A stretch of DNA of 64,000 nt from NCBI GenBank assembly GCA_026390695.1, contig JAPLFL010000123.1, positions 1-64,000 on the forward strand. The letters run 5' to 3'. Position numbers and translations under genes: made by a program. This document shows positions 1-64,000 of this stretch, piece after piece; within the stretch, counting starts at the first letter, position 1, and every line of letters starts with the position of its first letter. The stretch comes from Candidatus Kapaibacterium sp. (GTDB lineage Bacteria > Bacteroidota > Ignavibacteria > Kapaibacteriales > UBA2268). Below the pieces are notes generated by a model that had not been told where the DNA came from, ran no database searches, and was given only the letters and a program-made list of their open reading frames with translations.

Positions 1-304
1 TAAAAGATTGGCTTAAAAAGATCAGTTGAGAAGCTAAAAAAATGGAGCTTTTAAAAATTCCGAACCCTGAATTTTTAAAAGCTAAAAAAAAACTGTCTCA
101 GGTGAAAAAAAGCTTGGAATTCAACATAAAAGACAACCTCCTACTCATAGTAGCACAAACATTATTGTTTGTTTATCTCTGAGACTCAAAATCAACAATC
201 AATAAAATTATTTTCACTTCTTTGGAGATGTTTTCGCTTTTTTTGTGTCATTATATATAAGGTATGTGCACATTTTGAAAAACATGTTGAAATTTGAAAA
301 TACT
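1..304. other. Intergenic region at the window edge, no gene recognised
   Basis: AT-rich stretch before the first gene. The only structure I see is a long AT-rich hairpin at 46-83, listed separately. A GTG at 245 opens the reading frame of the next gene, but the stretch before the ATG at 305 does not look like coding sequence or a signal peptide. Confidence 0.5.
46..83 (-). terminator. AT-rich hairpin, possible terminator
   Basis: A 15-bp perfect stem (46-60 pairs with 69-83) encloses an 8-base loop. Read on the minus strand it is followed after a few bases by a run of seven T, so it could end a minus-strand transcript. The plus strand is followed by A residues, not T. No minus-strand gene in the window ends here, so the role is uncertain. 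Confidence 0.35.
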
Positions 305-3300
305 ATGAAAAAGAAAATATATATAATAAGTCTGATAATCTTCGGATGTTGGCTTCAGTGGCTGTCAGCAGCTCCTAAACCAGTTGAGGCAATTCAAACT
401 CTTTCCGAATTTGATTTAAATAGTAATATCGGGAATGATTTTTGGCTGACAGTAATGCCCGGAATGCAGTCTGGCTATACCTCTGACCCTATTATGTTTT
501 ATTTCTTTTCAGAATTTTCTGCAAACGTTAGAATTGAAGTATCAGCTATGGGTCTGGATTATTCTTTTCCATTAACTCCACACGTTACTAAAGATTTTTC
601 ACTTACACCTGCTCAGGCTCAGCCATACACAGTTTCTTACCAAAATCAAAAATTTGCTGATCAATTTATTGCAGTCAAAAGAGCAATACATATAAGCTCG
701 GATTATCCTATTTGTGTTTATGTTGTAGCCCGCTATAGCGGCAACAGTGAAGGTTATTTGGCATATCCGACCAATGCCTTAGGTGATGAATATATAATTT
801 CATCTTACCCTGATTGTTCGGCTTACAATTTGATGTACAGCAGCCTTCCGTCAATTGCAGGAATAGTAGCTGCTTATGATAATACTTCTGTAACTTTCAC
901 ATTAGGTGGTAATAAGGATACAAAAACACCAAACAAGCTAAAGCCAGGACAGTTCAAGGTTTTTCAAATGAATCAGGGAGATGTTTTAACTTTTGCTACT
1001 GCTGATACTAACTCTGATCTTTCGGGTAGCAAAGTTGTTTCATCTAATCCTGTGGCAGTTTTCTCAGCAAATTTAGGTGCAAATATACCTGTTGAAAATG
1101 GTAATTTTGAATATCTTACCGAAATGGAACTCCCAACCCGTGCATGGGGAAAAACTTATATGGTCTCTACTATTGCTGGTAGAAGGAATAATTCTATTGT
1201 CAGGGTCTATGCCAAGGAACCCAATACCAATGTATATCTTGATGGCAGTCCAATAGGCACTTTATCTCAAGCAGGAGGAGTAATTGACAGTGCATACTTA
1301 GAGATTCGCATTGGTAGCGATACTTCAATGAGCTCTGTAATTAGTTCGGACAAAGCAATTTATGTTGTTCAGTATAATACCGGTTCAAAGGAAGATGGCT
1401 ATCCCCGCCCCAACAGCGACCCATTTCAAATGATTGTTGTCCCTTTCGAACAATATCAGAAGAATGTTGAATTTTCTACTCCAGGCACTAAATATGGTAT
1501 TAAATTCGATGAAAACTATCTTCAGCTTATCTATCAAGTCAAACCCGATGGCACTATTCCTGATGATCTTGAATTTGCTCAGGTAATTCAGGGCTATTTT
1601 GTTTGGGTAAAATTCCGCAGTCTGTTCCCAAAAGTTCAGGAAGATATTTTTTCATATTCTGTCGATGGCAATAAATATGCAGTAAAAAAAATCCTTTTAC
1701 CTACCGATGGGACTTATAAAATAAGGGCTAATACCGCCTTTTCAGCCATGATTTATGGTTTTACTCAGGATGACTCTTATGGCTATCCTGCAAGTATAGC
1801 TCTTCGTACTCTTGATAAATTAGACACAATTCCACCTTATGTTACCTGGGCAATGAATTGCGATGGCTCTGTTGATGGGACTGTCTTAGAAATTCCTGTT
1901 GATTCAAAACCTCCTTCGAATATAACTATTCGTTTTGACAGACCAGCGAGTAAAAATTATTCTTTTATTGCTGATAATCAAAGTCCTCCTGGATTTCCAG
2001 GTGGAAAAAAATGGAGATTACTTATCGGAAATCCACAGGAAGATGCTCTGGGTGTTATTCAATTCTGTGATGATTTTGGCAACATTTCAACTGTGACAAT
2101 TAAATATTTTCCAAAATTATTAGCGGTGGAGCCTACCAGTATTGATTTCGGTGGATTGAAAATTGGACAAATGGCCGAACGTAATCTGAAAATTATTAAT
2201 AAATCAAAAGATCAGCCAATTTCACTTTCTAAATATATCTTTTACAATAAGAATAGTATATTTTCAATTAAAAATTTAAATTCTGATATTATTTTAGCTC
2301 CGGGACGTGATACAACAATCACGATCGTCGCTTCTACTAATAAAAAAGGGCTTTTTATCGATTCTTTAGGAATTGGTGATACATGTGTTTTTAATAATTA
2401 CCTTGAATTGCATGCCGAAATTGCCAGCCCCTTGATTATAGCCGAGGATCAGTATTTCGGGGATGTAACTATTAATCAAACTGTAACTAAACCGATATAT
2501 ATTAATAATAAGGGTATTTGTCCCTTAACCGTTACCGGATATACTAAACCTAAAAATTTGGAATTTACACTTAAATTCCCCTCATTTCAACCTGATATAA
2601 GTGTTTCCAATCCTCTTGTTTTGACTCCTAATTCGAATTTCAAGATAGATGTTGATTTTTCTACAATAAATCCCGGGATATATACTGATTCTATTTTCTT
2701 TTTCTCCGATACTGATGGAATTGATTCGGTTTCGGTTCTGCAAGCACGCGGTTCATTACCGGGATTAATATGTACTTCAGTTGATTGGTCAAGAAAAAGG
2801 GTTCTTAGTTCAGGTTCAAATTCATATCCACCGGATAATACTGATCAAGGCATTGTACTCTATAATTCTGGAGCAAATGATATTACTATTATCAAAGTTG
2901 ATTCTGTTCCCGATCCTAAAGGTAGCTTCTTTAACCTTGATTTATCTGTTTTGGATAATAAAATTCTTCAACCAAAGGAAAAGATAATTATTCCAGTTAC
3001 ATTTATTCCCCGAACCGTTGGTGATCATCAATTGAAGCTAACTTTTAAAAATAGTGAAAATACCGTCAAGGAATCTATTCTTCATGGAACTGGCGTTCAA
3101 GCTCAGGCTATTTCCCTTAATTCCAATAATGAGATTGTATTCGATGATTGTGTAATCGGAGATAAAGGAAGTTTCAGTCAGAAAAGTTTGATCATACACA
3201 ACAAATCCGTTAATGAATACGCCTGGGCTGATAGTCTTTTTATACAGGATATTATTTGTGGAGGAAGCCCTGATGAACTGTCATTTGACTGGAATAAAGT

Positions 3301-4537
3301 AAGTTATAAAGGATTTAAACTCAAGAAGGATAATTTGAAATTTCCTGTTAAATTGGCTCCGGGTGCAGATTTGACCTTAGATGCACAATTTATTGCTCAA
3401 ACCGAAGGCATTGCGTCATCTTCCGTTAAAATATTAACCGATGTTGATTCTAATATGATTATCAAATTTACTGCAAACGGAACAATGAAGGGATTGAAAT
3501 TCACCTCCGATACTGTTCAGATTTGCTCAGGAGTTCAGGATACAATTCATATTTCACTTCAGAACATCGGCTCAAAATCATTGCAGATTGATTCGGTAGC
3601 ATTGGTGAGTAAACCAAATGATTTTTCTATTCTGAATATTTCACCAAAAACCGCTTTTTCGATTCCCGCTAAAAATTTCTATAATGTCCTTGTACTTTAC
3701 AAACCTAAATCCGCAGGAAAAATCTCTGACTCAATCGTAGTTTATTCTACGGAATTGCCTAAAAATCAAATTAAAATCCCTTTGGCAGCGAGTTCGTTTA
3801 TTATTCAACGTACCAGTTCCCTTTCTCCGAATGTACAAAATACAAAGCCGGGCAGAACGGTTCCTTGTTCATTAATACTCGATGCAGGAGCTGACGTTAA
3901 AATAGGACAAATTAAAAAACTTACAATTAAAATATCATATAACACGGAATCATTATTGTTAGATAAAAATAGTATTTCGCTTGGGTATTCATCTTCCGGG
4001 AAATTTGTAATTTCCAATATTGATCAGTCGAACAAAGGATATTGTTTGGTCACTATGGATAAAGCTCTCGGTGAAATCGGACTCGATAAACAGGAAATAT
4101 TAAAATATAATTTCTTAGCTTTATTACCACCAGATACAGCTTATACAAATATTATTACAAATGACATTAGCAGTGAAGGAAACGGACAATGTATTAATTT
4201 CCTGCCATCGGCATCAATTATCAATATTGATTCATCTTGTATTAGTTTAATGAAATTTAATTTTTCGGATATAAAATATCAATTCTCTGAAATAAAACCC
4301 AACCCTATAAATGCTACAGGAACAAATCTTGATTTTTCAATAGGTTTGGAAGCCAGTACCAAGCTTTCTTTGATAGATTTATCCGGCAAGACACTTTCAA
4401 CTTTAGTCTCAGGAAACATGAAACCCGGAAATTACAGCCTTCCTTTTCCAATAGATCATACTCCTTCCGGAATTTATTTATTGAAATTAGAATCCGGTGA
4501 ATTTTCCAAAGTGCAACGAATAGTTGTGCAGAAATAA
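305..4537 (+). CDS. Large secreted IgGFc-binding-like / choice-of-anchor D protein with T9SS sorting domain
   Basis: Predicted cell-surface protein of about 1410 residues. The ATG at 305 is preferred over the GTG at 245 because it begins a clean signal peptide (MKKK, hydrophobic core, end near LSA). Residues ~40-400 look like the bacterial IgGFc-binding N-terminal domain: GNDFWL opening, conserved repeats of VSSNPVAVFSANLG type and an ELPTRAWGKTYMVS block. From ~600 to ~1170 there are about five beta-sandwich repeats of choice-of-anchor D/ASH type (for example SIDFGGLKIGQ). A cohesin-like stretch follows at ~1185-1300. The C-terminus (~1323-1410, with IKPNP, LSLIDLSGKTL, GIYLLKLESG) is a type A T9SS sorting domain. 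It is therefore probably exported by T9SS and attached to the cell surface. The ligand is unknown; IgG binding is only the family name. Confidence 0.85.
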   Translation: MKKKIYIISLIIFGCWLQWLSAAPKPVEAIQTLSEFDLNSNIGNDFWLTVMPGMQSGYTSDPIMFYFFSEFSANVRIEVSAMGLDYSFPLTPHVTKDFSLTPAQAQPYTVSYQNQKFADQFIAVKRAIHISSDYPICVYVVARYSGNSEGYLAYPTNALGDEYIISSYPDCSAYNLMYSSLPSIAGIVAAYDNTSVTFTLGGNKDTKTPNKLKPGQFKVFQMNQGDVLTFATADTNSDLSGSKVVSSNPVAVFSANLGANIPVENGNFEYLTEMELPTRAWGKTYMVSTIAGRRNNSIVRVYAKEPNTNVYLDGSPIGTLSQAGGVIDSAYLEIRIGSDTSMSSVISSDKAIYVVQYNTGSKEDGYPRPNSDPFQMIVVPFEQYQKNVEFSTPGTKYGIKFDENYLQLIYQVKPDGTIPDDLEFAQVIQGYFVWVKFRSLFPKVQEDIFSYSVDGNKYAVKKILLPTDGTYKIRANTAFSAMIYGFTQDDSYGYPASIALRTLDKLDTIPPYVTWAMNCDGSVDGTVLEIPVDSKPPSNITIRFDRPASKNYSFIADNQSPPGFPGGKKWRLLIGNPQEDALGVIQFCDDFGNISTVTIKYFPKLLAVEPTSIDFGGLKIGQMAERNLKIINKSKDQPISLSKYIFYNKNSIFSIKNLNSDIILAPGRDTTITIVASTNKKGLFIDSLGIGDTCVFNNYLELHAEIASPLIIAEDQYFGDVTINQTVTKPIYINNKGICPLTVTGYTKPKNLEFTLKFPSFQPDISVSNPLVLTPNSNFKIDVDFSTINPGIYTDSIFFFSDTDGIDSVSVLQARGSLPGLICTSVDWSRKRVLSSGSNSYPPDNTDQGIVLYNSGANDITIIKVDSVPDPKGSFFNLDLSVLDNKILQPKEKIIIPVTFIPRTVGDHQLKLTFKNSENTVKESILHGTGVQAQAISLNSNNEIVFDDCVIGDKGSFSQKSLIIHNKSVNEYAWADSLFIQDIICGGSPDELSFDWNKVSYKGFKLKKDNLKFPVKLAPGADLTLDAQFIAQTEGIASSSVKILTDVDSNMIIKFTANGTMKGLKFTSDTVQICSGVQDTIHISLQNIGSKSLQIDSVALVSKPNDFSILNISPKTAFSIPAKNFYNVLVLYKPKSAGKISDSIVVYSTELPKNQIKIPLAASSFIIQRTSSLSPNVQNTKPGRTVPCSLILDAGADVKIGQIKKLTIKISYNTESLLLDKNSISLGYSSSGKFVISNIDQSNKGYCLVTMDKALGEIGLDKQEILKYNFLALLPPDTAYTNIITNDISSEGNGQCINFLPSASIINIDSSCISLMKFNFSDIKYQFSEIKPNPINATGTNLDFSIGLEASTKLSLIDLSGKTLSTLVSGNMKPGNYSLPFPIDHTPSGIYLLKLESGEFSKVQRIVVQK

Positions 4538-4595
4538 AGAAGAAATAATTTTCTTGTTTTACATATAAGAAAGAAAGTTTCATATCAAAACAAAA

Positions 4596-4871
4596 ATGTT
4601 CTTTATCCTTCTTCTCGCTTTTTGCGCTGCTGCTGCTAATGCCGGAGATATTTTATGGAGTAGAGTATCGAATCCGATCTATTATACTTTTGTGAACTAT
4701 TCTACAGACGGTAGATATATTGCAACGGGAGGAAGTGATGGTAATGTTTTACTATACGATGCTCAAAATGGTGCGTTTGTATATACTTTTCAAAAAGATA
4801 GTGATGATACCTTGGGAAATAATAATAAATTCAATCGGAAATCATTTCTTTATCGCGGAGCGATTAAATAA
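4596..4871 (+). pseudogene. Truncated WD40-repeat secreted protein (fragment)
   Basis: A 91-residue frame starts with a convincing signal peptide (MFFILLLAFCAAAANA). It continues with one WD40-like blade (FVNYSTDGRYIATGGSDGNVLLYDAQNG) and stops soon after. WD40 propellers need several blades, so this is most likely the 5' remnant of a longer gene. No continuation of the repeats was found in the other frames downstream. Instead a pair of inverted palindromic repeats lies at 4924-4995, after which the convergent lipoprotein gene begins. It could also be an intact short secreted peptide, which I think less likely. Confidence 0.6.
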
Positions 4872-4923
4872 TGGTAGCAAAAGATTCCCCATTCCCCCAT
4901 TTATCGTGTAGCGATTTTGCACT

Positions 4924-4995
4924 CGTTACCAAGCTCCTGCTTGGTAACGGATTGCTGAGGCAAAAGAGGAAGTTCCCAAGCAGGAGCTTGGGAAC
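4924..4995. repeat. Pair of oppositely oriented palindromic repeats (CCAAGC...GCTTGG type)
   Basis: Two hairpins lie 22 bases apart. One has an 11-bp stem (4924-4934 / 4939-4949) with loop TCCT; the other has a 10-bp stem (4972-4981 / 4986-4995) with loop AGGA. The core AAGC-TCCT-GCTT is the same in both but inverted, so they are two copies in opposite orientation. They sit between the truncated WD40 gene and the convergent lipoprotein gene. I recall similar sequence as dispersed intergenic palindromes in other genomes. Confidence 0.75.
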
Positions 4996-5024
4996 AAGAT
5001 ATTTCTTCTTCAACTTTACAAACT

Positions 5025-6314
5025 CTACTTCGGAGGGCAGCCTCCATTGCACTGTCCAACGTTTAACAAACATTTTTCATATTTCCACAGCGGCCCTTTC
5101 CCTCCAACTATTGTGACGCCAAATGCACCGAGCCCCCAGCTATATGAACCGTAAAACCCTAAAATCGCTTGCTGGCATGCAGGAAATGTAGTGTAGTTTC
5201 CTCCAATTAAATATGCTGACATTACTGAACCAAGAGTAGTCTTTAAAAATTCTATTTCAAATCGTGGCAAACCTATGCCCCATGATACGGATATTGGACT
5301 GGCTGATGCTGTGTGAGGAGTTCCGTCTCCATCATAAGTAACGGTTTTAACAGTACCCGTGGGCGTGCAATCGCGAGTATCTTTGTGGTAAGTTAATCCC
5401 TCGGAAGCCGAATATTTTACCCTGGCTGCAATTATACTTGATCCGTCAGGTGGGCAAATTGCATTCATCACAACATAAAGCTTGGTTTTGAAAAGTAAAA
5501 ATGGCAGCCCTTCTACCGGAATCGGTGGCAGAATATCAAGTGGCAGTTCAATGCCTATATTATCACCTGACCCGGCAAATTTGAAGTTTATAGTAGCTTC
5601 GGTTTCTGCCAGATCATCCTGCTGATCATATTGTACTAACTGATGATCAACAACCCTAACAACTCCTTTTGCTCTGTAACTTTTCAAAACAACAGTAACT
5701 TCCATGGATGCAACTTTTGTATTGACAATTCTCTTATCAACAATAACTTTAAATGTACACTGCCCTTTTGCAAAAGTACCACTGACAGTATAAAGGAAAT
5801 CAGTAGTTTTATATTGGAAATTAAAATCATTATTGGATGGATTGACTTGAATATTAGCCCCTTTTAAGTTTTTTAGAGCCTTCATGTATGTTTTTGGAGA
5901 CATATCGAACAATACATCATAATTAATATCGCAATCCTTGACAGCCTCAGTGAAAGTCACAAATTCGGTATTGACAACACGAATATTTGATGAATCAACA
6001 ATATCAGTCACCTTTCTGATTGTATAATTATTGATTACAATAATATCTCCTGCTTTCAGTTGAGCAGCTTTGGAATTAGTTTTTTTGAAATAGAAAATAT
6101 CATTTGCAGAATCAATTTTCACAAGATCGGTCATTTCTGAATTTTTAAATTCCACCACACCAGATGAATATGTAATCGAACATGCAACTTTATCAGGGCT
6201 TTGATCTACAGCCGTACTTATGGCATTATCACCGCAGCCAGAAATAATTATCAATAGAAGAATAAATGGCAAATAAATCCATTTATTAATCAAAAAAAAC
6301 AAGTAGTGGAGCAT
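5025..6314 (-). CDS. Hypothetical lipoprotein
   Basis: Not recognised as any named family. The ATG at 6314 is preferred over the one at 6350: it gives a lipoprotein signal peptide with the lipobox-like IISGC, and a good promoter match (6348-6379) overlaps the longer start. The mature protein of about 400 residues is rich in beta-strand-like sequence without obvious repeats. It contains scattered cysteines and ends in a Cys/Gly-rich tail (GQCNGGCPPK). Predicted location is the periplasmic or outer-surface face of a membrane, by lipid attachment to the Cys. It converges with the WD40 fragment and has no obvious operon partner. Confidence 0.7.
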   Translation of the reverse strand: MLHYLFFLINKWIYLPFILLLIIISGCGDNAISTAVDQSPDKVACSITYSSGVVEFKNSEMTDLVKIDSANDIFYFKKTNSKAAQLKAGDIIVINNYTIRKVTDIVDSSNIRVVNTEFVTFTEAVKDCDINYDVLFDMSPKTYMKALKNLKGANIQVNPSNNDFNFQYKTTDFLYTVSGTFAKGQCTFKVIVDKRIVNTKVASMEVTVVLKSYRAKGVVRVVDHQLVQYDQQDDLAETEATINFKFAGSGDNIGIELPLDILPPIPVEGLPFLLFKTKLYVVMNAICPPDGSSIIAARVKYSASEGLTYHKDTRDCTPTGTVKTVTYDGDGTPHTASASPISVSWGIGLPRFEIEFLKTTLGSVMSAYLIGGNYTTFPACQQAILGFYGSYSWGLGAFGVTIVGGKGPLWKYEKCLLNVGQCNGGCPPK

Positions 6315-6347
6315 CGTATTAATACCTTTAAATATTTTAACATCTGG

Positions 6348-6379
6348 CAAAAATACTAATAAAAAAATACATAAACAAA
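6348..6379 (-). promoter_or_regulatory. Bacteroidota-type promoter for the lipoprotein gene
   Basis: On the minus strand, TTTG (6376-6379) is followed after 20 bases by TATTTTTG (6348-6355). This matches the Bacteroidota consensus TTTG-N19/21-TAnnTTTG. The expected transcript would start near 6341, about 27 bases before the ATG at 6314, which supports that start codon. Confidence 0.6.
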
Positions 6380-6400
6380 TAATTACAATGGTTAATGGTT

Positions 6401-6421
6401 AATGGTTAATGATTAACCATT
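6401..6421. repeat. Perfect palindrome built on a TTAATGG tandem repeat
   Basis: The heptamer TTAATGG is repeated from about 6388 and runs into a 21-base perfect inverted repeat (AATGGTTAAT, a central G, then its complement). It overlaps the 3' end of the GNAT gene region at 6423 and lies upstream of the lipoprotein promoter. It may be a weak terminator for the minus-strand GNAT gene or a simple repeat. Confidence 0.5.
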
Positions 6422-6422
6422 A

Positions 6423-6884
6423 TTATAATTCTTTTGCCATGATATAATTTTTGAAACTCATTCCTTTTAAATCCGATTGATTTTCCTTAATTTCTTTAAA
6501 ACCATGCTTAATAAAGAAAGTTTTTGCACTAATGCTTACTTCTGATACGATTTTATTGATACCAAGAAAATTCGAATTTTCAAAAAGTTCGTTCATCAAT
6601 ACCGATGCAACACCCTTTCCCTGAAAATCTTTGTGAACATAGAGCATGTCAAGATTGCCGGATTCGGTCATTGAGCAAAAGCCAAGAATTTTATTATTCT
6701 CCTCGGAAACAAAGAAATATTCATCGACAATTCTTTTATTCCAAAGATCAGAATCATTTGAAAAATCAGCCCAAATGCTGATCTGTTCATTGTTATAATC
6801 TTTAGAATTAACAGAAATGACAGTTTCACGGAATAAATTTTTTATTTCCTCAATATCTTCTATGCTTGCACCGCGGATTTCCAT
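6423..6884 (-). CDS. GNAT family N-acetyltransferase
   Basis: A 153-residue protein of the GCN5-related acetyltransferase fold. The acetyl-CoA-binding motif A is clear: LDMLYVHKDFQGKGVASVLM carries the QxxGxG/A loop, followed by a later FFIKHGFKEI strand-helix typical of motif B. It would transfer an acetyl group from acetyl-CoA to an amine; the substrate cannot be read from sequence. It starts 5 bases after the stop of the large Asp-box protein gene, so the two are probably cotranscribed, although no functional link is evident. Confidence 0.85.
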   Translation of the reverse strand: MEIRGASIEDIEEIKNLFRETVISVNSKDYNNEQISIWADFSNDSDLWNKRIVDEYFFVSEENNKILGFCSMTESGNLDMLYVHKDFQGKGVASVLMNELFENSNFLGINKIVSEVSISAKTFFIKHGFKEIKENQSDLKGMSFKNYIMAKEL

Positions 6885-6889
6885 AATTT

Positions 6890-9601
6890 TTAATTTAATA
6901 TAAGAACTTTTTTAGCTAAAACTTTATTTACGTTTTTCAAAACAACAAAGTATGTACCATTTTTTACAAAGATAGGATTTTTTTCATTAAAATTCCAATA
7001 ATAATCATGCTTCCCTTCAGTTGTAGTGCCGTTAAACAAGGTTTTTAGGGTTATTCCATTTAAATCAACGATCTCTAATTTAATTTCAATATTTTTATCT
7101 AAATAAAGTTCTACCTGCACTTGTTCGGCGTTTGAAGTGACAATAAAATTGGGAATGTCATCAGCCATTAACTCATTTACAGAAGTGATCAAATGTACAG
7201 GAAAGAAACAGTTCCCAATGCAATTATTATTAGTCGTTTGTAGAACAGAGACAGTACCTGTAGCAACATTTGACCATTTTACGTTTACATCGGGCAAATT
7301 GTCAGGACCAATAAAGCTACCACCAGTCACGTTCCATTTGAACCCGGAAAGTGCATCCGGTATGACTGAATACTTTTCAATTGAATAATTAATTGCTTTA
7401 TCCGATCCAACGATTTTAGGTTTTGGTGTTTTATTAATTTGAATTATTTGATCATTAGATGATGAACAAAAAGTTGATTTATTTTTAACAGATGTACCAA
7501 TAGTCCCGGAAGGTGCAGCCAGCCACTGAACCTGAATACTTGCCTGATTCGGATTATTCAGAATATTACCACCACTGATAGTCCAATAATAATTATATCC
7601 CGAATCCGAAGGTACAGAATAATCAACAAGTTCATTCTCACAAACTGAAATTTTACCCGTTATTTTTGCATCAGGCGCAGGCAAAACCATGATTTCAAAA
7701 GATGAAGTATCGCTGCAGGAGCTAATAGTATCAGTTTCAAGAACAAATATTTTTCTTTTTCCAAGCGGAGTAGTCCATTTGATCCATGTAAAATTTTCAA
7801 AGCCATTACTAATATCTTTTCCAAGATCATCAGTCCATTGATAAATATGACTATTAATTTTCAAAGTTGAATATGAAATAATTTCTCCTTTACAAACATT
7901 TTTGTTACCAACGATTTTAGGACTTGGTTTAGCTTCGATATTGATTATTTTAGTAACTGAATCTGTACAACCGGTTGAAGTAATTATTTCAATAAGAGTG
8001 ACAGTACCTTTTCCGGCAGAATACCACTTAATATTTACAGAATTTTGATTATCGGCTCCGATTATAATTCCACCAGATACACCCCATTTGAACTGATGAT
8101 TCGGGATATTTGAACTTATATAAGTTCCAGTGCTGTTTTCACAAATTGTATTTAATCCGGTAATAACTGGCACAGGGAGCGGATTTATTGTCAGGCTTGA
8201 GTCATAATTTGCACCAATAAAGAATGGATCGGAACTAATAATCCTGATTTTATATGCAGATCCATAAGCTAAAGATTTTGGAAAAACGGCATTTATTGAA
8301 CTTGACATATTTGAATTAATTGATCCGATAACCGTTGGATTCGTAAAATTGCCGATAGTATCGCTAAGTTGAACAGAAAATATATTAGCTGCAGAAAACG
8401 CTCCAGTAGCTTGAAAAGGAATATTTATCTTTGAACCGGCAGATATAATAGTTGGGATAAAAGAAACTTGTATTGAATTAGTAGGAGCATGGTAATTACC
8501 GGTAGGATTTCTTTTATAATAAATAGCCTTGTGGCCATCTCTCTGGTCTGTCCAAATAAGATGCAGAATGTCACGGGTCACTCCGATAAACGGGAATGCA
8601 GGATGAGATGCACCACTAACAATGACTGAAGGACTTGTCCATGATTTTCCGCCATCAGTGGATTTGCAGTAGAGTAAACCATCATTAAAGCTAAAACAGA
8701 TCAAATGTACATTCAGACCATCTCTTAAAATTGAAGGGTAATACACAGCATAACCGTTAACGAGAGAATCAACATTAGACCAAGTGGCTCCATAATTCGA
8801 AGAATATCTATGCCTGATACATGATCCCCCAGCCCATACTACATCAACATACGAACCATTTACAGCCACCATCGGGCAATACGAGTAAGTTCCGGAACCA
8901 CCGGACATGTTTGTTTCAATCCCCCATGTTAAGCCATTATCAGTAGAACGTCTGTAAAAAGTTTCCATTTTTCCTGTTCGTTTGTCATTCCATGCCAAAT
9001 GTACATAGTCGCCTCCGGCTGCTATTGAAGGATCTTCTGAGCGATTAGTATCATTTGAAATTTGAATCGAGCCATCCCAGTTTATCCCATAATTAGTACT
9101 TCGACGGCAATAAACTTCAGTATTCCCCGGATGAGAATCGTTAAGAGCCATGAATACATTAGCATCAGAAGCAGTGATGGAAGGCCACCAGTAATAATAA
9201 CCGAGAGATACGATCGGTTCAAATGTATTTCCACCATCTGTCGAACGATAATAACTTGATAAGGCAGATCCTATGGCACTATCTCTGCAAGCAACATAAA
9301 TTATACCATTAGCGACGGCTACGGAAGGAAAATCGGCTTTCCCAGGTGTTCCGGAGAGGCGTTTATCAGCAATCCAGTTGACTCCCCTATCAGATGATTT
9401 CTTGTAAAAGATAGGGCTTCCGTTTTTATTAGCATCCCACCAGACAACATGTATATCATTCCCATTAGTAGCAATACATTGCCCCATATTCTCATTCAAA
9501 GAGGCTGATCCTTCATTGGTGGATAGCTTAAAATCGGCTTCCCATTGCGCGTTTGCAATAATCCCATTCAACAAGAGCCAAACTATCAGAATATACTTCA
9601 T
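6890..9601 (-). CDS. Secreted sialidase-like (Asp-box/BNR) protein with PKD-like repeats and T9SS-type C-terminus
   Basis: A 903-residue exported protein with signal peptide MKYILIVWLLLNGIIANA. Residues ~65-330 hold about six Asp-box (BNR) motifs of the S-x-D-x-G-x-T-W kind (SSDRGVNW, STDGGNTF, STNYGINW, STDNGLTW, SSNYGATW, STDGGKSW), which predicts a six-bladed sialidase-like propeller. Residues ~370-460 look like an Ig-like domain. Residues ~460-800 contain four repeated PKD-like segments with paired cysteines (for example ISVCENELVDYSVPSDSGYNYYW, quoted in part: ISVCENELVDY). The end (~815-903) resembles a T9SS type A or FlgD-like sorting domain. Catalytic sialidase residues were not identifiable, so glycan binding or a structural role is as likely as hydrolysis. 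Confidence 0.8.
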   Translation of the reverse strand: MKYILIVWLLLNGIIANAQWEADFKLSTNEGSASLNENMGQCIATNGNDIHVVWWDANKNGSPIFYKKSSDRGVNWIADKRLSGTPGKADFPSVAVANGIIYVACRDSAIGSALSSYYRSTDGGNTFEPIVSLGYYYWWPSITASDANVFMALNDSHPGNTEVYCRRSTNYGINWDGSIQISNDTNRSEDPSIAAGGDYVHLAWNDKRTGKMETFYRRSTDNGLTWGIETNMSGGSGTYSYCPMVAVNGSYVDVVWAGGSCIRHRYSSNYGATWSNVDSLVNGYAVYYPSILRDGLNVHLICFSFNDGLLYCKSTDGGKSWTSPSVIVSGASHPAFPFIGVTRDILHLIWTDQRDGHKAIYYKRNPTGNYHAPTNSIQVSFIPTIISAGSKINIPFQATGAFSAANIFSVQLSDTIGNFTNPTVIGSINSNMSSSINAVFPKSLAYGSAYKIRIISSDPFFIGANYDSSLTINPLPVPVITGLNTICENSTGTYISSNIPNHQFKWGVSGGIIIGADNQNSVNIKWYSAGKGTVTLIEIITSTGCTDSVTKIINIEAKPSPKIVGNKNVCKGEIISYSTLKINSHIYQWTDDLGKDISNGFENFTWIKWTTPLGKRKIFVLETDTISSCSDTSSFEIMVLPAPDAKITGKISVCENELVDYSVPSDSGYNYYWTISGGNILNNPNQASIQVQWLAAPSGTIGTSVKNKSTFCSSSNDQIIQINKTPKPKIVGSDKAINYSIEKYSVIPDALSGFKWNVTGGSFIGPDNLPDVNVKWSNVATGTVSVLQTTNNNCIGNCFFPVHLITSVNELMADDIPNFIVTSNAEQVQVELYLDKNIEIKLEIVDLNGITLKTLFNGTTTEGKHDYYWNFNEKNPIFVKNGTYFVVLKNVNKVLAKKVLILN

Positions 9602-9679
9602 ATTTCCCTTAAATTACCCATAATAATTAATGATTTTATTAAGTTAATGTTACTTCTTTTTTTTTTCATGTTTATCATT

Positions 9680-9687
9680 TAACTTTG
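9680..9687 (+). promoter_or_regulatory. -7 element candidate for the solute-binding protein gene
   Basis: TAACTTTG matches TAnnTTTG and lies 36 bases before the ATG at 9723. A second match, TAATTTTG, is at 9702-9709. No good -33 TTTG is present at the right distance for either one, so this is a half-site call. Confidence 0.35.
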
Positions 9688-9722
9688 TATTCACTTTTGT
9701 TTAATTTTGATTTAAATCTATT

Positions 9723-10958
9723 ATGAATCGGAATCGTTTATTGAGTTTACTAAAAATCAGTTTATTGCTTTTTTGTTTGATTATTATTAATTCTTGCAAA
9801 GATAAGAATAGTTTACACGAAGAGAAAATAAAATTCTGGCATTTTTGGAGTGAGCCCAATCAGAGAAAAGCCTTAAATGAATTAATTACAAAATTTGAAT
9901 CTGAAAATCATTGCAAAGTTGAAGTTACCGAACTAAGCTGGAATGACGGAAAAATGAAATTAATGGCAGCATTCAATTCGAACACCGCTCCTGATGTACT
10001 TGAATTGGGTTCAGACTGGGTTGCTCAATTTTCATCCAGCGGAGTTCTAACAAAACTTGACAAAGATTCAATGAATACTAATAAATTTATTTCTTTTTCT
10101 TTAGCACCATCAACCTGGGCTTCAAATATTTATGCTTTGCCTTGGGTTATTGATACACGTGTAATGTTTTATAATATTGACCTAATGACCAAAGCCGGAC
10201 TGAATGCCGCTCCTCCTAAGAATATTGATGAACTTATCAATTATAGTGAAAAAATAAACTCATTAGGAGAAGTCTATGGGATAGGGACTAATGGATCAGA
10301 TCAGCACAGACTTTACAAGAAATTTCTACCCCTTTTGTGGTCTTATGGCGGAGAAATTATTGATAAAAATGGAAAACCAAGTTTGAATTTGCCTGAAAAT
10401 GTACAAGCACTTGAAACATATTTACAACTTTCGAGAATTGGAATAATTGAAACGCAGCGACAGATTGATTCATATTTTATTCAAGGGAAAGTTGGATTCT
10501 GGGTTTCTGGTGCATGGCTGCTTCAGAAGCTACAAAAAGAAAATCCAAATTTGAAATTCGGTCTTGCATTAATACCGGGATTTGCTGAAAAACCTTCGTA
10601 TTCATTTGCCGGAGGTGAATATCTTGCTATTAATCAAAAATCAAAGAATCAAAAACTCGCTCAACAGCTTATAAAATTTTTAACCGATGGAAAAAATATT
10701 ATTGAGTTTTGTAAAAAAATTCCAGAAGCTGGCTTCCCCGCTGATTCTGCATATTTCAATAATGAATACTATAAAACTCAAACCCTAAGATTAGTATTTA
10801 CTGAACAATTAAAACATTCCAAAATGACACCAGTCCATCCGAAATGGCTCGATATTGAAGCATTACTCGAAAATGCCGTAGTTGAAGCACTTTATGGCAG
10901 GAAATCAGCTCAGGAAGCTTTGGATGATGCGCAAAAAGAATCTCTGATTTTAGAATAA
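9723..10958 (+). CDS. Extracellular solute-binding lipoprotein, family 1 (sugar ABC type)
   Basis: A 411-residue periplasmic binding protein. It has a lipoprotein signal (LIIINSC, Cys at ~25). The mature part opens IKFWHFWSEPNQRKALNELI, followed by TAPDVLELGSDWVAQF and AGGEYLAINQKSKNQKLA, all typical of family-1 sugar-binding proteins such as MalE/UgpB. It would capture an oligosaccharide or similar solute and deliver it to an ABC permease. No permease or ATPase gene is nearby: both neighbours are unrelated minus-strand genes, with only 19 bases to the convergent BamA-like gene. Partner genes must lie elsewhere, or the protein works alone. Confidence 0.85.
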   Translation: MNRNRLLSLLKISLLLFCLIIINSCKDKNSLHEEKIKFWHFWSEPNQRKALNELITKFESENHCKVEVTELSWNDGKMKLMAAFNSNTAPDVLELGSDWVAQFSSSGVLTKLDKDSMNTNKFISFSLAPSTWASNIYALPWVIDTRVMFYNIDLMTKAGLNAAPPKNIDELINYSEKINSLGEVYGIGTNGSDQHRLYKKFLPLLWSYGGEIIDKNGKPSLNLPENVQALETYLQLSRIGIIETQRQIDSYFIQGKVGFWVSGAWLLQKLQKENPNLKFGLALIPGFAEKPSYSFAGGEYLAINQKSKNQKLAQQLIKFLTDGKNIIEFCKKIPEAGFPADSAYFNNEYYKTQTLRLVFTEQLKHSKMTPVHPKWLDIEALLENAVVEALYGRKSAQEALDDAQKESLILE

Positions 10959-10977
10959 AATACTCAACTTTATGAAC

Positions 10978-13269
10978 TCAAAAAGCATTTCCTATACCCA
11001 ATTGGAAATGGATAGTTTTAAATTCATTCTCCCGCTGCCATAAGAACTGAGGCTTTGACACAGGATCGTAAATAGGCCATGCAAAATCAAACCTAACTGT
11101 TAAAAAGCCGAGATCAAGCCTTAGCCCTACTCCTCCGGCAATAGCAAGTTTTGTAATGTAATCAAGCGATTTAACTTGAGTTTCTTTATCGGCGTACCAA
11201 CCAAAAGTATTTCCAATATCGATAAATTCCTCGAAACCAGCCATAGAGACTAAATCTGCATAAGCACCATTCAAATAATCAGGACGATTAAATTTTTGCC
11301 GTAATTCAACAGACGTTTCAATAAGTTTTGAAGAGCCTACAAAATCACGGGCAAATTGATAGGAAAAACCATCATTAATAGGAAGTTTTGTATATCTGAG
11401 TTCACGCGGCCCCCATGCTCTGACGCTATTTGAACCACCTGCAAAAAGTTGTCTTTCCTGAGGTATATACGTACTGTCAGATTTGGTTAAATATCCGATT
11501 TTAAATTTAAAAGCTAAAACGCTGTTTTCAAAAATATTCTGATTATCCGAGAATGTAAAAATAGTTCTGAAATACTTTGAAATTCCTGAGATGCGGGAAT
11601 TCACCATGTACAAACTTGGAAACAGTGAATGAAAAGGTGTAACTTCCAGATTTAGCGAAAAATAATATCCTTTTTTGGGTGAATTTAAATTATCACGATG
11701 ATCAGAAATTAATGTTAAACCCATGATTGCCGAAGTTATGAATGGTGATTTCTTTGAGTTTACAAAAGTATTCAGAACTCTGTAAATTTCATAATTCTGT
11801 TTAACTTTTGCTTTATCATCAAGGGATGTTACTTTGCTCAGAGCAGAATCCTGTGATTGGTAAAAATGTTCCGGTTCTTCCCTGCTGAGACTTAAATCTA
11901 AATTTACGTTGTTTATAAAATTAAATGGTTGAAATGACGCAGTAAGCTGCAATGGTAAATATAATCCCCAAACTCTCAAATAATTATCGAATGGTTTATA
12001 TGAGATAAGTGGATTAGCATATCCGCCGATCCTCATCCCATTCAAATTTTTTATCAAAGGTTGACCGAATTTGAATCCTGCCTGACCGGTAAAACCAGCT
12101 GCATCCAATCCTTTGCCTATTTCCAAAGGTTTTTCAACATCAGCACGTATGAACGGATTTATCATTTGTACCTTACCACCAAGATTTTTATGCATGTACT
12201 CTAATTCAATACCATAATGGTCCTGTTTATCTATTTTAGTAGTATTAGCAAAAAAACCCAAATTCCAGCTCTGAAGCTTGCGATACTGGCAAAAGACAAT
12301 CATCGACAATGTTGAATCAGTAATTTTATTGAAAATTGAACTTGTGTCAATTTGTACAACATCGAATACGCCGAATAGTCTTAGATTTTCTTCTGAAAGT
12401 TTAACATTTCTTCGGGAATACCAGTCTCCTTTTTTAAAAAATAATTGATCAAAATGGGTATTATAAGAAATAGGGTTCTGGCCTCTGGTGCTATCAATCA
12501 GGTTGATAGCGGCTATTTTTTGTCTTTTTCCGGTAACAAATCTAATTGTTAAACTATCCTGATAATTTACTGTATCTTTTGAAACACTTGGCGTTGAATA
12601 CAAACGAGCATAATAAAAACCATTATCTTTCAGAACATCTAAAATTGAACTTATCTGCGATAGAATTGAATTTTCATTCAAAAATTCAAATTTATCATTA
12701 TCAATAATTCTTGCAATTTCAATTGATAGTTCATTGGGAATTGAGTCCAGTCCTATATATTTGATTGGTTTGAGTTGAAATCTTTTACCTTCTTTTATTT
12801 TTACAATCAGAAAATTTAATCGTTTTAATGGATCGGATTTAAAAAAATAACTTATAAAAGCATCGTGAAATCCATTTATATTATAAAATTCTTTTAAAGA
12901 AATCATATCTTGTTCAATTTTAGTTTCTTCAATAAATTTTATTTCGTCCTGACGTGCCTTTAAACCACTATCCAGAGCTATCAAAGCCAGTTGAGGGGTT
13001 GCTTTGATTTTAGAAAATTCTTTTCTAAATCTTCTTAGGATATAATGAGAAAAACTCTTTGAATTCGGTCTTGAGCTAAGTAATTCAATTAATTCCGAAG
13101 AAGAAAAACTATTATTTCCTTCAAACAGAACTTCTGATAATTCAAATTGGAGAGAATCCGATTCAGATGGAATTAATGAGGCTTTTCCGTAATTTTGTCC
13201 TAATAATGGAATAGAAAAATAAACACTAAAAAAGCAGATTAAAATTATTTTATAAGTGGAATATATCAA
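10978..13269 (-). CDS. BamA/TamA family outer-membrane protein
   Basis: A 763-residue Omp85-type protein with signal peptide (MIYSTYKIILICFFSVYFSIPLLGQ). Residues ~40-330 resemble POTRA repeats (LSEVLFEGNNSFSSSELIEL; NGFYYARLYSTPSV). Residues ~340-763 form the beta-barrel surface-antigen domain, with the conserved GGSNSVRAWGPREL motif equivalent to the substrate-exit VRGF/Y loop, an LGLRLDLGFLTVRFDFAWP-like strand and a terminal aromatic F. Family role is insertion or translocation of outer-membrane proteins. The divergent loop sequence and lack of bam neighbours suggest a TamA-like accessory paralogue rather than the essential BamA, but this is inference. Confidence 0.85.
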   Translation of the reverse strand: MIYSTYKIILICFFSVYFSIPLLGQNYGKASLIPSESDSLQFELSEVLFEGNNSFSSSELIELLSSRPNSKSFSHYILRRFRKEFSKIKATPQLALIALDSGLKARQDEIKFIEETKIEQDMISLKEFYNINGFHDAFISYFFKSDPLKRLNFLIVKIKEGKRFQLKPIKYIGLDSIPNELSIEIARIIDNDKFEFLNENSILSQISSILDVLKDNGFYYARLYSTPSVSKDTVNYQDSLTIRFVTGKRQKIAAINLIDSTRGQNPISYNTHFDQLFFKKGDWYSRRNVKLSEENLRLFGVFDVVQIDTSSIFNKITDSTLSMIVFCQYRKLQSWNLGFFANTTKIDKQDHYGIELEYMHKNLGGKVQMINPFIRADVEKPLEIGKGLDAAGFTGQAGFKFGQPLIKNLNGMRIGGYANPLISYKPFDNYLRVWGLYLPLQLTASFQPFNFINNVNLDLSLSREEPEHFYQSQDSALSKVTSLDDKAKVKQNYEIYRVLNTFVNSKKSPFITSAIMGLTLISDHRDNLNSPKKGYYFSLNLEVTPFHSLFPSLYMVNSRISGISKYFRTIFTFSDNQNIFENSVLAFKFKIGYLTKSDSTYIPQERQLFAGGSNSVRAWGPRELRYTKLPINDGFSYQFARDFVGSSKLIETSVELRQKFNRPDYLNGAYADLVSMAGFEEFIDIGNTFGWYADKETQVKSLDYITKLAIAGGVGLRLDLGFLTVRFDFAWPIYDPVSKPQFLWQRENEFKTIHFQLGIGNAF

Positions 13270-13341
13270 TTAAAATATAATAGTTAATAAAATTTACAAT
13301 TATTGATTTGTAAATTAATATATTTTTCTGATTAATTATAA

Positions 13342-13368
13342 ACAAAAAACGGGCATAGAAGCCCGTTT
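13342..13368 (-). terminator. Rho-independent terminator of the DUF2795 gene
   Basis: An 8-bp stem (AAACGGGC at 13347-13354 with GCCCGTTT at 13361-13368) and a 6-base loop. On the minus strand the stem is followed by a T-rich tract. It lies 24 bases past the stop of the DUF2795 gene. Confidence 0.8.
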
Positions 13369-13391
13369 ATATAAAGAATATTTTTTATAGT

Positions 13392-13631
13392 TTAAAAATA
13401 CTGCTCTTCTTCATCATCGTTATAGAAATACTCTTCGTTAGCAGAATCTTCGTATTCTGGCCATAAGTCCTCCATTCCTTCAATTAGCTCTTCGGTATCA
13501 TCAAGCTCGACGATATTATCCAGGACTTGTTGAGGAGATCCGGTACGGCTTGCGTAATCAAATAGTTCTTCTCTGGTGGCTGGCCAAGGGGCATCCTGTA
13601 GATATTGAGCTAATTCGGGTGTCCAAAACAT
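13392..13631 (-). CDS. DUF2795 domain protein
   Basis: A 79-residue, very acidic protein. The segment LAQYLQDAPWPATREELFDYASRTGSPQQVLDNIVEL matches in pattern the DUF2795 family (quoted here by key parts: PWPATREELFDYA, then PQQVLDNI), followed by an Asp/Glu-rich tail ending DDEEEQYF. Small DUF2795 proteins are common as single genes in this phylum; the function is unknown. The gene stands alone between the GH92 gene (171 bases upstream) and its own terminator, which suggests a monocistronic transcript. Confidence 0.8.
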   Translation of the reverse strand: MFWTPELAQYLQDAPWPATREELFDYASRTGSPQQVLDNIVELDDTEELIEGMEDLWPEYEDSANEEYFYNDDEEEQYF

Positions 13632-13802
13632 TGTTACCTCTAAATTGTTGTAAATAATTCTAAATTTTCAATTTTATCATCTATAAAACACTTTACAATG
13701 AAATTTGTTACATCCAAAAGCAGATTTTCAATTTTCAAATTGTCAAGAGCTGTATAATCGAATCAGGTAATATTCTATTTTATTTATTTTAATTTTTTTT
13801 GT

Positions 13803-16763
13803 TTATTCAATGATAATTTCATCAATAAATATGATAGTCATTTCCCCTTTACCTGCGTGCCAGTCAGGAATTTTTCCTCTATTTCTGGCTATCAGCTTTA
13901 TATATCGACATTTTTCAGAAATTTTTAACTTAAAATCTTTTATCTGTTTCGTAAGATCTTTCTCAGAAATTTCATTTTTTATTGTACCGACCTTTTTAAA
14001 CTCAATCTTATCTTGTGAAATATAAAATTCAATTTCAACCGGCATCCATATCCAAGCATCCACATCTTGCAAAAATCCTGCTGCCACACTTATTACCTGA
14101 CGATTTTCACTTAAATCAACAATTGCTTCAAAATCACAGTTTTGAAAACCTTGCCAATGCCCTAATCTAAAGTTCTTATCACCACGAATACCATCGATCA
14201 ATCCATCATCTCCGCCACCAGTATATTGTTTTAAATATTTTGTTTTATAATCAACATTAAAAATATTTGAAATCTTATAATATTTTGAACTTATTGATTC
14301 ACTCTTGCCATTTTCAGTGAAAGAAGCTGCTTTTAATGTCACTGAACTATCTATTGCAAACGGCTCTTTATACAAATATGACATCTCTGTTGGTTCGCTG
14401 CCATCGCATGTATAGCGGATTTGTGAATCAGGATTTTTCTGATAACTAATTAGCAATGATTTACGGAAGACCTGTTTATCAGGACTTATTGTAGGTGCAT
14501 TTATTATCTTATAATCTGAAATTTCATTTATCGGGAAATTTCCTTCTCCTGTCCCCCAGCTACTATTTGGATTTTTCCCCATTTCAAATATGAGCTCTCC
14601 CCCATTGATAATTACATCGTGATTAATAAAACTTTTAGCATACGTTTTTCCATTAAGTATTACGGATTGAATATAATAGTTGCTGTCAGAGAGATTATTC
14701 GCCTTTATAATAAAGTTCTTTCCGTTCTCAAGATTAATTTTTAATTTACTAAATAATGGCGTACCTATAGTATAGTCCTTATTTCCGGGACACACAGGGT
14801 AAAATCCCATTGAACTTAATACATACCAGGCAGACATTTGACCGCAATCTTCATTTCCAATCAAACCATCAGGACTGTTTTTATAAAAATCATATTGAAT
14901 CTGATGAATTCTTTTTTGTGTAAGCCACGGTTTTGAGCAAAAATTATATAAGTAAGCTATTTGATGGCTTGGCTCATTTCCATGCGCGTATTGACCTATT
15001 AAACCTGTAATATCTGCCTGTTCTCGACCACTAAGCTTGGATTCAGTCTCAAATAATTCATTCAGCTTCGCAGAAAATTTTTCTTTTCCACCATTCATCT
15101 TGATAAATGTTGAAATATCCTGAGGAACATAAAAATTATATTGCCAGCAATTGGCTTCAGTATAATTGTTATCAACCTGTGTCGGATCAAATGGTGTCAG
15201 AAATCCACCATTAAAGCGTGGACGGATAAATTCTGATTCCTTATCAAAAAGATTTTTATAAGATTGGGCTCTTTGTATGAATCTCTTATAATCATCAGTT
15301 CTTGAGAGTGAGAGAGCCATTTGAGCAATACACCAATCATTGTATGCATATTCCAAAGTTTTGGAAACTGACTCAGACTCTGCTTCTGATGATAGAAATA
15401 AATTCTTTTTGTAAAAATCAAGACCGAAAAGATTAGTGTCAGCACTATGTTTAATAGCTTTATAAGCCAATTCAACATCAAAATTATTGATTCCTTTTAT
15501 ATAGGCATCAGTAATAACTGACACACTATGATAACCAATCATACAAAATGTTTCATTTGATGATAGTTCCCAAACCGGCAGCAGTCCTGCTTGTTCATAT
15601 TGTTTGAGAAATGTGTTGATAAAATCATTTGTTCTCTTTTGTTGAATAATCGAGTAGAGTGGATGAGTTGCGCGATAAGTGTCCCAAAGCGAAAAAACAG
15701 TGTAGTAATCAAAATAATCTGTTTTATGGATTTTATTGTCACGGCCACGGTAGCGCCCGTCCACATCGGAATAAATATTGGGGACAACAAATGTGTGATA
15801 CAGTGCAGTGTAGAAGGTTATTTTCTTATCAGCATCAATGGATTCCACTTCAATACGACTAAGTTCGCGGTTCCAGTCTAAGTTCCCATTTTCAACAATT
15901 TCATCAAATGTTAAATGCAAAGATTCTTCTTCCAGATTTTTTATTGCGCCAAGCTCATCCACAGCGGATATTCCGACACGAACTTCAAGAGTTTTAATTG
16001 CATTAAAATCAAATATAAACTTTAAATCTTTTCCATTGACTGATTGATCCCCCCTTTTTAAGACAAGATCATTGCTCTTACTTGTACTCAATTGATTTGT
16101 CGATTCTTTTGGAATATTTTTATTATAGAATGATTCCGAGAACCTTTTGGAAAATTTAATGGCAAAGAATACTCTCTGATCCTTTGCCCATGCCTTAGAA
16201 TATCTGTAACCGGTGAGCATGGTATCCCCGATTATTTGAATTTTCGAATCTATTACGTCATCTCTGTGTTTTAGGTCAATTAGTATCCTTGGTCTTGAAT
16301 TATTTGGAAAAGTGTAACGATGATTACCCGTTCTTTTGGTTGCGGACAGTTCGGCTTTAATTTTATATTTTTCTAAAAATGTGGAATAATAGCTTGGACT
16401 GGCAATCTCATTCTTTTTAGAAAATATAGACGAATATTTTTCATTATCAAATTCAAAATTATCTTTAATATCTGCTAACATCGGCATTATCAGTATATCT
16501 CCATAATCTGAGCAGCCTGTGCCACTCAAATGGGTATGTGAAAAACCAAAGACTACCGTATCCGAATCATGATAAGCCGAGCAGCCGTCCCAACCGGTCA
16601 ATCTGGTGTCAGGGCTTAGTTGAACCATACCGAATGGCACAGTAGCGCCAGGATAAGTATGGCCATGTCCACCAGTTCCAATAAATGGATTAACATATTT
16701 TGTCAGATCCTCGCAATTGAGGCGCTGACTAAGCAGCAGTAGCGATATAATCAGGATTTTCAT
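13803..16763 (-). CDS. GH92 family alpha-mannosidase, secreted
   Basis: A 986-residue glycoside hydrolase family 92 enzyme. These are Ca-dependent exo-alpha-mannosidases that remove mannose with inversion. A signal peptide (MKILIISLLLLSQRLNC) leads into the hallmark VNPFIGTGGHGHTYPGATVPFG and SPDTRLTGWDGCSAYH. The catalytic region contains GNEPSHQIAYLY (family general acid Glu) and GNEDCGQMSAWYV (family general base Asp). After the catalytic part (~20-745) there is a chitobiase C-terminal-like module (~760-830, YTCDGSEPT) and an F5/8-type-C-like carbohydrate-binding module (~840-985). The gene begins 3 bases after a TMTC-like membrane protein gene, so it is almost certainly cotranscribed with it. 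The context suggests mannose trimming on the periplasmic or extracellular side. Confidence 0.92.
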   Translation of the reverse strand: MKILIISLLLLSQRLNCEDLTKYVNPFIGTGGHGHTYPGATVPFGMVQLSPDTRLTGWDGCSAYHDSDTVVFGFSHTHLSGTGCSDYGDILIMPMLADIKDNFEFDNEKYSSIFSKKNEIASPSYYSTFLEKYKIKAELSATKRTGNHRYTFPNNSRPRILIDLKHRDDVIDSKIQIIGDTMLTGYRYSKAWAKDQRVFFAIKFSKRFSESFYNKNIPKESTNQLSTSKSNDLVLKRGDQSVNGKDLKFIFDFNAIKTLEVRVGISAVDELGAIKNLEEESLHLTFDEIVENGNLDWNRELSRIEVESIDADKKITFYTALYHTFVVPNIYSDVDGRYRGRDNKIHKTDYFDYYTVFSLWDTYRATHPLYSIIQQKRTNDFINTFLKQYEQAGLLPVWELSSNETFCMIGYHSVSVITDAYIKGINNFDVELAYKAIKHSADTNLFGLDFYKKNLFLSSEAESESVSKTLEYAYNDWCIAQMALSLSRTDDYKRFIQRAQSYKNLFDKESEFIRPRFNGGFLTPFDPTQVDNNYTEANCWQYNFYVPQDISTFIKMNGGKEKFSAKLNELFETESKLSGREQADITGLIGQYAHGNEPSHQIAYLYNFCSKPWLTQKRIHQIQYDFYKNSPDGLIGNEDCGQMSAWYVLSSMGFYPVCPGNKDYTIGTPLFSKLKINLENGKNFIIKANNLSDSNYYIQSVILNGKTYAKSFINHDVIINGGELIFEMGKNPNSSWGTGEGNFPINEISDYKIINAPTISPDKQVFRKSLLISYQKNPDSQIRYTCDGSEPTEMSYLYKEPFAIDSSVTLKAASFTENGKSESISSKYYKISNIFNVDYKTKYLKQYTGGGDDGLIDGIRGDKNFRLGHWQGFQNCDFEAIVDLSENRQVISVAAGFLQDVDAWIWMPVEIEFYISQDKIEFKKVGTIKNEISEKDLTKQIKDFKLKISEKCRYIKLIARNRGKIPDWHAGKGEMTIIFIDEIIIE

Positions 16764-16766
16764 GAG

Positions 16767-18641
16767 TTATTTCATCCCATGATCCATTAACCATTTGGAA
16801 CATACTTTATCCCCTAAAATGGCATAAGCTCTGATTGTATCGACTGATGACCGATCAAGCACATCTTTATCATATTTTGCAAAGGCTATATTTCTTTTAG
16901 TTGCTAAATCGTTTGGCTTTAATTCGAGTGATTTTGTAAATGCAGCTATTGCTTTTGAATAATCTTTATTATTTACATAACAAATTCCAAGAGTATTCCA
17001 TGATTTGAAATTCTTAGAATCTAATTTGACAATTTCCTGATATGTGGTGATTGCATAATCATACTGCTTCATATAAATAAATACAGCTCCAATAGAATAC
17101 CATACATCAAGATCATTCGGAGCCAAATCAGCAGCTTTTTTCAGCATTGCTAAACCTTCGAATATCTTATTCTTTTTGAAATATAATTTCCCAAGATTCA
17201 CATAAGAAGGCTCAAATTCAGGTGCTGCAGTAACTCCATCTTCCAGCACACGAATTGCTTTGTCATATTCAGCCCTTTTAATTAAAATATTAGATAGATT
17301 TGCAACTGCTTCACCATAATTTGGATGAATTTTGATAGCTTCTTCTAATAATTTTACAGCTTCTTCTGGTTTCCCTCGATCAAGGTAAAAGTTGGATAAA
17401 CAGAAATTTGAAAATGAATTGTCATGATTCTCGGCTGCTTTTGAATAAAATGAGATATTATCCCGATAAGTATTTATGTAAATAGTAGTATTGATGGCAT
17501 TATAAATTATTAAAGCTATAATCAAAACGCTCACTCCTGCTACAATTTTTTTGGTTAGATTTTCAGATTCTATAAAAGATTGAAAAATAATCAAAATTCC
17601 AATGAAAGGCAGATATGCGCGATGATTTAAATAATCGAATCCGAAATCGGCATAAACAGATCTGAAAAAAAGAGTCGGAATCATAAATAAAACAAGCCAT
17701 AATATTCCGAATAACGGATACTTTTTGTCTTTACTCGTAATGATTAGGTAAGCTATTATCAAGATCAATAGTGTTCCAAATAGTATTGGGAGCCATGATG
17801 AGGAGTTTATTATCGGAAGTGGATTTACAGCCGACGGATCAAGGAAGAATATCCCAAGCTGATGAGGCAGGCCTATTATATTTTTAAGAAAATATGAAAA
17901 CCATTCTTTATTTAAAAAACTACCTTTTATTACCGAAGATCTCAAAAATAAATAAAATATTGAAATTATAGCATTAATTCCAGTAACCAAAATAATTTTC
18001 TTTATGTGCTTTCTGAATCCAAATATTATTGACAACATCGGCGCAATCAGAATTCCTGCCAAGGCTGTTTCTTTAGAAAAAACAGCTAATAGAAAAGAAC
18101 AAGAGCCTACTATTAGAAAAAATAATTTTTCTTTTTGGAAGTATCTTATAGTCGAAATAGTATAAATTAATATAAATAATGTAACTAAAAGATCTCCACG
18201 CGCTGGAATCCAGGCTACCGCATTAGAAATAACTGAATTGATACTGTAAAAAATTGTTAGTAATATAGCAGCTAATGGATTTATCCCTAAAGCATCAAGA
18301 AACATTAAAATAAGAACTACCGATAGAATGTGTAGTATTAAATTACATAAATGATAAACAGTTGCCTGATCTTTCCCTAATTGATAATCAAGAATAAAAC
18401 TGATTGTCTGCAAAGGTCTATAGAATGAATTTCCTTTTGTACTTCCAAATGCATCAACTGAAAAAGCTTTACCTATATTTGAAACCTTAGCATAAAAATT
18501 GGAATTATTTTTTATCATATCAGAATCATCAAAACCAGAAAAATCGAAGAAGATAATTCGTCCGAATAATGATAAGTTAATAAGAATCAAAAGTATAATC
18601 CCATTTCTCTTATTAGTAATAAAATCAATAGCTTTTTGCAT
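16767..18641 (-). CDS. TMTC-like GT-C membrane protein with TPR repeats (paralogue 1)
   Basis: A 624-residue polytopic protein with about ten hydrophobic segments in residues ~10-390 and about five to six TPR repeats in ~400-600 (for example PNYGEAVANLSNILIKRAEY). The layout and motifs resemble eukaryotic TMTC1-4, which are protein O-mannosyltransferases. There is an acidic pair in the first outer loop (SGFDDSDMI), then SFYRPLQTISFILDY, then HLCNLILH and AWIPARGDLL. The expected reaction would be transfer of a sugar from a polyprenyl-phosphate donor to exported protein, but this has not been shown for bacterial members. It starts 10 bases after paralogue 2 and ends 3 bases before the GH92 mannosidase gene. 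Confidence 0.75.
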   Translation of the reverse strand: MQKAIDFITNKRNGIILLILINLSLFGRIIFFDFSGFDDSDMIKNNSNFYAKVSNIGKAFSVDAFGSTKGNSFYRPLQTISFILDYQLGKDQATVYHLCNLILHILSVVLILMFLDALGINPLAAILLTIFYSINSVISNAVAWIPARGDLLVTLFILIYTISTIRYFQKEKLFFLIVGSCSFLLAVFSKETALAGILIAPMLSIIFGFRKHIKKIILVTGINAIISIFYLFLRSSVIKGSFLNKEWFSYFLKNIIGLPHQLGIFFLDPSAVNPLPIINSSSWLPILFGTLLILIIAYLIITSKDKKYPLFGILWLVLFMIPTLFFRSVYADFGFDYLNHRAYLPFIGILIIFQSFIESENLTKKIVAGVSVLIIALIIYNAINTTIYINTYRDNISFYSKAAENHDNSFSNFCLSNFYLDRGKPEEAVKLLEEAIKIHPNYGEAVANLSNILIKRAEYDKAIRVLEDGVTAAPEFEPSYVNLGKLYFKKNKIFEGLAMLKKAADLAPNDLDVWYSIGAVFIYMKQYDYAITTYQEIVKLDSKNFKSWNTLGICYVNNKDYSKAIAAFTKSLELKPNDLATKRNIAFAKYDKDVLDRSSVDTIRAYAILGDKVCSKWLMDHGMK

Positions 18642-18651
18642 TTATTTACCT

Positions 18652-20097
18652 TTATTTATAATTACTTTTTATCATTTCCGATTCAGCTTTTATCAGAGAA
18701 TCTACTTTGAACAATATTCTCGTTTTTCTGTTTGAGTCTGAAATTTTATTACATATATAGACGCATTTACTAATTAGTTCATCATTTTCCGGTTCAAATT
18801 CAATCAATTTTTCGTATAAATCCAAAGATTTATTAAATTTATTGACAGAGAAATAATAATCAGCTAATTTCCTGTTTATAGAAATTGAATTTGGATTATG
18901 ATGAAGTGATTTTAAAAAATAAGTCTCAGGATTTGAGTAAGTATTAACATTGCTGAAACTACCAATCATTCCAAGAATAAGTCCGAAAATCAATCCATAT
19001 TTATTCTTATTTAGCCATGGTTCTGCTTTTTCGAGAAAAACACTGACTATTAATATCCCAAATAATGGGAAATATGTTAATGACTCAAAATAATCAATTC
19101 CATCATTTTTCTTTAAAGTAATAAAAAATGGTAATAATCCTAAAAAAAGTATAATTATTCCGAACGAAATAAATTGAATCTCAGCCTTATCTCGGTTCCG
19201 CCACAGTAAGAATAAAAATAATACAAATATCAAACAACCTATTGAAATTATTAATGTATCGAAAACAGGCATTGGCGAGAGAGCAAATGGAAAATAAACT
19301 TTAAGAAACATTTCCGGAAAAATCCTGATCTTGTCAAAAATATAAGCATTTTTGAAATGGAAAACAGCAGAATAATGAATATCCAAATATCTATTAATAA
19401 AATAAAAAATGAAATAGTTAGCAACTGTGGAAATGCAAAAAGGTAATGACTTTTTAATTTGCTTTTTATTTATTAAAATTATATATGAAAGCAAAACAAG
19501 CGGAATAACAATACCAGTATCATTTGATAAAAAAGCAAAAATTTGAAAAATCATTGAGCTGATCCAATAAATCAAGTTTCGGGATTTAAGATAATAAATC
19601 AGGAAAACAAAAGCAATAATAAAGAATAATCCCAATAAAAGCTCGGCTCGTGCCGGAATCCAAGCAATAGAGTTAGTCATAAGTGGATGGGAAGCAGCTA
19701 TAGCAGCCCATATAAGAGCCTTGAATCGACTAATTTCCCAAAGTTTTAATATATGTAAAATAAAACATACTGATAAGGCATGAATTAAAACATTAGTTAA
19801 ATGAAATATAAATGGCTGATAAGGAGCTAAGATTTTATTTAAACTAAAACTCAGACTTGTCCCAATACGAAATTCTTCTGTTCCCTTACCGCCAAGCAAT
19901 GAACCAATACCCAATTCATTAATATATTTACCAGACTCATTATAAACAATAGAACTATCACCAAAAAAAGATAATCCAAAATTGACTGTGATGCCCCAGA
20001 TTACAAAAACAAATAGGAATATACCAAGATAATCTCTGAAGCTAATTTCTTTGGAATCAAAAATGTCTATTTTATTTAGTAAATTTTTTCTATTCAT
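18652..20097 (-). CDS. TMTC-like GT-C membrane protein (paralogue 2, divergent motifs)
   Basis: A 481-residue polytopic protein, clearly paralogous to the next gene: similar first loop, FHLTNVLIH matching HLCNLILH, AWIPARAELL matching AWIPARGDLL, and about ten membrane segments. It differs in the places expected to matter. The acidic pair of the first loop reads FGDSSIV instead of FDDSD, and the YRPL stretch reads EEFRIGTSLSF. The TPR part is reduced to roughly two repeats (~385-460). It may be a non-catalytic partner or have a changed specificity. It is the first gene of the operon that runs into paralogue 1 and GH92. Confidence 0.7.
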   Translation of the reverse strand: MNRKNLLNKIDIFDSKEISFRDYLGIFLFVFVIWGITVNFGLSFFGDSSIVYNESGKYINELGIGSLLGGKGTEEFRIGTSLSFSLNKILAPYQPFIFHLTNVLIHALSVCFILHILKLWEISRFKALIWAAIAASHPLMTNSIAWIPARAELLLGLFFIIAFVFLIYYLKSRNLIYWISSMIFQIFAFLSNDTGIVIPLVLLSYIILINKKQIKKSLPFCISTVANYFIFYFINRYLDIHYSAVFHFKNAYIFDKIRIFPEMFLKVYFPFALSPMPVFDTLIISIGCLIFVLFLFLLWRNRDKAEIQFISFGIIILFLGLLPFFITLKKNDGIDYFESLTYFPLFGILIVSVFLEKAEPWLNKNKYGLIFGLILGMIGSFSNVNTYSNPETYFLKSLHHNPNSISINRKLADYYFSVNKFNKSLDLYEKLIEFEPENDELISKCVYICNKISDSNRKTRILFKVDSLIKAESEMIKSNYK

Positions 20098-20197
20098 AAT
20101 ACAAAAATAATAAAAACTCCGTAAAAAATGTCAGAGATATTTCGATTCGATTTATCCCAGATATTTCAATTAAAAAAATATTAATTTGATAATAGCA

Positions 20198-20226
20198 GTA
20201 GTGGCGGGTTTAAAAGCCGCCACTAC
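20198..20226. repeat. Palindromic intergenic repeat (GTAGTGGCGG)
   Basis: A 10-bp perfect stem (20198-20207 / 20217-20226) with a 9-base loop. It is GC-rich against a very AT-rich background, which suggests a dispersed repeat unit rather than a regulatory site. Confidence 0.6.
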
Positions 20227-20250
20227 AAATGTATATCTTACTCAAAGAGG

Positions 20251-20266
20251 GCACGGCAAGCCGTGC
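20251..20266. repeat. Palindromic intergenic repeat (GCACGGC-AA-GCCGTGC)
   Basis: A 7-bp perfect stem around AA, in the context GAGGGCACGGCAAGCCGTGC. It is GC-rich and sits 25 bases from another palindrome of a different sequence family. Confidence 0.55.
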
Positions 20267-20305
20267 TCCTACACTTAATCCGGGTTTATTCCAGTCATTC
20301 TTGAT

Positions 20306-20343
20306 AAAAAAAAATCATCCGATGATTATTTTTCATCGGATGA
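20306..20343 (-). terminator. Rho-independent terminator of the 937-residue choice-of-anchor V gene
   Basis: An 11-bp perfect stem (20315-20325 / 20333-20343, TCATCCGATGA type) is followed on the minus strand by nine T. It lies 77 bases past the stop codon at 20420. Confidence 0.85.
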
Positions 20344-20419
20344 ATTAATTTTCTTCTAAAATTGAGATGATAGTTTTACAAAATATCTTACATAATTGCT
20401 ATCATACAATGATAAGATT

Positions 20420-23233
20420 CTATTTTACAATTGAAATTTTCTCAATTGCTTTTTTGTCACCAATATAACAAACTGCATGATACAAACCGATTGGAAGCAA
20501 TTTTCCATTCTGATTTCTTAGGTTAAATTCCAGTTTTTCATTAGCATTTACATTTAATTCAGCGACGGTTAGTCCGAAAATATCTATAATTTTAATATCA
20601 ATCGGAAATTCCTTCAACGATTCAAATCTTAGAAAATCGCTTGCAGGAGTCGGATAGACTTTGAAAACTTCACCGATAATATTTTGGTCATTAACTGAAC
20701 TTGTTACTTGGCCTGACAGATTAATGTTTGTGATAATACCTGTTTCAGCACAAGTAATTTTTAATACCGCACTTGCATTTACAACTGATTTTGCAAGAAA
20801 AGTTACATCGAAAGGTGTGGATTTTCCTCCATCAATAACAGTTCCTTGAGCAAGACTGGTTGTAAATTCTGCTTTATCGGTACCTTCAATAGTATAATTC
20901 AAAGTTGCTTTCAAATTCCCATTATTGGCAATGGAACTGGATTTTGTTACTGATTTATTTAATGTTGTAGTCTTTAGAACAAATTGTTTATCATTAAATA
21001 CAAGATCAATTGAGCCTCCCATACCGGATATTAGCAATGAAGGATTAGTTACGGAGTTGCTAACGAAATCAAGTTTTGCGTTTTTTGTACCGAAAGCATT
21101 AGGTTTGAAGCCAATATTAATATCTTTGGTCTCATTTGTTTTCAAAGTAAAAGGAGTAGCAGGACCAATCAGTTTGAATTGAGCAAAGTCCGCGCCATTC
21201 ACGTTAATTGCAGTTACAGTCAAATCCTTTAATCCAGTATTGGAAATATATGCTTTTAATACAGTATCTATTTCCACTCCAATAGGTGTAGTAGGAAAAT
21301 TGAATGAAGACTGAGCCAAGGTCAGAACCGGATTATTAGTACCGCTTATTTGCAGACTGGCAGCATTACTTGTGACCGATCCACAATTATTTGTTACCAC
21401 ACAGTCATAATTACCAGCATCATTTGTTGTTGCATTAGTAATCTGCAGTGAAGCGGCATTTTTGCCTGTAATACCAGTTCCGTCTTTTCTCCATTGGTAA
21501 GTCAAATTCGCACCGCCAGCGGTGACAGAGAAATTTGCAGTGCCACCAAGACTAACTGTCTGATTAGAAGGTTGAGTGGAAATTGATGGTTTAGCAATGA
21601 TTGTAACTTGAACGGATTTGCTTAGAACTTGATTACCACAGGCATCTTTAATAGTAACCTGATAAGAACCGGCATCAGTTTTAGCTATTGTTGTAAAATT
21701 AATTTTATTTGTCGATTGACCGCTTATAACAGCAGCATCTTTAGTCCATATATATGTTAAACCGTCACCTGATGCTGTAACAGATAAACTTGCTGCGGTT
21801 CCTTCACAAGCATCTATAGCTACTAAATCGGTTGATATAAAAACATTCTGAAATATTGACAAAGCTGCAGCCTGGCTAACTGCTGGAGGAGTGCAGTCAC
21901 CACTTACTATGCAAGAATAATTTCCAACATCCAGGGTATTAACACTGCTAATTTGAAATGTCGCAGAATTTGCAGCCCCATTGATATCAAGTCCATTTTT
22001 TTGCCATTTATAAGAAAGATTCGTTCCTAAGCCATCAACAAAGAAAATAGCTTTTGTACCGATACAAGTTTGAATTGGTAAAGGTTGTTTTATGACAGAA
22101 GGAGTCACTTTAACTGTTAATATTGCCGCATTACTTGTTGCAGAGCCGCATGTACCCGTTACCAAACAATCATAAGAACCTGCATCTGAAGCAGCAACCG
22201 AAGAAATCGGATAAGAACTTGATGTTGCACCATTAATATTGGTGCCACCTTTTCGCCACTGATAAGTTAAATTAGAGCCATTTGCTACAACTGAGAATGA
22301 AGTTGGCTGGCCTGTGCAACCTGCTGCTGCTACTGGTTGTGTACCTATTGCCGTAACGGCATTGATTGTAAAATTAGCAGCACTTGTAGCGGTTATCGAT
22401 GAATTTGCTTCATCTGTAATTTTAATTTTGTATTGATTTCCTGCAGTCTGACCACTTGGTATATTCCAGCTATAACTTCCTGCTGAAGAACTTACTCCTG
22501 TTGCAATAGTTGTTGGGAAACTTGATCCACCATCACTCGAAAGTTCAATTTTACAAGTATTAGAGCCGGACGCAGTCCATGTTATATTTTGGGTTGATCC
22601 CTGGCACCATGCCTCACCGCCATTAGGTGCATTGATAGTAATCGAACCGCCGGCACTAACCGTTAACGTGGTTACCGCAAGCCAATTGTATAAATCGTTA
22701 GCATCCTCAGATCCATTACCATTAGTCCCTATTCCTATAGCTCTCAGGTAATAAGTACCGGCTGCCGGAGGAGCTGTCCACGTAAATCTGAATGTAACAG
22801 ATCCACCTGTCATGGTTTTTCCGGGTGAAGTATGAGTTAACTCCCCTGTAGTTAAATACGATTGGATACCTTCACCAGATATAGGAGCTAATGTACCTGC
22901 GTTAGTTGATCCTGTTGTTGTTGTTTTTACCGCAATATCCACACCAGCCTTGATTTTACCAGCAGATGATACAGTTAATGTAAATGTTAAAACTCCATTT
23001 GGGGTTGTAGAAAATTGTCCGTTATCACTGGCAATACTCAAACTGGTAGCCGAATTTGAATTATTCCCGTGACAGGTTTGGCCGCAACCTTGAGAAGTAT
23101 TAGATGTCAAACCAGTCTTAGAGCCATTTTGCTTTGCAATTATTTGTTGTGATCCAAGAACAAAAATAGCTAAGATAATAAAAACGGAGTAAATATTCTT
23201 GTATAGGTTTGATATGTAATCTAATAATTTCAT
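20420..23233 (-). CDS. Secreted choice-of-anchor V protein with Ig-like domains and T9SS sorting domain
   Basis: A 937-residue exported protein. After the signal peptide, residues ~35-195 form a Reeler-like choice-of-anchor V domain starting NGSKTGLTSNTSQGCGQTCH. This contains a CX3CH motif (CGQTCH) where the family typically has CxxCH. Residues ~200-290 resemble a Kre9/KNH-like Ig domain (NGGEAWCQGSTQNITW). About four Ig-like domains follow (~295-632; each with YxW/YxC signatures such as LTYQWRKGG and AGSYDCLVT). One or two choice-of-anchor D/ASH domains (~640-850) and a T9SS type A sorting domain (~860-937) complete it. It is probably a surface adhesin or structural protein. Its ends closely match the 383-residue protein encoded upstream, so the two arose by duplication. 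Confidence 0.85.
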   Translation of the reverse strand: MKLLDYISNLYKNIYSVFIILAIFVLGSQQIIAKQNGSKTGLTSNTSQGCGQTCHGNNSNSATSLSIASDNGQFSTTPNGVLTFTLTVSSAGKIKAGVDIAVKTTTTGSTNAGTLAPISGEGIQSYLTTGELTHTSPGKTMTGGSVTFRFTWTAPPAAGTYYLRAIGIGTNGNGSEDANDLYNWLAVTTLTVSAGGSITINAPNGGEAWCQGSTQNITWTASGSNTCKIELSSDGGSSFPTTIATGVSSSAGSYSWNIPSGQTAGNQYKIKITDEANSSITATSAANFTINAVTAIGTQPVAAAGCTGQPTSFSVVANGSNLTYQWRKGGTNINGATSSSYPISSVAASDAGSYDCLVTGTCGSATSNAAILTVKVTPSVIKQPLPIQTCIGTKAIFFVDGLGTNLSYKWQKNGLDINGAANSATFQISSVNTLDVGNYSCIVSGDCTPPAVSQAAALSIFQNVFISTDLVAIDACEGTAASLSVTASGDGLTYIWTKDAAVISGQSTNKINFTTIAKTDAGSYQVTIKDACGNQVLSKSVQVTIIAKPSISTQPSNQTVSLGGTANFSVTAGGANLTYQWRKDGTGITGKNAASLQITNATTNDAGNYDCVVTNNCGSVTSNAASLQISGTNNPVLTLAQSSFNFPTTPIGVEIDTVLKAYISNTGLKDLTVTAINVNGADFAQFKLIGPATPFTLKTNETKDINIGFKPNAFGTKNAKLDFVSNSVTNPSLLISGMGGSIDLVFNDKQFVLKTTTLNKSVTKSSSIANNGNLKATLNYTIEGTDKAEFTTSLAQGTVIDGGKSTPFDVTFLAKSVVNASAVLKITCAETGIITNINLSGQVTSSVNDQNIIGEVFKVYPTPASDFLRFESLKEFPIDIKIIDIFGLTVAELNVNANEKLEFNLRNQNGKLLPIGLYHAVCYIGDKKAIEKISIVK

Positions 23234-23271
23234 TTTAAAACTCCAAGAAAATTAAACAAAAAATCATAATA

Positions 23272-23302
23272 CAAATTTACGATTTTTTTTTGCTATAACA
23301 AG
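23272..23302 (-). promoter_or_regulatory. Bacteroidota-type promoter for the 937-residue secreted protein
   Basis: On the minus strand, CTTG (23299-23302) is followed after exactly 19 bases by TAAATTTG (23272-23279), a full TAnnTTTG match. The expected start near 23265 leaves a leader of about 30 bases before the ATG at 23233. Confidence 0.6.
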
Positions 23303-23447
23303 CGTGATTTTGAAAGATTGATATTTTTTTGACTTTATTAATATATATAAATGATTTCTCAATTTATATGAAAGTTCCTTTTGTCTTTATTGCTTTGAAG
23401 TCGAGTTGGTCTTGAATGAAGAATATTTGCAAAAATTGTCATTTCTG

Positions 23448-23750
23448 CGAATGAGACTGTGTGAAAACGGAGAAATTTGCGTAATGACATCCTAAAGCAA
23501 TTATAAACGCTACGCTTTTAAAGGTGTGAAAATGACAAGATAATTTAAACCACCTACCCCCGTTTGAAAAATGTGGGATAAGAATCTGAGTTTTTGTTCC
23601 CCCTTTTTCAAAGGGGGTTAGGGGGTTTGTCCAAAGATGTCATTAGGAACGAAGTGAAAGATCTTTCCGAAAGTGACTGTAAGAGAGATCCTTCGCTTCG
23701 CTCATGATGACAATCCAAGGATATTGTATGTTTTCACACAGTCTCATTCG
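23448..23750. repeat. MITE-like element bounded by 21-bp perfect inverted repeats
   Basis: Positions 23448-23468 (beginning CGAATGAGACTGTG) are the exact complement of 23730-23750. The 261-base interior is non-coding. It contains further repeat-like pieces, including a CCCCCTTT hairpin at 23599-23617 and the two-arm sequence near 23630-23715. This could be a non-autonomous mobile element or two inverted copies of one short repeat. No target-site duplication was identified. Confidence 0.6.
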
Positions 23751-23828
23751 AAGGAATGACAGAAATAAAAAATGTGAGACAGCCCCAATTACATTTTAAA
23801 AATATGAGTCAATTTCAATTGCTGATTA

Positions 23829-24980
23829 TTATTTTACAATTGTAATTTTCTGTAACGATTTTTTGTCATCATAATATGTAATAGCATAATAAATACCCGC
23901 TGGAAGCGATTTCCCTGATAGATCACATAAATTCCATTCAAGTTTCTCACCAGGCTTTAATTCAATTTCTGTTACAGTCAAGCCAAAAATATCCATTATT
24001 TTCAAATAAATATTAGAACCTGTCAATGACTCAAAGCTGATAGCCTCAGTTGCAGGATTCGGAAAAGTCCTAAAATTTTCACTACTGATAACTTGATCAA
24101 ATACCGAACTTGGTTTAGTAATCGAAAAATTTGCAGCGCTTGTAGCAAATGTGGCTATATTTGATTCATCAGTAATTTTAATTTTATATTGAGCACCAGT
24201 TACTAATCCTGAAGGAATAGTCCAATTATATAAACCCAATGCGGCATTTACAGTCGATGCAATAATAGTCGGATATGTCGAACCACCATCGGATGAAAGT
24301 TCAATTTTACAAGTAGAAACTCCGGAAGAAGTCCAGCTAATACCATGAATTGAGCCCTGATCCCATAGCTCACCACCTTTTGGTGATGTAACAGCAATTG
24401 ATCCTGCTGAAGTTACTGTTAATGTTGTAACCGAAAGCCAGTTCCATAAATCTCCTGAATCTTCAGAATTATTCCCATTGGTAGCATTTCCAATAGCTCT
24501 GAGATAATAGGTACCTGCAGTAGCAGGAGCAGTCCAAGAAAATCTGAATATTACAGATCCATTTGTCATAGTCTTAGGGCTTGTATGTGTAAGTTCTCCA
24601 GATTTTAGTTGAAGCCCCTGTCCTGTCTCTTGAGCAAGAGTTCCTATGTTTGTTGCACCAGTTGTGGTTGTTTTAACTGCTATATCACAACCGGCAGTTA
24701 CTTTTCCCGGACAGTCAATTGTTAATGTAAAGATCAAAACGCTGTTTGTTGATGTAGTAAACTGCCCGTTATCACTTGTAATGGACACTTTAACAGATGA
24801 ACTTGCACTATTAGCATGGCAACCCTGCCCACAACCTTGTGAAGTATTTGATGTAAGTCCTGTTTTAGTTCCATTTTTATTTGCTGACGCTGAATTGGCA
24901 ATTAGAAAAAACACTATAATAATCAGTGAACTGACTATCAGTCTTTGTTTAGCATTAGTTAAAGTATAGAAAATATTCAT
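23829..24980 (-). CDS. Secreted choice-of-anchor V protein with T9SS sorting domain (short paralogue)
   Basis: A 383-residue exported protein. The signal peptide ends near NSASA. The choice-of-anchor V domain (~30-195) opens NGTKTGLTSNTSQGCGQGCH and again has a CX3CH motif (CGQGCH). A Kre9-like Ig domain follows (~200-290, KGGELWDQGSIHGISW), then a T9SS type A sorting domain (~305-383, FRTFPNPATEAISFESL). It is the 937-residue neighbour without the central Ig and ASH domains, so one copy gained or lost that block. The function is unknown; surface attachment is likely. Confidence 0.85.
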   Translation of the reverse strand: MNIFYTLTNAKQRLIVSSLIIIVFFLIANSASANKNGTKTGLTSNTSQGCGQGCHANSASSSVKVSITSDNGQFTTSTNSVLIFTLTIDCPGKVTAGCDIAVKTTTTGATNIGTLAQETGQGLQLKSGELTHTSPKTMTNGSVIFRFSWTAPATAGTYYLRAIGNATNGNNSEDSGDLWNWLSVTTLTVTSAGSIAVTSPKGGELWDQGSIHGISWTSSGVSTCKIELSSDGGSTYPTIIASTVNAALGLYNWTIPSGLVTGAQYKIKITDESNIATFATSAANFSITKPSSVFDQVISSENFRTFPNPATEAISFESLTGSNIYLKIMDIFGLTVTEIELKPGEKLEWNLCDLSGKSLPAGIYYAITYYDDKKSLQKITIVK

Positions 24981-25164
24981 GTATTCCTTTAAAAAAAAAT
25001 TATAATTTTAAAATTCATTTAATAGATTTTATTGATTTATACTCATTTCGTCGCATGTTCATTGCATCTAAAATTATTACAAATAATAATATAATTTGTA
25101 CAAACGAATATTCGGATAATTAATTTTATATTGTTTATCGGTCTAATTATTATTATTTTTAAAA

Positions 25165-26166
25165 ATGAAAGAAGCAAAATATTACGAAAAATTCAACAAT
25201 CAAGTCAAATGCTTGCTTTGTCCACATTTTTGTAAAATTTCCGAAGGACAGATCAGTCCTTGCGGAAACAGGATAAATCTTGATGGTAAATTTTATGTAA
25301 CAAATTATGGAAATCCTGTTGCAATCAATATTGATCCCATTGAAAAGAAGCCTCTGTACCACTTTTACCCTGGATCAAGAACTTTTTCTTTCTGCACAGC
25401 CGGTTGTAACTTACATTGCAAAAACTGTCAGAATTCTGATATTTCTCAAAATGTCCGGATTTTAAATCATTCCGCCTATCAATCCCCGAAAAAGTTGGTT
25501 GAGAGCGCCTTGAAGAATAATTGTTCGTCAATTTCATATACATATTCCGAACCTACAACATTTTTTGAGTACATGATAGATACTGCAAAATTAGCTCACA
25601 TCCATGGTTTAAAGAATGTTTTGGTTTCTAATGGATTTATCAACCCACAAGCTCTTTCGGAGCTTTCACAATACTTAGATGCTGCGAATATAGACCTGAA
25701 GTGTTTTGATGACTATTCTGCAAAAAGAATAAGCGGAGCTTTTTCCAACCCTGTTTTAGGAACATTAAAATTCTTCTTAAAAACTAAAGTCTGGTTGGAA
25801 ATCACAAATCTCATCATTCCAGGCTATTCCGATGATTTAAAGTTCATAACTGATATGTGCCAGTGGCTTGTTTCAAATGGATTTTCATATTCACCGCTTC
25901 ATTTTTCTCGCTTCTTCCCTACATATAAATTATCGAATTTAACGCCTACTCCTGAGACTACTTTAGAGGAGGCATACCGGATCGCTGTGAATGCAGGTTT
26001 AAGGTTTGTCTATATTGGGAATATAAATCATTATTCAAAGGATACACATTGTCCGCTCTGTTTCAGAAAAGTTATCTTAAGAGATGGATATAGAGTCACT
26101 GATATAAATATAAAAAATGGGAAATGTATTTTTTGTGATCGCCAAATTCCTGGACTCTTCAATTAA
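25165..26166 (+). CDS. amrS: AmrS-like radical SAM enzyme (AmmeMemoRadiSam system)
   Basis: A 333-residue radical SAM protein. The SAM/4Fe-4S site is CNLHCKNC (CX3CX2C), in the family context FCTAGCNLHCKNCQN. An N-terminal cysteine cluster (CLLCPHFC, then SPCG) precedes it, and there is a C-terminal zinc-ribbon-like pair (CPLC ... CIFC). ANIDLKCF and LEITNLIIPGY are typical of this subfamily. In other genomes the gene occurs with AMMECR1 and Memo genes, or a fusion of the two. Neither is in this window. The reaction is not established from sequence. It converges with gmk, with 77 bases between stops. Confidence 0.85.
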   Translation: MKEAKYYEKFNNQVKCLLCPHFCKISEGQISPCGNRINLDGKFYVTNYGNPVAINIDPIEKKPLYHFYPGSRTFSFCTAGCNLHCKNCQNSDISQNVRILNHSAYQSPKKLVESALKNNCSSISYTYSEPTTFFEYMIDTAKLAHIHGLKNVLVSNGFINPQALSELSQYLDAANIDLKCFDDYSAKRISGAFSNPVLGTLKFFLKTKVWLEITNLIIPGYSDDLKFITDMCQWLVSNGFSYSPLHFSRFFPTYKLSNLTPTPETTLEEAYRIAVNAGLRFVYIGNINHYSKDTHCPLCFRKVILRDGYRVTDINIKNGKCIFCDRQIPGLFN

Positions 26167-26243
26167 TTAAGAATTAAAAATTAATATCAAGATGAAATAT
26201 TATAAATACTTTTCACTTTTATAATTAACCATTTATCATTTAA

Positions 26244-26810
26244 TCATTTGCAAAGCTTTTCTATCAGCGCTTCTACAGCAAGAAATGTGTCAGAAAGTAT
26301 TTCATTAACAATTACAAAATCAAATTTATCTTTCTCAGACATTTCCATTTCTGCGCGAGCCAATCTGATATTTATTTGTTCCTCATTCTCAGTTTCTCTT
26401 TTCTTCAGCCTTTCTTTCAGTGTATCAAGTGATGGTGGAGCAAGGAAAATCAACAAAGTATCTTCGGGATAAGCTTTTTGGAGAGAGAATGCACCTTTTA
26501 CATCAACATCAAAAAGGAGAATTTTTCCTGACCCGATTGCACTGTCAATTTCAGATTTCAATGTTCCATAATAATTACCAAAGAAAGTTTCAAATTCGAC
26601 AAATTCATTATTTTTAATTTTTGATTCAAATTCTTCTAAGGTCAAATAAAAATAATGAACCCCGTTGCGTTCTCCGGTTCTTTTGGCACGTGTTGTTGCA
26701 GACACAGAAAATTGAATCATTTTGAATTTATCAAGAATAAATCTGGCAACCGTGGATTTGCCACCTCCGGAAGGAGATGCAATTACAATTAAACTCTTCT
26801 TTTTTAACAT
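26244..26810 (-). CDS. gmk: Guanylate kinase
   Basis: A 188-residue cytoplasmic enzyme converting GMP and ATP to GDP and ADP. It shows the P-loop SPSGGGKST, the GMP-binding SVSATTRAKRTGERNGVHYFY region, and FDVDVKGAFSLQKAYP, all characteristic of bacterial Gmk. Length is normal (about 185-210). The start at 26810 gives the usual short N-terminus (MLKKKSLIVIASPSG). It stands 149 bases after the stop of an upstream minus-strand TMTC-like gene that has its own candidate terminator. Confidence 0.95.
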   Translation of the reverse strand: MLKKKSLIVIASPSGGGKSTVARFILDKFKMIQFSVSATTRAKRTGERNGVHYFYLTLEEFESKIKNNEFVEFETFFGNYYGTLKSEIDSAIGSGKILLFDVDVKGAFSLQKAYPEDTLLIFLAPPSLDTLKERLKKRETENEEQINIRLARAEMEMSEKDKFDFVIVNEILSDTFLAVEALIEKLCK

Positions 26811-26874
26811 TTTCTTAAGTTTTTGGGTTTTTACATTAGTTAAATAAACAATTTAATATTTCCATTAAAAATCA

Positions 26875-26909
26875 AAGATGTCCAACAGTGTTGATTTGAT
26901 GGACATCTT
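26875..26909 (-). terminator. Hairpin terminator of the third TMTC-like gene
   Basis: A 10-bp perfect stem (26875-26884 / 26900-26909, AAGATGTCCA type) with a 15-base loop. On the minus strand it is followed by TGATTTTTAAT. It lies 50 bases beyond the stop at 26960. Confidence 0.6.
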
Positions 26910-26959
26910 AAAATAATTAATCTTCTCCGATTTTTTGAAGAATCCTATTGGGCATTATA

Positions 26960-29023
26960 CTATCTCTGCATTTTTGCTACATCAGGATGAATCGTAACCC
27001 CGCGTGCTTTCATTTGCTGAATTAAAGGACCGATCAGATTGAATTTTTTAGTTATATTATAAACCCGAGCTGTATTATTCCAGGCATCCTGATTAGTCGG
27101 TTCGATATCCATTACCATTTTGAAATACTCTAATGCTTTATCAAAATTGTTCATATTTGCATAAACAAAACCAATTTGAGTCAATGTAGGAACATGATTT
27201 GGCATTATTTTCAGATGATTATTATATGCTTCAATTGATTTAGGATATTCTTTACTGCGGAAATAACCCTGCCCAATATCAAAAAATATTCCGGGAAATT
27301 TCTGCCAACCCATACTCGCAGCAACACTTAGATAATCGGCTCCTTCCTTGTTTTTACCGGTAGAAAGATATGCTTTACCAAGATTATATTTTGCTATCAT
27401 ATTTGTAGGGTCAAGTTTTAGAGCGTATTCAGCTTTTTCAATTGATTTCGCATATTCACCTAATCTAAGGTAAACAGCAGATAAATCAATGTATAAATTG
27501 AAATTGTTTGGATTACGCTCAATACCTTTAAAATAACATTCCTCAGCTTCTTTAAATTCATTTTCGACATAATATGCTTTCCCAAGATCAAGATAGCCAC
27601 GCGATTTATAAGGATAAGTTGCAACCATATGCCCCCAGAAATGTTTTCTATCCTCAAACTTATCAACGTAATTGTAAGAATTATAAAAGAAGATAATAAT
27701 CAATATTGAACTTATTGCAATTGTTAATGGCTTTTTAAAATCAATTTTGAAAGAATTAATTATTTCAAAAATCATCCAGATCATTCCAATCATAGGCAAA
27801 TAAGCACGGTGTTCTGCATAATCAAAAAAATCATCAACATAAACAATACGTACCATAAGAGTTGGAACTAAAAACCAAAGGAACCAAGATGCACCCACAA
27901 ATCCACGCCAGCGATCAAATTTTATCCCATATTTCGGTGCATATATAAAGAATAATACAATCAAAATTATCAATCCAACACCAGCCAGTATAGTTGGCCA
28001 TTCAAATGTTGATAAAGCTATCATTTTTAATGGCAGAAATATTTTGGATACAAATACAGCAAACGTTGGATAGTTTTTCATTAATGCTTCAAATCCGATT
28101 GTATCGGGATTCTTTATCCCTTTAATTGCTTGCTGCCGCATGTAATTCCAAACAATTCCTATCAGCCCCCATCCTACAACTAAGAGTACATTTTTTAATG
28201 AGAACAATTTAAGTTTTTCAGTTCTAACCCAAAATATATAGATATAGGTTGCAGCTACAGGAACAAACATAGCTCCAATTTCTTTTGTAAACATAGCTAT
28301 CGTAAACATCAGGAAATGCACAAGTAATAGAATCCACGAAAACCATTTGTCATTCCTGAGATACGATATCATAAAAATAAATGATAGGAGAACAAAAATT
28401 GTCATCAGTGAGTCGTTTCGACCAGATATCCAGGACGCAGCCGGAGAAAGGATCGGGTGCAGAGTAAAGAGCATTCCAAAAATAAAAGATTGCACTTGGC
28501 GGTATCCGATAAACACAAAAAATATAAACACAAGTACTGACCCAATCACATGTAGCCAAATATTAGTTCGCTTATAAATGAATGGCCAGGTTGTTGGATC
28601 ATCTCTGTGCCCACCCTTTATTTTTGTATCTAAATTCATTCCCTTGCTTGTATAGATGGTTGAGTCAAGCTTTTTACTCATCCTGCAATCATTTATAAAT
28701 GATAAATCAAGTACTGGCCTGTAATATGAGGTTCCGATTGTTCGTTTAAATGCTTTTGAAACCGCATCATCCGATTTATTAAATTCATTATAATCAAGTA
28801 CAAATATATTATCATCACAAAAAACGAGACTGTAATACATTGCCCGCTCATAAGTGAAATAAGCTGTTGAAAATATTACCGCTGAAAATACAAAAAGTAA
28901 AAGAAGGGAATTCAATGTCCAGAAATGAGAAACAGGTCCTTTTTTCTTTTTTACCGGCACTGCTTTACTTGAACTTTTCACTGCAACTTGAGATTTAGAA
29001 TTCTGGATTTTAGTTTTTGCCAT
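26960..29023 (-). CDS. TMTC-like GT-C membrane protein with TPR repeats (paralogue 3)
   Basis: A 687-residue protein with a Lys/Ser-rich cytoplasmic N-terminus (~1-30), about ten to eleven membrane segments (~35-460) and about six TPR repeats (~465-670, such as KSRGYLDLGKAYYVENEF). TMTC-type marks are present: an acidic pair in the first outer loop (VFCDDNIFVLDY), then SYYRPVLDLSF and SWISGRNDSLM. With the pair at 16.8-20.1 kb this makes three paralogues in 13 kb. It lies downstream of a TonB-dependent receptor gene (78 bases) on the same strand. Protein O-glycosyltransferase activity is inferred from similarity only. Confidence 0.75.
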   Translation of the reverse strand: MAKTKIQNSKSQVAVKSSSKAVPVKKKKGPVSHFWTLNSLLLLFVFSAVIFSTAYFTYERAMYYSLVFCDDNIFVLDYNEFNKSDDAVSKAFKRTIGTSYYRPVLDLSFINDCRMSKKLDSTIYTSKGMNLDTKIKGGHRDDPTTWPFIYKRTNIWLHVIGSVLVFIFFVFIGYRQVQSFIFGMLFTLHPILSPAASWISGRNDSLMTIFVLLSFIFMISYLRNDKWFSWILLLVHFLMFTIAMFTKEIGAMFVPVAATYIYIFWVRTEKLKLFSLKNVLLVVGWGLIGIVWNYMRQQAIKGIKNPDTIGFEALMKNYPTFAVFVSKIFLPLKMIALSTFEWPTILAGVGLIILIVLFFIYAPKYGIKFDRWRGFVGASWFLWFLVPTLMVRIVYVDDFFDYAEHRAYLPMIGMIWMIFEIINSFKIDFKKPLTIAISSILIIIFFYNSYNYVDKFEDRKHFWGHMVATYPYKSRGYLDLGKAYYVENEFKEAEECYFKGIERNPNNFNLYIDLSAVYLRLGEYAKSIEKAEYALKLDPTNMIAKYNLGKAYLSTGKNKEGADYLSVAASMGWQKFPGIFFDIGQGYFRSKEYPKSIEAYNNHLKIMPNHVPTLTQIGFVYANMNNFDKALEYFKMVMDIEPTNQDAWNNTARVYNITKKFNLIGPLIQQMKARGVTIHPDVAKMQR

Positions 29024-29101
29024 TTTAATTTATAAATTAATGAAAAATACTTTTATGATATTGATAAAAATACAAAAAGTTAAATTACGAAAAATTTGAA
29101 T

Positions 29102-31039
29102 TTAAATTGTAAAGTTTGTTCTTAATCCGATAATAAATTCTCGAACAGGATAGAGATGGAAATTTAGAGATTCATATTTTCTATTTGCAAGATTATTCAC
29201 ACGAAGATACAAAAAAGTATCTTTTAATGAAAATGAGAATGGAGATAGATTCTGATGAACTGTAAAATTAAATAACGAAAATTCAGAAGCAGTTCCTCGA
29301 GCAGAAGTGGAATAATATTGTTTACCCACTGCAGTGGCTTCAAAGATAAGTTCAGTACCGGTTTTGAAATAATATTTGAGATTTGTACGGAAAATATACT
29401 CCGGCTTGAAAAGCATTTCAGGAGCGGCATTTTCCAACACTTCTTTTGTTCCGGGATAAAGATATTGCAAGTTTATATCAAAAAAAAGATCGTCGTATTT
29501 TGCAGATAAATTAAGATCAGTTCCAATAATGAAGTTTTTTCTGCTATTTGAAAATTCGGCTTTATTTTGCAAAGTTATTATTTGTATTAAATCCCTCATT
29601 TGATGATAATAAATTGTATAATTCACATTAAAAAATGAAAATGATGGTAGATATTGATTAATATTCCAATCAAAGCCAATTTCACTAAAATATCCCTTTT
29701 CGGAAATAAGAGAATCGTTTCGGGCATAATAATTAGTATTAAGTGGATTAAAAATTGAGAATAATTCAATCATGGTTGGGAAACGGCTTTTTTTAGATAA
29801 ATTGGCAAATAATTTGAATTCTTTATTATAGTAATAATTTAAAAATATCTGATAATTAATATTATAGTCACCTTTTGGCAATTGATAACTAATACTTGAA
29901 ATAGGTTCAAGAACTTCAAGATTGGTGCCCATCAGAGCTGATAATTTATCAGAAACTGGGAATAACTGCTCAAGTCCTATATTATATAATTGCTGATCAT
30001 ATAGAATAGTATTTAATGTATCTTCCTTTCTATGCAAAATATCTCTTTTAATATTTACCATAAGATTCATAGGAGGTAGCTCGTCATACTGAGCAGCAGC
30101 GATTATCGACATGCCATAAGAATTATTAGCTATTTTAAGTGACGAGACATTATAAGAATATGGATATGGAGTTATTCTTGAAATATTATAATTGTCAATT
30201 TCTTCAGAATTTTGTGAGTAAACATTACCTTTTATTGATAGCTTGTCATTAAGTTTATGTTTGTACAGCATAGCGACCATACTGTTTTTATAGTTCAGAT
30301 TATTTAGATATTCATTTTGGGTCGAATTAATATCTCTAATCCCAATAGTTGCGATAGCGGCAATTTCCGAGCTATCTGTGAATGAATATCCAAATTTTGA
30401 AAATATTGATGATCTTTCTTCATTTGAAATATTTTCATAAGGATTCGAATAAATTTGTAAGCTATTATCCTTTTTCTTTGTATAACTTGCTTTAATATTA
30501 TAATAAAAATTCTTTGAAAAAATGCTTCCAATGGTATTAGCACTGATATTTACTCTATTATTTAAATTAAAATCCAGATCGGTATAGTTTCTTTCAGCTC
30601 TTGGACTAACCAGATTGAGCGCTCCTCCAAAGGCATTTGCTCCAATCAGAACAGAAGGGTGCGGAGAAAAAATAATTTTATCTTTTACTGAAACTGAATA
30701 GTTATTTAAATCTATATTTCTATTTAAGGGTTCATTCATTGGAATTCCATCTAAATAAAACATAATATCTGAAGATCCGAACCCTCTGAAATATAAATCA
30801 CCTGATGTTCCAATGTTTGAATTAATCAGGAATAGTCCTTTGTTTTCCAGTAGATTCATTACGGAATTTCCATTATCAAAACTAAGCTTGGCTGAGTCCA
30901 AAATAATTTGGTTCGTAACTGGAATTAATCCATTGGTTTCGGGGCTAACAATATTATTACCTAAAATCTGATCAGAGCTCCATGAATTATATAATGAGAA
31001 AATGAGAATAATCAGTGTAGCAGTTATTTTTTTTGCCAT
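29102..31039 (-). CDS. TonB-dependent outer-membrane receptor
   Basis: A 645-residue outer-membrane protein. The signal peptide is MAKKITATLIILIFSLYNSWS. The plug domain (~45-150) is recognisable from GDLYFRGFGSSDIMFYLDGIP and GANAFGGALNLVSP. The rest is a beta-barrel with alternating aromatic strands. Near the C-terminus, LYLRVNNLANRKYESLNFH is the usual final-strand signature, and the protein ends GLRTNFTI. It is BtuB-like in size and has no N-terminal carboxypeptidase-regulatory domain and no SusD partner. The substrate is not evident. It lies 118 bases after the porin gene, with a hairpin between. Confidence 0.85.
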   Translation of the reverse strand: MAKKITATLIILIFSLYNSWSSDQILGNNIVSPETNGLIPVTNQIILDSAKLSFDNGNSVMNLLENKGLFLINSNIGTSGDLYFRGFGSSDIMFYLDGIPMNEPLNRNIDLNNYSVSVKDKIIFSPHPSVLIGANAFGGALNLVSPRAERNYTDLDFNLNNRVNISANTIGSIFSKNFYYNIKASYTKKKDNSLQIYSNPYENISNEERSSIFSKFGYSFTDSSEIAAIATIGIRDINSTQNEYLNNLNYKNSMVAMLYKHKLNDKLSIKGNVYSQNSEEIDNYNISRITPYPYSYNVSSLKIANNSYGMSIIAAAQYDELPPMNLMVNIKRDILHRKEDTLNTILYDQQLYNIGLEQLFPVSDKLSALMGTNLEVLEPISSISYQLPKGDYNINYQIFLNYYYNKEFKLFANLSKKSRFPTMIELFSIFNPLNTNYYARNDSLISEKGYFSEIGFDWNINQYLPSFSFFNVNYTIYYHQMRDLIQIITLQNKAEFSNSRKNFIIGTDLNLSAKYDDLFFDINLQYLYPGTKEVLENAAPEMLFKPEYIFRTNLKYYFKTGTELIFEATAVGKQYYSTSARGTASEFSLFNFTVHQNLSPFSFSLKDTFLYLRVNNLANRKYESLNFHLYPVREFIIGLRTNFTI

Positions 31040-31080
31040 TGTTTGTTAAAATGGGATGAAAAATTTTAACTATTTATTAT

Positions 31081-31124
31081 TGCTGTCTCAAAAGATAATT
31101 TTCAGTTTTTCTTTTGAGACAGCA
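31081..31124 (-). terminator. Long hairpin between porin and TonB-receptor genes
   Basis: A 15-bp perfect stem (31081-31095 / 31110-31124, TGCTGTCTCAAAAGA type) with a 14-base loop. It lies 33 bases past the porin stop on the minus strand. There is no strong T tract, so it may be a repeat-derived hairpin acting as a terminator or mRNA stabiliser. Confidence 0.55.
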
Positions 31125-31157
31125 TATATAATAAACGATTCTTTGTGCAGATTATTT

Positions 31158-32291
31158 TTAAAAACGATAGAATACTGTAAATCTGGCATTGACAGATGGT
31201 TTATAAGTAGTCTCTTTACCCGCTGCATCTTTCCAGGTTTGATATGTTTCATATTGGACATTAGGAATAAGAGAAAGATTTGGAGTAATTTTCCAATCAA
31301 GTCCACCCATTATATAATTTCTACTATCACCTGTAGATTGTTTGATTTTAGTTTCAGTATTAATGGTATTTGGATCAAAATTGTCAAAACGTACAACTAA
31401 AGCCAATTCAGGAATAATAATTACATTTCCGAAAATAGAGAATCCCATTTGATTTTTAGCTTCTGTATTGTTATTGATAGTATCAATCTTGTAAGTATTT
31501 CCATATGCCTGCATCTGATACCAAAATTCAGCACCCAAAGTAAATACTCCTTTGAGATTATAACCGGCAAAATAGCCAATGTTTTTATAATCTAAATTTT
31601 TATCCATCCAATTTTGTTCATAATAAATTGAAGTTGTAAAATTGTCAAACGGTTTTGCAGTAAAATTAGCGGAAAAGCGTTTGAAAACATTAGATTCAGC
31701 AGATATATAATTATCAAATCCGTTGCCATATTCAAGACCGGCAATATAATTAGCTTTATCATCGAATTTATACTTAACCAGCATGCCTAAATCTCTGGTT
31801 CCAACAAGTTTACGTAAATCGGAAAAAGTTTTTTCAATACATCTATATCCCCAATTAGCTTCGGCATTTTCATAACTAAGAGTTGTGATCAAACCAACCT
31901 GAATTTCAAGAGCATTAATCGGAGTATATTTAATGTAAGCATCTTTGATGTATGTTGTTAAATTTCCTGGTTGAACGGTGTTACTTGAATTAGTAAAAAT
32001 CCCGTCATTGGATGTGGCTTTTCCATCTGTCTCTAATCTGAAACGAGAGGAAAGTGATTCATTGATTATATGATCCCAAGTAAATTGTATCCTGCGAAAT
32101 GCAAAGCCATAAGCATTTGCTTCTTGGCTGCCATAGCCATTAATTGCTGCTGTTTTCTTAAAAGAAGAGAATCCGGCATCTCTACCGACATTATATCCGT
32201 AATCGAAGAAAGTCTGACCAAAAAATTTATCTTCTGCCTGAACAAAAGTAACTGCCATACAGGCAAGTATAACTGTTAATAATTTAATCAT
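31158..32291 (-). CDS. Porin-like outer-membrane beta-barrel protein
   Basis: A 377-residue protein with signal peptide MIKLLTVILACMAVTFVQA. The mature sequence is made of alternating amphipathic strands with aromatic girdles and ends in NARFTVFYRF, the terminal-Phe signature of outer-membrane barrels. Segments such as RRIQFTWDHIINESLSSRFRL (quoted in part: RRIQFTWDHIINE) and AYIKYTPINALEIQVGLI resemble phosphate-selective OprP/O-like or generic 16-strand porins. Substrate specificity cannot be read. It probably provides passive uptake across the outer membrane. Confidence 0.75.
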   Translation of the reverse strand: MIKLLTVILACMAVTFVQAEDKFFGQTFFDYGYNVGRDAGFSSFKKTAAINGYGSQEANAYGFAFRRIQFTWDHIINESLSSRFRLETDGKATSNDGIFTNSSNTVQPGNLTTYIKDAYIKYTPINALEIQVGLITTLSYENAEANWGYRCIEKTFSDLRKLVGTRDLGMLVKYKFDDKANYIAGLEYGNGFDNYISAESNVFKRFSANFTAKPFDNFTTSIYYEQNWMDKNLDYKNIGYFAGYNLKGVFTLGAEFWYQMQAYGNTYKIDTINNNTEAKNQMGFSIFGNVIIIPELALVVRFDNFDPNTINTETKIKQSTGDSRNYIMGGLDWKITPNLSLIPNVQYETYQTWKDAAGKETTYKPSVNARFTVFYRF

Positions 32292-32369
32292 ATAAACCCC
32301 TAAAAATTAAAAAAATGAATTATATCAAACAATATAACTAAAATAAAAATAACTAATTTTTACAAAAAA

Positions 32370-32807
32370 TCAGCCATATATTTTCAAAAACTCCTCTAAA
32401 ATAACAGCCGCTGCAAATTTATTAAGATTATCTTTATTCCGGCGGAAATGCTTCTTCCGACCGCTATCTATCATGGCTCTTACTGCTAATTTTGAGGAGA
32501 AAGCTTCGTCAACTATCTCAACGGGAAGCATCAAATTTTCTTTTACTTTTTCTGCAAAAATATATATTTCATCAATCAATTTTTGATTCTTCTCATCGTT
32601 ACGTAAAGGTGCTCCGATTACAATCAAAGCAGGTTTTTCTATATCAATAATCTTTCTGAAATTATCAAAAAAATCTGTTTCTGATGTCTTCAAAGTTGTA
32701 ACAGGTCGAACTACAATATGCAGTTCATCACAAACGGCAATACCTGTAAATCTTTTGCCATAATCTACAGACAGGATGCGGCGAGTTAAGCAATCTTCCG
32801 GTTTCAT
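32370..32807 (-). CDS. ruvX: RuvX/YqgF family putative Holliday junction resolvase / pre-16S rRNA nuclease
   Basis: A 145-residue RNase H-fold protein. The first strand ILSVDYGKRFTGIAV carries the conserved Asp-Tyr-Gly. LIVIGAPLRND and VEIVDEAFSSKLA match later conserved blocks, with the C-terminal Asn-Lys-x-Ala-Ala helix. YqgF proteins have been linked to Holliday junction resolution and to 16S rRNA 5'-end maturation. Its start overlaps the stop of the histidine kinase gene by 4 bases (ATGA), indicating translational coupling. Confidence 0.88.
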   Translation of the reverse strand: MKPEDCLTRRILSVDYGKRFTGIAVCDELHIVVRPVTTLKTSETDFFDNFRKIIDIEKPALIVIGAPLRNDEKNQKLIDEIYIFAEKVKENLMLPVEIVDEAFSSKLAVRAMIDSGRKKHFRRNKDNLNKFAAAVILEEFLKIYG

Positions 32808-35101
32808 CTACTTTGTTTAAATTTTGGCAAAACAAAAGTAATTTCACTACCGGTACCTTTGGTCGATTCGATATCGATTCTCCCGTTGTGAAATTCAACT
32901 ACTTGTTGCATAATCATTGTACCTATTCCACTTCCACCATGTTTTTCAGATGTTGTGAAATATGGTTTCAGCATCTTGGATTTAGTACTTTCATCCATAC
33001 CTTCACCTGAATCTTTAACTGCAATATATGAAAAACGAGTATCAGAGCTTGAAGATATGGTAATTGTTCCAGCATTTCCTTTAATTGATTTTATTCCGTT
33101 TTCGACAACATTTCTTAAAGCTCGAATTATTTTGGGTTTGTCGCACCAGATGCTAATATCAGAGGAATTATCATTGAAAGTAATATTTGGAAACATAAGC
33201 TCGTCAAATTCTGACAATACTTCTGAACATATAGTCTTAGCTGAATGAATCGACTTATTTGCAATATCAGTACGTGCAACCGTAACAATATCCCGAACCC
33301 TATTAATCAATAAATTAACCTGATATAGTATCTTCCTTTTTCGTTCTGTATTTGATTGACTTTCGTTACATTCAATTAAATCAGCATTCAATCGGATTGT
33401 TGAGAGATTAGTCTGCATATCATGAGCGAGCTGTGCCCAGTTTGATAATCTTTTACGTTCCAATTGTTCGGTAATGTCTATACCATTAAAAACTATACCA
33501 CGAAACCGTCCTGTAATATTTTTAACAGGTTCGATTAAACAGTACCATTCCCTGACATCAGATTCCATTGGAATTTTAATTTTCTGTTTTATTGATTCAC
33601 GAGTAATCAATGAACTCTCAGCAAGCTTGCTAATTGTTTTAGTATGTTCTTCAGAGCAGTAATAGGAAAATATTCTATTAAACGGAATATTTCCATGTAT
33701 CCCGAGCATACGTTTACCTTCATCATTTATTCGTGTTAATCTTCCTTTTTTATCTAAAATGATTAATGCGCCCGTTGAAGGTATATCAAAAAGAAGCTTT
33801 AGGAGCCTTTTTTGGTGCCTGTACAATTGGAAAAAAATCAGAACAATTATTAGAAGAATGATAGGCAGAATAAATTTGCCAGTCGTGATGAAATACTTAT
33901 TAATCAACCAGAAATTATTAGTTGAACTTTTTAAAATAATTGAATAGTTGAATGATGAGAGAATTAAATTATTCCCAATCATCTGAATATCCGGTATTTC
34001 AACGAATTTTTCGCCAATTGAAATAAAGTCGGCAGAAATTAATTTCAATTCCTTATCAAGAGAAATAATACCATTTCTAAAGATAATATAATAATTATGA
34101 TTGCATTTTTTCAAAGCTAAAGGTTCCGAAAATTCCTGTGCTAATGGTAATCGTTCAGAATAGTTTGAAACAGAGCTTTTATTGCCAATTTCGCGAACAA
34201 TTAAATAATTTCTGTTCTTTTCATTTATCACATAAATAATTTTTTTATTATCTTTTTCCGAATCAATCAAAGTTAAATTAATTCCTGATTCGATCGAAAA
34301 AGAATAATTGAATCCGTTCTTTTTATCAAGGAACTGAACTAAATTTTCAGAGTACTGTCTGATAGATGTCTGAACGGCTATCTGTTTACCACAATATGAC
34401 AAGCGGATTTTGTCATATACCGGAATAATCGCAACTGCCGCTGGATTACCAGAGACAGAACCAAATCCAACAACAGCATTTGAAGATTTAATACTAATAA
34501 AACAAAATTCATTATCTTCAGTAACAATAAAATCACTGACTTCATCAATAATCTTATTCACAATTAACTTATTATTCTGAATTTTAACATTGAACATAGA
34601 ACCATTCTGGAGAAGTATCAGATTATTCGAATCTAATTGCTCAATTCTTGAATTAGTAATCAGTAGATTATTAGTTTCAATTAGCTGAAGCTCGCGGCTA
34701 TCAATCAATTCAAGATTGTTATCAAATAAATTTACCTTGTATTTTTTATTGATTTTATTAATAATCACCAAAAAATCATTAACGATAGTGGCAGAATTAA
34801 TAATCCCGTTTTCAGGACTGATTCTCTTAACATTTTTCTTGCCAAGACCTCTCCAGATCGACAAATCTTCAGATGCACCATACCATTCAGGTTTGCAAAA
34901 ACAGAATAAACAATTACTATCAGTTATACTTTTCGACTTTGATGCAGATAAATTACCACCCGGAAATTCCTCAGTTGTATTCCACGAAAGAGGATAAGAA
35001 CTATCCGCTCTCAGAGCTGAGTAGATAGGGGAAAGAAAAATTATTATGTAAATAAATATCTTCAATAATTTATTTATTTTTGTTAGTAATTTTAGGTACA
35101 T
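32804..35101 (-). CDS. Membrane sensor histidine kinase with large extracytoplasmic domain
   Basis: A 765-residue kinase. An N-terminal signal/anchor (~8-30) is followed by about 370 residues outside the cytoplasm with repeated beta-rich segments, possibly a propeller. One membrane helix lies at ~403-421. A PAS domain follows (~430-545, GALIILDKKGRLTRINDEG). The dimerisation helix has the phospho-acceptor His in LAHDMQTNLSTI (~560), and the ATPase domain (~640-760) has RNVVENGIKSI (N box), KDSGEGMDE (G1), TSEKHGGSGIGTMIMQQVV (F/G2). No response regulator is adjacent, so it is an orphan kinase. It overlaps the lpxL-like gene by 32 bases and ruvX by 4. Confidence 0.9.
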   Translation of the reverse strand: MYLKLLTKINKLLKIFIYIIIFLSPIYSALRADSSYPLSWNTTEEFPGGNLSASKSKSITDSNCLFCFCKPEWYGASEDLSIWRGLGKKNVKRISPENGIINSATIVNDFLVIINKINKKYKVNLFDNNLELIDSRELQLIETNNLLITNSRIEQLDSNNLILLQNGSMFNVKIQNNKLIVNKIIDEVSDFIVTEDNEFCFISIKSSNAVVGFGSVSGNPAAVAIIPVYDKIRLSYCGKQIAVQTSIRQYSENLVQFLDKKNGFNYSFSIESGINLTLIDSEKDNKKIIYVINEKNRNYLIVREIGNKSSVSNYSERLPLAQEFSEPLALKKCNHNYYIIFRNGIISLDKELKLISADFISIGEKFVEIPDIQMIGNNLILSSFNYSIILKSSTNNFWLINKYFITTGKFILPIILLIIVLIFFQLYRHQKRLLKLLFDIPSTGALIILDKKGRLTRINDEGKRMLGIHGNIPFNRIFSYYCSEEHTKTISKLAESSLITRESIKQKIKIPMESDVREWYCLIEPVKNITGRFRGIVFNGIDITEQLERKRLSNWAQLAHDMQTNLSTIRLNADLIECNESQSNTERKRKILYQVNLLINRVRDIVTVARTDIANKSIHSAKTICSEVLSEFDELMFPNITFNDNSSDISIWCDKPKIIRALRNVVENGIKSIKGNAGTITISSSSDTRFSYIAVKDSGEGMDESTKSKMLKPYFTTSEKHGGSGIGTMIMQQVVEFHNGRIDIESTKGTGSEITFVLPKFKQSR

Positions 35102-35972
35102 GTTTCCAGCGGCGATGTTGCCAACTCCACATTTCCGGATATTTTCTGATTAAGGCTTCAAGTGTTGCTACATGACGACAAGTTAACTCATAAACGGATT
35201 CCTTGCTTTTATCAAGGTCATCAGTCTTAATTATTTCAAATTCGACCTTATATCTGAAATCAGGCTGCCTGACACAGTAAATAAAAACAAGCGGAACATT
35301 GAGTTTTAATGCAAGTTCAGCAGGAGCTTCGTAAGTAACTGCCAATCTACCAAAGAACGGAACAAAAACATCCTTGTCAGGATCAGCACTTTGATCGGCT
35401 AATAATGCAAGGATTCTGCCTTCTCTGAGAGTTTTTATTATTTCTCTGGCTGCCTTATCCATTGGAATCATCTTGTTACCAAATCTTGTTCTATAAGAAT
35501 TAATAACTTTATCAGCAACATAATTCTTCAATCCTTTAACTACAACTGAAATTGATAAATCAAAATATGTACTCAATCCCAAGGCATTCAGCTCCCAGTT
35601 CCCAAAATGTCCACTGACTACCAAAAAACCATTACTATTATTTAGTAAATTCTTTAAACCATCATAATCAGCTATTTCGATATAATTTAACAGCTCATTT
35701 TTGGAAATTTTACCATAAACGAGCAGTTCTGCCAATGTTATGCCCAAATTCCTGTAAGATCCTATTAAAATTTTAATTTTTTCGATTTTACTTTTATCAG
35801 GGAATGCTTTGTCAATATTATCGTATGTTATATGCTTGCGTGAACTACTCAAGAAACGCAACAGATCGCCCAATACATAACCTAATCGACCTCTTCCCCT
35901 TATTGACAATAAAGAAGAAATCCATCCTATACTTAAAAGCAGCATAGTGGATAATTTATAAAATATTTCCAT
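35070..35972 (-). CDS. Lipid A biosynthesis acyltransferase, LpxL/HtrB family
   Basis: A 300-residue inner-membrane acyltransferase that adds a secondary acyl chain to a lipid A precursor. The catalytic HX4E motif is seen in GHFGNWELNALG. LLADQSADPDKDVFVPFFG, quoted in part as LLADQSADPDKDVFVPFFG, fits the second conserved block, as does the C-terminal WSWQHRRWKHV. An N-terminal hydrophobic helix anchors it. Family members include lauroyl (LpxL) and myristoyl (LpxM) transferases; the chain length cannot be assigned. It starts 11 bases after nuoC and its end overlaps the histidine kinase start by 32 bases. Confidence 0.88.
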   Translation of the reverse strand: MEIFYKLSTMLLLSIGWISSLLSIRGRGRLGYVLGDLLRFLSSSRKHITYDNIDKAFPDKSKIEKIKILIGSYRNLGITLAELLVYGKISKNELLNYIEIADYDGLKNLLNNSNGFLVVSGHFGNWELNALGLSTYFDLSISVVVKGLKNYVADKVINSYRTRFGNKMIPMDKAAREIIKTLREGRILALLADQSADPDKDVFVPFFGRLAVTYEAPAELALKLNVPLVFIYCVRQPDFRYKVEFEIIKTDDLDKSKESVYELTCRHVATLEALIRKYPEMWSWQHRRWKHVPKITNKNK

Positions 35973-35983
35973 AAAAATTCCAG

Positions 35984-36511
35984 TTAAACAAGTTCACCGT
36001 ATTTTTCGGGATATGGCGGTAGTGGCAGAGAATCAGGTACACCCATTAATGGGAAATCTTTCCTTAATGGAAATAGAGGTTCTTTAGTAATAGGATCAAC
36101 ATAATCTTCAGGCATATAAAATCTGCGAAGTGAAGGATGTCCGGTAAATTTTATACCATACATATCAAAGGTTTCGCGCTCATACCAATTTGCACTTGAC
36201 CAAATTTCAACAACTGAAGGACATTCTGCATTATTTTCTTCAACCGGAACCTTGATACGAAGCCTTGAATGCGATTTAAGAGAATATAAGAAATAAACGA
36301 CTTCATAACGTGAATTCTTCTTATCAAGCCAATCAATAGCAGTAATATCTGTAAGATAATCGAATGAAGTTTCTGGATTATCTCTCAAAATCTTACAAAT
36401 ATTCAAAAGATCTTTCTGAGAAATAAGCAATGACAATTCATCTTTAAACTCGTAAAAGTCGCAGTTAATCCCATTATTCTTACAAATTTCGGCTATAAGT
36501 TCTTTATTCAT
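35984..36511 (-). CDS. nuoC: NADH-quinone oxidoreductase subunit C
   Basis: A 175-residue peripheral-arm subunit of respiratory complex I (30-kDa subunit family). The family signature is clear: ANWYERETFDMYGIKFTGHP followed by LRRFYMPEDY and the C-terminal PLRKDFPLMG. It is unusual in position: nuoA, B and D are not adjacent, and the next genes encode an lpxL-like acyltransferase and a histidine kinase. It may serve a complex encoded elsewhere or be a displaced member of a split nuo operon. Confidence 0.9.
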   Translation of the reverse strand: MNKELIAEICKNNGINCDFYEFKDELSLLISQKDLLNICKILRDNPETSFDYLTDITAIDWLDKKNSRYEVVYFLYSLKSHSRLRIKVPVEENNAECPSVVEIWSSANWYERETFDMYGIKFTGHPSLRRFYMPEDYVDPITKEPLFPLRKDFPLMGVPDSLPLPPYPEKYGELV

Positions 36512-36541
36512 TTTTTGCTAATCACTTAAATAATAAAACAT

Positions 36542-36549
36542 CAAAAATA
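36542..36549 (-). promoter_or_regulatory. -7 element candidate upstream of nuoC
   Basis: The minus strand reads TATTTTTG, a full TAnnTTTG match 31 bases before the nuoC ATG. No TTTG is seen at the -33 distance, so only half of the promoter is supported. Confidence 0.3.
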
Positions 36550-36637
36550 TAAAAAAAATGTTAAGTAACCTAAGAAAAGTTAGTAATTATACAATCATTT
36601 ATTAAAAAGGATTTAGTAAACGATTTATCATTCTTTT

Positions 36638-38551
36638 TCAAATTATATTGCTAATTAATTTTTTCTTGAAATATTCTTTCACTGCTGCTGCTACCCTTAT
36701 ATTTGATACTTTTTTAATTTCTTCGAAGGATAAGCTACTAATTATTTCAACAGAACCGAATTCCTTTAATAATTTAGCTGCAAAAATGGCTCCTATACCA
36801 TCTATTTCTGTCAACTCGGTTTGGAGTGTTCTTTTATCACGTAATAGCCTGTGAAAAGTTATCGCAAAACGATGTGCCTCATCGCGAACATGCTGCAGAA
36901 GCCTTAAACTGCTTGATGTTCTCGGAAGAATGATTGGTTCGGATTGTTCAGGTAAAAATACTTCTTCTAATCGCTTTGCAAGCCCAACGACCATAAGTTT
37001 TTCAAAAATTCCAAGATCACGTAAAACGGCAACGGAACTTGATAATTGCCCTTTTCCCCCATCAATTACAATAAGATCGGGAATTGGTTGGTTTTCTTCA
37101 ATCACCCGACTGTATCTGCGTCTGACGACTTCTTCCATTGTAGCGAAATCATCATTATGGCCAACGGTCTTATTTTTAAATTTTCTATAATCTGCTTTAC
37201 TTGGTTTACCGTTTTTAAAAACAACTACCGAAGAAACAAGCTCAGATCCCTGAATATGAGAATTATCAAAACATTCAATATGTATAGGTAGCCGTGGCAG
37301 CCGTAAATCACGCTGCAATGACAGCAATACGTGGGGAACGGCTTGTTCTCTTTTTTCATAGGCTGCTATATATTCTTTGAGAAGAAAATCCGCATTTGTA
37401 ATGGCCATCTCAACAATTTTCTTCTTATCACCAATCTTTGGAATTGCAACAGTTATACTCCTACCCTTACGTTTGGAGAGCCAATCAAGAATAAATTCAA
37501 GATCATCTGGCTCGTTCTGTAAAATTAATTCATTTGGAATAAACTCACTCTCAAGGTACCAACGCTCTAAGGTTCGAGTGATTATACTTTCATCTGACTG
37601 CGAATCGGCATTTGTGATGATAAAATGCCGCTTCCCAATTAATTTACCATCACGAATTTTAAGAATCAACGAACATGCTAAAGATTCATGTCGGGCTATC
37701 CCAAATACGTCCCGATCTACAGCCTCATTGGAAATTATCTTCTGTTTTGCTGAATATTCGCGTAATTGACCAAGTCGATTTCTGATGTTAGCCGCATCTT
37801 CAAACCTAAGTTCCACAGCTAAAGCCTCCATACCAGCTTCTAATTGTTTTTCAAGTTCACGGGTTCTGCCATTTAAAATTTGTTGTGCCTGATAAACTTT
37901 TTCGTTATAATTTTCTTTAGAAATAAACCCTTCGCAAGGCCCATCGCACTTTTTGATGTGATAATCAAGACAGATTTTAAATTTCTTATTAGATATTGAT
38001 TCCTCAGATAATTTTAAATCACAACTCCGAAATAGAAATATACTACGAAGTGTACGAAGCACAAATTTCATATATCTTGCATCAGTATAAGGTCCGAAAT
38101 ATTTGGAACCGTCACGAATCACATGACGTGTCGCAAATATTCTTGGAAACTCTTCGTTTGTTATCCTTATATACGGAAAAGACTTGTCATCACGTAGCAT
38201 AATATTGTATCTTGGCTTAAACTTCTTTATCAGAGTGTCTTCAAGAATAAATGCTTCTGCCTCAGAATCGACTAAGATAATCTCCAAATCAGCAATTTTT
38301 GCAATGAGTGCTTTTGTTTTAGCATCCACAGGACGTCCTTGCTGAAAGTAAGACCTGACGCGGTTTCTAAGGTTCTTAGCTTTCCCAATATAAATAATCT
38401 TTTCATCGGAATTTTTGAATTGATAAACGCCGGGATTCGTCGGCAATTCTGCTAACTTCTGTTTCAAAGCAGGATTTTCGAATTCTAATATTTCCGATTC
38501 AAATATCAAATTTTTCAAATTTAAAAAGCTACAATTTAATCCAAATTTCAT
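36638..38551 (-). CDS. uvrC: Excinuclease ABC subunit C
   Basis: A 637-residue nucleotide-excision-repair nuclease that makes both incisions after UvrAB loading. The GIY-YIG domain is near the N-terminus (NPGVYQFKNSDEKIIYIGKAKNLRNRVRSYF, key parts GVYQF and YIGKAKNLRNRV). A UvrB-interacting UVR motif lies at ~210-250. The C-terminal RNase H-like nuclease has ECFDNSHIQGS and DLIVIDGGKGQL, and a terminal helix-hairpin-helix region has ELTEIDGIGAIFAAKLL. Length is normal. The start at 38551 gives about 25 extra residues before the core, so a downstream start cannot be excluded. Confidence 0.93.
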   Translation of the reverse strand: MKFGLNCSFLNLKNLIFESEILEFENPALKQKLAELPTNPGVYQFKNSDEKIIYIGKAKNLRNRVRSYFQQGRPVDAKTKALIAKIADLEIILVDSEAEAFILEDTLIKKFKPRYNIMLRDDKSFPYIRITNEEFPRIFATRHVIRDGSKYFGPYTDARYMKFVLRTLRSIFLFRSCDLKLSEESISNKKFKICLDYHIKKCDGPCEGFISKENYNEKVYQAQQILNGRTRELEKQLEAGMEALAVELRFEDAANIRNRLGQLREYSAKQKIISNEAVDRDVFGIARHESLACSLILKIRDGKLIGKRHFIITNADSQSDESIITRTLERWYLESEFIPNELILQNEPDDLEFILDWLSKRKGRSITVAIPKIGDKKKIVEMAITNADFLLKEYIAAYEKREQAVPHVLLSLQRDLRLPRLPIHIECFDNSHIQGSELVSSVVVFKNGKPSKADYRKFKNKTVGHNDDFATMEEVVRRRYSRVIEENQPIPDLIVIDGGKGQLSSSVAVLRDLGIFEKLMVVGLAKRLEEVFLPEQSEPIILPRTSSSLRLLQHVRDEAHRFAITFHRLLRDKRTLQTELTEIDGIGAIFAAKLLKEFGSVEIISSLSFEEIKKVSNIRVAAAVKEYFKKKLISNII

Positions 38552-38668
38552 TCAAACACAATAATTTATTATATTAAATCGTCAATCATATTTAGTTTAA
38601 ATACAAATTATTTAACGCTAAATATTGTTTTAGGATTTACTAATTATTTAAAATTTTAGATATTATTT

Positions 38669-38986
38669 ATGCCAGTTTACTTATATAAATGCAAAACATG
38701 CGGACATGAATTTGACTATGAGCAAAGAATTACCGATTCAGCACTAACCAAATGTGTAAAAGAATTATGTTATGGTGAGTGTAAAGGTGAAGGAGACGTC
38801 ATCCGTAAAATCAGCAAGAATGTCGGATTAGTTTTCAATGGCAGTGGATTTTATTTGACCGATTATAAAAATAAAAAATCAGTTATAGCCAGTGGAGATT
38901 CTCAGAAATCAAATGGGTCTGCAAAAACAGAAACGACTGAGAAAGCTACTACGCCTATAAAAGCCAATGTATCCGAAAATAAATAA
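38669..38986 (+). CDS. FmdB-type zinc-ribbon protein
   Basis: A 105-residue protein. The N-terminus MPVYLYKCKTCGHEFDYEQR is diagnostic of the FmdB/CxxC_CxxC_SSSS family. The second cysteine pair is replaced by a longer Cys-containing insert (KCVKELCYGECKGEG) rather than a compact CP.CG knuckle. The pattern then continues GLVFNGSGFYLTDYKN, and a low-complexity Lys/Ser/Thr tail ends it. The role is unknown; FmdB proteins are thought to be regulatory or metal-binding. It is divergent from uvrC and 45 bases before the reading frame of the FAD/Fe-S oxidoreductase. Confidence 0.85.
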   Translation: MPVYLYKCKTCGHEFDYEQRITDSALTKCVKELCYGECKGEGDVIRKISKNVGLVFNGSGFYLTDYKNKKSVIASGDSQKSNGSAKTETTEKATTPIKANVSENK

Positions 38987-39031
38987 TATTTATTCATATT
39001 TCATCTCTATTTTTTATAAAAAATGAGCTGA

Positions 39032-41818
39032 ATCATCGCAACTCACCAACTTATATCGCAAGAACCTCTTGATTTATTAGCATCTTCAGTTAATGCCAGT
39101 AGTTATAGGATTATCCCGAATTCCGTAGCATATCCTGAAAATTTAGACGAAGTCAGAAGTTTGATAACTTTCGCCAAAGCTGATAAAAGACATTTAACTT
39201 TTCGTGCAGCCGCTACTTCCCTATCAGGGCAAGTTTGCGGGAATGATATCATTGTCAATCTTAACAAATATCCAAGCGGGTTTTATATTTCGGATAACGG
39301 GAAGCATGTTTTAAGCTCTGCTATGGCTATCGGTGGACAGATAAATTCCAAACTAATTAAATTTCAACGGAAACTCGGCCCAGATCCTGCTTCAATCAAT
39401 TCGTGTACTGTGGGTGGTATGCTCGCAAATAATTCAAGCGGGATGGCAAGTGGAATAAAATTTAATCCGTACAACACAGTTAAATCAATAAAATATTTAC
39501 TACCAAATGGATTATTGATAGATTCATCGAATACCGAACATAATAATTTATTAATGTGCCATGACAATATCGGGCTTGGGTTGCTGAGATTGAAGGATAT
39601 TATCAATACCGACATTAAAATAAAAAACAAAATTATTAATAAATATCAGATCAAGAATACTGTAGGTTATTCTCTAAATTCTTTTCTGGACTTTGATAGC
39701 CCTCTTGATATATTATCGCACCTAATGATAGGTTCCGAAGGTACACTTGGATTTATATCAGAAGTAGAATTTTATACCATAGCTCTCAAACCATACAAAA
39801 CAACCTTCCTCTGCATTTTTCCTGATATTAGTTTAATTAATAACTGTATCATAGCCTTGAGAGAGCTTGGAGCGGTTGCGATTGAATTGATGGACTCAAT
39901 TTCATTGCAGTCAGTGCAACATAATGTCGGTATGCCAAAAGATATCCTATCTGATCTTCCTAAACTGGCTTGCGGACTGCTTTTTGAGTTTTCCAATGAT
40001 TCTTCAGATAATTTATTAAATTTAGATGAAGCTGTTAGAAAAATAATATCTTCTTTTAATCCACTTAATGTGATAAGCTCAAGAGAGGCTCAGCAGCAGC
40101 AAAGATTATGGAAAATCAGACAAGGATTATTGCCTGCATTAGGCAAATCACGACAACTGGGAACAAGTGTAATAATTGAAGATTTGGCATTCAGATCGGA
40201 AGATTTTTCAAAAGCCTTCATCGATTTGAGATTATTGCTTGATAAATTTGATTATCACAAATCTGGCATTTATGGCCATGGAATGGACGGTAATGTGCAT
40301 TTTATCATCGCTGAGGATTTTTCAAATGATACACGGAAAGCAAATTTTGATAAATTTATAAATGAACTTTCTGAACTTGTCATTGATAAATATAATGGTT
40401 CTTTAAAGGCTGAACATGGCACTGGTCGCAGTATTGCTCCATTCGTTGAGAAAGAATGGGGTAAGGAATGTTATGATATTATCAAAGAGATAAAAATACT
40501 GATTGATCCATGTAATATTCTAAATCCCGATATCATCATTTCTGATAATCCACAGATTCATTTGGAGAATATTAAAGCATTGCCCATTTTAAATTCTGAG
40601 GCTGATAGCTGCATTGACTGCGGATATTGCGAACCAAGTTGTCCAAGTAAGAATTTAACTTTCTCTCCCAGACAAAGGATTGCATTATTACGAGATATGG
40701 CTTCCAATCACAGTATGATCGGTTTTTCAGATATTAAAAATGTTTCATATTATTTAGAACAAACTTGTGCTACCGATAGTTTATGTAAAGATGCTTGTCC
40801 AGTTGATATTGACACAGGTAATCTTATCAAAAAAATTAGAAATGAGAAACGGATCGGTTTGTCAAAGTTTGTTGCCGATTTAATAGCTTCTGAGCTTGAT
40901 CTCGGGGTTAGTGTAATTAAATTCATGTCACAATTCGAGAAATTAATTTCGAAAATTATTTCAAAAGAGAATGTAAACAGAATTATAAATCGTTTGAACC
41001 GCTCAACATTTTTTGAAATTCCACAATTAAATAATTTATTACAAACAGCCAGTAAAACTGCTCCTGTATTGGTTTATAACAGTAGTAAATTAGATCTGAT
41101 TTATTTTAAACCGTGTTTTTCAAGAATATTTACATCTGAGAATCATGATTATACAGATCCGGTTGAAGCACATTTGCTGCTTGCTACCAGAGCTGGTTTG
41201 AATATGAAGCTGATGAAAGAAAATTCGGATTTGTGCTGTGGTATGGCTTTTAGTTCAAAGGGATTCAAATCAGCATTTATTATTTCTGCAAATAAATTTG
41301 TAGATGAGTCTTTCAAGTCATCAAACGAAGGAGCTATTCCTGTTTTGATTGATTCTTCATCCTGTGCATTTACTATCAATAATTATACAAGTGAAATTCT
41401 GAGTTATGAAAATTATCAAAAATTCAAAAGTATGAAATTTATTGATTCAATTGATTTTCTATCAGATTATATTATTCCAAAAGTTAAAATTCGTAAATCA
41501 GATATGACTATAGCGGCTTTTGCTAATTGTGGCGCAAAGAAATCCAATAACGAAACAAAATTTTATTCAATTGCATCACATTGTTCAAATAATATTATTT
41601 CACCAGTAAGCAATGCCTGTTGCGGCTTTGCAGGAGATCGTGGATTAATCTTTCCCGAACTATATGGATCATCATTAAAGAACTTTTCGGATGAAATTAA
41701 TGTTGCTCAATCACTTATCGGAATTTCTTCAAATCTGCCATGCGAGTCAGCATTGGCTGATACTTGTAAAATTCCCTTTTATTCAATCGTCCAATTGATA
41801 GAAAAATTATCGAGGTAA
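39032..41818 (+). CDS. FAD-linked oxidase / Fe-S oxidoreductase fusion (D-lactate dehydrogenase-like)
   Basis: About 930 residues. An FAD-binding type 4 domain comes first (~40-240, with TVGGMLANNSSGMASG and GSEGTLGFISEVEFY), then an FAD-oxidase C domain (GIYGHGMDGNVHFI, AEHGTGRSIAPF). Two 4Fe-4S clusters follow (CIDCGYCEPSCPSKN and CATDSLCKDACP). Two CCG domains end it (DLCCGMAF and NACCGFAG). This order is typical of fused D-lactate or 2-hydroxyacid dehydrogenases that feed electrons to the respiratory chain. The start is unresolved. Homology-like sequence (SYRIIPNSVAYPENLDEV) lies before the first NTG codon (TTG at 39161). The frame extends to 39032, where ATG AGC TGA at 39023-39031 puts a stop two codons after the only ATG. 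ispF follows after 2 bases. Confidence 0.85.
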   Translation: MIATHQLISQEPLDLLASSVNASSYRIIPNSVAYPENLDEVRSLITFAKADKRHLTFRAAATSLSGQVCGNDIIVNLNKYPSGFYISDNGKHVLSSAMAIGGQINSKLIKFQRKLGPDPASINSCTVGGMLANNSSGMASGIKFNPYNTVKSIKYLLPNGLLIDSSNTEHNNLLMCHDNIGLGLLRLKDIINTDIKIKNKIINKYQIKNTVGYSLNSFLDFDSPLDILSHLMIGSEGTLGFISEVEFYTIALKPYKTTFLCIFPDISLINNCIIALRELGAVAIELMDSISLQSVQHNVGMPKDILSDLPKLACGLLFEFSNDSSDNLLNLDEAVRKIISSFNPLNVISSREAQQQQRLWKIRQGLLPALGKSRQLGTSVIIEDLAFRSEDFSKAFIDLRLLLDKFDYHKSGIYGHGMDGNVHFIIAEDFSNDTRKANFDKFINELSELVIDKYNGSLKAEHGTGRSIAPFVEKEWGKECYDIIKEIKILIDPCNILNPDIIISDNPQIHLENIKALPILNSEADSCIDCGYCEPSCPSKNLTFSPRQRIALLRDMASNHSMIGFSDIKNVSYYLEQTCATDSLCKDACPVDIDTGNLIKKIRNEKRIGLSKFVADLIASELDLGVSVIKFMSQFEKLISKIISKENVNRIINRLNRSTFFEIPQLNNLLQTASKTAPVLVYNSSKLDLIYFKPCFSRIFTSENHDYTDPVEAHLLLATRAGLNMKLMKENSDLCCGMAFSSKGFKSAFIISANKFVDESFKSSNEGAIPVLIDSSSCAFTINNYTSEILSYENYQKFKSMKFIDSIDFLSDYIIPKVKIRKSDMTIAAFANCGAKKSNNETKFYSIASHCSNNIISPVSNACCGFAGDRGLIFPELYGSSLKNFSDEINVAQSLIGISSNLPCESALADTCKIPFYSIVQLIEKLSR

Positions 41819-41820
41819 AT

Positions 41821-42306
41821 ATGGTAGGATTTGGTTTTGATGTACATGTACTTGCTCAGGGTGAGGATTTAATACTTGCCGGAGTCAAGATAGATGCTCC
41901 ATTCGGTACAATAGCACATAGCGACGGAGATGTAATTTTTCACGCATTATGCGATGCAATTTTAGGAGCTGCAGCACTCGGTGATATTGGAGAACATTTC
42001 CCTGATAACGATGCCCAATACAAGGACAGAGACAGTTCATATTTTGTTGTAGAGACAATGAAATTATTAACAAAGGAGAATTATGAATTAGTTAATATTG
42101 ATATTACTTTATTACTTGAAAAACCCAAAATACTCAGCTATAAAGCAGCTATGAAAGCCAATATTGCTAAATTATGCAATTTGTCTGAAAAAAGAGTCAA
42201 TATTAAAGCAACAACAAACGAAAATTTGGGTCATATTGGCCGTAGTGAGGGTGTTTCAGCATATTGTATTTGCGAAATACAAACTCTAACCCTCGAAAAA
42301 AATTAA
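41821..42306 (+). CDS. ispF: 2-C-methyl-D-erythritol 2,4-cyclodiphosphate synthase
   Basis: A 161-residue trimeric zinc enzyme of the MEP isoprenoid pathway. It converts CDP-ME 2-phosphate to the cyclic diphosphate with release of CMP. The metal ligands are in GFDVHVL (Asp, His) and the later His. AHSDGDVIFHALCDAILGAAALGDIGEHFPD (key parts HSDGDV and DIGEHFPD) and IKATTNENLG complete the family pattern. It begins 2 bases after the FAD/Fe-S oxidoreductase stop and 33 bases before lipA, so these three are probably one transcript although they do not share a pathway. Confidence 0.95.
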   Translation: MVGFGFDVHVLAQGEDLILAGVKIDAPFGTIAHSDGDVIFHALCDAILGAAALGDIGEHFPDNDAQYKDRDSSYFVVETMKLLTKENYELVNIDITLLLEKPKILSYKAAMKANIAKLCNLSEKRVNIKATTNENLGHIGRSEGVSAYCICEIQTLTLEKN

Positions 42307-42339
42307 ATAATATTTTATTTATTTACAATTAGTATAAAG

Positions 42340-43239
42340 ATGAGAATACATGAAAATATAAATGCGGTTGAGGTCTTCTCCGAAACCCGTACAAAAAGAC
42401 CGGATTGGCTCAAAGTACGCGCTCCGGGCGGTGAAAGTTATGCTGAAATCAGAACTTTGATGAGAAATAAAACTTTACATACAGTTTGTGAAGAGGCTCA
42501 CTGTCCGAACATCGGAGAATGCTGGATGCATGGAACCGCTACATTTCTTATTCTTGGTGACGTATGTACACGCTCCTGTGGCTTTTGTGCTGTAAAAACC
42601 GGCAAACCACCCATTCTTGATACAGAAGAACCACTGAGAGTAGCCGAATCAGTTATGAACATGAAACTTCATCATGCAGTTATTACGTCAGTAAACCGAG
42701 ATGAGCTTGAGGACGGCGGATCCTCTATTTGGGCTGAAACTATAAACGAGGTTCGCAGACTGAATCCAAATACAACTATCGAAGTATTGATACCAGATTT
42801 TAAGGGTGATATGATTGCTGTTCAACGTGTGATTGATGCCAGCCCGGATATATTTAATCATAATGTTGAAACAATCCCGAGATTATATAAAACTGTTAGA
42901 CCACAGGCTAAGTTTGAGCGTTCTCTTGATGTTCTTCGTTATGCAAAATATCATGGAATGCGCACTAAATCAGGTTTTATGGTTGGTTTGGGTGAAGAAA
43001 AAGAGGAAATTTTTGAAGTTCTGAGATTTTTGAAAGAAGCAAATATCGATATAGTTACAATAGGTCAGTATTTACGTCCTTCCAAGGATCATTTGCCCGT
43101 AGCTCGTTATGTTCATCCCGATGAGTTTAGCGAATACAAACAATATGGTCTGGGACTGGGTATTGAGCATATTGAATCCGCTCCTCTTGTTAGAAGTTCT
43201 TATCATGCAGAAAGAGCGGTTTTAGACAGTAGAAGATAG
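42340..43239 (+). CDS. lipA: Lipoyl synthase
   Basis: A 299-residue radical SAM enzyme that inserts two sulfurs into octanoyl-E2 to make the lipoyl cofactor. The SAM cluster motif is CTRSCGFC. The auxiliary cluster cysteines are in CEEAHCPNIGEC (CX4CX5C). LGDVCTRSCGFCAVKTGKP and the C-terminal VRSSYHAE (conserved RSSY) are family hallmarks. Length is normal. lipB was not found in the window. It converges with the MGMT-family gene, with 15 bases between stops. Confidence 0.96.
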   Translation: MRIHENINAVEVFSETRTKRPDWLKVRAPGGESYAEIRTLMRNKTLHTVCEEAHCPNIGECWMHGTATFLILGDVCTRSCGFCAVKTGKPPILDTEEPLRVAESVMNMKLHHAVITSVNRDELEDGGSSIWAETINEVRRLNPNTTIEVLIPDFKGDMIAVQRVIDASPDIFNHNVETIPRLYKTVRPQAKFERSLDVLRYAKYHGMRTKSGFMVGLGEEKEEIFEVLRFLKEANIDIVTIGQYLRPSKDHLPVARYVHPDEFSEYKQYGLGLGIEHIESAPLVRSSYHAERAVLDSRR

Positions 43240-43254
43240 ATGTTAAGGTTCATA

Positions 43255-43590
43255 TTATAGAAATAATGCGGCATCCGTGAAATGGCTCTGCATATTAACC
43301 TGATCACCTTTGAAAGTTATACCCTCGGATTCTAATAATTCCCGCATCATTTCAGGTGTGGCAAAATATTGTTTACCAGTTAATTCTCCATTTCGATTAA
43401 CAACTCGGTGACAAGGGATAGAATAATCCGCGGCTGCTGAATTTAATGCCCATCCAACCATTCTGGCTGACGATTTTAGTCCCAGACACTGAGCAATAGA
43501 GCCATAAGTTGTCACATACCCATAAGGAATTTTTTTCACTAATTCTAAAACTCTTAAGAAAAAATCTTTTTTATCTTTTTGCTTTTCCAA
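43255..43590 (-). CDS. MGMT-family DNA-binding protein (methyltransferase-like)
   Basis: A 111-residue protein equal to the DNA-binding C-terminal domain of O6-alkylguanine-DNA alkyltransferases. YGSIAQCLGLKSSARMVGWAL contains the helix-turn-helix and Arg finger region, and IPCHRVVNRNGELTG contains the alkyl-acceptor Cys motif PCHR. The short length and the RMVGWAL stretch resemble alkyltransferase-like (ATL) proteins, but ATLs have Trp or another residue instead of Cys. Here the Cys is kept, so it may be an active repair enzyme lacking the usual N-terminal domain. Confidence 0.85.
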   Translation of the reverse strand: MEKQKDKKDFFLRVLELVKKIPYGYVTTYGSIAQCLGLKSSARMVGWALNSAAADYSIPCHRVVNRNGELTGKQYFATPEMMRELLESEGITFKGDQVNMQSHFTDAALFL

Positions 43591-43625
43591 TTATATAATT
43601 CAATGAGTAAAAGATCAAAATTACT

Positions 43626-43633
43626 TAGTTTTG
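43626..43633 (+). promoter_or_regulatory. -7 element candidate upstream of the DegT aminotransferase gene
   Basis: TAGTTTTG matches TAnnTTTG, 38 bases before the ATG at 43672. A matching -33 element is not evident. Confidence 0.35.
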
Positions 43634-43671
43634 TAATCTTGTAAAACTTATTTTTTTAAATGATGAATAAA

Positions 43672-44835
43672 ATGAATGTTCCTTTGTTAGATCTGAAGTT
43701 ACAGTATCAATCTCTTAAATCCGAAATAGAACCGGTTCTGATGCGGGTTGCAGAGTCTCAAGCTTTGATTTTAGGTGAAGAAGTTGTTAAATTAGAAAAG
43801 TCGATTGCCGAGTATTGTGATTGTAAGTATGCAATTGGTGTATCCAGTGGTACCGATGCTTTGCTTGCTGCTCTTATGGCTCTTGAAATTGGTGCTGGTG
43901 ATGAAGTAATCCTTCCTGATTATTCATTTTTTGCAACTGCGGGAGTAGTAGCTCGTTTAAATGCTAAACCTGTATTTGTAGATAGTGAACCTGAAAGTTT
44001 TAATATCAATCCTTCTTTGATTGAAAAGTATATTAACAAAAATACAAAAGCTATTATTCCTGTTCATTTATATGGTCAGGTTGCGGCAATGAATGAAATT
44101 CTCGAAATTGCTAATAATCATGGAATACCCGTAATCGAAGATTGCGCGCAGTCTATCGGTGCACAATATTTTGATGGTAGGAAATGTGGATCAATTGGCT
44201 TGATGGGTTGTTTCTCTTTTTATCCTACAAAAAATTTAGGAGGTTTTGGTGATGGTGGTATTATCACAACTAATGATGAAAAATTAGCAACTAAACTACG
44301 TCAGATGAGAAATCACGGCATGGAGCCTAAATATTATCATTCCTTTATTGGTGGTAATTTCAGATTGGATGCTATTCAAGCTGCGGTTTTGAATATTAAA
44401 CTCCCTCATCTTGAAGATTGGCATGAAGCCAGAAGGAGAAACGGCGAATTATATACAAAGCTGTTTATTGAGAAAGGGCTGTCATCGGAAGCAGGTTTTC
44501 AGAGTTTTGATGACGAGAATAAAGTTCTCATCCCCAAAGCAATTTATCAAGAATCAGGTGTTAAAAATTATCATATTTATAACCAGTATTGCCCAAGAAT
44601 ACAAAAACGTGATGAATTGCGTCAGTTTCTGTCTGAGAATAACATTGGATCTGAGATATATTATCCGGTTCCATTCCACAATCAACCATGTTTTGCAAAG
44701 TTTTCAGGAGATGGATCAGAATTTCCGGTCTCCAATGCACTTTCATCTCAAATGATTGCATTACCGATTTTCCCTGAATTAACTGCAGATCAAATCAGTT
44801 ATGTTGTGGATGTGATTTCGGAATTCTTTAAATAA
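43672..44835 (+). CDS. DegT/DnrJ/EryC1/StrS family sugar aminotransferase
   Basis: About 387 residues, PLP-dependent. The start at 43672 (MNVPLLDLKLQY) fits the family N-terminus; an in-frame ATG at 43660 would add four residues. Conserved features are GVSSGTDALLAALMAL, EDCAQSIGAQY (cofactor-binding Asp) and FYPTKNLGGFGDGG with the PLP-binding Lys. The family transaminates nucleotide-activated keto-sugars, for example in making 3- or 4-amino-deoxy sugars for surface glycans. It stands alone: no other nucleotide-sugar gene is next to it, so the product sugar cannot be assigned. Confidence 0.88.
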   Translation: MNVPLLDLKLQYQSLKSEIEPVLMRVAESQALILGEEVVKLEKSIAEYCDCKYAIGVSSGTDALLAALMALEIGAGDEVILPDYSFFATAGVVARLNAKPVFVDSEPESFNINPSLIEKYINKNTKAIIPVHLYGQVAAMNEILEIANNHGIPVIEDCAQSIGAQYFDGRKCGSIGLMGCFSFYPTKNLGGFGDGGIITTNDEKLATKLRQMRNHGMEPKYYHSFIGGNFRLDAIQAAVLNIKLPHLEDWHEARRRNGELYTKLFIEKGLSSEAGFQSFDDENKVLIPKAIYQESGVKNYHIYNQYCPRIQKRDELRQFLSENNIGSEIYYPVPFHNQPCFAKFSGDGSEFPVSNALSSQMIALPIFPELTADQISYVVDVISEFFK

Positions 44836-44988
44836 TGATAAAATTTAAGTGATTTATAATTTATTGGATTTTTAAGAATTTAATTTGACCATAAATATAA
44901 GAGCTAATGGTAATTTTATTTTTCACATTCGAGGGATGATAAAATTTTTCATAATTTAGTGTTTTGTAAAACTAATTATATAATAAAA

Positions 44989-46869
44989 ATGAAGACTTTA
45001 ATAAGGGTATATATTGTGGCAATATTTATGATACTTTCAAATCAAAATGAATCTAATGCTCAAAATAATTCTATTCCCGATAGAAATAAAATTGATCCAA
45101 GATACACTTGGGATGTAAATGCAATTTATAAAAATCAAAACGATTGGGAGGCAGACTTTAACAAACTCTCAGCTTATCTAAAAGAATTTAAGAAATTTGA
45201 AGGTAAATTGAGTTCCGGTGCCGATACAATTGCTCTTTGTTTGGATTTTTATTATTCAACATGCAATACTTTGTATCAAAAATTATTTTTATATTCCTCA
45301 CTTAATCATGACCTTGATCAGGCTGATCAAAAGATGCAATCTCATTTCGACAGAATTAAAACACTTGGTGCGCAATTATCTGCTGCTGCTGCTTTTATAA
45401 GCCCGGAAATTTTGAAAATTGATAAAAACAAATTCCCTTTGTTTATATCACATCCGAAATTAATCAAATATGCTCATATTTTTGATGAAATCATGCGTAA
45501 AGCAGAGCATACTTTAAGCAAATCAGAAGAAGAAATGCTTTCACTATACGCTCCTATAGATGATTCCTTTATGAATGTGTATCAAATGTTGACGAATGCC
45601 GAAGTTAAATTCCCAACTATCAAGGGTAGCGATGGAAATGATTTCCAACTAACTCATGGTCGCTACTACAACGGTATGTTTTCTCTCGATCGGGATTTTC
45701 GTAAACGTGCTTACCAGGGGATTTATATTCCATTCACCGATTATAAAAACACGCTTGCTACATTATATACATCCAGTATTAAATCAAAAATTTTCAATGC
45801 TCAGGCAAGAAAATATACAAGCACACTCGAAGCCGCTTTGAACGAGAATAATATCCCGGTTGAGGTTTACACAAATCTTATTAAAACAGTCAATGAAAAT
45901 ATATCGGTAATGCACCGTTGGACAGCTTTAAAAAAGAAAATTCTAAAACTCAAAGATTTCCACCCCTACGATACTTATGTTACACTTTTCCCTGCTGAAA
46001 AGAAGGATTACACCTATGATCAAGCTATCGGCATTATTATTGGTGCTTTAGCAATTATGGGCGATGATTATATAAGGGATATGAAAATGGCTATTTTCAA
46101 TAGAAGAATTGATGTTTATGAGACCAAAGGTAAAGCTACGGGAGCCTATTCATCTGGATCAACTCCGGGAGTAGAACCCTATATTTTACTAAATTGGAGC
46201 GGTGATCTTAACGATGTTTTTACTCTTGCTCATGAACTTGGCCATAACATGCACTCTCACTACACAATATCGAATCAGGAACCCCAATATGCCGATTATC
46301 CGATCTTTTTAGCAGAAATAGCATCCACAACCAATGAAGCTCTACTCTTAGATTATCTTTTAAAAAATGCAAAAACGAAATCCGAAAAACTTTCATTAAT
46401 GGAGAAAGCGCTAAATAATTTTCAACAAACCTTTTTCAGGCAATGCCGTTTTGCTGAATTTGAAATGTTAGTTCAAAGCAGAATGGAAAAAGGGGAAGTC
46501 TTCACCGCAGAGACCTTAGCGAATTTGTTCGGAGAGCTGTATCAGAAGCAATGGGGACCCGAAATGACTGTCGATAACGAAGAAAAATACTCTTGGTCGC
46601 GTGTTCATCATTTCTTCTATAACTTCTATGTTTTCCAGTATTCTACCGGAATTGCAGCAGCGCAGACATTTGCAACGGCAATAGAAACAGAACGTGGACC
46701 GGCTATTGACAGATATATGAACTTTCTAAAAGCAGGGAATTCCGATTATGCTGTTAGAATTTTAATGGATGCTGGTGTAGATATGTCAAGCCCACAGCCT
46801 ATAATTTCATTAATTCAGAAAATGAATGACATATTAAATCAGATGGAAGCACTGATTGATTCAAAATAA
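44989..46869 (+). CDS. pepF: Secreted oligoendopeptidase F (M3 metallopeptidase)
   Basis: About 626 residues. The ATG at 44989 is chosen because it starts a signal peptide (MKTLIRVYIVAIFMIL) ending before the mature N-terminus near SNAQNN; an upstream GTG/TTG start would add ten residues. The zinc site is HELGHNMHSHY (HExxH) with a downstream Glu in FLAEIASTTNEALL. PepF enzymes cleave oligopeptides of roughly 7-17 residues. A signal peptide suggests the periplasm, unlike the cytoplasmic PepF of lactococci. It is probably transcribed alone; the DegT gene ends 150 bases before. Confidence 0.9.
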   Translation: MKTLIRVYIVAIFMILSNQNESNAQNNSIPDRNKIDPRYTWDVNAIYKNQNDWEADFNKLSAYLKEFKKFEGKLSSGADTIALCLDFYYSTCNTLYQKLFLYSSLNHDLDQADQKMQSHFDRIKTLGAQLSAAAAFISPEILKIDKNKFPLFISHPKLIKYAHIFDEIMRKAEHTLSKSEEEMLSLYAPIDDSFMNVYQMLTNAEVKFPTIKGSDGNDFQLTHGRYYNGMFSLDRDFRKRAYQGIYIPFTDYKNTLATLYTSSIKSKIFNAQARKYTSTLEAALNENNIPVEVYTNLIKTVNENISVMHRWTALKKKILKLKDFHPYDTYVTLFPAEKKDYTYDQAIGIIIGALAIMGDDYIRDMKMAIFNRRIDVYETKGKATGAYSSGSTPGVEPYILLNWSGDLNDVFTLAHELGHNMHSHYTISNQEPQYADYPIFLAEIASTTNEALLLDYLLKNAKTKSEKLSLMEKALNNFQQTFFRQCRFAEFEMLVQSRMEKGEVFTAETLANLFGELYQKQWGPEMTVDNEEKYSWSRVHHFFYNFYVFQYSTGIAAAQTFATAIETERGPAIDRYMNFLKAGNSDYAVRILMDAGVDMSSPQPIISLIQKMNDILNQMEALIDSK

Positions 46870-47182
46870 ATTTACATTGAGTCCAAAAAATTAACAAAAA
46901 AGAATGTTTGTTCTACTTAGTGTAGGTCAGACATTCTTGTCTGATGTTTGTTCTTCTAAAAACAAGTTAGATGAGAGGTTTTTGTCATAAAATAAGGTTT
47001 TACAGCATTTCATCAATAAAAATTCTATTTTAGTCAATATTTGTGTATAATTGTTAGCCTTTGGAGAGGGGCAGGGGGTGAGGTTATTGGTATTATTGTA
47101 GAATTCTTATGAAAAATCTGGGTTTAAGCAAATTCTAAAATTTTATTGACGGGATGAATTATTGGATCATTTTGTATGTATC
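46870..47182. other. Intergenic region between convergent genes, with palindromic repeats
   Basis: No gene seen. It contains a TCAGACA/TGTCTGA palindrome at 46927-46944. A purine-rich stretch near 47060-47085 (CTTTGGAGAGGGGCAGGGGG) stands out from the AT-rich surroundings and looks like another dispersed repeat. Convergent genes end on either side (pepF and the PP2C gene). Confidence 0.6.
46927..46944. repeat. Palindromic intergenic repeat (TCAGACA-TTCT-TGTCTGA)
   Basis: A 7-bp perfect stem with a 4-base loop, in the context TGTAGGTCAGACATTCTTG. A related longer element built on CAGACGAGGA is at 62762-62816, so this may be a repeat family in the genome. Confidence 0.6.
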
Positions 47183-50110
47183 TCAGAGAGTTTTAATTAC
47201 TACTGCTGTCATATCATCATATTGCGGCGCATCTTCAGTAAAATCACGAACGGATTTTACAATACATTCCATTAATTTTTCTGCACTTAATTGATAATTA
47301 TTTTCGATAACTTCGATAAATCTTGATTCATCAAAATCAACACTATTTTCATTTCGTGCTTCTAAAATTCCATCACTAATCAAAATAAATATATCTCCGG
47401 TGTTATATTCAACAATCATTTCTTCAAGGCTTTCCGAAAATAAACCAGTACTATCCAAACCCATCACTATACCTTTTGGAGTGTATTTAATGACCTTTCC
47501 GGTTGATATTTTATAACAAAATAAGGGCAAATGCCCTGCACGAGAAATCAATAATTGATTTTTAGCTGGATTTATTTTGGCCACAATTGCTGAAATAAAC
47601 GAACGTTTCTCAATTTGTCTGCTAACAAGCTGATTGGTTCTAATTAATAAATTTCGAGGTGATAGTTCATATTCATGTAAAGTACGAATAATGCCCTGAG
47701 TTTTTGACATGTAGAGTGCAGCCGAAGTCCCTTTTCCACTCACATCACCAACTATCACAGATAAAGATTTCTCAATATTTTCAGCTTTAGTTGTCTTATC
47801 AGAATTGATAGAAAAATGATTATCCTGATTAGTTAAAAAATCATAAAAATCGCCCCCGACTTCAAATGCAGGGATTGAGATGCCGGCGATATCCAATCCA
47901 ATAAAATTCGGCGTATTCTTTGGTAATGAAGCAAGCTGAATATTACGTGCAATTTCAAGTTCGTGCTTCATTCGTTCCTGTCTTGTCAGATCTTCATACA
48001 AAAAAGCATTTTCAACGGCTACTGCTGCACTAATAGCAATGGAATTAAGAAAATCGAAATCCTCATTATTGAATGGAGTTTCTGATAATTTATCTCCAAC
48101 GATCAGTGCTCCCAAGACTTTTGAACGTGAAAAGATAGGTATGATCCATTGAAATTGAAATTCAGATAATATCTTTTTCAGATTGTCGGGCAAATAATCA
48201 ACGCGTATGCTGCCTTTGAAAGGTTTCAATGATTTTGCAAAAATCTGGCCGGTAGAATGACAAAATTCTTTCAAATTCTTAGATTTGATGCCATAAAATT
48301 CGCATTCGGTTACTTTAAGTTCATCTTTAAAGAAGACAACGCCGACTCTTTTCAGATGTACAAGTTCAGCTAACTTTTCGACTATGATTACGGCTAAATC
48401 CTGCAAACAGCAACTTTCCATCAGCAGAGCCATTTTCGTTGAAGCATCCCGATAGTCAAATTTAGTACGGTAGAATTTTTTATCAATATAACGGAGTCCC
48501 TTCCTACGAAATTTAATTAATAAATAAGTTGAAATAACTGATACGATGATTAAAATAAATTTCTCATAATGCTGATTAGAAGCCACATCCATAGGATGAT
48601 CAATTAACTCGATACTTGATTTATTTATTTTTAAATTAGGTACCTGAAAGCTAAAACCCGAAACAATCCCTATAAAAATTAAAATCACCAGTATAATACT
48701 CATTTTCCATAAGTTAGAAAAGATAATATATTGAATGTTCTTTCTTAATTGAAAATTTAAATCCAACAATCGGTAGCGCCAGATTACATACAAATAAGAC
48801 AGTGGAATTAACGCAGGAATTGGTAATTTTACATAATCAAAAATATTTCTGTAAATCATCAAAGACTGAAAATTACTAATAATTAAATCTGCGATAACAT
48901 AAGTAGAAATAAATAAATACATTGACCAGCGAATAGATTTCCAGACTCTGGTTCCCTCATCATCGAATAATCTGCGATATATAAATCCAATTACTAAAAA
49001 GTATATGGATTCAATCATAACTAAAAAGCCCTTATTATGATCAATCTGATTAAATTCTTCCAGAGGTATGTCAAAGAAAACTCTGGCAGTATAAAGTGCA
49101 TAAACAAAACTTAGAAAATATGGAATTATTATTATCCATTTCTTCTTTAAAAGACCGGTTTTTTCTTTTGGGAAATAAAATATAGAATGAAAAAAAATCG
49201 GGAAGTAGAACACAACTGATAAAGTCATCAGAAAAAATCGTACAATCGAAAAAATATCAAGATTATGAGGTGAATTCATCGGTCCCATAATAAAACAGAA
49301 CCCGAATACGAACAATGAGAGTCCGACTAATCTGGCAGCTTTCAGATTAGGTTTTTTGTTTATTAGAAAAGTTCCTGTAAATAAGGATAATAAAAAAATT
49401 GCTAAAAAAAAGATTGAAATAATTGGCACTCCAAATTCGGCTAATTTTACCTTGAAATTATTATAATTTCCATCTCTAAGAATTTCATAATAAATTTCGT
49501 GACCGCTCTTTGAACTACGTAAAATAGAATCTGCATGATAAGCATTATTGAAGTTTTGCCCGTTTACCTTGGTAATCACATCTCCGGCTCTAAGTCCAGC
49601 TCTGTCGGAGGCACCTCCGGGTTCAACGGTAAAAATGATTGCCCCTGATTTCATTATAGTAAAATTTTCTGGAAACAGGTCTTTTTTAGCTACAAAATAA
49701 ACAAAGTAAGGGACTCTGTTATTTATTAACGCTTTGGGGCCATTTATCGAATTAAAAGAAAATGATGGCTGAAGTATATAAAGGACTGCACTATCCTTTT
49801 TTATTTTACTCAAATAAGAATTGAGGGCTTCAATATTTTTAACAACAAGTGAATCAATTCTAAAAAGCAAACAGCCTTTTGTTACAGAATCGCCGGGATT
49901 ATAGGTTGAGTCTGCAAAATTTGTCAGTACCCATCTGGCTGGAAAAGTGTTATTTACATAAATTTTTGAATAAACGTCTCGGTAAGCGTTTTCATCAGTA
50001 GTAGTCATACTGACTCTGAGGAAATAGTACAAGCCCATAGAAAACAGAACTGCACTAATTCCAAGGTAAATTATTCTATATTGATTAGCGGATAAATTTC
50101 TAATAGCCAT
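47183..50110 (-). CDS. PDZ-membrane-GAF-PP2C (SpoIIE-type) phosphatase
   Basis: A 975-residue signalling protein. An N-terminal membrane helix (~12-32) precedes a periplasmic part with a PDZ domain (~148-215, PGGASDRAGLRAGDVITKVNGQ). About seven to eight membrane helices lie at ~225-545. A GAF-like domain follows (~560-715, GALIVGDKLSE). The C-terminal PP2C/SpoIIE phosphatase (~745-975) has FEVGGDFYDFL, VIVGDVSGKGTSAAL, LISDGILEARN and YDDMTAVVIK, with the metal-binding Asp residues intact. RsbU/SpoIIE-type phosphatases often act on anti-sigma antagonists. No anti-sigma partner is adjacent. The PDZ-to-membrane-to-GAF arrangement suggests sensing at the membrane. Confidence 0.9.
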   Translation of the reverse strand: MAIRNLSANQYRIIYLGISAVLFSMGLYYFLRVSMTTTDENAYRDVYSKIYVNNTFPARWVLTNFADSTYNPGDSVTKGCLLFRIDSLVVKNIEALNSYLSKIKKDSAVLYILQPSFSFNSINGPKALINNRVPYFVYFVAKKDLFPENFTIMKSGAIIFTVEPGGASDRAGLRAGDVITKVNGQNFNNAYHADSILRSSKSGHEIYYEILRDGNYNNFKVKLAEFGVPIISIFFLAIFLLSLFTGTFLINKKPNLKAARLVGLSLFVFGFCFIMGPMNSPHNLDIFSIVRFFLMTLSVVFYFPIFFHSIFYFPKEKTGLLKKKWIIIIPYFLSFVYALYTARVFFDIPLEEFNQIDHNKGFLVMIESIYFLVIGFIYRRLFDDEGTRVWKSIRWSMYLFISTYVIADLIISNFQSLMIYRNIFDYVKLPIPALIPLSYLYVIWRYRLLDLNFQLRKNIQYIIFSNLWKMSIILVILIFIGIVSGFSFQVPNLKINKSSIELIDHPMDVASNQHYEKFILIIVSVISTYLLIKFRRKGLRYIDKKFYRTKFDYRDASTKMALLMESCCLQDLAVIIVEKLAELVHLKRVGVVFFKDELKVTECEFYGIKSKNLKEFCHSTGQIFAKSLKPFKGSIRVDYLPDNLKKILSEFQFQWIIPIFSRSKVLGALIVGDKLSETPFNNEDFDFLNSIAISAAVAVENAFLYEDLTRQERMKHELEIARNIQLASLPKNTPNFIGLDIAGISIPAFEVGGDFYDFLTNQDNHFSINSDKTTKAENIEKSLSVIVGDVSGKGTSAALYMSKTQGIIRTLHEYELSPRNLLIRTNQLVSRQIEKRSFISAIVAKINPAKNQLLISRAGHLPLFCYKISTGKVIKYTPKGIVMGLDSTGLFSESLEEMIVEYNTGDIFILISDGILEARNENSVDFDESRFIEVIENNYQLSAEKLMECIVKSVRDFTEDAPQYDDMTAVVIKTL

Positions 50111-50512
50111 AAATAAAAAAATAATTTACAAAAACTACCATTTACCATACGTAAAATAATAAAAAAAGTTATTATAGTAAATAAAGTAACAACTTTAAAA
50201 AACCGCTTCAGTTGTTTTTATCTTTGTTCTCTTTTAATCATAGAACAGATATTCTTGTTCTTTGTGCTTGCTGAACTGCCCGAAAACGAAAAATCTTTCG
50301 TAACGGAATTATAAAATCATCTTTGAACTCAGTAATTAATCTGCAATCAGGGAAATAATGGCAAATGGGTAATTGAAATTTATTAACATAAACTTTTAAC
50401 TACCCCTTACCCCATCGCCATCATTAAGCAAATTTTCAAACTCAATTTAATATTCATATCAAATTAAGATTGAAATTAATATCTAAAAAACTATTAAACA
50501 ATTTATCTTTAA
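50111..50512. other. Intergenic region, no gene recognised
   Basis: It separates the PP2C gene start and the acyl-CoA dehydrogenase stop, both on the minus strand. A short imperfect palindrome (near 50238-50262, GAACAGATATTCTTGTTC) resembles the other dispersed repeats. The rest is AT-rich, with one C-rich stretch near 50400 (ACCCCTTACCCCATCGCC). A TATCTTTG at 50219-50226 is on the wrong strand for any gene. Confidence 0.5.
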
Positions 50513-51676
50513 TTATTCAAAAGCACTAATTCCGGTTATATCATTTCCCAAAATCAAAGTATGTATATCATGTGTCCCTTCGTATGTACGCACTGATTCT
50601 AAATTCGCAGCATGACGCATAACCGGATATTCCCCTAAAATCCCATTTGCACCGTGTATATCGCGAGATATGCGGGCTGCTTGAATTGCTATATCTACAT
50701 TATTCCGTTTAGCAAATGATACCTGCTGCGGTGTTGCACGACCTTCGTCCATTAATCTACCAAGACGCCACGCAACCAATTGTGCCTTTGTAATTTCGGT
50801 AAGCATCCAGACCAATTTCTCCTGAACAATCTGGAAACCCGCGATAGGCTTGCCGAACTGAATTCGAGATTTTGAATAATCGAGAGATGATTCATAAACG
50901 GACATTGCAGCACCAATCACACCATACTGGATTCCGTATCTTGCCCGTGTAAGACAGCTCAGTGGCCCTTTCAGTCCATTAATATTCAATCGGTTTCCAT
51001 CAGGAATTTCAACGTCATCAAAAATCAATTCTGACGTTACTGAGGCTCTGAGAGAATGCTTCCCGTGCATTTCCGGGGCTGTAAACCCCTTCATACCCTT
51101 TTCAACTAAAAATCCTGTAACAACTCCGTCCAATTTTGCCCATACCACAGCAAGGTCAGCCAATGTGCCATTTGTTATCCACATTTTTGCACCATTAAGC
51201 AAATATCCGCCATCAATCTTTTTGGCATTAGTTACCATTCCACCTGGATTTGAACCAAAGTCAGGCTCGGTTAGTCCAAAACAGCCAATAGCTTCGGCTC
51301 TTGCAAGTTTAGGCAACCATTTCATCTTTATTTCTTCGCTGCCATACTGATTAATTGGGAACATTACCAAAGAATTTTGAACAGAAGCAAATGAGCGAAC
51401 ACCCGAATCACCACGCTCCAATTCCTGCATTGCAAGCCCATAGCAGGTGTAATTGGCTCCGGCTCCACCATATTTTTCATCGATTGTTATTCCGAACAAT
51501 CCCAAATCAGCTAATTTCTGAGCTAAGTGCATTGGAAATATTCCTTTTTGATATGCATCTTCTATGATAGGTAAAACTTCAGAATCAGTAAAATCCCGAA
51601 CAGTTTGTCTTACTAATAATTCTTCTTCAGTATAAAGTTCGTCTAAAAAATAATAATCAGGTGCGGAAATTGGCAT
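50513..51676 (-). CDS. Glutaryl-CoA dehydrogenase-like acyl-CoA dehydrogenase
   Basis: About 387 residues. The ATG at 51676 (MPISAPDYYFLD) is preferred over the upstream TTG at 51688. It is an FAD acyl-CoA dehydrogenase. CFGLTEPDFGSNPGGM, KMWITNG and RTYEGTHDIHTLILG (catalytic Glu in YEGTHD) are present. The VRSFASVQNSLVMFPI block, with its Arg-Ser pair, and the following GSEEIKMKWLPKLA match glutaryl-CoA dehydrogenase (GCDH) closely. GCDH oxidises and decarboxylates glutaryl-CoA to crotonyl-CoA in lysine and tryptophan breakdown. Family membership is secure; the substrate is probable. It is divergent from nusA. Confidence 0.88.
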   Translation of the reverse strand: MPISAPDYYFLDELYTEEELLVRQTVRDFTDSEVLPIIEDAYQKGIFPMHLAQKLADLGLFGITIDEKYGGAGANYTCYGLAMQELERGDSGVRSFASVQNSLVMFPINQYGSEEIKMKWLPKLARAEAIGCFGLTEPDFGSNPGGMVTNAKKIDGGYLLNGAKMWITNGTLADLAVVWAKLDGVVTGFLVEKGMKGFTAPEMHGKHSLRASVTSELIFDDVEIPDGNRLNINGLKGPLSCLTRARYGIQYGVIGAAMSVYESSLDYSKSRIQFGKPIAGFQIVQEKLVWMLTEITKAQLVAWRLGRLMDEGRATPQQVSFAKRNNVDIAIQAARISRDIHGANGILGEYPVMRHAANLESVRTYEGTHDIHTLILGNDITGISAFE

Positions 51677-51734
51677 AAGAAACTCCAAAATAAAAGTAAT
51701 TTAATAAAAAAAATATAAATATTGTATATATCTA

Positions 51735-51765
51735 TTTGATTTGATATGTAAATTGATTATTTTTG
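51735..51765 (+). promoter_or_regulatory. Bacteroidota-type promoter of the nusA operon
   Basis: TTTG (51735-51738), a 19-base spacer, then TATTTTTG (51758-51765): a full match to TTTG-N19-TAnnTTTG. The transcript would start near 51771-51773, about 75 bases before the nusA ATG. Confidence 0.7.
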
Positions 51766-51774
51766 TATTGGTTC

Positions 51775-51796
51775 AACGGGCAATTGCCCGTTTTTT
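51775..51796 (+). promoter_or_regulatory. 18-bp perfect palindrome plus T tract at the nusA operon start
   Basis: AACGGGCAATTGCCCGTT (51775-51792) is perfectly self-complementary, and the plus strand continues TTTT to 51796. It looks like an intrinsic terminator, yet the predicted transcription start is only 2-4 bases before it. It may instead be an operator at +2 to +20, an extreme 5'-end RNA hairpin, or an attenuator. Confidence 0.7.
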
Positions 51797-51844
51797 GTTA
51801 AAAATATTTTTTTTAATTCCTGTATAATTCGGAGAGTAAAAATA

Positions 51845-53164
51845 ATGCGACGCCGCAAAGCAAAAAATAAAATCGACAAAAAACTCATCATCGATGCATT
51901 TGCAGAAATGGCAAAATCGAAAAATATCGACCGTGACCTTTTACAAGGTATAGTCGAAGAAACTATTTCAATGATTGTCAAAAAGAAATACGGTACTGAA
52001 GCCAATTTCGATATAATTGTAAATATGGAAAAAGGAGATATCGAAGTATATCTTATGCGTACCGTTGTGGACGAACCATCTGATCCATCTCTTGAGATAT
52101 CATTAACAGAAGCACATCGTTATGATGACGGTTACACACTTGGTGATGAATTCATTGAAGAAATCACTCTTGATAATATCTCCGATAGTTTTGGGCGACG
52201 CCTAATATCGCTTGCAGGGCAGAGTTTGAACCAAAAAATCCGTGATGTTGAAAAAGATAATATTTACAATGAATATGCTTCCAAAGTAGGTGAGATCATC
52301 ATTGGTGAAATTTATCAGGTACGTCGCAATGACTTGCTTATCATGCACAACAAGACTGAAATGAGGCTCCCAAGAGAAGAACAAATTCCTAATGAACCTT
52401 ACAAATACAAAAAAAATCAATCCGTCAAAGCTATTATTAAAGAAGTTAAACGCGCCGGAACCGGCGGTCAGCCTGAAATAATCCTTTCACGTGCTTCAGA
52501 AGATTTTCTGGCTCGTTTATTTGAAATTGAAATCCCAGAAATTTATGATGGAATTATTCAAATTAAAGCCATAGCACGTGATCCCGGAGAGCGTTCAAAA
52601 GTTGCGGTTATGTCCTTGGATGATAGGGTCGATCCGGTAGGAGCCTGTGTTGGAATGAAGGGAATCCGTATCCATTCTATAGTTCGTGAATTAAATAACG
52701 AAAATATTGATTTAATTCAATATGCCGATGAACCAAAACTCTACATTGGGAGAGCATTATCACCTGCAAAAGTATTGGAAATCAATGTACAACATGAAAT
52801 AAAAAGCGCAACAGTCCTTGTTCCTGACGATCAGGTCTCGCTCGCTATCGGAAAAAATGGTCAAAACGTTAAATTAGCTTCACAATTAACGGGATATTCA
52901 CTGACCCTTATCAAAGAAGGTGGAGAAGACATCGAATTAGTTGAATTTAAAGATGAATTGGGGAATACCCTGTTAAAACAATTGGCTGATTTGAATATTA
53001 GTACTGTAAGAGAGTTTCTTGATTCAGATATTGGGACACTTCTTGCTATTCCTGATTTATCCAAAGATATGCTTCTGGAGCTTCGTTCCATAATGCTAAA
53101 TGAATTGGATGAAGAAGAAATCGAAGAAATGCGTGAAAAAATCATGAATTTTTCAATTAAATAA
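51845..53164 (+). CDS. nusA: Transcription termination/antitermination factor NusA
   Basis: A 439-residue RNA polymerase-associated factor. The N-terminal RNAP-binding domain (~1-125) is followed by an S1 domain (~135-205, GEIIIGEIYQVRRNDLLI). Two KH domains follow (~230-370, including DPVGACVGMKGIRIHSIV and LAIGKNGQNVKLASQLT). A C-terminal helix-hairpin-helix region ends the protein (~375-439). It lacks the acidic repeats found in proteobacterial NusA. It is the first gene of the cluster with infB, rbfA, truB and ribF. rimP, which usually precedes nusA, is absent here: the gene upstream is a divergent acyl-CoA dehydrogenase. Confidence 0.96.
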   Translation: MRRRKAKNKIDKKLIIDAFAEMAKSKNIDRDLLQGIVEETISMIVKKKYGTEANFDIIVNMEKGDIEVYLMRTVVDEPSDPSLEISLTEAHRYDDGYTLGDEFIEEITLDNISDSFGRRLISLAGQSLNQKIRDVEKDNIYNEYASKVGEIIIGEIYQVRRNDLLIMHNKTEMRLPREEQIPNEPYKYKKNQSVKAIIKEVKRAGTGGQPEIILSRASEDFLARLFEIEIPEIYDGIIQIKAIARDPGERSKVAVMSLDDRVDPVGACVGMKGIRIHSIVRELNNENIDLIQYADEPKLYIGRALSPAKVLEINVQHEIKSATVLVPDDQVSLAIGKNGQNVKLASQLTGYSLTLIKEGGEDIELVEFKDELGNTLLKQLADLNISTVREFLDSDIGTLLAIPDLSKDMLLELRSIMLNELDEEEIEEMREKIMNFSIK

Positions 53165-53178
53165 TATAATCCATTAGT

Positions 53179-56100
53179 ATGTCTGATAATAAAATCTTAT
53201 TATTCAAAATTGCCAAAGAAATCAATATTGGCAAAGAAGCAATTATTGAATTTCTGAAGCTCAAAGGTTTTACTGTAGAAAACAAACCTACAGCAGCTCT
53301 TTCTGCTGAAATGGTTGATGCTATCTTTGAAAAGTTCAAAAGAGAAAAACAAGTCGCCGAAAAACAAAGAGAAAAAGTCCAAAAGCATAAGGACACAAGG
53401 TTTGTACCGGAAGTTAAGATTAAACGACCTGACGAACTTCCGCTTGCTATACCGGCAAAATCTGCTCCACTGGCTTCAACTCCAAAATTTGAAATGGTAC
53501 AGATGAGTGCCCATAGTGATTCTGAAAAACCTCATCATCATTACCCAGAACCTAAACATATTGTTGCCGCTCCTGCACCTGCTCCTGCACCTGCACCTGA
53601 ACCAGCTCCTATTCCTGTCACAGTTCCTCCGCCAACTAAAGAAGAACCCGTTGAACCTACCAAAAAGCGTGAAGGTTTAAAAATATTAGGTAATATTGAA
53701 TTACCTACCGAACAAAAAAGATCTGATAAATCAAAGTCGGATCAATCTAACAAACAAAGAAGAGGAAGGCAAGATCAAGCTAAGAGCGCAACAAAACAAG
53801 TTCCACAAAAAACAGAAGCTGAAAAAATCGAAGAAATTAAACAGTCTAATGATCTTTTAAATCAAAAGAGAAAAGAAGGTAAACTAAAACTCGAAGATTT
53901 GAAAGGACTGGAATTATCTATTGTTTCTGATTCAAACAGACCGCACGTAGAGCCAAGAATCAAGCAAGTAAAACCGCCTGAATCACCTAAAATTATTGAA
54001 CCTGAAATTGCTGAAAAAATTGAAGAAATTCCGATTTCAACTTTAGAAGAAATTGAAGCAATCGCACTCAGTGAAGAAGATAAAGATAACGCTGGTGAAG
54101 AAACAGGAGAAGCCGGTGCAGATAAAAAAGGAAGAAAACGGCGTAAAAGAAAGAAAGTAGTCGAAATCGAATTTGAACCCGGAGCTGCTCCTAAATTGCG
54201 CGGGTTGATGATTGTTGGTAAAATTGATCTTAATGCAAAACCTGAGCATCTTATTCCTCCCAAAGAAATTAAGAAAAAGCTTGCTACAGGTGAGGTTGAA
54301 GAGCTGGATGATAAAGGAATAAAAATTAAAAAGAAAATTAAAGGAAAAGATAAACTTGTACCTATTAAAGAACCTGAGAAAATTGATGATAAAAAGCGGA
54401 AGAAGAAGAAAAAAGGTGTACGTGAACAATTTAGTGAATCCGATGTCGATCGCGCGATTCGTAAAACTTTAGCAGGTATGGAAATTGCATCCCAGGCCTC
54501 AATCAGAAGCCGTTTACGCCAAAAACGTAAACTCGAACGAGAAGAAAAAGAAGCACAGATAATGATCGAACGCGATCGCGAATCAAAGATTCTCAGATTA
54601 ACAGAATTTGTTACAACCGCTGACCTGGCGCATATTATGAATGTATCTCCCAATGATATTATTTTGAAATGTATGCAGCTTGGCTTGATGGTTACAATTA
54701 ATTTACGGCTTGATAAGGAAACTATAGGCGTTATTGCAGATGATTATGGCTATGAGTGCGAATTTATCGATAATATTGAAGCTGTATCAGAATTCTTAGA
54801 CGAAGAAGATGATGAAGAAGATTTGCTGCCACGCCCTCCTATCGTCACTATTATGGGACACGTAGATCATGGCAAAACTTCATTGCTCGATTATATCCGC
54901 CATGCAAATGTAGTTGCAGGAGAAGCCGGTGGAATTACCCAGCATATTGCAGCTTATCATGTGGAATTACCCAGCAAAAAATCGATTACATTTTTAGATA
55001 CTCCCGGTCACGAAGCATTTACAGCCATGCGTGCTCGTGGAGCTCAGGTTACTGACATAGTTGTTCTTGTAGTTGCAGCTGATGATTCGGTTATGCCTCA
55101 GACAATTGAAGCTATAAGCCATTCTAAAGCAGCCAGTGTCCCAATCATTGTTGCAATAAATAAAGTTGATAAACCTGATGCAAAACCTGACCGTGTTCGT
55201 CAGCAATTAGCCGATTACGGAATATTGTCAGAAGACTGGGGTGGTAAAAACCAAACAGTTGAAATTTCTGCAAAATTCGGTCAAAATGTTGAAGTTTTAT
55301 TAGAAAAGATTCTTCTTGAATCCGAAATGTTAGAATTAAGGGCAAATCCTGACAGAATTGCTCAGGGAACTGTTATCGAAGCACACGTTGCACGTGGACT
55401 TGGTACTGTTGCTACTGTAATTGTACAAAAAGGGACACTTAAAATAGGAGATTCATTCGTCGCCGGTGTTACCTCCGGTAAAGTTCGTATTATGTTAGAT
55501 GAACGTGGCAATAGGATTATGGAAGCATATCCTTCAACTCCGGTAGGTGTTATTGGATTTGATGGTCTGCCTGAAGCCGGAGATATGGTACAGGTTGCGG
55601 AATCCGATGTACAGGCTCGTTCCATAGCTAATCAAAGATTAATACTTAAACGTGAGCAGGAGCTACGTAAGAAGCATGTTAGCCTTGATATAATATCTGA
55701 ACAAATTCATCAAGGAACAATTAAAGATTTAAATCTTATCATCAAAGGTGATGTTGGTGGCTCCGTTGAGGCTTTGAGTGACTCATTACATAAATTATCT
55801 ACTGACGATGTACGTGTAGCGATCATACATAAAGGAGTTGGCTCAATCAGTGAAAATGACGTTATGCTTGCAATTGCTTCCAAAGCCGTTATTATAGGAT
55901 TTCAGGTTAATGCAACTGGAAAAGCAAGAAAGATTGCTGAAACAGAAGAAGTCGATATAAGATTATATAGTATTATTTATGACTGTATAAATGAAATCAG
56001 ATTAGCCCTTGAAGGCATGCTCACACCGGAATACAAGGAAGTAATCACGTCTTCGGTTGAAGTACGCAGGTTATTCAAAATTGGTAAAGTTCAGGTTGTT

Positions 56101-56337
56101 GCCGGTTGTTATGTGCTGAATGGCAAAATCACAAGGAATGATAAAGTAAAACTAATGCGAGCAGGTCTTCCGGTATTTACTGGAACAATAGATACTCTCA
56201 AGCGAAATAAAGATGATGCCAAAGAAGTTGAAATGGGCTTTGAGTGCGGTATAACTCTTAACGGTTATAATGATCTCAGAGAAGGAGATTTAATCGAAGG
56301 CTTCCAGATTCAGGAAATAAGAAAAACTCTTAAATAA
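53179..56337 (+). CDS. infB: Translation initiation factor IF-2
   Basis: A 1052-residue GTPase that brings initiator tRNA to the 30S subunit and promotes subunit joining. An N-terminal IF2_N-like domain (~1-55, IAKEINIGKEAIIEFL) is followed by a long Pro/Ala- and Lys/Glu-rich linker (~75-450), which includes a low-complexity APAPAPAPAPEPAP stretch. The G domain follows with GHVDHGKT (~560), DTPGHE and NKVD. Domains II, III and IV complete the C-terminus (for example EYKEVITSSVEVRRLFKIGK). It starts 14 bases after nusA. Confidence 0.97.
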   Translation: MSDNKILLFKIAKEINIGKEAIIEFLKLKGFTVENKPTAALSAEMVDAIFEKFKREKQVAEKQREKVQKHKDTRFVPEVKIKRPDELPLAIPAKSAPLASTPKFEMVQMSAHSDSEKPHHHYPEPKHIVAAPAPAPAPAPEPAPIPVTVPPPTKEEPVEPTKKREGLKILGNIELPTEQKRSDKSKSDQSNKQRRGRQDQAKSATKQVPQKTEAEKIEEIKQSNDLLNQKRKEGKLKLEDLKGLELSIVSDSNRPHVEPRIKQVKPPESPKIIEPEIAEKIEEIPISTLEEIEAIALSEEDKDNAGEETGEAGADKKGRKRRKRKKVVEIEFEPGAAPKLRGLMIVGKIDLNAKPEHLIPPKEIKKKLATGEVEELDDKGIKIKKKIKGKDKLVPIKEPEKIDDKKRKKKKKGVREQFSESDVDRAIRKTLAGMEIASQASIRSRLRQKRKLEREEKEAQIMIERDRESKILRLTEFVTTADLAHIMNVSPNDIILKCMQLGLMVTINLRLDKETIGVIADDYGYECEFIDNIEAVSEFLDEEDDEEDLLPRPPIVTIMGHVDHGKTSLLDYIRHANVVAGEAGGITQHIAAYHVELPSKKSITFLDTPGHEAFTAMRARGAQVTDIVVLVVAADDSVMPQTIEAISHSKAASVPIIVAINKVDKPDAKPDRVRQQLADYGILSEDWGGKNQTVEISAKFGQNVEVLLEKILLESEMLELRANPDRIAQGTVIEAHVARGLGTVATVIVQKGTLKIGDSFVAGVTSGKVRIMLDERGNRIMEAYPSTPVGVIGFDGLPEAGDMVQVAESDVQARSIANQRLILKREQELRKKHVSLDIISEQIHQGTIKDLNLIIKGDVGGSVEALSDSLHKLSTDDVRVAIIHKGVGSISENDVMLAIASKAVIIGFQVNATGKARKIAETEEVDIRLYSIIYDCINEIRLALEGMLTPEYKEVITSSVEVRRLFKIGKVQVVAGCYVLNGKITRNDKVKLMRAGLPVFTGTIDTLKRNKDDAKEVEMGFECGITLNGYNDLREGDLIEGFQIQEIRKTLK

Positions 56338-56353
56338 TTATTAATTAAAAAAG

Positions 56354-56704
56354 ATGTCTATACGAACAGAAAAAGTTGCAAGTGTGATAAAAAGAAGTAT
56401 AGCTCGTCATATTTCCGAATTAGCTATGGGTAATTCGGCAGGATTGGCTACAGTTACCACTGTAAGACTTTCAGATGATTTACAAACAGCCAGAATTTAT
56501 ATTAGTATTTACGGCGGAACCAAGACTCCCGGCGAGTTCATTACCATACTTGAAATGCACAGAGGCGAGATCAGGCATATTATTGGGAAGAGCATTAAAC
56601 TTAGATCCACTCCCGATATAAAATTCTTTATTGACGACACATTAGATCAGATCGATCATATTCAGAAATTACTCAATTCGGTGAAGGAGGTAAAAGCAGA
56701 TTGA
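56354..56704 (+). CDS. rbfA: Ribosome-binding factor A
   Basis: A 116-residue 30S maturation factor with a KH-like fold that helps process the 16S rRNA 5' end. Family features are RTEKVASVIKRSIARHISEL and the later LSDDLQTARIYISIYGG. It starts 16 bases after infB, and its stop overlaps the truB start by 4 bases. Confidence 0.94.
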   Translation: MSIRTEKVASVIKRSIARHISELAMGNSAGLATVTTVRLSDDLQTARIYISIYGGTKTPGEFITILEMHRGEIRHIIGKSIKLRSTPDIKFFIDDTLDQIDHIQKLLNSVKEVKAD

Positions 56705-57432
56705 GCAGCTTCGGAATTTTAGATAAATTTTCAATAAATAATCTGGACTCATGGCTTCAAACAAGTTTAGCAAATGGTGGAATAGCACTAATTGATAAGG
56801 AAAAGTCATGGACATCATTCGATGCTTGCGCTAAACTTAAAGGCATTACAAGAATTCCTAAAGTTGGACATGCAGGTACCTTAGACCCGCTTGCTACCGG
56901 ATTATTGATTATATGTTTCGGCAAAGCTACAAAAAGTATTTCAATATTTCAGGATTATAAAAAATCCTACTTTGCTCGTATCAAACTCGGTGCTACAACC
57001 AGAACTCTCGATGCCGAACTTGAAGAAGAGAATATTTGTGATATTAGTAATTTGAAAGAAGAAGAAATTTATCAGTTTGAAAAGAAGTACAGAGGCGAAA
57101 TGTCGCAGATGCCTCCAATTTTTTCATCAAAAAAGATTAATGGCAAACGATTGTATAAGTATGCCCGTAACAATGAAGAAGTGCAGCCGAAGCCAAGTAT
57201 AATAAATATCTATGATCTGAGTATAAAAAAAATAGAGTTGCCCTTTGTTGATGTAGAAATTGAATGCTCAAAAGGTACTTATGTACGCTCCATTGCTCGT
57301 GATATAGGAATAGACCTTGGAGTGGGGGCATATCTTGCCGATTTACGCAGAACCGCAATCGGAGAATATAAAGCAGATAATGCCATAAAAATTTCTGAAA
57401 TTCAGGAACAAATCAAAAATCCAAATATATGA
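56701..57432 (+). CDS. truB: tRNA pseudouridine(55) synthase
   Basis: A 243-residue enzyme that makes pseudouridine-55 in the T loop of tRNAs. The catalytic Asp is in HAGTLDPLATGLLI. KSYFARIKLGATTRTLDAE, and KGTYVRSIARDIG near the C-terminus, are conserved blocks. The start is an unusual TTG whose last two bases overlap the rbfA stop (TTGA), a coupled-translation arrangement. The C-terminal PUA-like domain is missing or minimal, as in many short TruB proteins. The stop overlaps the ribF start by 4 bases. Confidence 0.94.
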   Translation: MSSFGILDKFSINNLDSWLQTSLANGGIALIDKEKSWTSFDACAKLKGITRIPKVGHAGTLDPLATGLLIICFGKATKSISIFQDYKKSYFARIKLGATTRTLDAELEEENICDISNLKEEEIYQFEKKYRGEMSQMPPIFSSKKINGKRLYKYARNNEEVQPKPSIINIYDLSIKKIELPFVDVEIECSKGTYVRSIARDIGIDLGVGAYLADLRRTAIGEYKADNAIKISEIQEQIKNPNI

Positions 57433-58373
57433 GAATATTTTACAATTTTGATGAAACGATTTATCATCGCGAAACTATTGTTACTGTTGGGACTTTTGAT
57501 GGTGTGCATCTTGGTCATAAGTCAGTAATTAAAAGCCTTCTTGATTATTCCCGTAATGAAGATATTCGCCACGTTCTGGTAACGTTTGACCCTCACCCAC
57601 AGTTAGTTCTTGCAAAAGAAAATAAAAAACCAATTAAGATTCTTACAACTCTTGAAGAAAAATTTCAATTACTCGAGGATCTCGGTGTTGAAAATGTACA
57701 AATCATCCCATTCAGTTTGGATTTTGCACAAATTAAACCGGAAATTTTTGTGAAGGAATATTTAGTAGATAAAATTGGAATAAATCGAATTTTAATTGGT
57801 TATGATCATTTGTTCGGGCAGAATAGAAGCGGTAATTATGAATTATTGCAGCGTTTGGGACAGCAATTCGGTTTTTCAGTAGATCAGGGGAAAGCATTTT
57901 CCGATTCCGATACAATTATTTCAAGTACAAGGATTAGGAATGCTATCGAAGTGAAAAATCTGGAATTAGCAAACCAAATGCTTGGTTATGATTATTTCTT
58001 ATTAGGAGAAATCGTTCATGGTCACGCTCGTGGCGCCGGACTTGGCTATCCAACTGCAAATGTGATACCTCTTGAACCGGAAAAACTAATCCCTGCAAAC
58101 GGTATTTATTTTATTTCAGCTTTTATAGGCAACCGAAAATACTATGGCATGGCCAATGTCGGTACCAGACCAACTTTCGAGAATAACGGCAAAATATTAG
58201 TCGAAGCATTTTTCTTTGATTTCAATAATGATATTTATGATTTAAGAATTCAGATTGAATTCATAAAGTATATACGTGAAGAAATAAAGTTCGATAACTC
58301 CGAACAATTAATCGAAGCAATTAAACAAGATGAAGTTATTTGCAGAAATTTAATAAATAACTTTTTAGATTGA
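57429..58373 (+). CDS. ribF: Bifunctional riboflavin kinase / FAD synthetase
   Basis: A 314-residue enzyme that phosphorylates riboflavin to FMN and adenylates FMN to FAD. The N-terminal nucleotidyltransferase has GTFDGVHLGHKSVI and SSTRIRNAI. The C-terminal kinase domain has GHARGAGLGYPTANV and VGTRPTFENNG. Length is typical (about 310). The start overlaps the truB stop by 4 bases (ATGA), so translation is coupled. Confidence 0.95.
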   Translation: MRIFYNFDETIYHRETIVTVGTFDGVHLGHKSVIKSLLDYSRNEDIRHVLVTFDPHPQLVLAKENKKPIKILTTLEEKFQLLEDLGVENVQIIPFSLDFAQIKPEIFVKEYLVDKIGINRILIGYDHLFGQNRSGNYELLQRLGQQFGFSVDQGKAFSDSDTIISSTRIRNAIEVKNLELANQMLGYDYFLLGEIVHGHARGAGLGYPTANVIPLEPEKLIPANGIYFISAFIGNRKYYGMANVGTRPTFENNGKILVEAFFFDFNNDIYDLRIQIEFIKYIREEIKFDNSEQLIEAIKQDEVICRNLINNFLD

Positions 58374-58384
58374 TAAAAATTAGT

Positions 58385-58392
58385 TAATTTTG
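58385..58392 (+). promoter_or_regulatory. -7 element candidate for rpsO
   Basis: TAATTTTG matches TAnnTTTG and lies 39 bases before the rpsO ATG. The -33 side is T-rich, without a clean TTTG. It suggests rpsO may have its own promoter just after ribF. Confidence 0.4.
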
Positions 58393-58423
58393 TATTTTGT
58401 ATTAAACTTAATTTGGAATTTTA

Positions 58424-58690
58424 ATGATCACAAAAGAACAAAGAGCCGAGGTTATAGAAAAATATGGCTCAAATCCTCAAGATACAGGTCGCACAGAGGT
58501 TCAGGTTGCACTCCTGACACAAAGAATTAATGATTTATCCATTCATTTGGAAGGTCATAAAAAAGATAATCACAATCGTCGTGGTTTAATAGCCATGGTT
58601 AGTCAACGGCGCTCATTGCTCAGTTATCTTGCGAAAAAAGATATTATGCGTTATAGAAGCATAATAAGCTCATTAGGTTTACGTAAATAA
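58424..58690 (+). CDS. rpsO: 30S ribosomal protein S15
   Basis: An 88-residue primary 16S rRNA-binding protein. [19 protein letters not shown], then [16 protein letters not shown] and [12 protein letters not shown], are the classical S15 signature. Length is normal. A strong terminator follows at 58694. In many bacteria S15 represses its own translation, but I do not see a specific leader structure here. Confidence 0.97.
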
Positions 58691-58693
58691 TTT

Positions 58694-58723
58694 AACCGGC
58701 GCTTTTTTTAAATAGCGCCGGTT
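58694..58723 (+). terminator. Rho-independent terminator of rpsO
   Basis: A 10-bp perfect stem (AACCGGCGCT at 58694-58703 with AGCGCCGGTT at 58714-58723) and a 10-base loop, followed by TTCATTAT. It lies 3 bases after the rpsO stop. Confidence 0.85.
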
Positions 58724-58796
58724 TCATTATATGAGTTTCAAATAGAAATGTTTTTAATTAGAAAAATCTGAAAATATAAATAAATGGCTCCTGTCC

Positions 58797-58815
58797 TTCT
58801 GAACTTGTTTCAGAA
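58797..58815. repeat. Short palindrome in repeat-like sequence (TTCTGAA/TTCAGAA)
   Basis: A 7-bp stem with a 5-base loop in the context TGTCCTTCTGAACTTGTTTC. This type of sequence is familiar to me as a dispersed intergenic repeat, but I cannot verify copies elsewhere in the genome. Confidence 0.4.
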
Positions 58816-59017
58816 TCCAGTTCAAAATACTTCAATGGCTTTTGAAACAAGATCAGATGACAGTTTTCAGATGATTAAACCGAAAAAATAATTTCATAGT
58901 AAATTATCCTTTCTTTTTATACCTTTTAAACTTTCAGTTTTAAACTTGTATAAGCGCTACTAAGCCTATTTCTATGTTTAAAATGTTTTAGTTTTTTTTA
59001 TTATTTAAATTATATTT

Positions 59018-61234
59018 ATGAAATTAGTTTCAATTGATTTCGACGGAAAGAATTATTCTCTCGAAACAGGTCGCTTCGCTAAGCAAGCAAATTCCGTTAT
59101 GGTCCGCTGTGGCGATTCTATGGTACTGGTAACAGCCGTCGCAAGTGAAAGGAAAATAGATGCTGATTTTCTACCCTTGCAGGTTGAATATCGGTTCAGA
59201 TTCGCATCCAGTGGCAAGATTCCGGGTGGTTTTATCAAACGTGAAGGTCGTCCTTCAGATAACGAAATATTAAGCGCAAGATTAATCGATCGCCCACTTC
59301 GTCCAATGCTCCCAAAAACCTGGCGTTATGACACACAGGTTATTGCTACAATTTTTTCTTATGATCCGGCAGTCGATCCCGATACATTAGCTGCAGTTGG
59401 AGCTTCAGCAGCCGTTTTAATTTCTGATATTCCTTTTACCGGTCCATTTTCTGAAGTTCGCGTTGGTCGTATCAATGGAGAATTTATTGTAAATCCTTCC
59501 ACCGAACAATTAACCCAATCTGAATTGGATATGACTGTTTCCGGTACAAATGACGCTATCACCATGGTTGAGGGTGAAAGTAGTGAAATATCAGAACAAC
59601 TTTTCTTAGACGCATTAGTATTTGCTCACGAAAAGATTAAAATTCTTAATGCTCTCCAGTTGCAATTAGTAGAAGGTCTCGAAATCACAAAACGTGAGGT
59701 TTTAGCCGATGTTGCTCCCGAAGAAATTATCTCAGTTATTAAGAATGCAATTAATGATGAACTGAAGATTTATGTTCATTCAATTACCTCCAAAAAAGAA
59801 CGTAACGAAACTCGCAAATCAATCTTAGAAAAAGCATTGGCCGCAGTAACAGAACAATTTGGTGAAAATGAAGAATTAAAGGATAAAATTCAGAAATATA
59901 CTGAAGAAGTAGTCTCTAAGCTCGAAAAAGCTGAAATGCGAAACATGATTCTTACTGATAGAATCCGCTTGGATGGTCGTGCTCTTGATCAAATCAGACC
60001 AATTAGCTGCGAAACCGGATTACTGCCAAGAACCCATGGTTCTGCTTTGTTCACTCGTGGTGAAACTCAGTCTCTTACTACTTGTACCTTAGGTACAAAA
60101 CGTGATGAATTGATGATTGACGGATTGATGCCAACTTTCTTTAATCAATTCTACCTGCATTATAATTTCCCTCCATTCTGTACTGGTGAAACCGGAAGAC
60201 TCGGCACTGGCAGACGTGAAATTGGACATGGTAATTTAGCTCAACGTGCTTTACAAAAAATGTTACCGTCGTCGGATGATTTTCCTTATGTAATTCGTAT
60301 TGTTTCCGAAATTCTTGAGTCTAACGGCTCATCTTCTATGGCAACAGTATGCGCTGGAAGTCTTGCTCTATACGACGCAGGTGTTCCTATGAAAAAAGCT
60401 GTTGCAGGAATTGCAATGGGATTAATAAAAGATGAAGACAGAGTGGCAGTATTAAGCGATATTTTAGGTGATGAAGATTTCCTTGGTGACATGGACTTTA
60501 AAGTTACCGGTACTATAGATGGAATAACAGCTTGTCAAATGGATATTAAGATTGGCGGGCTCTCACTTGAAATTTTGACTGAAGCATTGGATCAAGCTCG
60601 TCGTGGACGCCTTCATATTTTAAATATTATGAATGAAAAATTAAATGTCCCAAATACCGAATTATCCCAATATGCTCCTCGATTTACTGCTATTCACATT
60701 CCTACTGAATTTATCGGTGCCGTAATAGGTTCCGGCGGTGAAACAATTAGAAGCATTACCAAAGAAACTGGTACAGAAATAAACATCGAAGATGACGGAA
60801 CAATTACTATAGCAGCTACTTCAAAAGAAGCTGCCGATGCTGCAATTAAAATTATTCAGGGCTTGACACTATCACCTGAAGAAGGTACAATTTATACTGC
60901 AACCGTAAAAGAAATACGTGAAGGTTTAGGAGCCATTATGGAGTTTTTGCCTAAGAAACAAGGACTACTCCATATTTCACAAATTGCTCACGAACGCACC
61001 GAAAATGTTTCTGACCATTTGAAAGTTGGTGATAAAATTGAAGTTAAACTTGTTGAAATCACTCGCGAAGGCAAGTTTAGATTATCCCGCAAAGCTCTAC
61101 TGCCGCGTCCAGAAGGTATGCCTGAATATCATCACAGCGAAGGCGGCGGTGACAGACCACACCATCCGAGACGCGACGATGATCGTAACTCTTCACGGCC
61201 ACCATACAGAAGAGACAACGATAGAAGAAGATAA
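59018..61234 (+). CDS. pnp: Polyribonucleotide nucleotidyltransferase (PNPase)
   Basis: A 738-residue 3'-5' phosphorolytic exoribonuclease. Two RNase PH domains (~5-225 and ~310-545) flank an all-helical domain; FFNQFYLHYNFPPFCTGETG and MDFKVTGTIDGITACQMDIK are typical. A KH domain (~560-620, GAVIGSGGETIRSI) and an S1 domain (~625-695) follow. The C-terminus ends in a His/Arg/Asp-rich low-complexity tail (~705-738) that could aid RNA binding. A terminator follows. It is the last gene of the nusA-pnp region but separated from rpsO by a terminator. Confidence 0.97.
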   Translation: MKLVSIDFDGKNYSLETGRFAKQANSVMVRCGDSMVLVTAVASERKIDADFLPLQVEYRFRFASSGKIPGGFIKREGRPSDNEILSARLIDRPLRPMLPKTWRYDTQVIATIFSYDPAVDPDTLAAVGASAAVLISDIPFTGPFSEVRVGRINGEFIVNPSTEQLTQSELDMTVSGTNDAITMVEGESSEISEQLFLDALVFAHEKIKILNALQLQLVEGLEITKREVLADVAPEEIISVIKNAINDELKIYVHSITSKKERNETRKSILEKALAAVTEQFGENEELKDKIQKYTEEVVSKLEKAEMRNMILTDRIRLDGRALDQIRPISCETGLLPRTHGSALFTRGETQSLTTCTLGTKRDELMIDGLMPTFFNQFYLHYNFPPFCTGETGRLGTGRREIGHGNLAQRALQKMLPSSDDFPYVIRIVSEILESNGSSSMATVCAGSLALYDAGVPMKKAVAGIAMGLIKDEDRVAVLSDILGDEDFLGDMDFKVTGTIDGITACQMDIKIGGLSLEILTEALDQARRGRLHILNIMNEKLNVPNTELSQYAPRFTAIHIPTEFIGAVIGSGGETIRSITKETGTEINIEDDGTITIAATSKEAADAAIKIIQGLTLSPEEGTIYTATVKEIREGLGAIMEFLPKKQGLLHISQIAHERTENVSDHLKVGDKIEVKLVEITREGKFRLSRKALLPRPEGMPEYHHSEGGGDRPHHPRRDDDRNSSRPPYRRDNDRRR

Positions 61235-61254
61235 CTGACATTGAAATAAAAACA

Positions 61255-61289
61255 AAAAGCTCTTTAAATTATTGAAGAGCTTTTTTTTT
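61255..61289 (+). terminator. Rho-independent terminator of pnp
   Basis: A 10-bp perfect stem (61255-61264 / 61275-61284, AAAAGCTCTT type) running into nine T (61281-61289). It lies 20 bases past the pnp stop. Confidence 0.9.
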
Positions 61290-61321
61290 AAATATTTTTA
61301 AGTTTATTTCGTATTCGAAAT

Positions 61322-62317
61322 ATGAAGAAAAGTAAAATAAACACAATCGATTTATACGAAAAGATCATTACCGGCGATAAACAAGCACTTTCAAAAGCCA
61401 TAACCTTGGTAGAGAGCTCTCTGGATGAGCATATTGAGTTAGCTCAGAAATTATTAAATGTTATTATCCCTAAGACCGGTAATTCCATCAGAATTGGCAT
61501 TTCAGGCCCTCCCGGTGCTGGTAAAAGCACTTTTATCAATAAATTTGGTCTATATCTGTGTGAAAAAGGAATCAAAGTTGCCGTTTTAACTATTGATCCG
61601 AGCAGCTCTATTTCTAAAGGGTCTATTTTAGGGGATAAAACCCGCATGGCTGATCTGTCCGTACATAATGGATCATTTATTCGCCCCTCCCCTTCTGGTG
61701 AAACTATGGGCGGTGTGGCACGTAAAACAAGAGAGTCGCTTTTACTTTGTGAGGCAGCCGGATTTGATATAATTTTTATTGAAACCGTCGGTGTTGGTCA
61801 GAATGAAACATTGGTTCGTTCTATGGTTGACTTATTTGTTCTGATACTGTCTCCCGGTGCCGGAGATGAACTTCAGGGAATAAAAAAAGGTATTGTCGAG
61901 ATTTCAGATATGATTCTTGTTAATAAAACCGACGGTCCTAACGAACAGGCTGCCAGACTTACCCGGAAAGAATATGAGACCGGATTGCATTTGTCTAAAT
62001 CACCAAGTGACGGTTGGACACAGCAAGCACTGAATATTTCAGCGGAAACCGGTTTAGGACTTGCTGAACTATGGCTGAAAATCAATGAATTTGTAACCAC
62101 AACGAAGGCTAAAGGAACATTTTCTCTACGCCGCAAAAAGCAACTCCAGAACTGGTTCGATAATGAGTTGCAACTCGAAATCCTTCGTAGAATCGGCAAA
62201 CGCAATGAAGTATTGAAAAAAATCACAGAATCAAGAATTAAAATCTCGGATGGCAAGCAAAGTGTTTATTCGGCTGTTTATGAGATTAGTTCACTGATAT
62301 TCAATGATCAAAGTTAA
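61322..62317 (+). CDS. meaB: MeaB/ArgK-type methylmalonyl-CoA mutase-associated GTPase
   Basis: A 331-residue G3E-family GTPase that protects or reloads B12-dependent methylmalonyl-CoA mutase. Motifs include SGPPGAGKSTFINK (P loop), DPSSSISKGSILGDKTRM, FIRPSPSGETMGGVARKTRE and ETVGVGQNE. NKTDG (G4) is also seen. Length is normal. The mutase subunits are not in the window. It follows pnp after a terminator and probably has its own promoter. Confidence 0.94.
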   Translation: MKKSKINTIDLYEKIITGDKQALSKAITLVESSLDEHIELAQKLLNVIIPKTGNSIRIGISGPPGAGKSTFINKFGLYLCEKGIKVAVLTIDPSSSISKGSILGDKTRMADLSVHNGSFIRPSPSGETMGGVARKTRESLLLCEAAGFDIIFIETVGVGQNETLVRSMVDLFVLILSPGAGDELQGIKKGIVEISDMILVNKTDGPNEQAARLTRKEYETGLHLSKSPSDGWTQQALNISAETGLGLAELWLKINEFVTTTKAKGTFSLRRKKQLQNWFDNELQLEILRRIGKRNEVLKKITESRIKISDGKQSVYSAVYEISSLIFNDQS

Positions 62318-62509
62318 TAAAGGAAACTTTAAATGATCTGCCCACAAAAAGTGTACACAAACTTTAAAAATTATTTTGCATAAATTGCACATTTTATCAT
62401 GAAAATCTGCTTACTTTTGCATATTACATTATGCAACGAGATGCTGCACCAGCAGCGCATTTAAATGCCATTTGCATACTTTTGCATACTTTTTTACCCT
62501 ATTGTGTCC

Positions 62510-62639
62510 GAACTGGGATTTTTAGAATTAAGGGATTACAGGATTTTGGAATTCTGTGTCACGGATTGAGCGGATCTACGGAATGAACGGATTTTGAAAT
62601 CCTATTAATAAATTTAGTGTAATCCATAAATCCCAGTTC
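62510..62639. repeat. 130-bp MITE-like element with 12-bp inverted ends
   Basis: GAACTGGGATTT (62510-62521) is the complement of 62628-62639. The interior is rich in GGATTT/AAATCC words (for example GGATTACAGGATTTTGG and GAAATCC), so it can fold back on itself at several levels. It is non-coding. No target-site duplication was identified. Confidence 0.6.
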
Positions 62640-62761
62640 TGACTATTTCCAAAATTAACTACAAAAAATCTAACTGTCAACAAAACCGTTCACAAACGAC
62701 ACACGAAATAGTTTGAAAAATTCTTATTATATCATTTCCTATTTGAAATTAATCGATAAAA

Positions 62762-62816
62762 CAGACGAGGACATCTGTTCTACTTTGATTTATAGTAGCT
62801 TAGACTTCCTCGTCTG
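62762..62816. repeat. Palindromic intergenic repeat (CAGACGAGGA...TCCTCGTCTG)
   Basis: A 10-bp perfect inverted repeat (62762-62771 / 62807-62816) with a 35-base interior. The core resembles the CAGACA palindrome at 46927, which suggests a family of related repeats. Confidence 0.65.
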
Positions 62817-62890
62817 AGCTTGATTTTATTTTTCTGAAATAGTAAACAATATAATATTAATCACTCATTTACGTTTTAGGTGATTTTTTT

Positions 62891-63265
62891 ATGATATTTG
62901 GAATTGGAACAGATATAATCGAAGTCGAAAGGATTAAGGATTCTATTGAAAAGTATGGCGAGAAGTTTTTAAGCCGGATTTTTACGGATTCTGAACGCGA
63001 ATACTGCGAATCTTACGGACAAAATAAATTCCTTCACTATGCAGCGCGTTTTGCAGCTAAAGAATCGTTTAGTAAAGCAATAGGCACTGGTATTACGTCA
63101 GGATTTAAGTTCAATGAAATTGCAGTCCGAAACGAAGAATCCGGCAAACCATTTATTGAACTTTATGGCGGACTCTATGAAAAATATTCGGGATATGAAA
63201 TTAATTTATCGCTATCTCATACTCAAGGAAATGCAGTTGCATTTCTGATAATTATGAATGACTAA
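62891..63265 (+). CDS. acpS: Holo-[acyl-carrier-protein] synthase
   Basis: A 124-residue 4'-phosphopantetheinyl transferase that moves the pantetheine arm from CoA to ACP. The N-terminal GIGTDIIEVERI holds the conserved Asp, and RFAAKESFSKAIGTGI the Mg-binding Glu/Lys region. LSLSHTQGNAVAF is the C-terminal signature. The ATG at 62891 is supported by the conserved start. It converges with panC: the stops overlap by 4 bases. Confidence 0.95.
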   Translation: MIFGIGTDIIEVERIKDSIEKYGEKFLSRIFTDSEREYCESYGQNKFLHYAARFAAKESFSKAIGTGITSGFKFNEIAVRNEESGKPFIELYGGLYEKYSGYEINLSLSHTQGNAVAFLIIMND

Positions 63266-64000
63266 ATATACTCTTCCACAAACTTATCTTCCGCACTGGC
63301 TGATGATAGTGGAGCCCTAACCAATGTATTATCAATTAATCTCGTTCTCCCTAAATAAACAGCTAAGAGAAGAACAAGTTCATCGCCGGCAAGAAAAATA
63401 TCCGGTTCGTCCAATGAATCGGCAAGTGCTGACGAAGCGTAATCAATACGAATTTCTGGAACCGACCGCAACACAGAGTGCATTGTAGCATTAATAATCT
63501 TTCTCTGCCGTTCACCCGATAAAATTGCTTTTTTTGCTTTTTCAAGTGCATTGAAAATAATATTTGCTTTCAATCTTTCGCTCGGACTTAAGTAAACATT
63601 CCTCGAACTCATGGCAAGTCCGTCGGCTTCACGGTAAGTTGCAGAAATTATCAACTCAATCCCAAAATTCAAATCGCGAACCATTTGTTTAATAACAAGA
63701 GTTTGCTGATAATCCTTTTGTCCGAAAATGGCAAGATGAGGCAAAGTTGCATTGAATAATTTGCTGACAACGAGAGCCACTCCGTTAAAATGTCCGGGAC
63801 GTAAAGTACCCTCGAAATTGCGGGTAAGGTAATCTATTTTAATTTCAGTCCTGTTTGCTCCGGCATACATTTCCTTAATTCCGGGATAAAAAATATAATC
63901 GCAACCTGCTCCCTCCAATAAGCTATGATCGCGTGTAAAATCACGGGGGTAACGTTCAAAATCCTCATTCGGGCCAAACTGAGTCGGATTCACAAATATA
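63262..64000 (-). CDS. panC: Pantothenate synthetase (partial at window edge)
   Basis: The 3' part of a gene whose start lies beyond the window. The frame continues to the edge (IFVNPTQFGPNEDFERYPR spans 63940-64000), so the apparent start at 63993 is an internal Val codon. About 245 residues are visible of the usual ~280. The enzyme joins pantoate and beta-alanine using ATP. NPTQFGPNEDFERYPR, FGQKDYQQTLVIKQMVRDL and SSRNVYLSP are family blocks. Its stop overlaps the acpS stop by 4 bases on the opposite strand. Pantothenate supply and AcpS both feed the CoA/ACP pathway, so the pairing is logical. Confidence 0.95.
   Translation of the reverse strand, partial: IFVNPTQFGPNEDFERYPRDFTRDHSLLEGAGCDYIFYPGIKEMYAGANRTEIKIDYLTRNFEGTLRPGHFNGVALVVSKLFNATLPHLAIFGQKDYQQTLVIKQMVRDLNFGIELIISATYREADGLAMSSRNVYLSPSERLKANIIFNALEKAKKAILSGERQRKIINATMHSVLRSVPEIRIDYASSALADSLDEPDIFLAGDELVLLLAVYLGRTRLIDNTLVRAPLSSASAEDKFVEEYI

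Follow-up and report, generated by a model that had tools for sequence, protein, structure and literature searches.

Does the three-gene cluster at positions 13,803 to 20,097 of contig JAPLFL010000123.1 from Candidatus Kapaibacterium sp. encode a system that adds mannose to exported proteins and trims it again? The original prediction, made for a 64,000-nucleotide stretch of this contig (hereafter the window), proposed that two TMTC-like glycosyltransferases of GT-C fold act together with a GH92 exo-alpha-mannosidase. The role of animal TMTC proteins as O-mannosyltransferases is itself a recent recognition. We examined the gene arrangement, each of the three proteins, and the recurrence of the gene pairing in related genomes.

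With respect to gene arrangement, the prediction was accurate. The three open reading frames lie on the minus strand, to which all motif, domain and hairpin coordinates below also refer, in the order B481 (18652..20097), A624 (16767..18641) and GH92 (13803..16763), and the gaps between them are 10 bp (B481–A624) and 3 bp (A624–GH92). A terminator-like hairpin with a T-run (20315..20343) is found upstream of B481, after the gene at 20420-23233, which encodes an Ig-domain protein, and a second terminator-like hairpin (13347..13368) separates GH92 from the gene that follows it (10978-13269). From the reading frames, the short gaps and the hairpins on both sides, we infer that the three genes are co-transcribed as a single unit, and the 3-bp spacing suggests translational coupling of A624 and GH92. 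The window also encodes a third TMTC-like GT-C protein with TPRs, C687 (26960..29023, minus strand), which lies outside the operon and was overlooked by the earlier reading; its motifs are intact (CDD, YRP, GRND, TKEI and EHRAYLP).

Sequence models of the PMT families gave no match above cut-off in A624, B481 or C687; a PMT_2 hit for B481 stayed below threshold (18.8 bits versus a cut-off of 26.1). A sequence-profile search of the PDB with an alignment of TMTC-like proteins returned nothing at E-values up to 10, so structure prediction was needed. The AlphaFold model of A624 (pLDDT 90.6, pTM 0.86) matched GT-C enzymes with Z scores of 20–22 across approximately 340 residues, specifically STT3 (yeast OST, 8age; Z 22.2), Pmt4 (9i5l; 21.4), Pmt1–Pmt2 (6p25 chain B; 20.9) and ArnT (5f15; 20.6), while a plain Foldseek search with A624 yielded mostly TPR proteins. 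The B481 model (pLDDT 85, pTM 0.87) likewise matched Pmt4 (9i5l; Z 21.8). The predicted structures of both proteins therefore agree with the proposed GT-C fold, at a best Z of about 22. Both share this fold with the PMT/POMT enzymes of family GT39 (Z about 21 to Pmt4 and Pmt1–Pmt2), but differ from them in their C-terminal TPRs and in lacking any Pfam match to MIR.

For A624, 11 transmembrane (TM) helices are predicted from the helices of the model together with hydrophobicity and the distribution of charges, with the N terminus inside and the TPR region (16866..17444, residues ~400-592, approximately six repeats according to Pfam and the model) on the outer, presumably periplasmic, side. All nine of the core positions that we compared are kept, and the DD, YRP, AWIPARGD, KET and HRAY motifs fall in loops that agree with those published for TMTCs: FDDS (M1, 18522..18533) and FYRP (M2, 18414..18425) in the first periplasmic loop, ARGD (M3, 18192..18203) in the second, SKET (M4, 18066..18077) in the third and an M7-like NHRAYLP (17607..17627) in the fifth. 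A624 accordingly resembles animal TMTC1-4 (CAZy GT105) in its GT-C fold, 11 TM helices and outer-side C-terminal TPRs, as well as in the DD, YRP, RxD, KE and loop-5 Arg/Tyr residues of matching loops. M1–M4 are present in both A624 and C687, with loss of the SHKS portion of the TMTC SHKSYRP motif. In the M7 region, the ERxxY of TMTCs corresponds to NHRAY in A624, such that Arg and Tyr are kept, Glu is replaced by His and the spacing is one residue shorter. A further difference from the animal proteins is the lack of DUF1736 (PF08409), for which no match was found in A624, B481 or C687 at an E-value limit of 10; the best match in the whole genome (E 2.15) is on another contig. As DUF1736 and its metal-binding DW motif (M5) are absent, donor or acceptor chemistry in this bacterial protein may differ from that of animal TMTCs. 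Prokaryotic GT-C proteins with TPRs that resemble TMTCs were reported in 2021 (PMC7801869), and these uncharacterised proteins have the same architecture as A624; the present operon adds a degenerate paralog and GH92, a combination not reported in the literature searched.

Most likely, A624 takes a hexose, which may be mannose, from polyprenyl phosphate and passes it to an acceptor that is exported. In the mechanism that we propose, A624 would reside in the inner membrane with a cytoplasmic N terminus followed by 11 TM helices, which would form a periplasm-side pocket for a monosaccharide linked to polyprenyl phosphate. An Asp of the first-loop DD motif would serve in catalysis, the third-loop K-E pair and the fifth-loop Arg would hold the lipid phosphate, and the periplasmic C-terminal TPR solenoid would bring in the acceptor, for which an exported protein is the most plausible candidate. 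In terms of donor supply, the genome encodes GMD, which implies a capacity for GDP-mannose, and a GT2 protein (C52) 56% identical to the GT2 encoded at the head of an array in L079 that comprises seven TMTC-like genes in tandem. The latter GT2 resembles AglJ and polyprenyl-phosphate-sugar synthases. In support of the original prediction, the genome thus has the capacity for GDP-mannose and for a GT2 that resembles polyprenyl-phosphate-hexose synthases.

The product of the third gene is a GH92 enzyme, as predicted (Pfam E 3.1e-177; NCBIfam TIGR01180, 691 bits), with both the N-terminal (PF17678) and catalytic (PF07971) domains scoring far over cut-off. A short N-terminal signal-like sequence precedes these two domains, and an Fn3_assoc/CHB_HEX_C segment and a C-terminal region follow them. 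In an alignment to 6f8z, which corresponds to BT3130 by its construct sequence, the catalytic-acid motif YTEANCWQ (15141..15164) places TEANCWQ against TEGNAWQ, and the Glu known as the catalytic acid (PMC5930347) is kept as Glu536 (15156-15158). The 580-loop reads AHGNEPSH, the same as in 6f8z. In BT3990, a His-Glu pair in this loop confers alpha-1,2 specificity; this pair is missing here, and alpha-1,2 specificity is therefore less likely, judging from the loop sequence. The protein is similar over its full length to the Bacteroides enzymes BT3130, BT3965 and BT3990, with the catalytic acid conserved, but carries additional C-terminal domains. Overall, it appears to be a normal, probably exported exo-alpha-mannosidase, whose substrates may be the same mannosides that A624 would produce or ones from outside.

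If the mannosidase and the transferases formed a system, their genes would be expected to travel together, and in relatives they do not. Our search covered GH92 loci within the class, together with a few named TMTC-like loci of other groups. At 64 distinct other GH92 loci, a TMTC-like gene was found within ~8 kb only once, and there it is four genes away and not in an operon; conversely, GH92 was absent from the flanks of all 29 named TMTC-like loci. GH92 is present in only 6 of 54 genomes of the same family, is missing from most of those that carry TMTC-like genes, and its closest relatives (56–59% identical) occupy unrelated gene contexts. The explanation that we favor, and consider somewhat better than an even prospect, is that the locus is one transcription unit with A624 as the enzyme, a non-catalytic B481, and a GH92 gene recruited in this lineage only. 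Compatible with this, and only slightly short of evenly balanced in our judgment, is the proposal that GH92 is a nutrient-acquisition enzyme that lies downstream of the GT-C genes by chance. Bacteroides GH92 enzymes break down mannans and N-glycans (PMC5930347), the accessory C-terminal region is shared with a solved beta-hexosaminidase, and the distribution of GH92 among relatives is sporadic. Set against these points, GH92 sits a mere 3 bp from A624, and annotation of ten window proteins in its surroundings revealed no further mannan-degrading enzyme. The suggested translational coupling of A624 and GH92 could reflect a real, lineage-specific link.

The assignment of B481 as non-catalytic within the favored explanation follows from its loss of core residues. 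The TMTC motifs and TPRs had been predicted for both membrane proteins and hold for A624. B481, a protein that also has 11 predicted TM helices, retains AWIPAR but does not carry the M1–M4 set, lacks most motifs of the animal TMTCs, and shows at most one to two weak TPRs (best E 0.016). Six of its nine core positions are changed, with GD for DD, FRI for YRP, RAE for RxD, ND for KE and Leu for the loop-5 Arg. In particular, the first catalytic Asp has become Gly in FGDS (19954..19965; relatives have DD or DE), the K-E of the phosphate/metal site has become N-D in SNDT (19516..19527; SKET in the family), and the phosphate-binding Arg has been lost from ESLTYFP (19066..19086; EHRAYLP in the family). 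With these core residues lost, B481 is probably non-catalytic, which speaks against the proposal of two active transferases. Among the 55 sequences compared, the other family members have at most three core substitutions each; L094, L097 and L105, with three apiece, group in a clade of their own with substitutions in common and look like a subfamily.

Phylogenetically, B481 is sister to the paralog at C110:110813-112414 (support 1.0), its closest relative in the genome, which keeps all nine core positions; the B481 branch is 2.2 times longer (1.03 versus 0.47). B481 is probably a fast-evolving duplicate that has kept the fold and shed its donor-binding and catalytic residues. It would then be either a copy in decay or, with no catalysis of its own, a partner or scaffold of A624. 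Simple decay fits poorly with its uninterrupted reading frame and the good model of its fold. By analogy with the PMT heterodimer, B481 could be a functional subunit paired with A624, a tentative suggestion that is compatible with the other readings. PMT enzymes act as dimers (PMC12705809), and B481 is the first gene of the unit, is well folded in its model and retains the TM and loop scaffold although the donor residues are gone. Nonetheless, across the 55 sequences no further member of a tandem pair or an array is comparably degenerate, which indicates that such pairing is not a recurring design, and the longer branch is in keeping with a relaxation of constraint.

Lipid A, polysaccharides and lipid carriers are also known substrates of GT-C enzymes with this fold. 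By comparison with ArnT and the three-component GT-C systems, A624 might place its hexose on a polysaccharide of the envelope, on lipid A or on some other lipid-linked glycan rather than on protein, an arrangement that we regard as rather unlikely. Consistent with it, ArnT, an aminoarabinose transferase acting on lipid A, is among the closest solved folds, and the GT2 of the L079 array resembles the polyprenyl-phosphate-sugar synthases of several such pathways. ArnT is without TPRs, however, and the TPR solenoid of A624 suggests protein recognition, a role proposed for the TPRs of TMTCs (PMC11292533). In addition, TMTC-like paralogs occur in head-to-tail arrays of up to nine members, and seven to nine diverged paralogs per array would fit many acceptors better than one polymer.

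Individual neighbors of TMTC-like genes include a T9SS protein with SprB repeats (L078) and nucleases between array members (L083). Despite such striking single cases, enrichment of secreted proteins directly upstream of TMTC-like genes was not supported: with a crude signal-peptide caller, 12 of 31 upstream proteins were scored as secreted, compared with 60 of 222 in the background (Fisher p = 0.20).

Dedicated protein O-mannosylation and trimming, in which A624, with or without B481, would add mannose to exported surface proteins for GH92 to remove, is improbable: it draws on the tight co-directional spacing, the conserved GH92 catalytic acid, the GDP-mannose route and synthase-like GT2 of the genome, and the O-mannosyltransferase activity of animal TMTCs (PMC7801869, PMC11292533), but GH92 is unlinked at 63 of the 64 other GH92 loci and at all 29 named TMTC-like loci, most genomes of the family with TMTC-like genes have no GH92, its nearest relatives lie in unrelated contexts, and B481 is degenerate. 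A conserved or dedicated add-and-trim system is accordingly not supported, whereas the genes, gaps, GH92 assignment, GT-C folds and A624 motifs on which it was built all stand, B481's motifs and TPRs excepted.

Because GH92 is not a conserved part of it, the operon matters less than the family to which A624 belongs. None of the papers that we found assigns a function to the bacterial TMTC relatives. A 2025 review of protein O-glycosylation in Bacteroidota describes the OTase, ligase and core-glycan flippase as undiscovered and suggests a search for homologs of eukaryotic O-mannosylation (PMC12871550). TMTC-like relatives are found in 187 of 391 genomes of the same class, a patchy distribution that makes them unlikely as a universal OTase. 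More speculatively, and with low probability in our estimation, the bacterial proteins might form a large dedicated protein-glycosyltransferase family fed by polyprenyl-phosphate-hexose synthases, with each array paralog matched to particular exported proteins and, at this locus, an active enzyme joined by a non-catalytic partner and a co-expressed mannosidase. If so, they would be candidates for the missing steps of protein O-glycosylation in Bacteroidota. The family and its arrays are thus the more interesting aspect of the locus: present in about half of the sampled genomes of the class, in arrays and once beside a donor-synthase-like gene, these enzymes are testable candidates for steps related to those still missing.

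As originally predicted, three closely spaced minus-strand ORFs are present, encoding, in transcription order, the TMTC-like membrane proteins B481 (18652-20097) and A624 (16767-18641) and a GH92 protein (13803-16763), with gaps of 10 bp (B481/A624) and 3 bp (A624/GH92). Because terminator-like hairpins bound the ORFs on both sides (20343-20315, with nine T, upstream of B481; 13368-13347, downstream of the GH92 gene), a single transcript is likely.

No Pfam glycosyltransferase family scored above cut-off for A624 or B481. AlphaFold models of both, with relatives from the named genomes as input alignments, were good (A624: pLDDT 90.6, pTM 0.86; B481: pLDDT 85.0, pTM 0.87). In structural alignments, the A624 model matched yeast OST (Z 22.2), Pmt4 (21.4), the Pmt1-Pmt2 complex (20.9) and ArnT (20.6), with rmsd values of about 4-4.6 Å over about 340 residues to GT-C structures, and B481 matched Pmt4 with a Z of 21.8. 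The predicted folds thus contain a GT-C core and would place both proteins among GT-C enzymes, and the GT-C reading stands.

Animal TMTCs are defined by seven motifs and 11 transmembrane helices (Eisenhaber et al. 2021, PMC7801869), and full-length prokaryotic homologs were already noted in that work. The A624 model likewise has 11 helices with TPRs on the outer side, and follows the published layout: outer loop 1 carries DD and YRP, loop 2 RxD and loop 3 KE, Pro322 falls within TM9, and loop 5 contains an Arg/Tyr pair. Unlike animal TMTCs, A624 lacks M5 and the entire DUF1736 segment. TMTC motifs had been claimed for both membrane proteins, which holds for A624 but fails for B481, where six of nine family core positions are lost (D38G, P76I, D150E, K190N, E191D and R341L; A624 numbering). 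Two changes are conservative (D to E, E to D), unlike the replacement of the first Asp, of the lysine and of the arginine in loop 5. The B481 sister, a paralog in the same genome (C110:110813-112414), keeps 9/9 positions, the B481 branch is 2.2 times as long, and comparable loss was seen in none of the other family members examined. For these reasons B481 is best read as non-catalytic; it may serve as a structural partner or represent a copy in decay.

With respect to donor supply, a GT2 that resembles both AglJ and polyprenyl-phosphate-sugar synthases heads an array of seven TMTC-like genes (L079), overlapping it by 10 bp, and the source genome carries a 56% identical GT2 on another contig. 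GMD is also present, so the organism probably makes GDP-mannose. Fold, motif and donor-synthase evidence suggest that A624 probably uses a polyprenyl-phosphate-linked hexose as its periplasmic donor and transfers the sugar to an acceptor that the TPRs recruit. This acceptor could be a polysaccharide or lipid, but a protein is favoured because of the TPRs and array expansion. Two proteins encoded next to each other (20420-23233 and 23829-24980) each combine choice-of-anchor V domains with a weak T9SS sorting tail; the former also has Ig-like domains, the fold class modified by animal TMTCs.

The GH92 family match is unequivocal, bearing out that assignment. The catalytic-acid motif is preserved, solved Bacteroides relatives exist, and residue functions were taken from PMC5930347; by sequence the protein is an exo-alpha-mannosidase. 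Its +1 subsite loop, AHGNEPSH (identical in 6f8z), does not contain the His-Glu pair found in BT3990, an alpha-1,2 enzyme, making alpha-1,2 specificity less likely. The N terminus is short and signal-like, and an extra C-terminal region is shared with a beta-hexosaminidase.

GH92 occurs in 6/54 same-family and 136/391 same-class genomes. In a TMTC-like profile search of 65 GH92 neighbourhoods (64 distinct loci, one contig being represented twice), nearly all from genomes also carrying TMTC-like genes, one locus (L125) had a match, four genes away across opposite-strand genes; because some of the contigs are short, linkage may be undercounted. Conversely, GH92 flanked none of 29 named TMTC-like loci. 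Within the class the predicted linkage is therefore not conserved, and any tie between GH92 and A624 is at most lineage-specific. The three genes are real and their superfamily correct, one motif claim is wrong, and the proposed add-and-trim system is unsupported.

TMTC-like relatives themselves are present in 187/391 same-class genomes, the named ones being MAGs labelled Kapabacteria, Ignavibacteria and Bacteroidetes. The source genome has five clear members, three within the window, plus one partial match. The third intact GT-C and TPR gene of the window (26960-29023) forms a clade with relatives from other genomes of the family (L072, L075 and L096; about 39-43% identity, membrane part). 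Two TMEM260-like (PF11028) genes, from a family related to animal O-mannosyltransferases, also occur in the source genome (L116, G000:C81:46288-46809; L117, G000:C43:3994-4533), as they do in a Bacteroides control genome. The TMTC-like gene at L125 (3253-5157) belongs to another type, whose sequences HTEVVANIKSRD and DRMLYTPS appear to be nearer to the motifs of animal TMTCs.

Tandem groupings are common, from pairs (L062, L064, L065) to arrays of at least five members at L083, seven at L079 and nine at L097. In L079:578-18425 (an Ignavibacteriaceae MAG) the head-to-tail genes precede a protein of 945 aa whose N terminus is signal-like; among the nine consecutive genes of L097:1-17713 (a Bacteroidetes MAG) is a divergent subfamily in which three core positions read H/P/Y. 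In L083:526-15792, secreted DNA/RNA non-specific endonucleases lie between the TMTC-like genes and could be their matched substrates. This broader family of TMTC-like arrays offers a useful lead.

Follow-up and report, generated by a model that had tools for sequence, protein, structure and literature searches.

What role does a perfect 18-bp palindrome play when it is placed between the predicted promoter of the nusA operon and its first gene? The question is raised by the window analysed here, the whole stretch of 64,000 nucleotides from Candidatus Kapaibacterium sp. (contig JAPLFL010000123.1 of assembly GCA_026390695.1), in which the initial annotation had noted a promoter-like TTTG-N19-TATTTTTG followed by the palindrome and six T residues. 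Inspection of the sequence bears out this description. The palindrome, AACGGGCAATTGCCCGTT, occupies positions 51775-51792 and starts 9 bases past the promoter-like element; the T6 run is contiguous with it, the first two T residues being common to the stem and the U tract; and the ATG of nusA (51845) is found 52 bases past the palindrome end. The Bacteroidota promoter consensus is TTTG/TAnnTTTG, and the geometry of the -7 element was used to place the nusA transcription start. The features required for the argument are as follows:

51735-51738, plus strand: TTTG, a -33-like promoter element, with an N19 spacer to TATTTTTG (sequence)
51758-51765, plus strand: TATTTTTG, a -7-like promoter element (TAnnTTTG; sequence)
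51769-51772, plus strand: predicted transcription start, placed from the -7 geometry
51775-51792, plus strand: putative terminator hairpin AACGGGC-AATT-GCCCGTT, with a 7-bp stem and a 4-nt loop (fold, conservation)
51791-51796, plus strand: T6, the U tract (sequence)
51831-51834, plus strand: GGAG, a possible nusA ribosome-binding site (sequence only)
51845-53164, plus strand: nusA, first gene of the putatively regulated operon (ORF; Pfam NusA_N, KH_5)
53179-56337, plus strand: infB (ORF; Pfam IF-2, GTP_EFTU, IF2_N)
56354-56704, plus strand: rbfA (ORF; Pfam RBFA)
56701-57432, plus strand: truB (ORF; Pfam TruB_N)
57429-58373, plus strand: ribF (ORF; Pfam FAD_syn, Flavokinase)
50513-51688, minus strand: acyl-CoA dehydrogenase gene, the divergent upstream neighbour (ORF; Pfam)

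Folded as RNA, the palindrome forms seven pairs with a predicted stability of -11.5 kcal/mol (z -3.93), and none of 200 shuffles was equally stable. A fold of the 80-nt window leader contains this hairpin and a separate weak downstream stem, with no competing fold in this one sequence. The 18-mer AACGGGCAATTGCCCGTT is a single site in the 4.63-Mb genome, with up to two mismatches allowed. A simple terminator scan of positions 48000-56000 returned the nusA-leader hairpin among six candidates, against 5.4 in shuffles, and by itself proves nothing, there being no excess over shuffles. The background was also measured on divergent gene pairs, using the window and 11 further stretches of its own genome (275,968 bases) and a crude gene caller. 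Only one of 34 such leaders, that of nusA, has a terminator on the sense strand no more than 200 nt from the start; the antisense count in the same 34 leaders is also one. It is because the hairpin is the sole such case among the 34 leaders sampled from its own genome, and is conserved in relatives, that we place it above chance.

The GGGC/GCCC arms were also considered as a mark unique to the nusA leader, which was rejected because the genome has 12 such sites that carry a T run. The arms of the nusA leader recur on the minus strand at 13345-13364 (AACGGGC..GCCCGTTTTTTG), where they form an ordinary 3' terminator downstream of a 79-aa ORF (13392-13631, minus strand). A GGGC..GCCC terminator furthermore ends an RNA-like element of ~150 nt with at least four copies in the same genome (L115, L117, L120 and L121, on contigs C111, C22, C69 and C94) and others in the same family (L155, L160, L167 and L174). 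In an alignment of eight copies, 23 of the 40 predicted pairs show at least one two-sided pair-preserving change, and several copies are located just before an ATG. The element had no match in Rfam 15 at E up to 0.1 and is a candidate for an unclassified structured RNA.

A NusA search was positive in 56 of 60 genomes, our own included; within the window's family (G000-G035, 36 genomes), nusA was matched in 32 and its upstream region was complete in 31, the remaining one (G033) ending at a contig edge. The initial annotation had made its proposal depend on conservation upstream of nusA in close relatives, and such conservation is what we observed, the hairpin being present in all 31 complete leaders. 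The exact GGGC..GCCC core occurs in 29 of them, and where its letters change (GGGC..GCCT in G030, GGAC..GTCT in G027) the core pairing is preserved. TAnnTTTG is found within 60 nt upstream of the core in 30 leaders (all save G008), at a gap of 7-29 nt, and a -33-like TTTG (three or four of four letters matching, 17-21 nt spacing) in 26 of the 31. A run of at least five T residues follows the hairpin in 30 leaders, being broken in G018 (2 T), and is always on the nusA strand. The nusA ATG is 55 nt from the GCCC core in the window; in the family, this distance ranges from 24 to 178 nt, with two of the 31 beyond 130 nt.

The four core pairs hardly vary within the family, which leaves only slight covariation there, while among the outer pairs only pair -1 rises above shuffles (paired in 22 of 31 leaders, a count reached by 7 of 2000 shuffles). 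These pairs were counted with a core-anchored script, since a MAFFT alignment of the leaders misplaced the 5' arm in several rows. The near-invariance of GGGC/GCCC in the family could mean that the sequence itself is recognised and that the hairpin is not a plain terminator.

An operator at the start site was one of the alternatives proposed initially; as a DNA site for a dimeric repressor, it would be suggested by a perfect 18-bp palindrome adjoining a promoter. Among the 31 leaders, however, the gap from GGGC to GCCC varies between 4 and 17 nt, the palindromic centre is not conserved, and the T run keeps to the nusA strand. The perfect palindromy of the window hairpin is incidental: its AATT loop is self-complementary by chance, and the loops of most relatives differ. 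We regard the operator as scarcely credible and rejected it on half-site spacing that is variable rather than fixed; comparison of the leaders points to an RNA terminator hairpin as most likely.

Such a hairpin could simply end a transcript arriving from upstream, the outcome by which the initial annotation would have been refuted. Its stem and T run do resemble the 3' terminators of this genome, including the one that carries the same arms at 13345-13364. Nevertheless, the acyl-CoA dehydrogenase gene is divergent, so that there is no co-directional gene directly upstream for the hairpin to end. The gene on the upstream side (taken as the longest ORF) is likewise divergent in 25 of the 31 family loci, the window's own included, co-directional in five and absent in one, and the promoter-like element just upstream of the hairpin in 30 of 31 leaders also speaks against such a transcript. 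The terminator of an upstream gene was rejected on gene orientation, and we consider termination of any transcript from upstream highly improbable. A 5' hairpin shielding the nusA mRNA from decay, also proposed initially, would agree with a position a few nucleotides from the predicted 5' end. A stabiliser needs no U tract, yet the T run of at least five residues is kept in 30 of 31 leaders, as is the U tract in clades with other arms (see below), and we judge this role very unlikely.

With a probability of roughly 0.75, we propose that this promoter-proximal intrinsic terminator attenuates the nusA operon, and that the control is most likely negative feedback exerted by NusA. The hairpin, the U tract and the promoter-like element, with their strand, position and conservation, are established by sequence comparison; from these we infer the start site, the termination event and NusA as the controlling factor. 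The nusA-infB-rbfA-truB-ribF transcript would start ~3-6 nt ahead of the terminator. Once RNA polymerase had made ~28-32 nt, the hairpin would form within or at the exit channel. Having reached the U tract, the polymerase would either stop or read through into the nusA operon, the output of which would be set by the fraction reading through. NusA, the first product, would stimulate termination at the hairpin, and a high NusA level would thereby lower its own transcription; an antiterminator partner would not be needed. Among the alternatives raised at the outset, autoregulation by NusA at the hairpin is likely the one that fits. A terminator so near to the start had been called odd in the initial annotation. 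It is not: the predicted terminated RNA of ~28-32 nt is close to the 31 nt at which termination was mapped at the rimP-nusA start in Streptococcus agalactiae, according to the transcript data of PMC4448216, and PMC2965389 describes a published family of such attenuators.

The same attenuator might be controlled otherwise, for instance if RNA chaperones of the cold-shock response melted the hairpin, or if read-through depended on the general speed of RNA polymerase or on the NTP state. CspA-type proteins antiterminate in the E. coli operon, which counts in favor of the chaperones. This operon is also described as cold-induced, with terminators before rimP (PMC6511841). Against such control, NusA feedback is directly supported in B. 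subtilis, as related in the review PMC12288461, and with rimP lost, the operon product that remains as a candidate regulator is NusA; we consider the chaperone or polymerase-speed version unlikely. The terminator might also lower the output of the operon by a constant proportion without sensing anything, and the single hairpin, with no conserved alternative fold in the window leader, would be in keeping with such constitutive trimming. This appears distinctly improbable, considering that the terminator persists phylum-wide at the operon of a termination factor and that feedback is reported or proposed in other phyla (PMC12288461, PMC6511841 and PMC4448216, as far as these accounts go).

How widely the terminator persists was determined at rimP, the usual first gene: of 118 Bacteroidota genomes, 116 have PF02576, and both of those that lack it are members of the window's family. 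A scan of the 260 nt preceding the RimP domain detected a terminator on the sense strand in 90 of 116 leaders with a first setting (antisense 5/116, far-upstream 3/114) and in 109 of 116 with a second, which allowed a longer loop and fewer GC pairs with a stem of at least 6 (antisense 6/116, far-upstream 5/114, shuffle mean 3.7/116). The settings thus missed 26 and seven leaders, respectively, two of those seven having been found by the first. With the first setting, a terminator precedes rimP in 25 of 29 families; of the 90 leaders, 66 have a G-rich 5' arm and 24 a C-rich one. The arms vary among clades, with pairing preserved (ATGGGC/GCCCAT, TCGCCC/GGGCGA, GTGGGG/CCCCAC and GAGGGGAC/GTCCCCTC), and clades with other arms retain the U tract. 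As the scan picks paired hairpins by design, this diversity of arms is no independent test of covariation, and the claim rests on the controls for strand and position. Across the phylum, the swapping of arms speaks against recognition of a specific sequence. Sequence comparison at this scale argues for conservation of the pairing and not of the GGGC letters, although the letters are nearly fixed within the window's family.

In that family, the operon starts with nusA itself. A RimP_N match is absent from all 18 family genomes searched, and profile searches gave no rimP match in the window's own genome. Eleven of 12 sister-family genomes, in contrast, possess RimP_N, directly upstream of nusA by coordinates. 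A wider search of the family with PF02576 gave a match in one of 54 genomes (G060), in an ORF that begins like RimP and continues into a different C-terminal part, which we read as PurD-like. This match is probably contamination or misassembly, and was discounted because the RimP-like start is joined to another protein and the neighbours are not those of the nusA operon. It appears, then, that rimP was lost from the whole family, seemingly as one lineage event.

The sister families carry the same hairpin before rimP, in 10 of 13 cases by a crude scan and in all eight same-order genomes of the phylum scan; at least one of the three misses of the crude scan (G045) reflects a limit of that scan, since the phylum scan found it. 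Because the hairpin stands before rimP in the sister families and before nusA in the family that lacks rimP, these comparisons indicate that the leader belongs to the operon start and stayed on nusA when rimP went. Its retention argues for NusA over RimP as effector, an argument that rests on a single natural experiment, rimP having apparently been lost once. Whether the nusA-operon leader of Bacteroidota amounts to a minimal NusA sensor, a bare terminator within ~30 nt of the start on which NusA acts purely through hairpin termination, without sequence-specific recognition or RimP, seems to us evenly balanced: the arms are swapped between clades, which would dispense with the former, and the leader survives the loss of rimP, which would dispense with the latter.

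Comparison with known systems begins with the rimP-leader, ranked first among the attenuators of a 302-genome survey (Naville and Gautheret 2010, PMC2965389). As described there, it consists of a GGGc...gCCC terminator and a U stretch, without an antiterminator, 4-130 nt before the first gene of rimP-nusA-infB; the hosts named are Firmicutes and Gammaproteobacteria, and the regulator named is likely NusA, or possibly RimP. The GGGC..GCCC stem, the T6 run and the 55 nt from core to ATG in the window all agree with this description. The differences are that the window leader sits on nusA rather than on rimP as first gene, and that related Bacteroidota clades use other arms, including C-rich first. 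The corresponding Rfam family of the Gammaproteobacteria, RF01770, is a two-hairpin element of 102 positions, whereas the window leader has one hairpin; the latter gave no match to RF01770 at the gathering cut-off and none at E up to 10, and the E. coli control leader scored 102 bits. Other Rfam candidates, DapZ (E 0.13) and rliF (E 0.83), fell short of their cut-offs and appear to be fortuitous matches to a terminator. In the E. coli K-12 rimP leader, two hairpins with opposite arms occur (CCCCGA first, then GGGC first), and these are the same two orders that separate the Bacteroidota clades; the distal hairpin is GGGCTTTAGGCCC followed by T7, directly before rimP.

Individual operons provide closer parallels. 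The review PMC12288461 reports that NusA of B. subtilis stimulates termination in its own leader; this is likewise an intrinsic terminator in the 5' leader of the NusA-encoding operon, but the NusA dependence reported there is predicted here, and the rimP leader measures 180 nt (PMC2965389) against the ~75 nt we infer for the window. NusA is not always pro-termination, as it lowered termination in the B. subtilis rplJL leader described in PMC4538822. The S. agalactiae operon gbs0413-gbs0418 (rimP-nusA-infB), with termination 31 nt from the start as mapped by RNA-seq and with NusA feedback proposed (PMC4448216), shares with the window a terminator within ~30 nt of the start of the same operon, and differs in phylum, in the presence of rimP and in having both start and end mapped. 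For E. coli, PMC6511841 describes two terminators ahead of rimP and states that NusA regulates its own operon. Within the phylum, rimP of Flavobacterium psychrophilum is preceded by a structured 5' element that has no Rfam hit and is conserved in its family (PMC9723704); it belongs to the same operon start as the window leader, although the available text of that report holds no mechanism for the element. Our literature search found no account of a rimP-less leader, nor of a nusA/rimP terminator in Bacteroides.

Hence, the window leader is most likely a rimP-less variant of the rimP-leader attenuator, ordinary in kind, and it is filed as a variant rather than as a plain member because rimP is not its first gene. 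What is new is a family that lacks rimP and has kept the leader on nusA, which is a useful new argument on the effector. The loss of rimP with retention of the leader is a natural experiment pointing to NusA, one that is not found in the accessible part of PMC2965389. If the proposal is true, it would answer a question open since 2010, namely which operon product acts at the rimP-leader, and the control of a general termination factor by a terminator would be a simple feedback and, judging by its spread, an old one.
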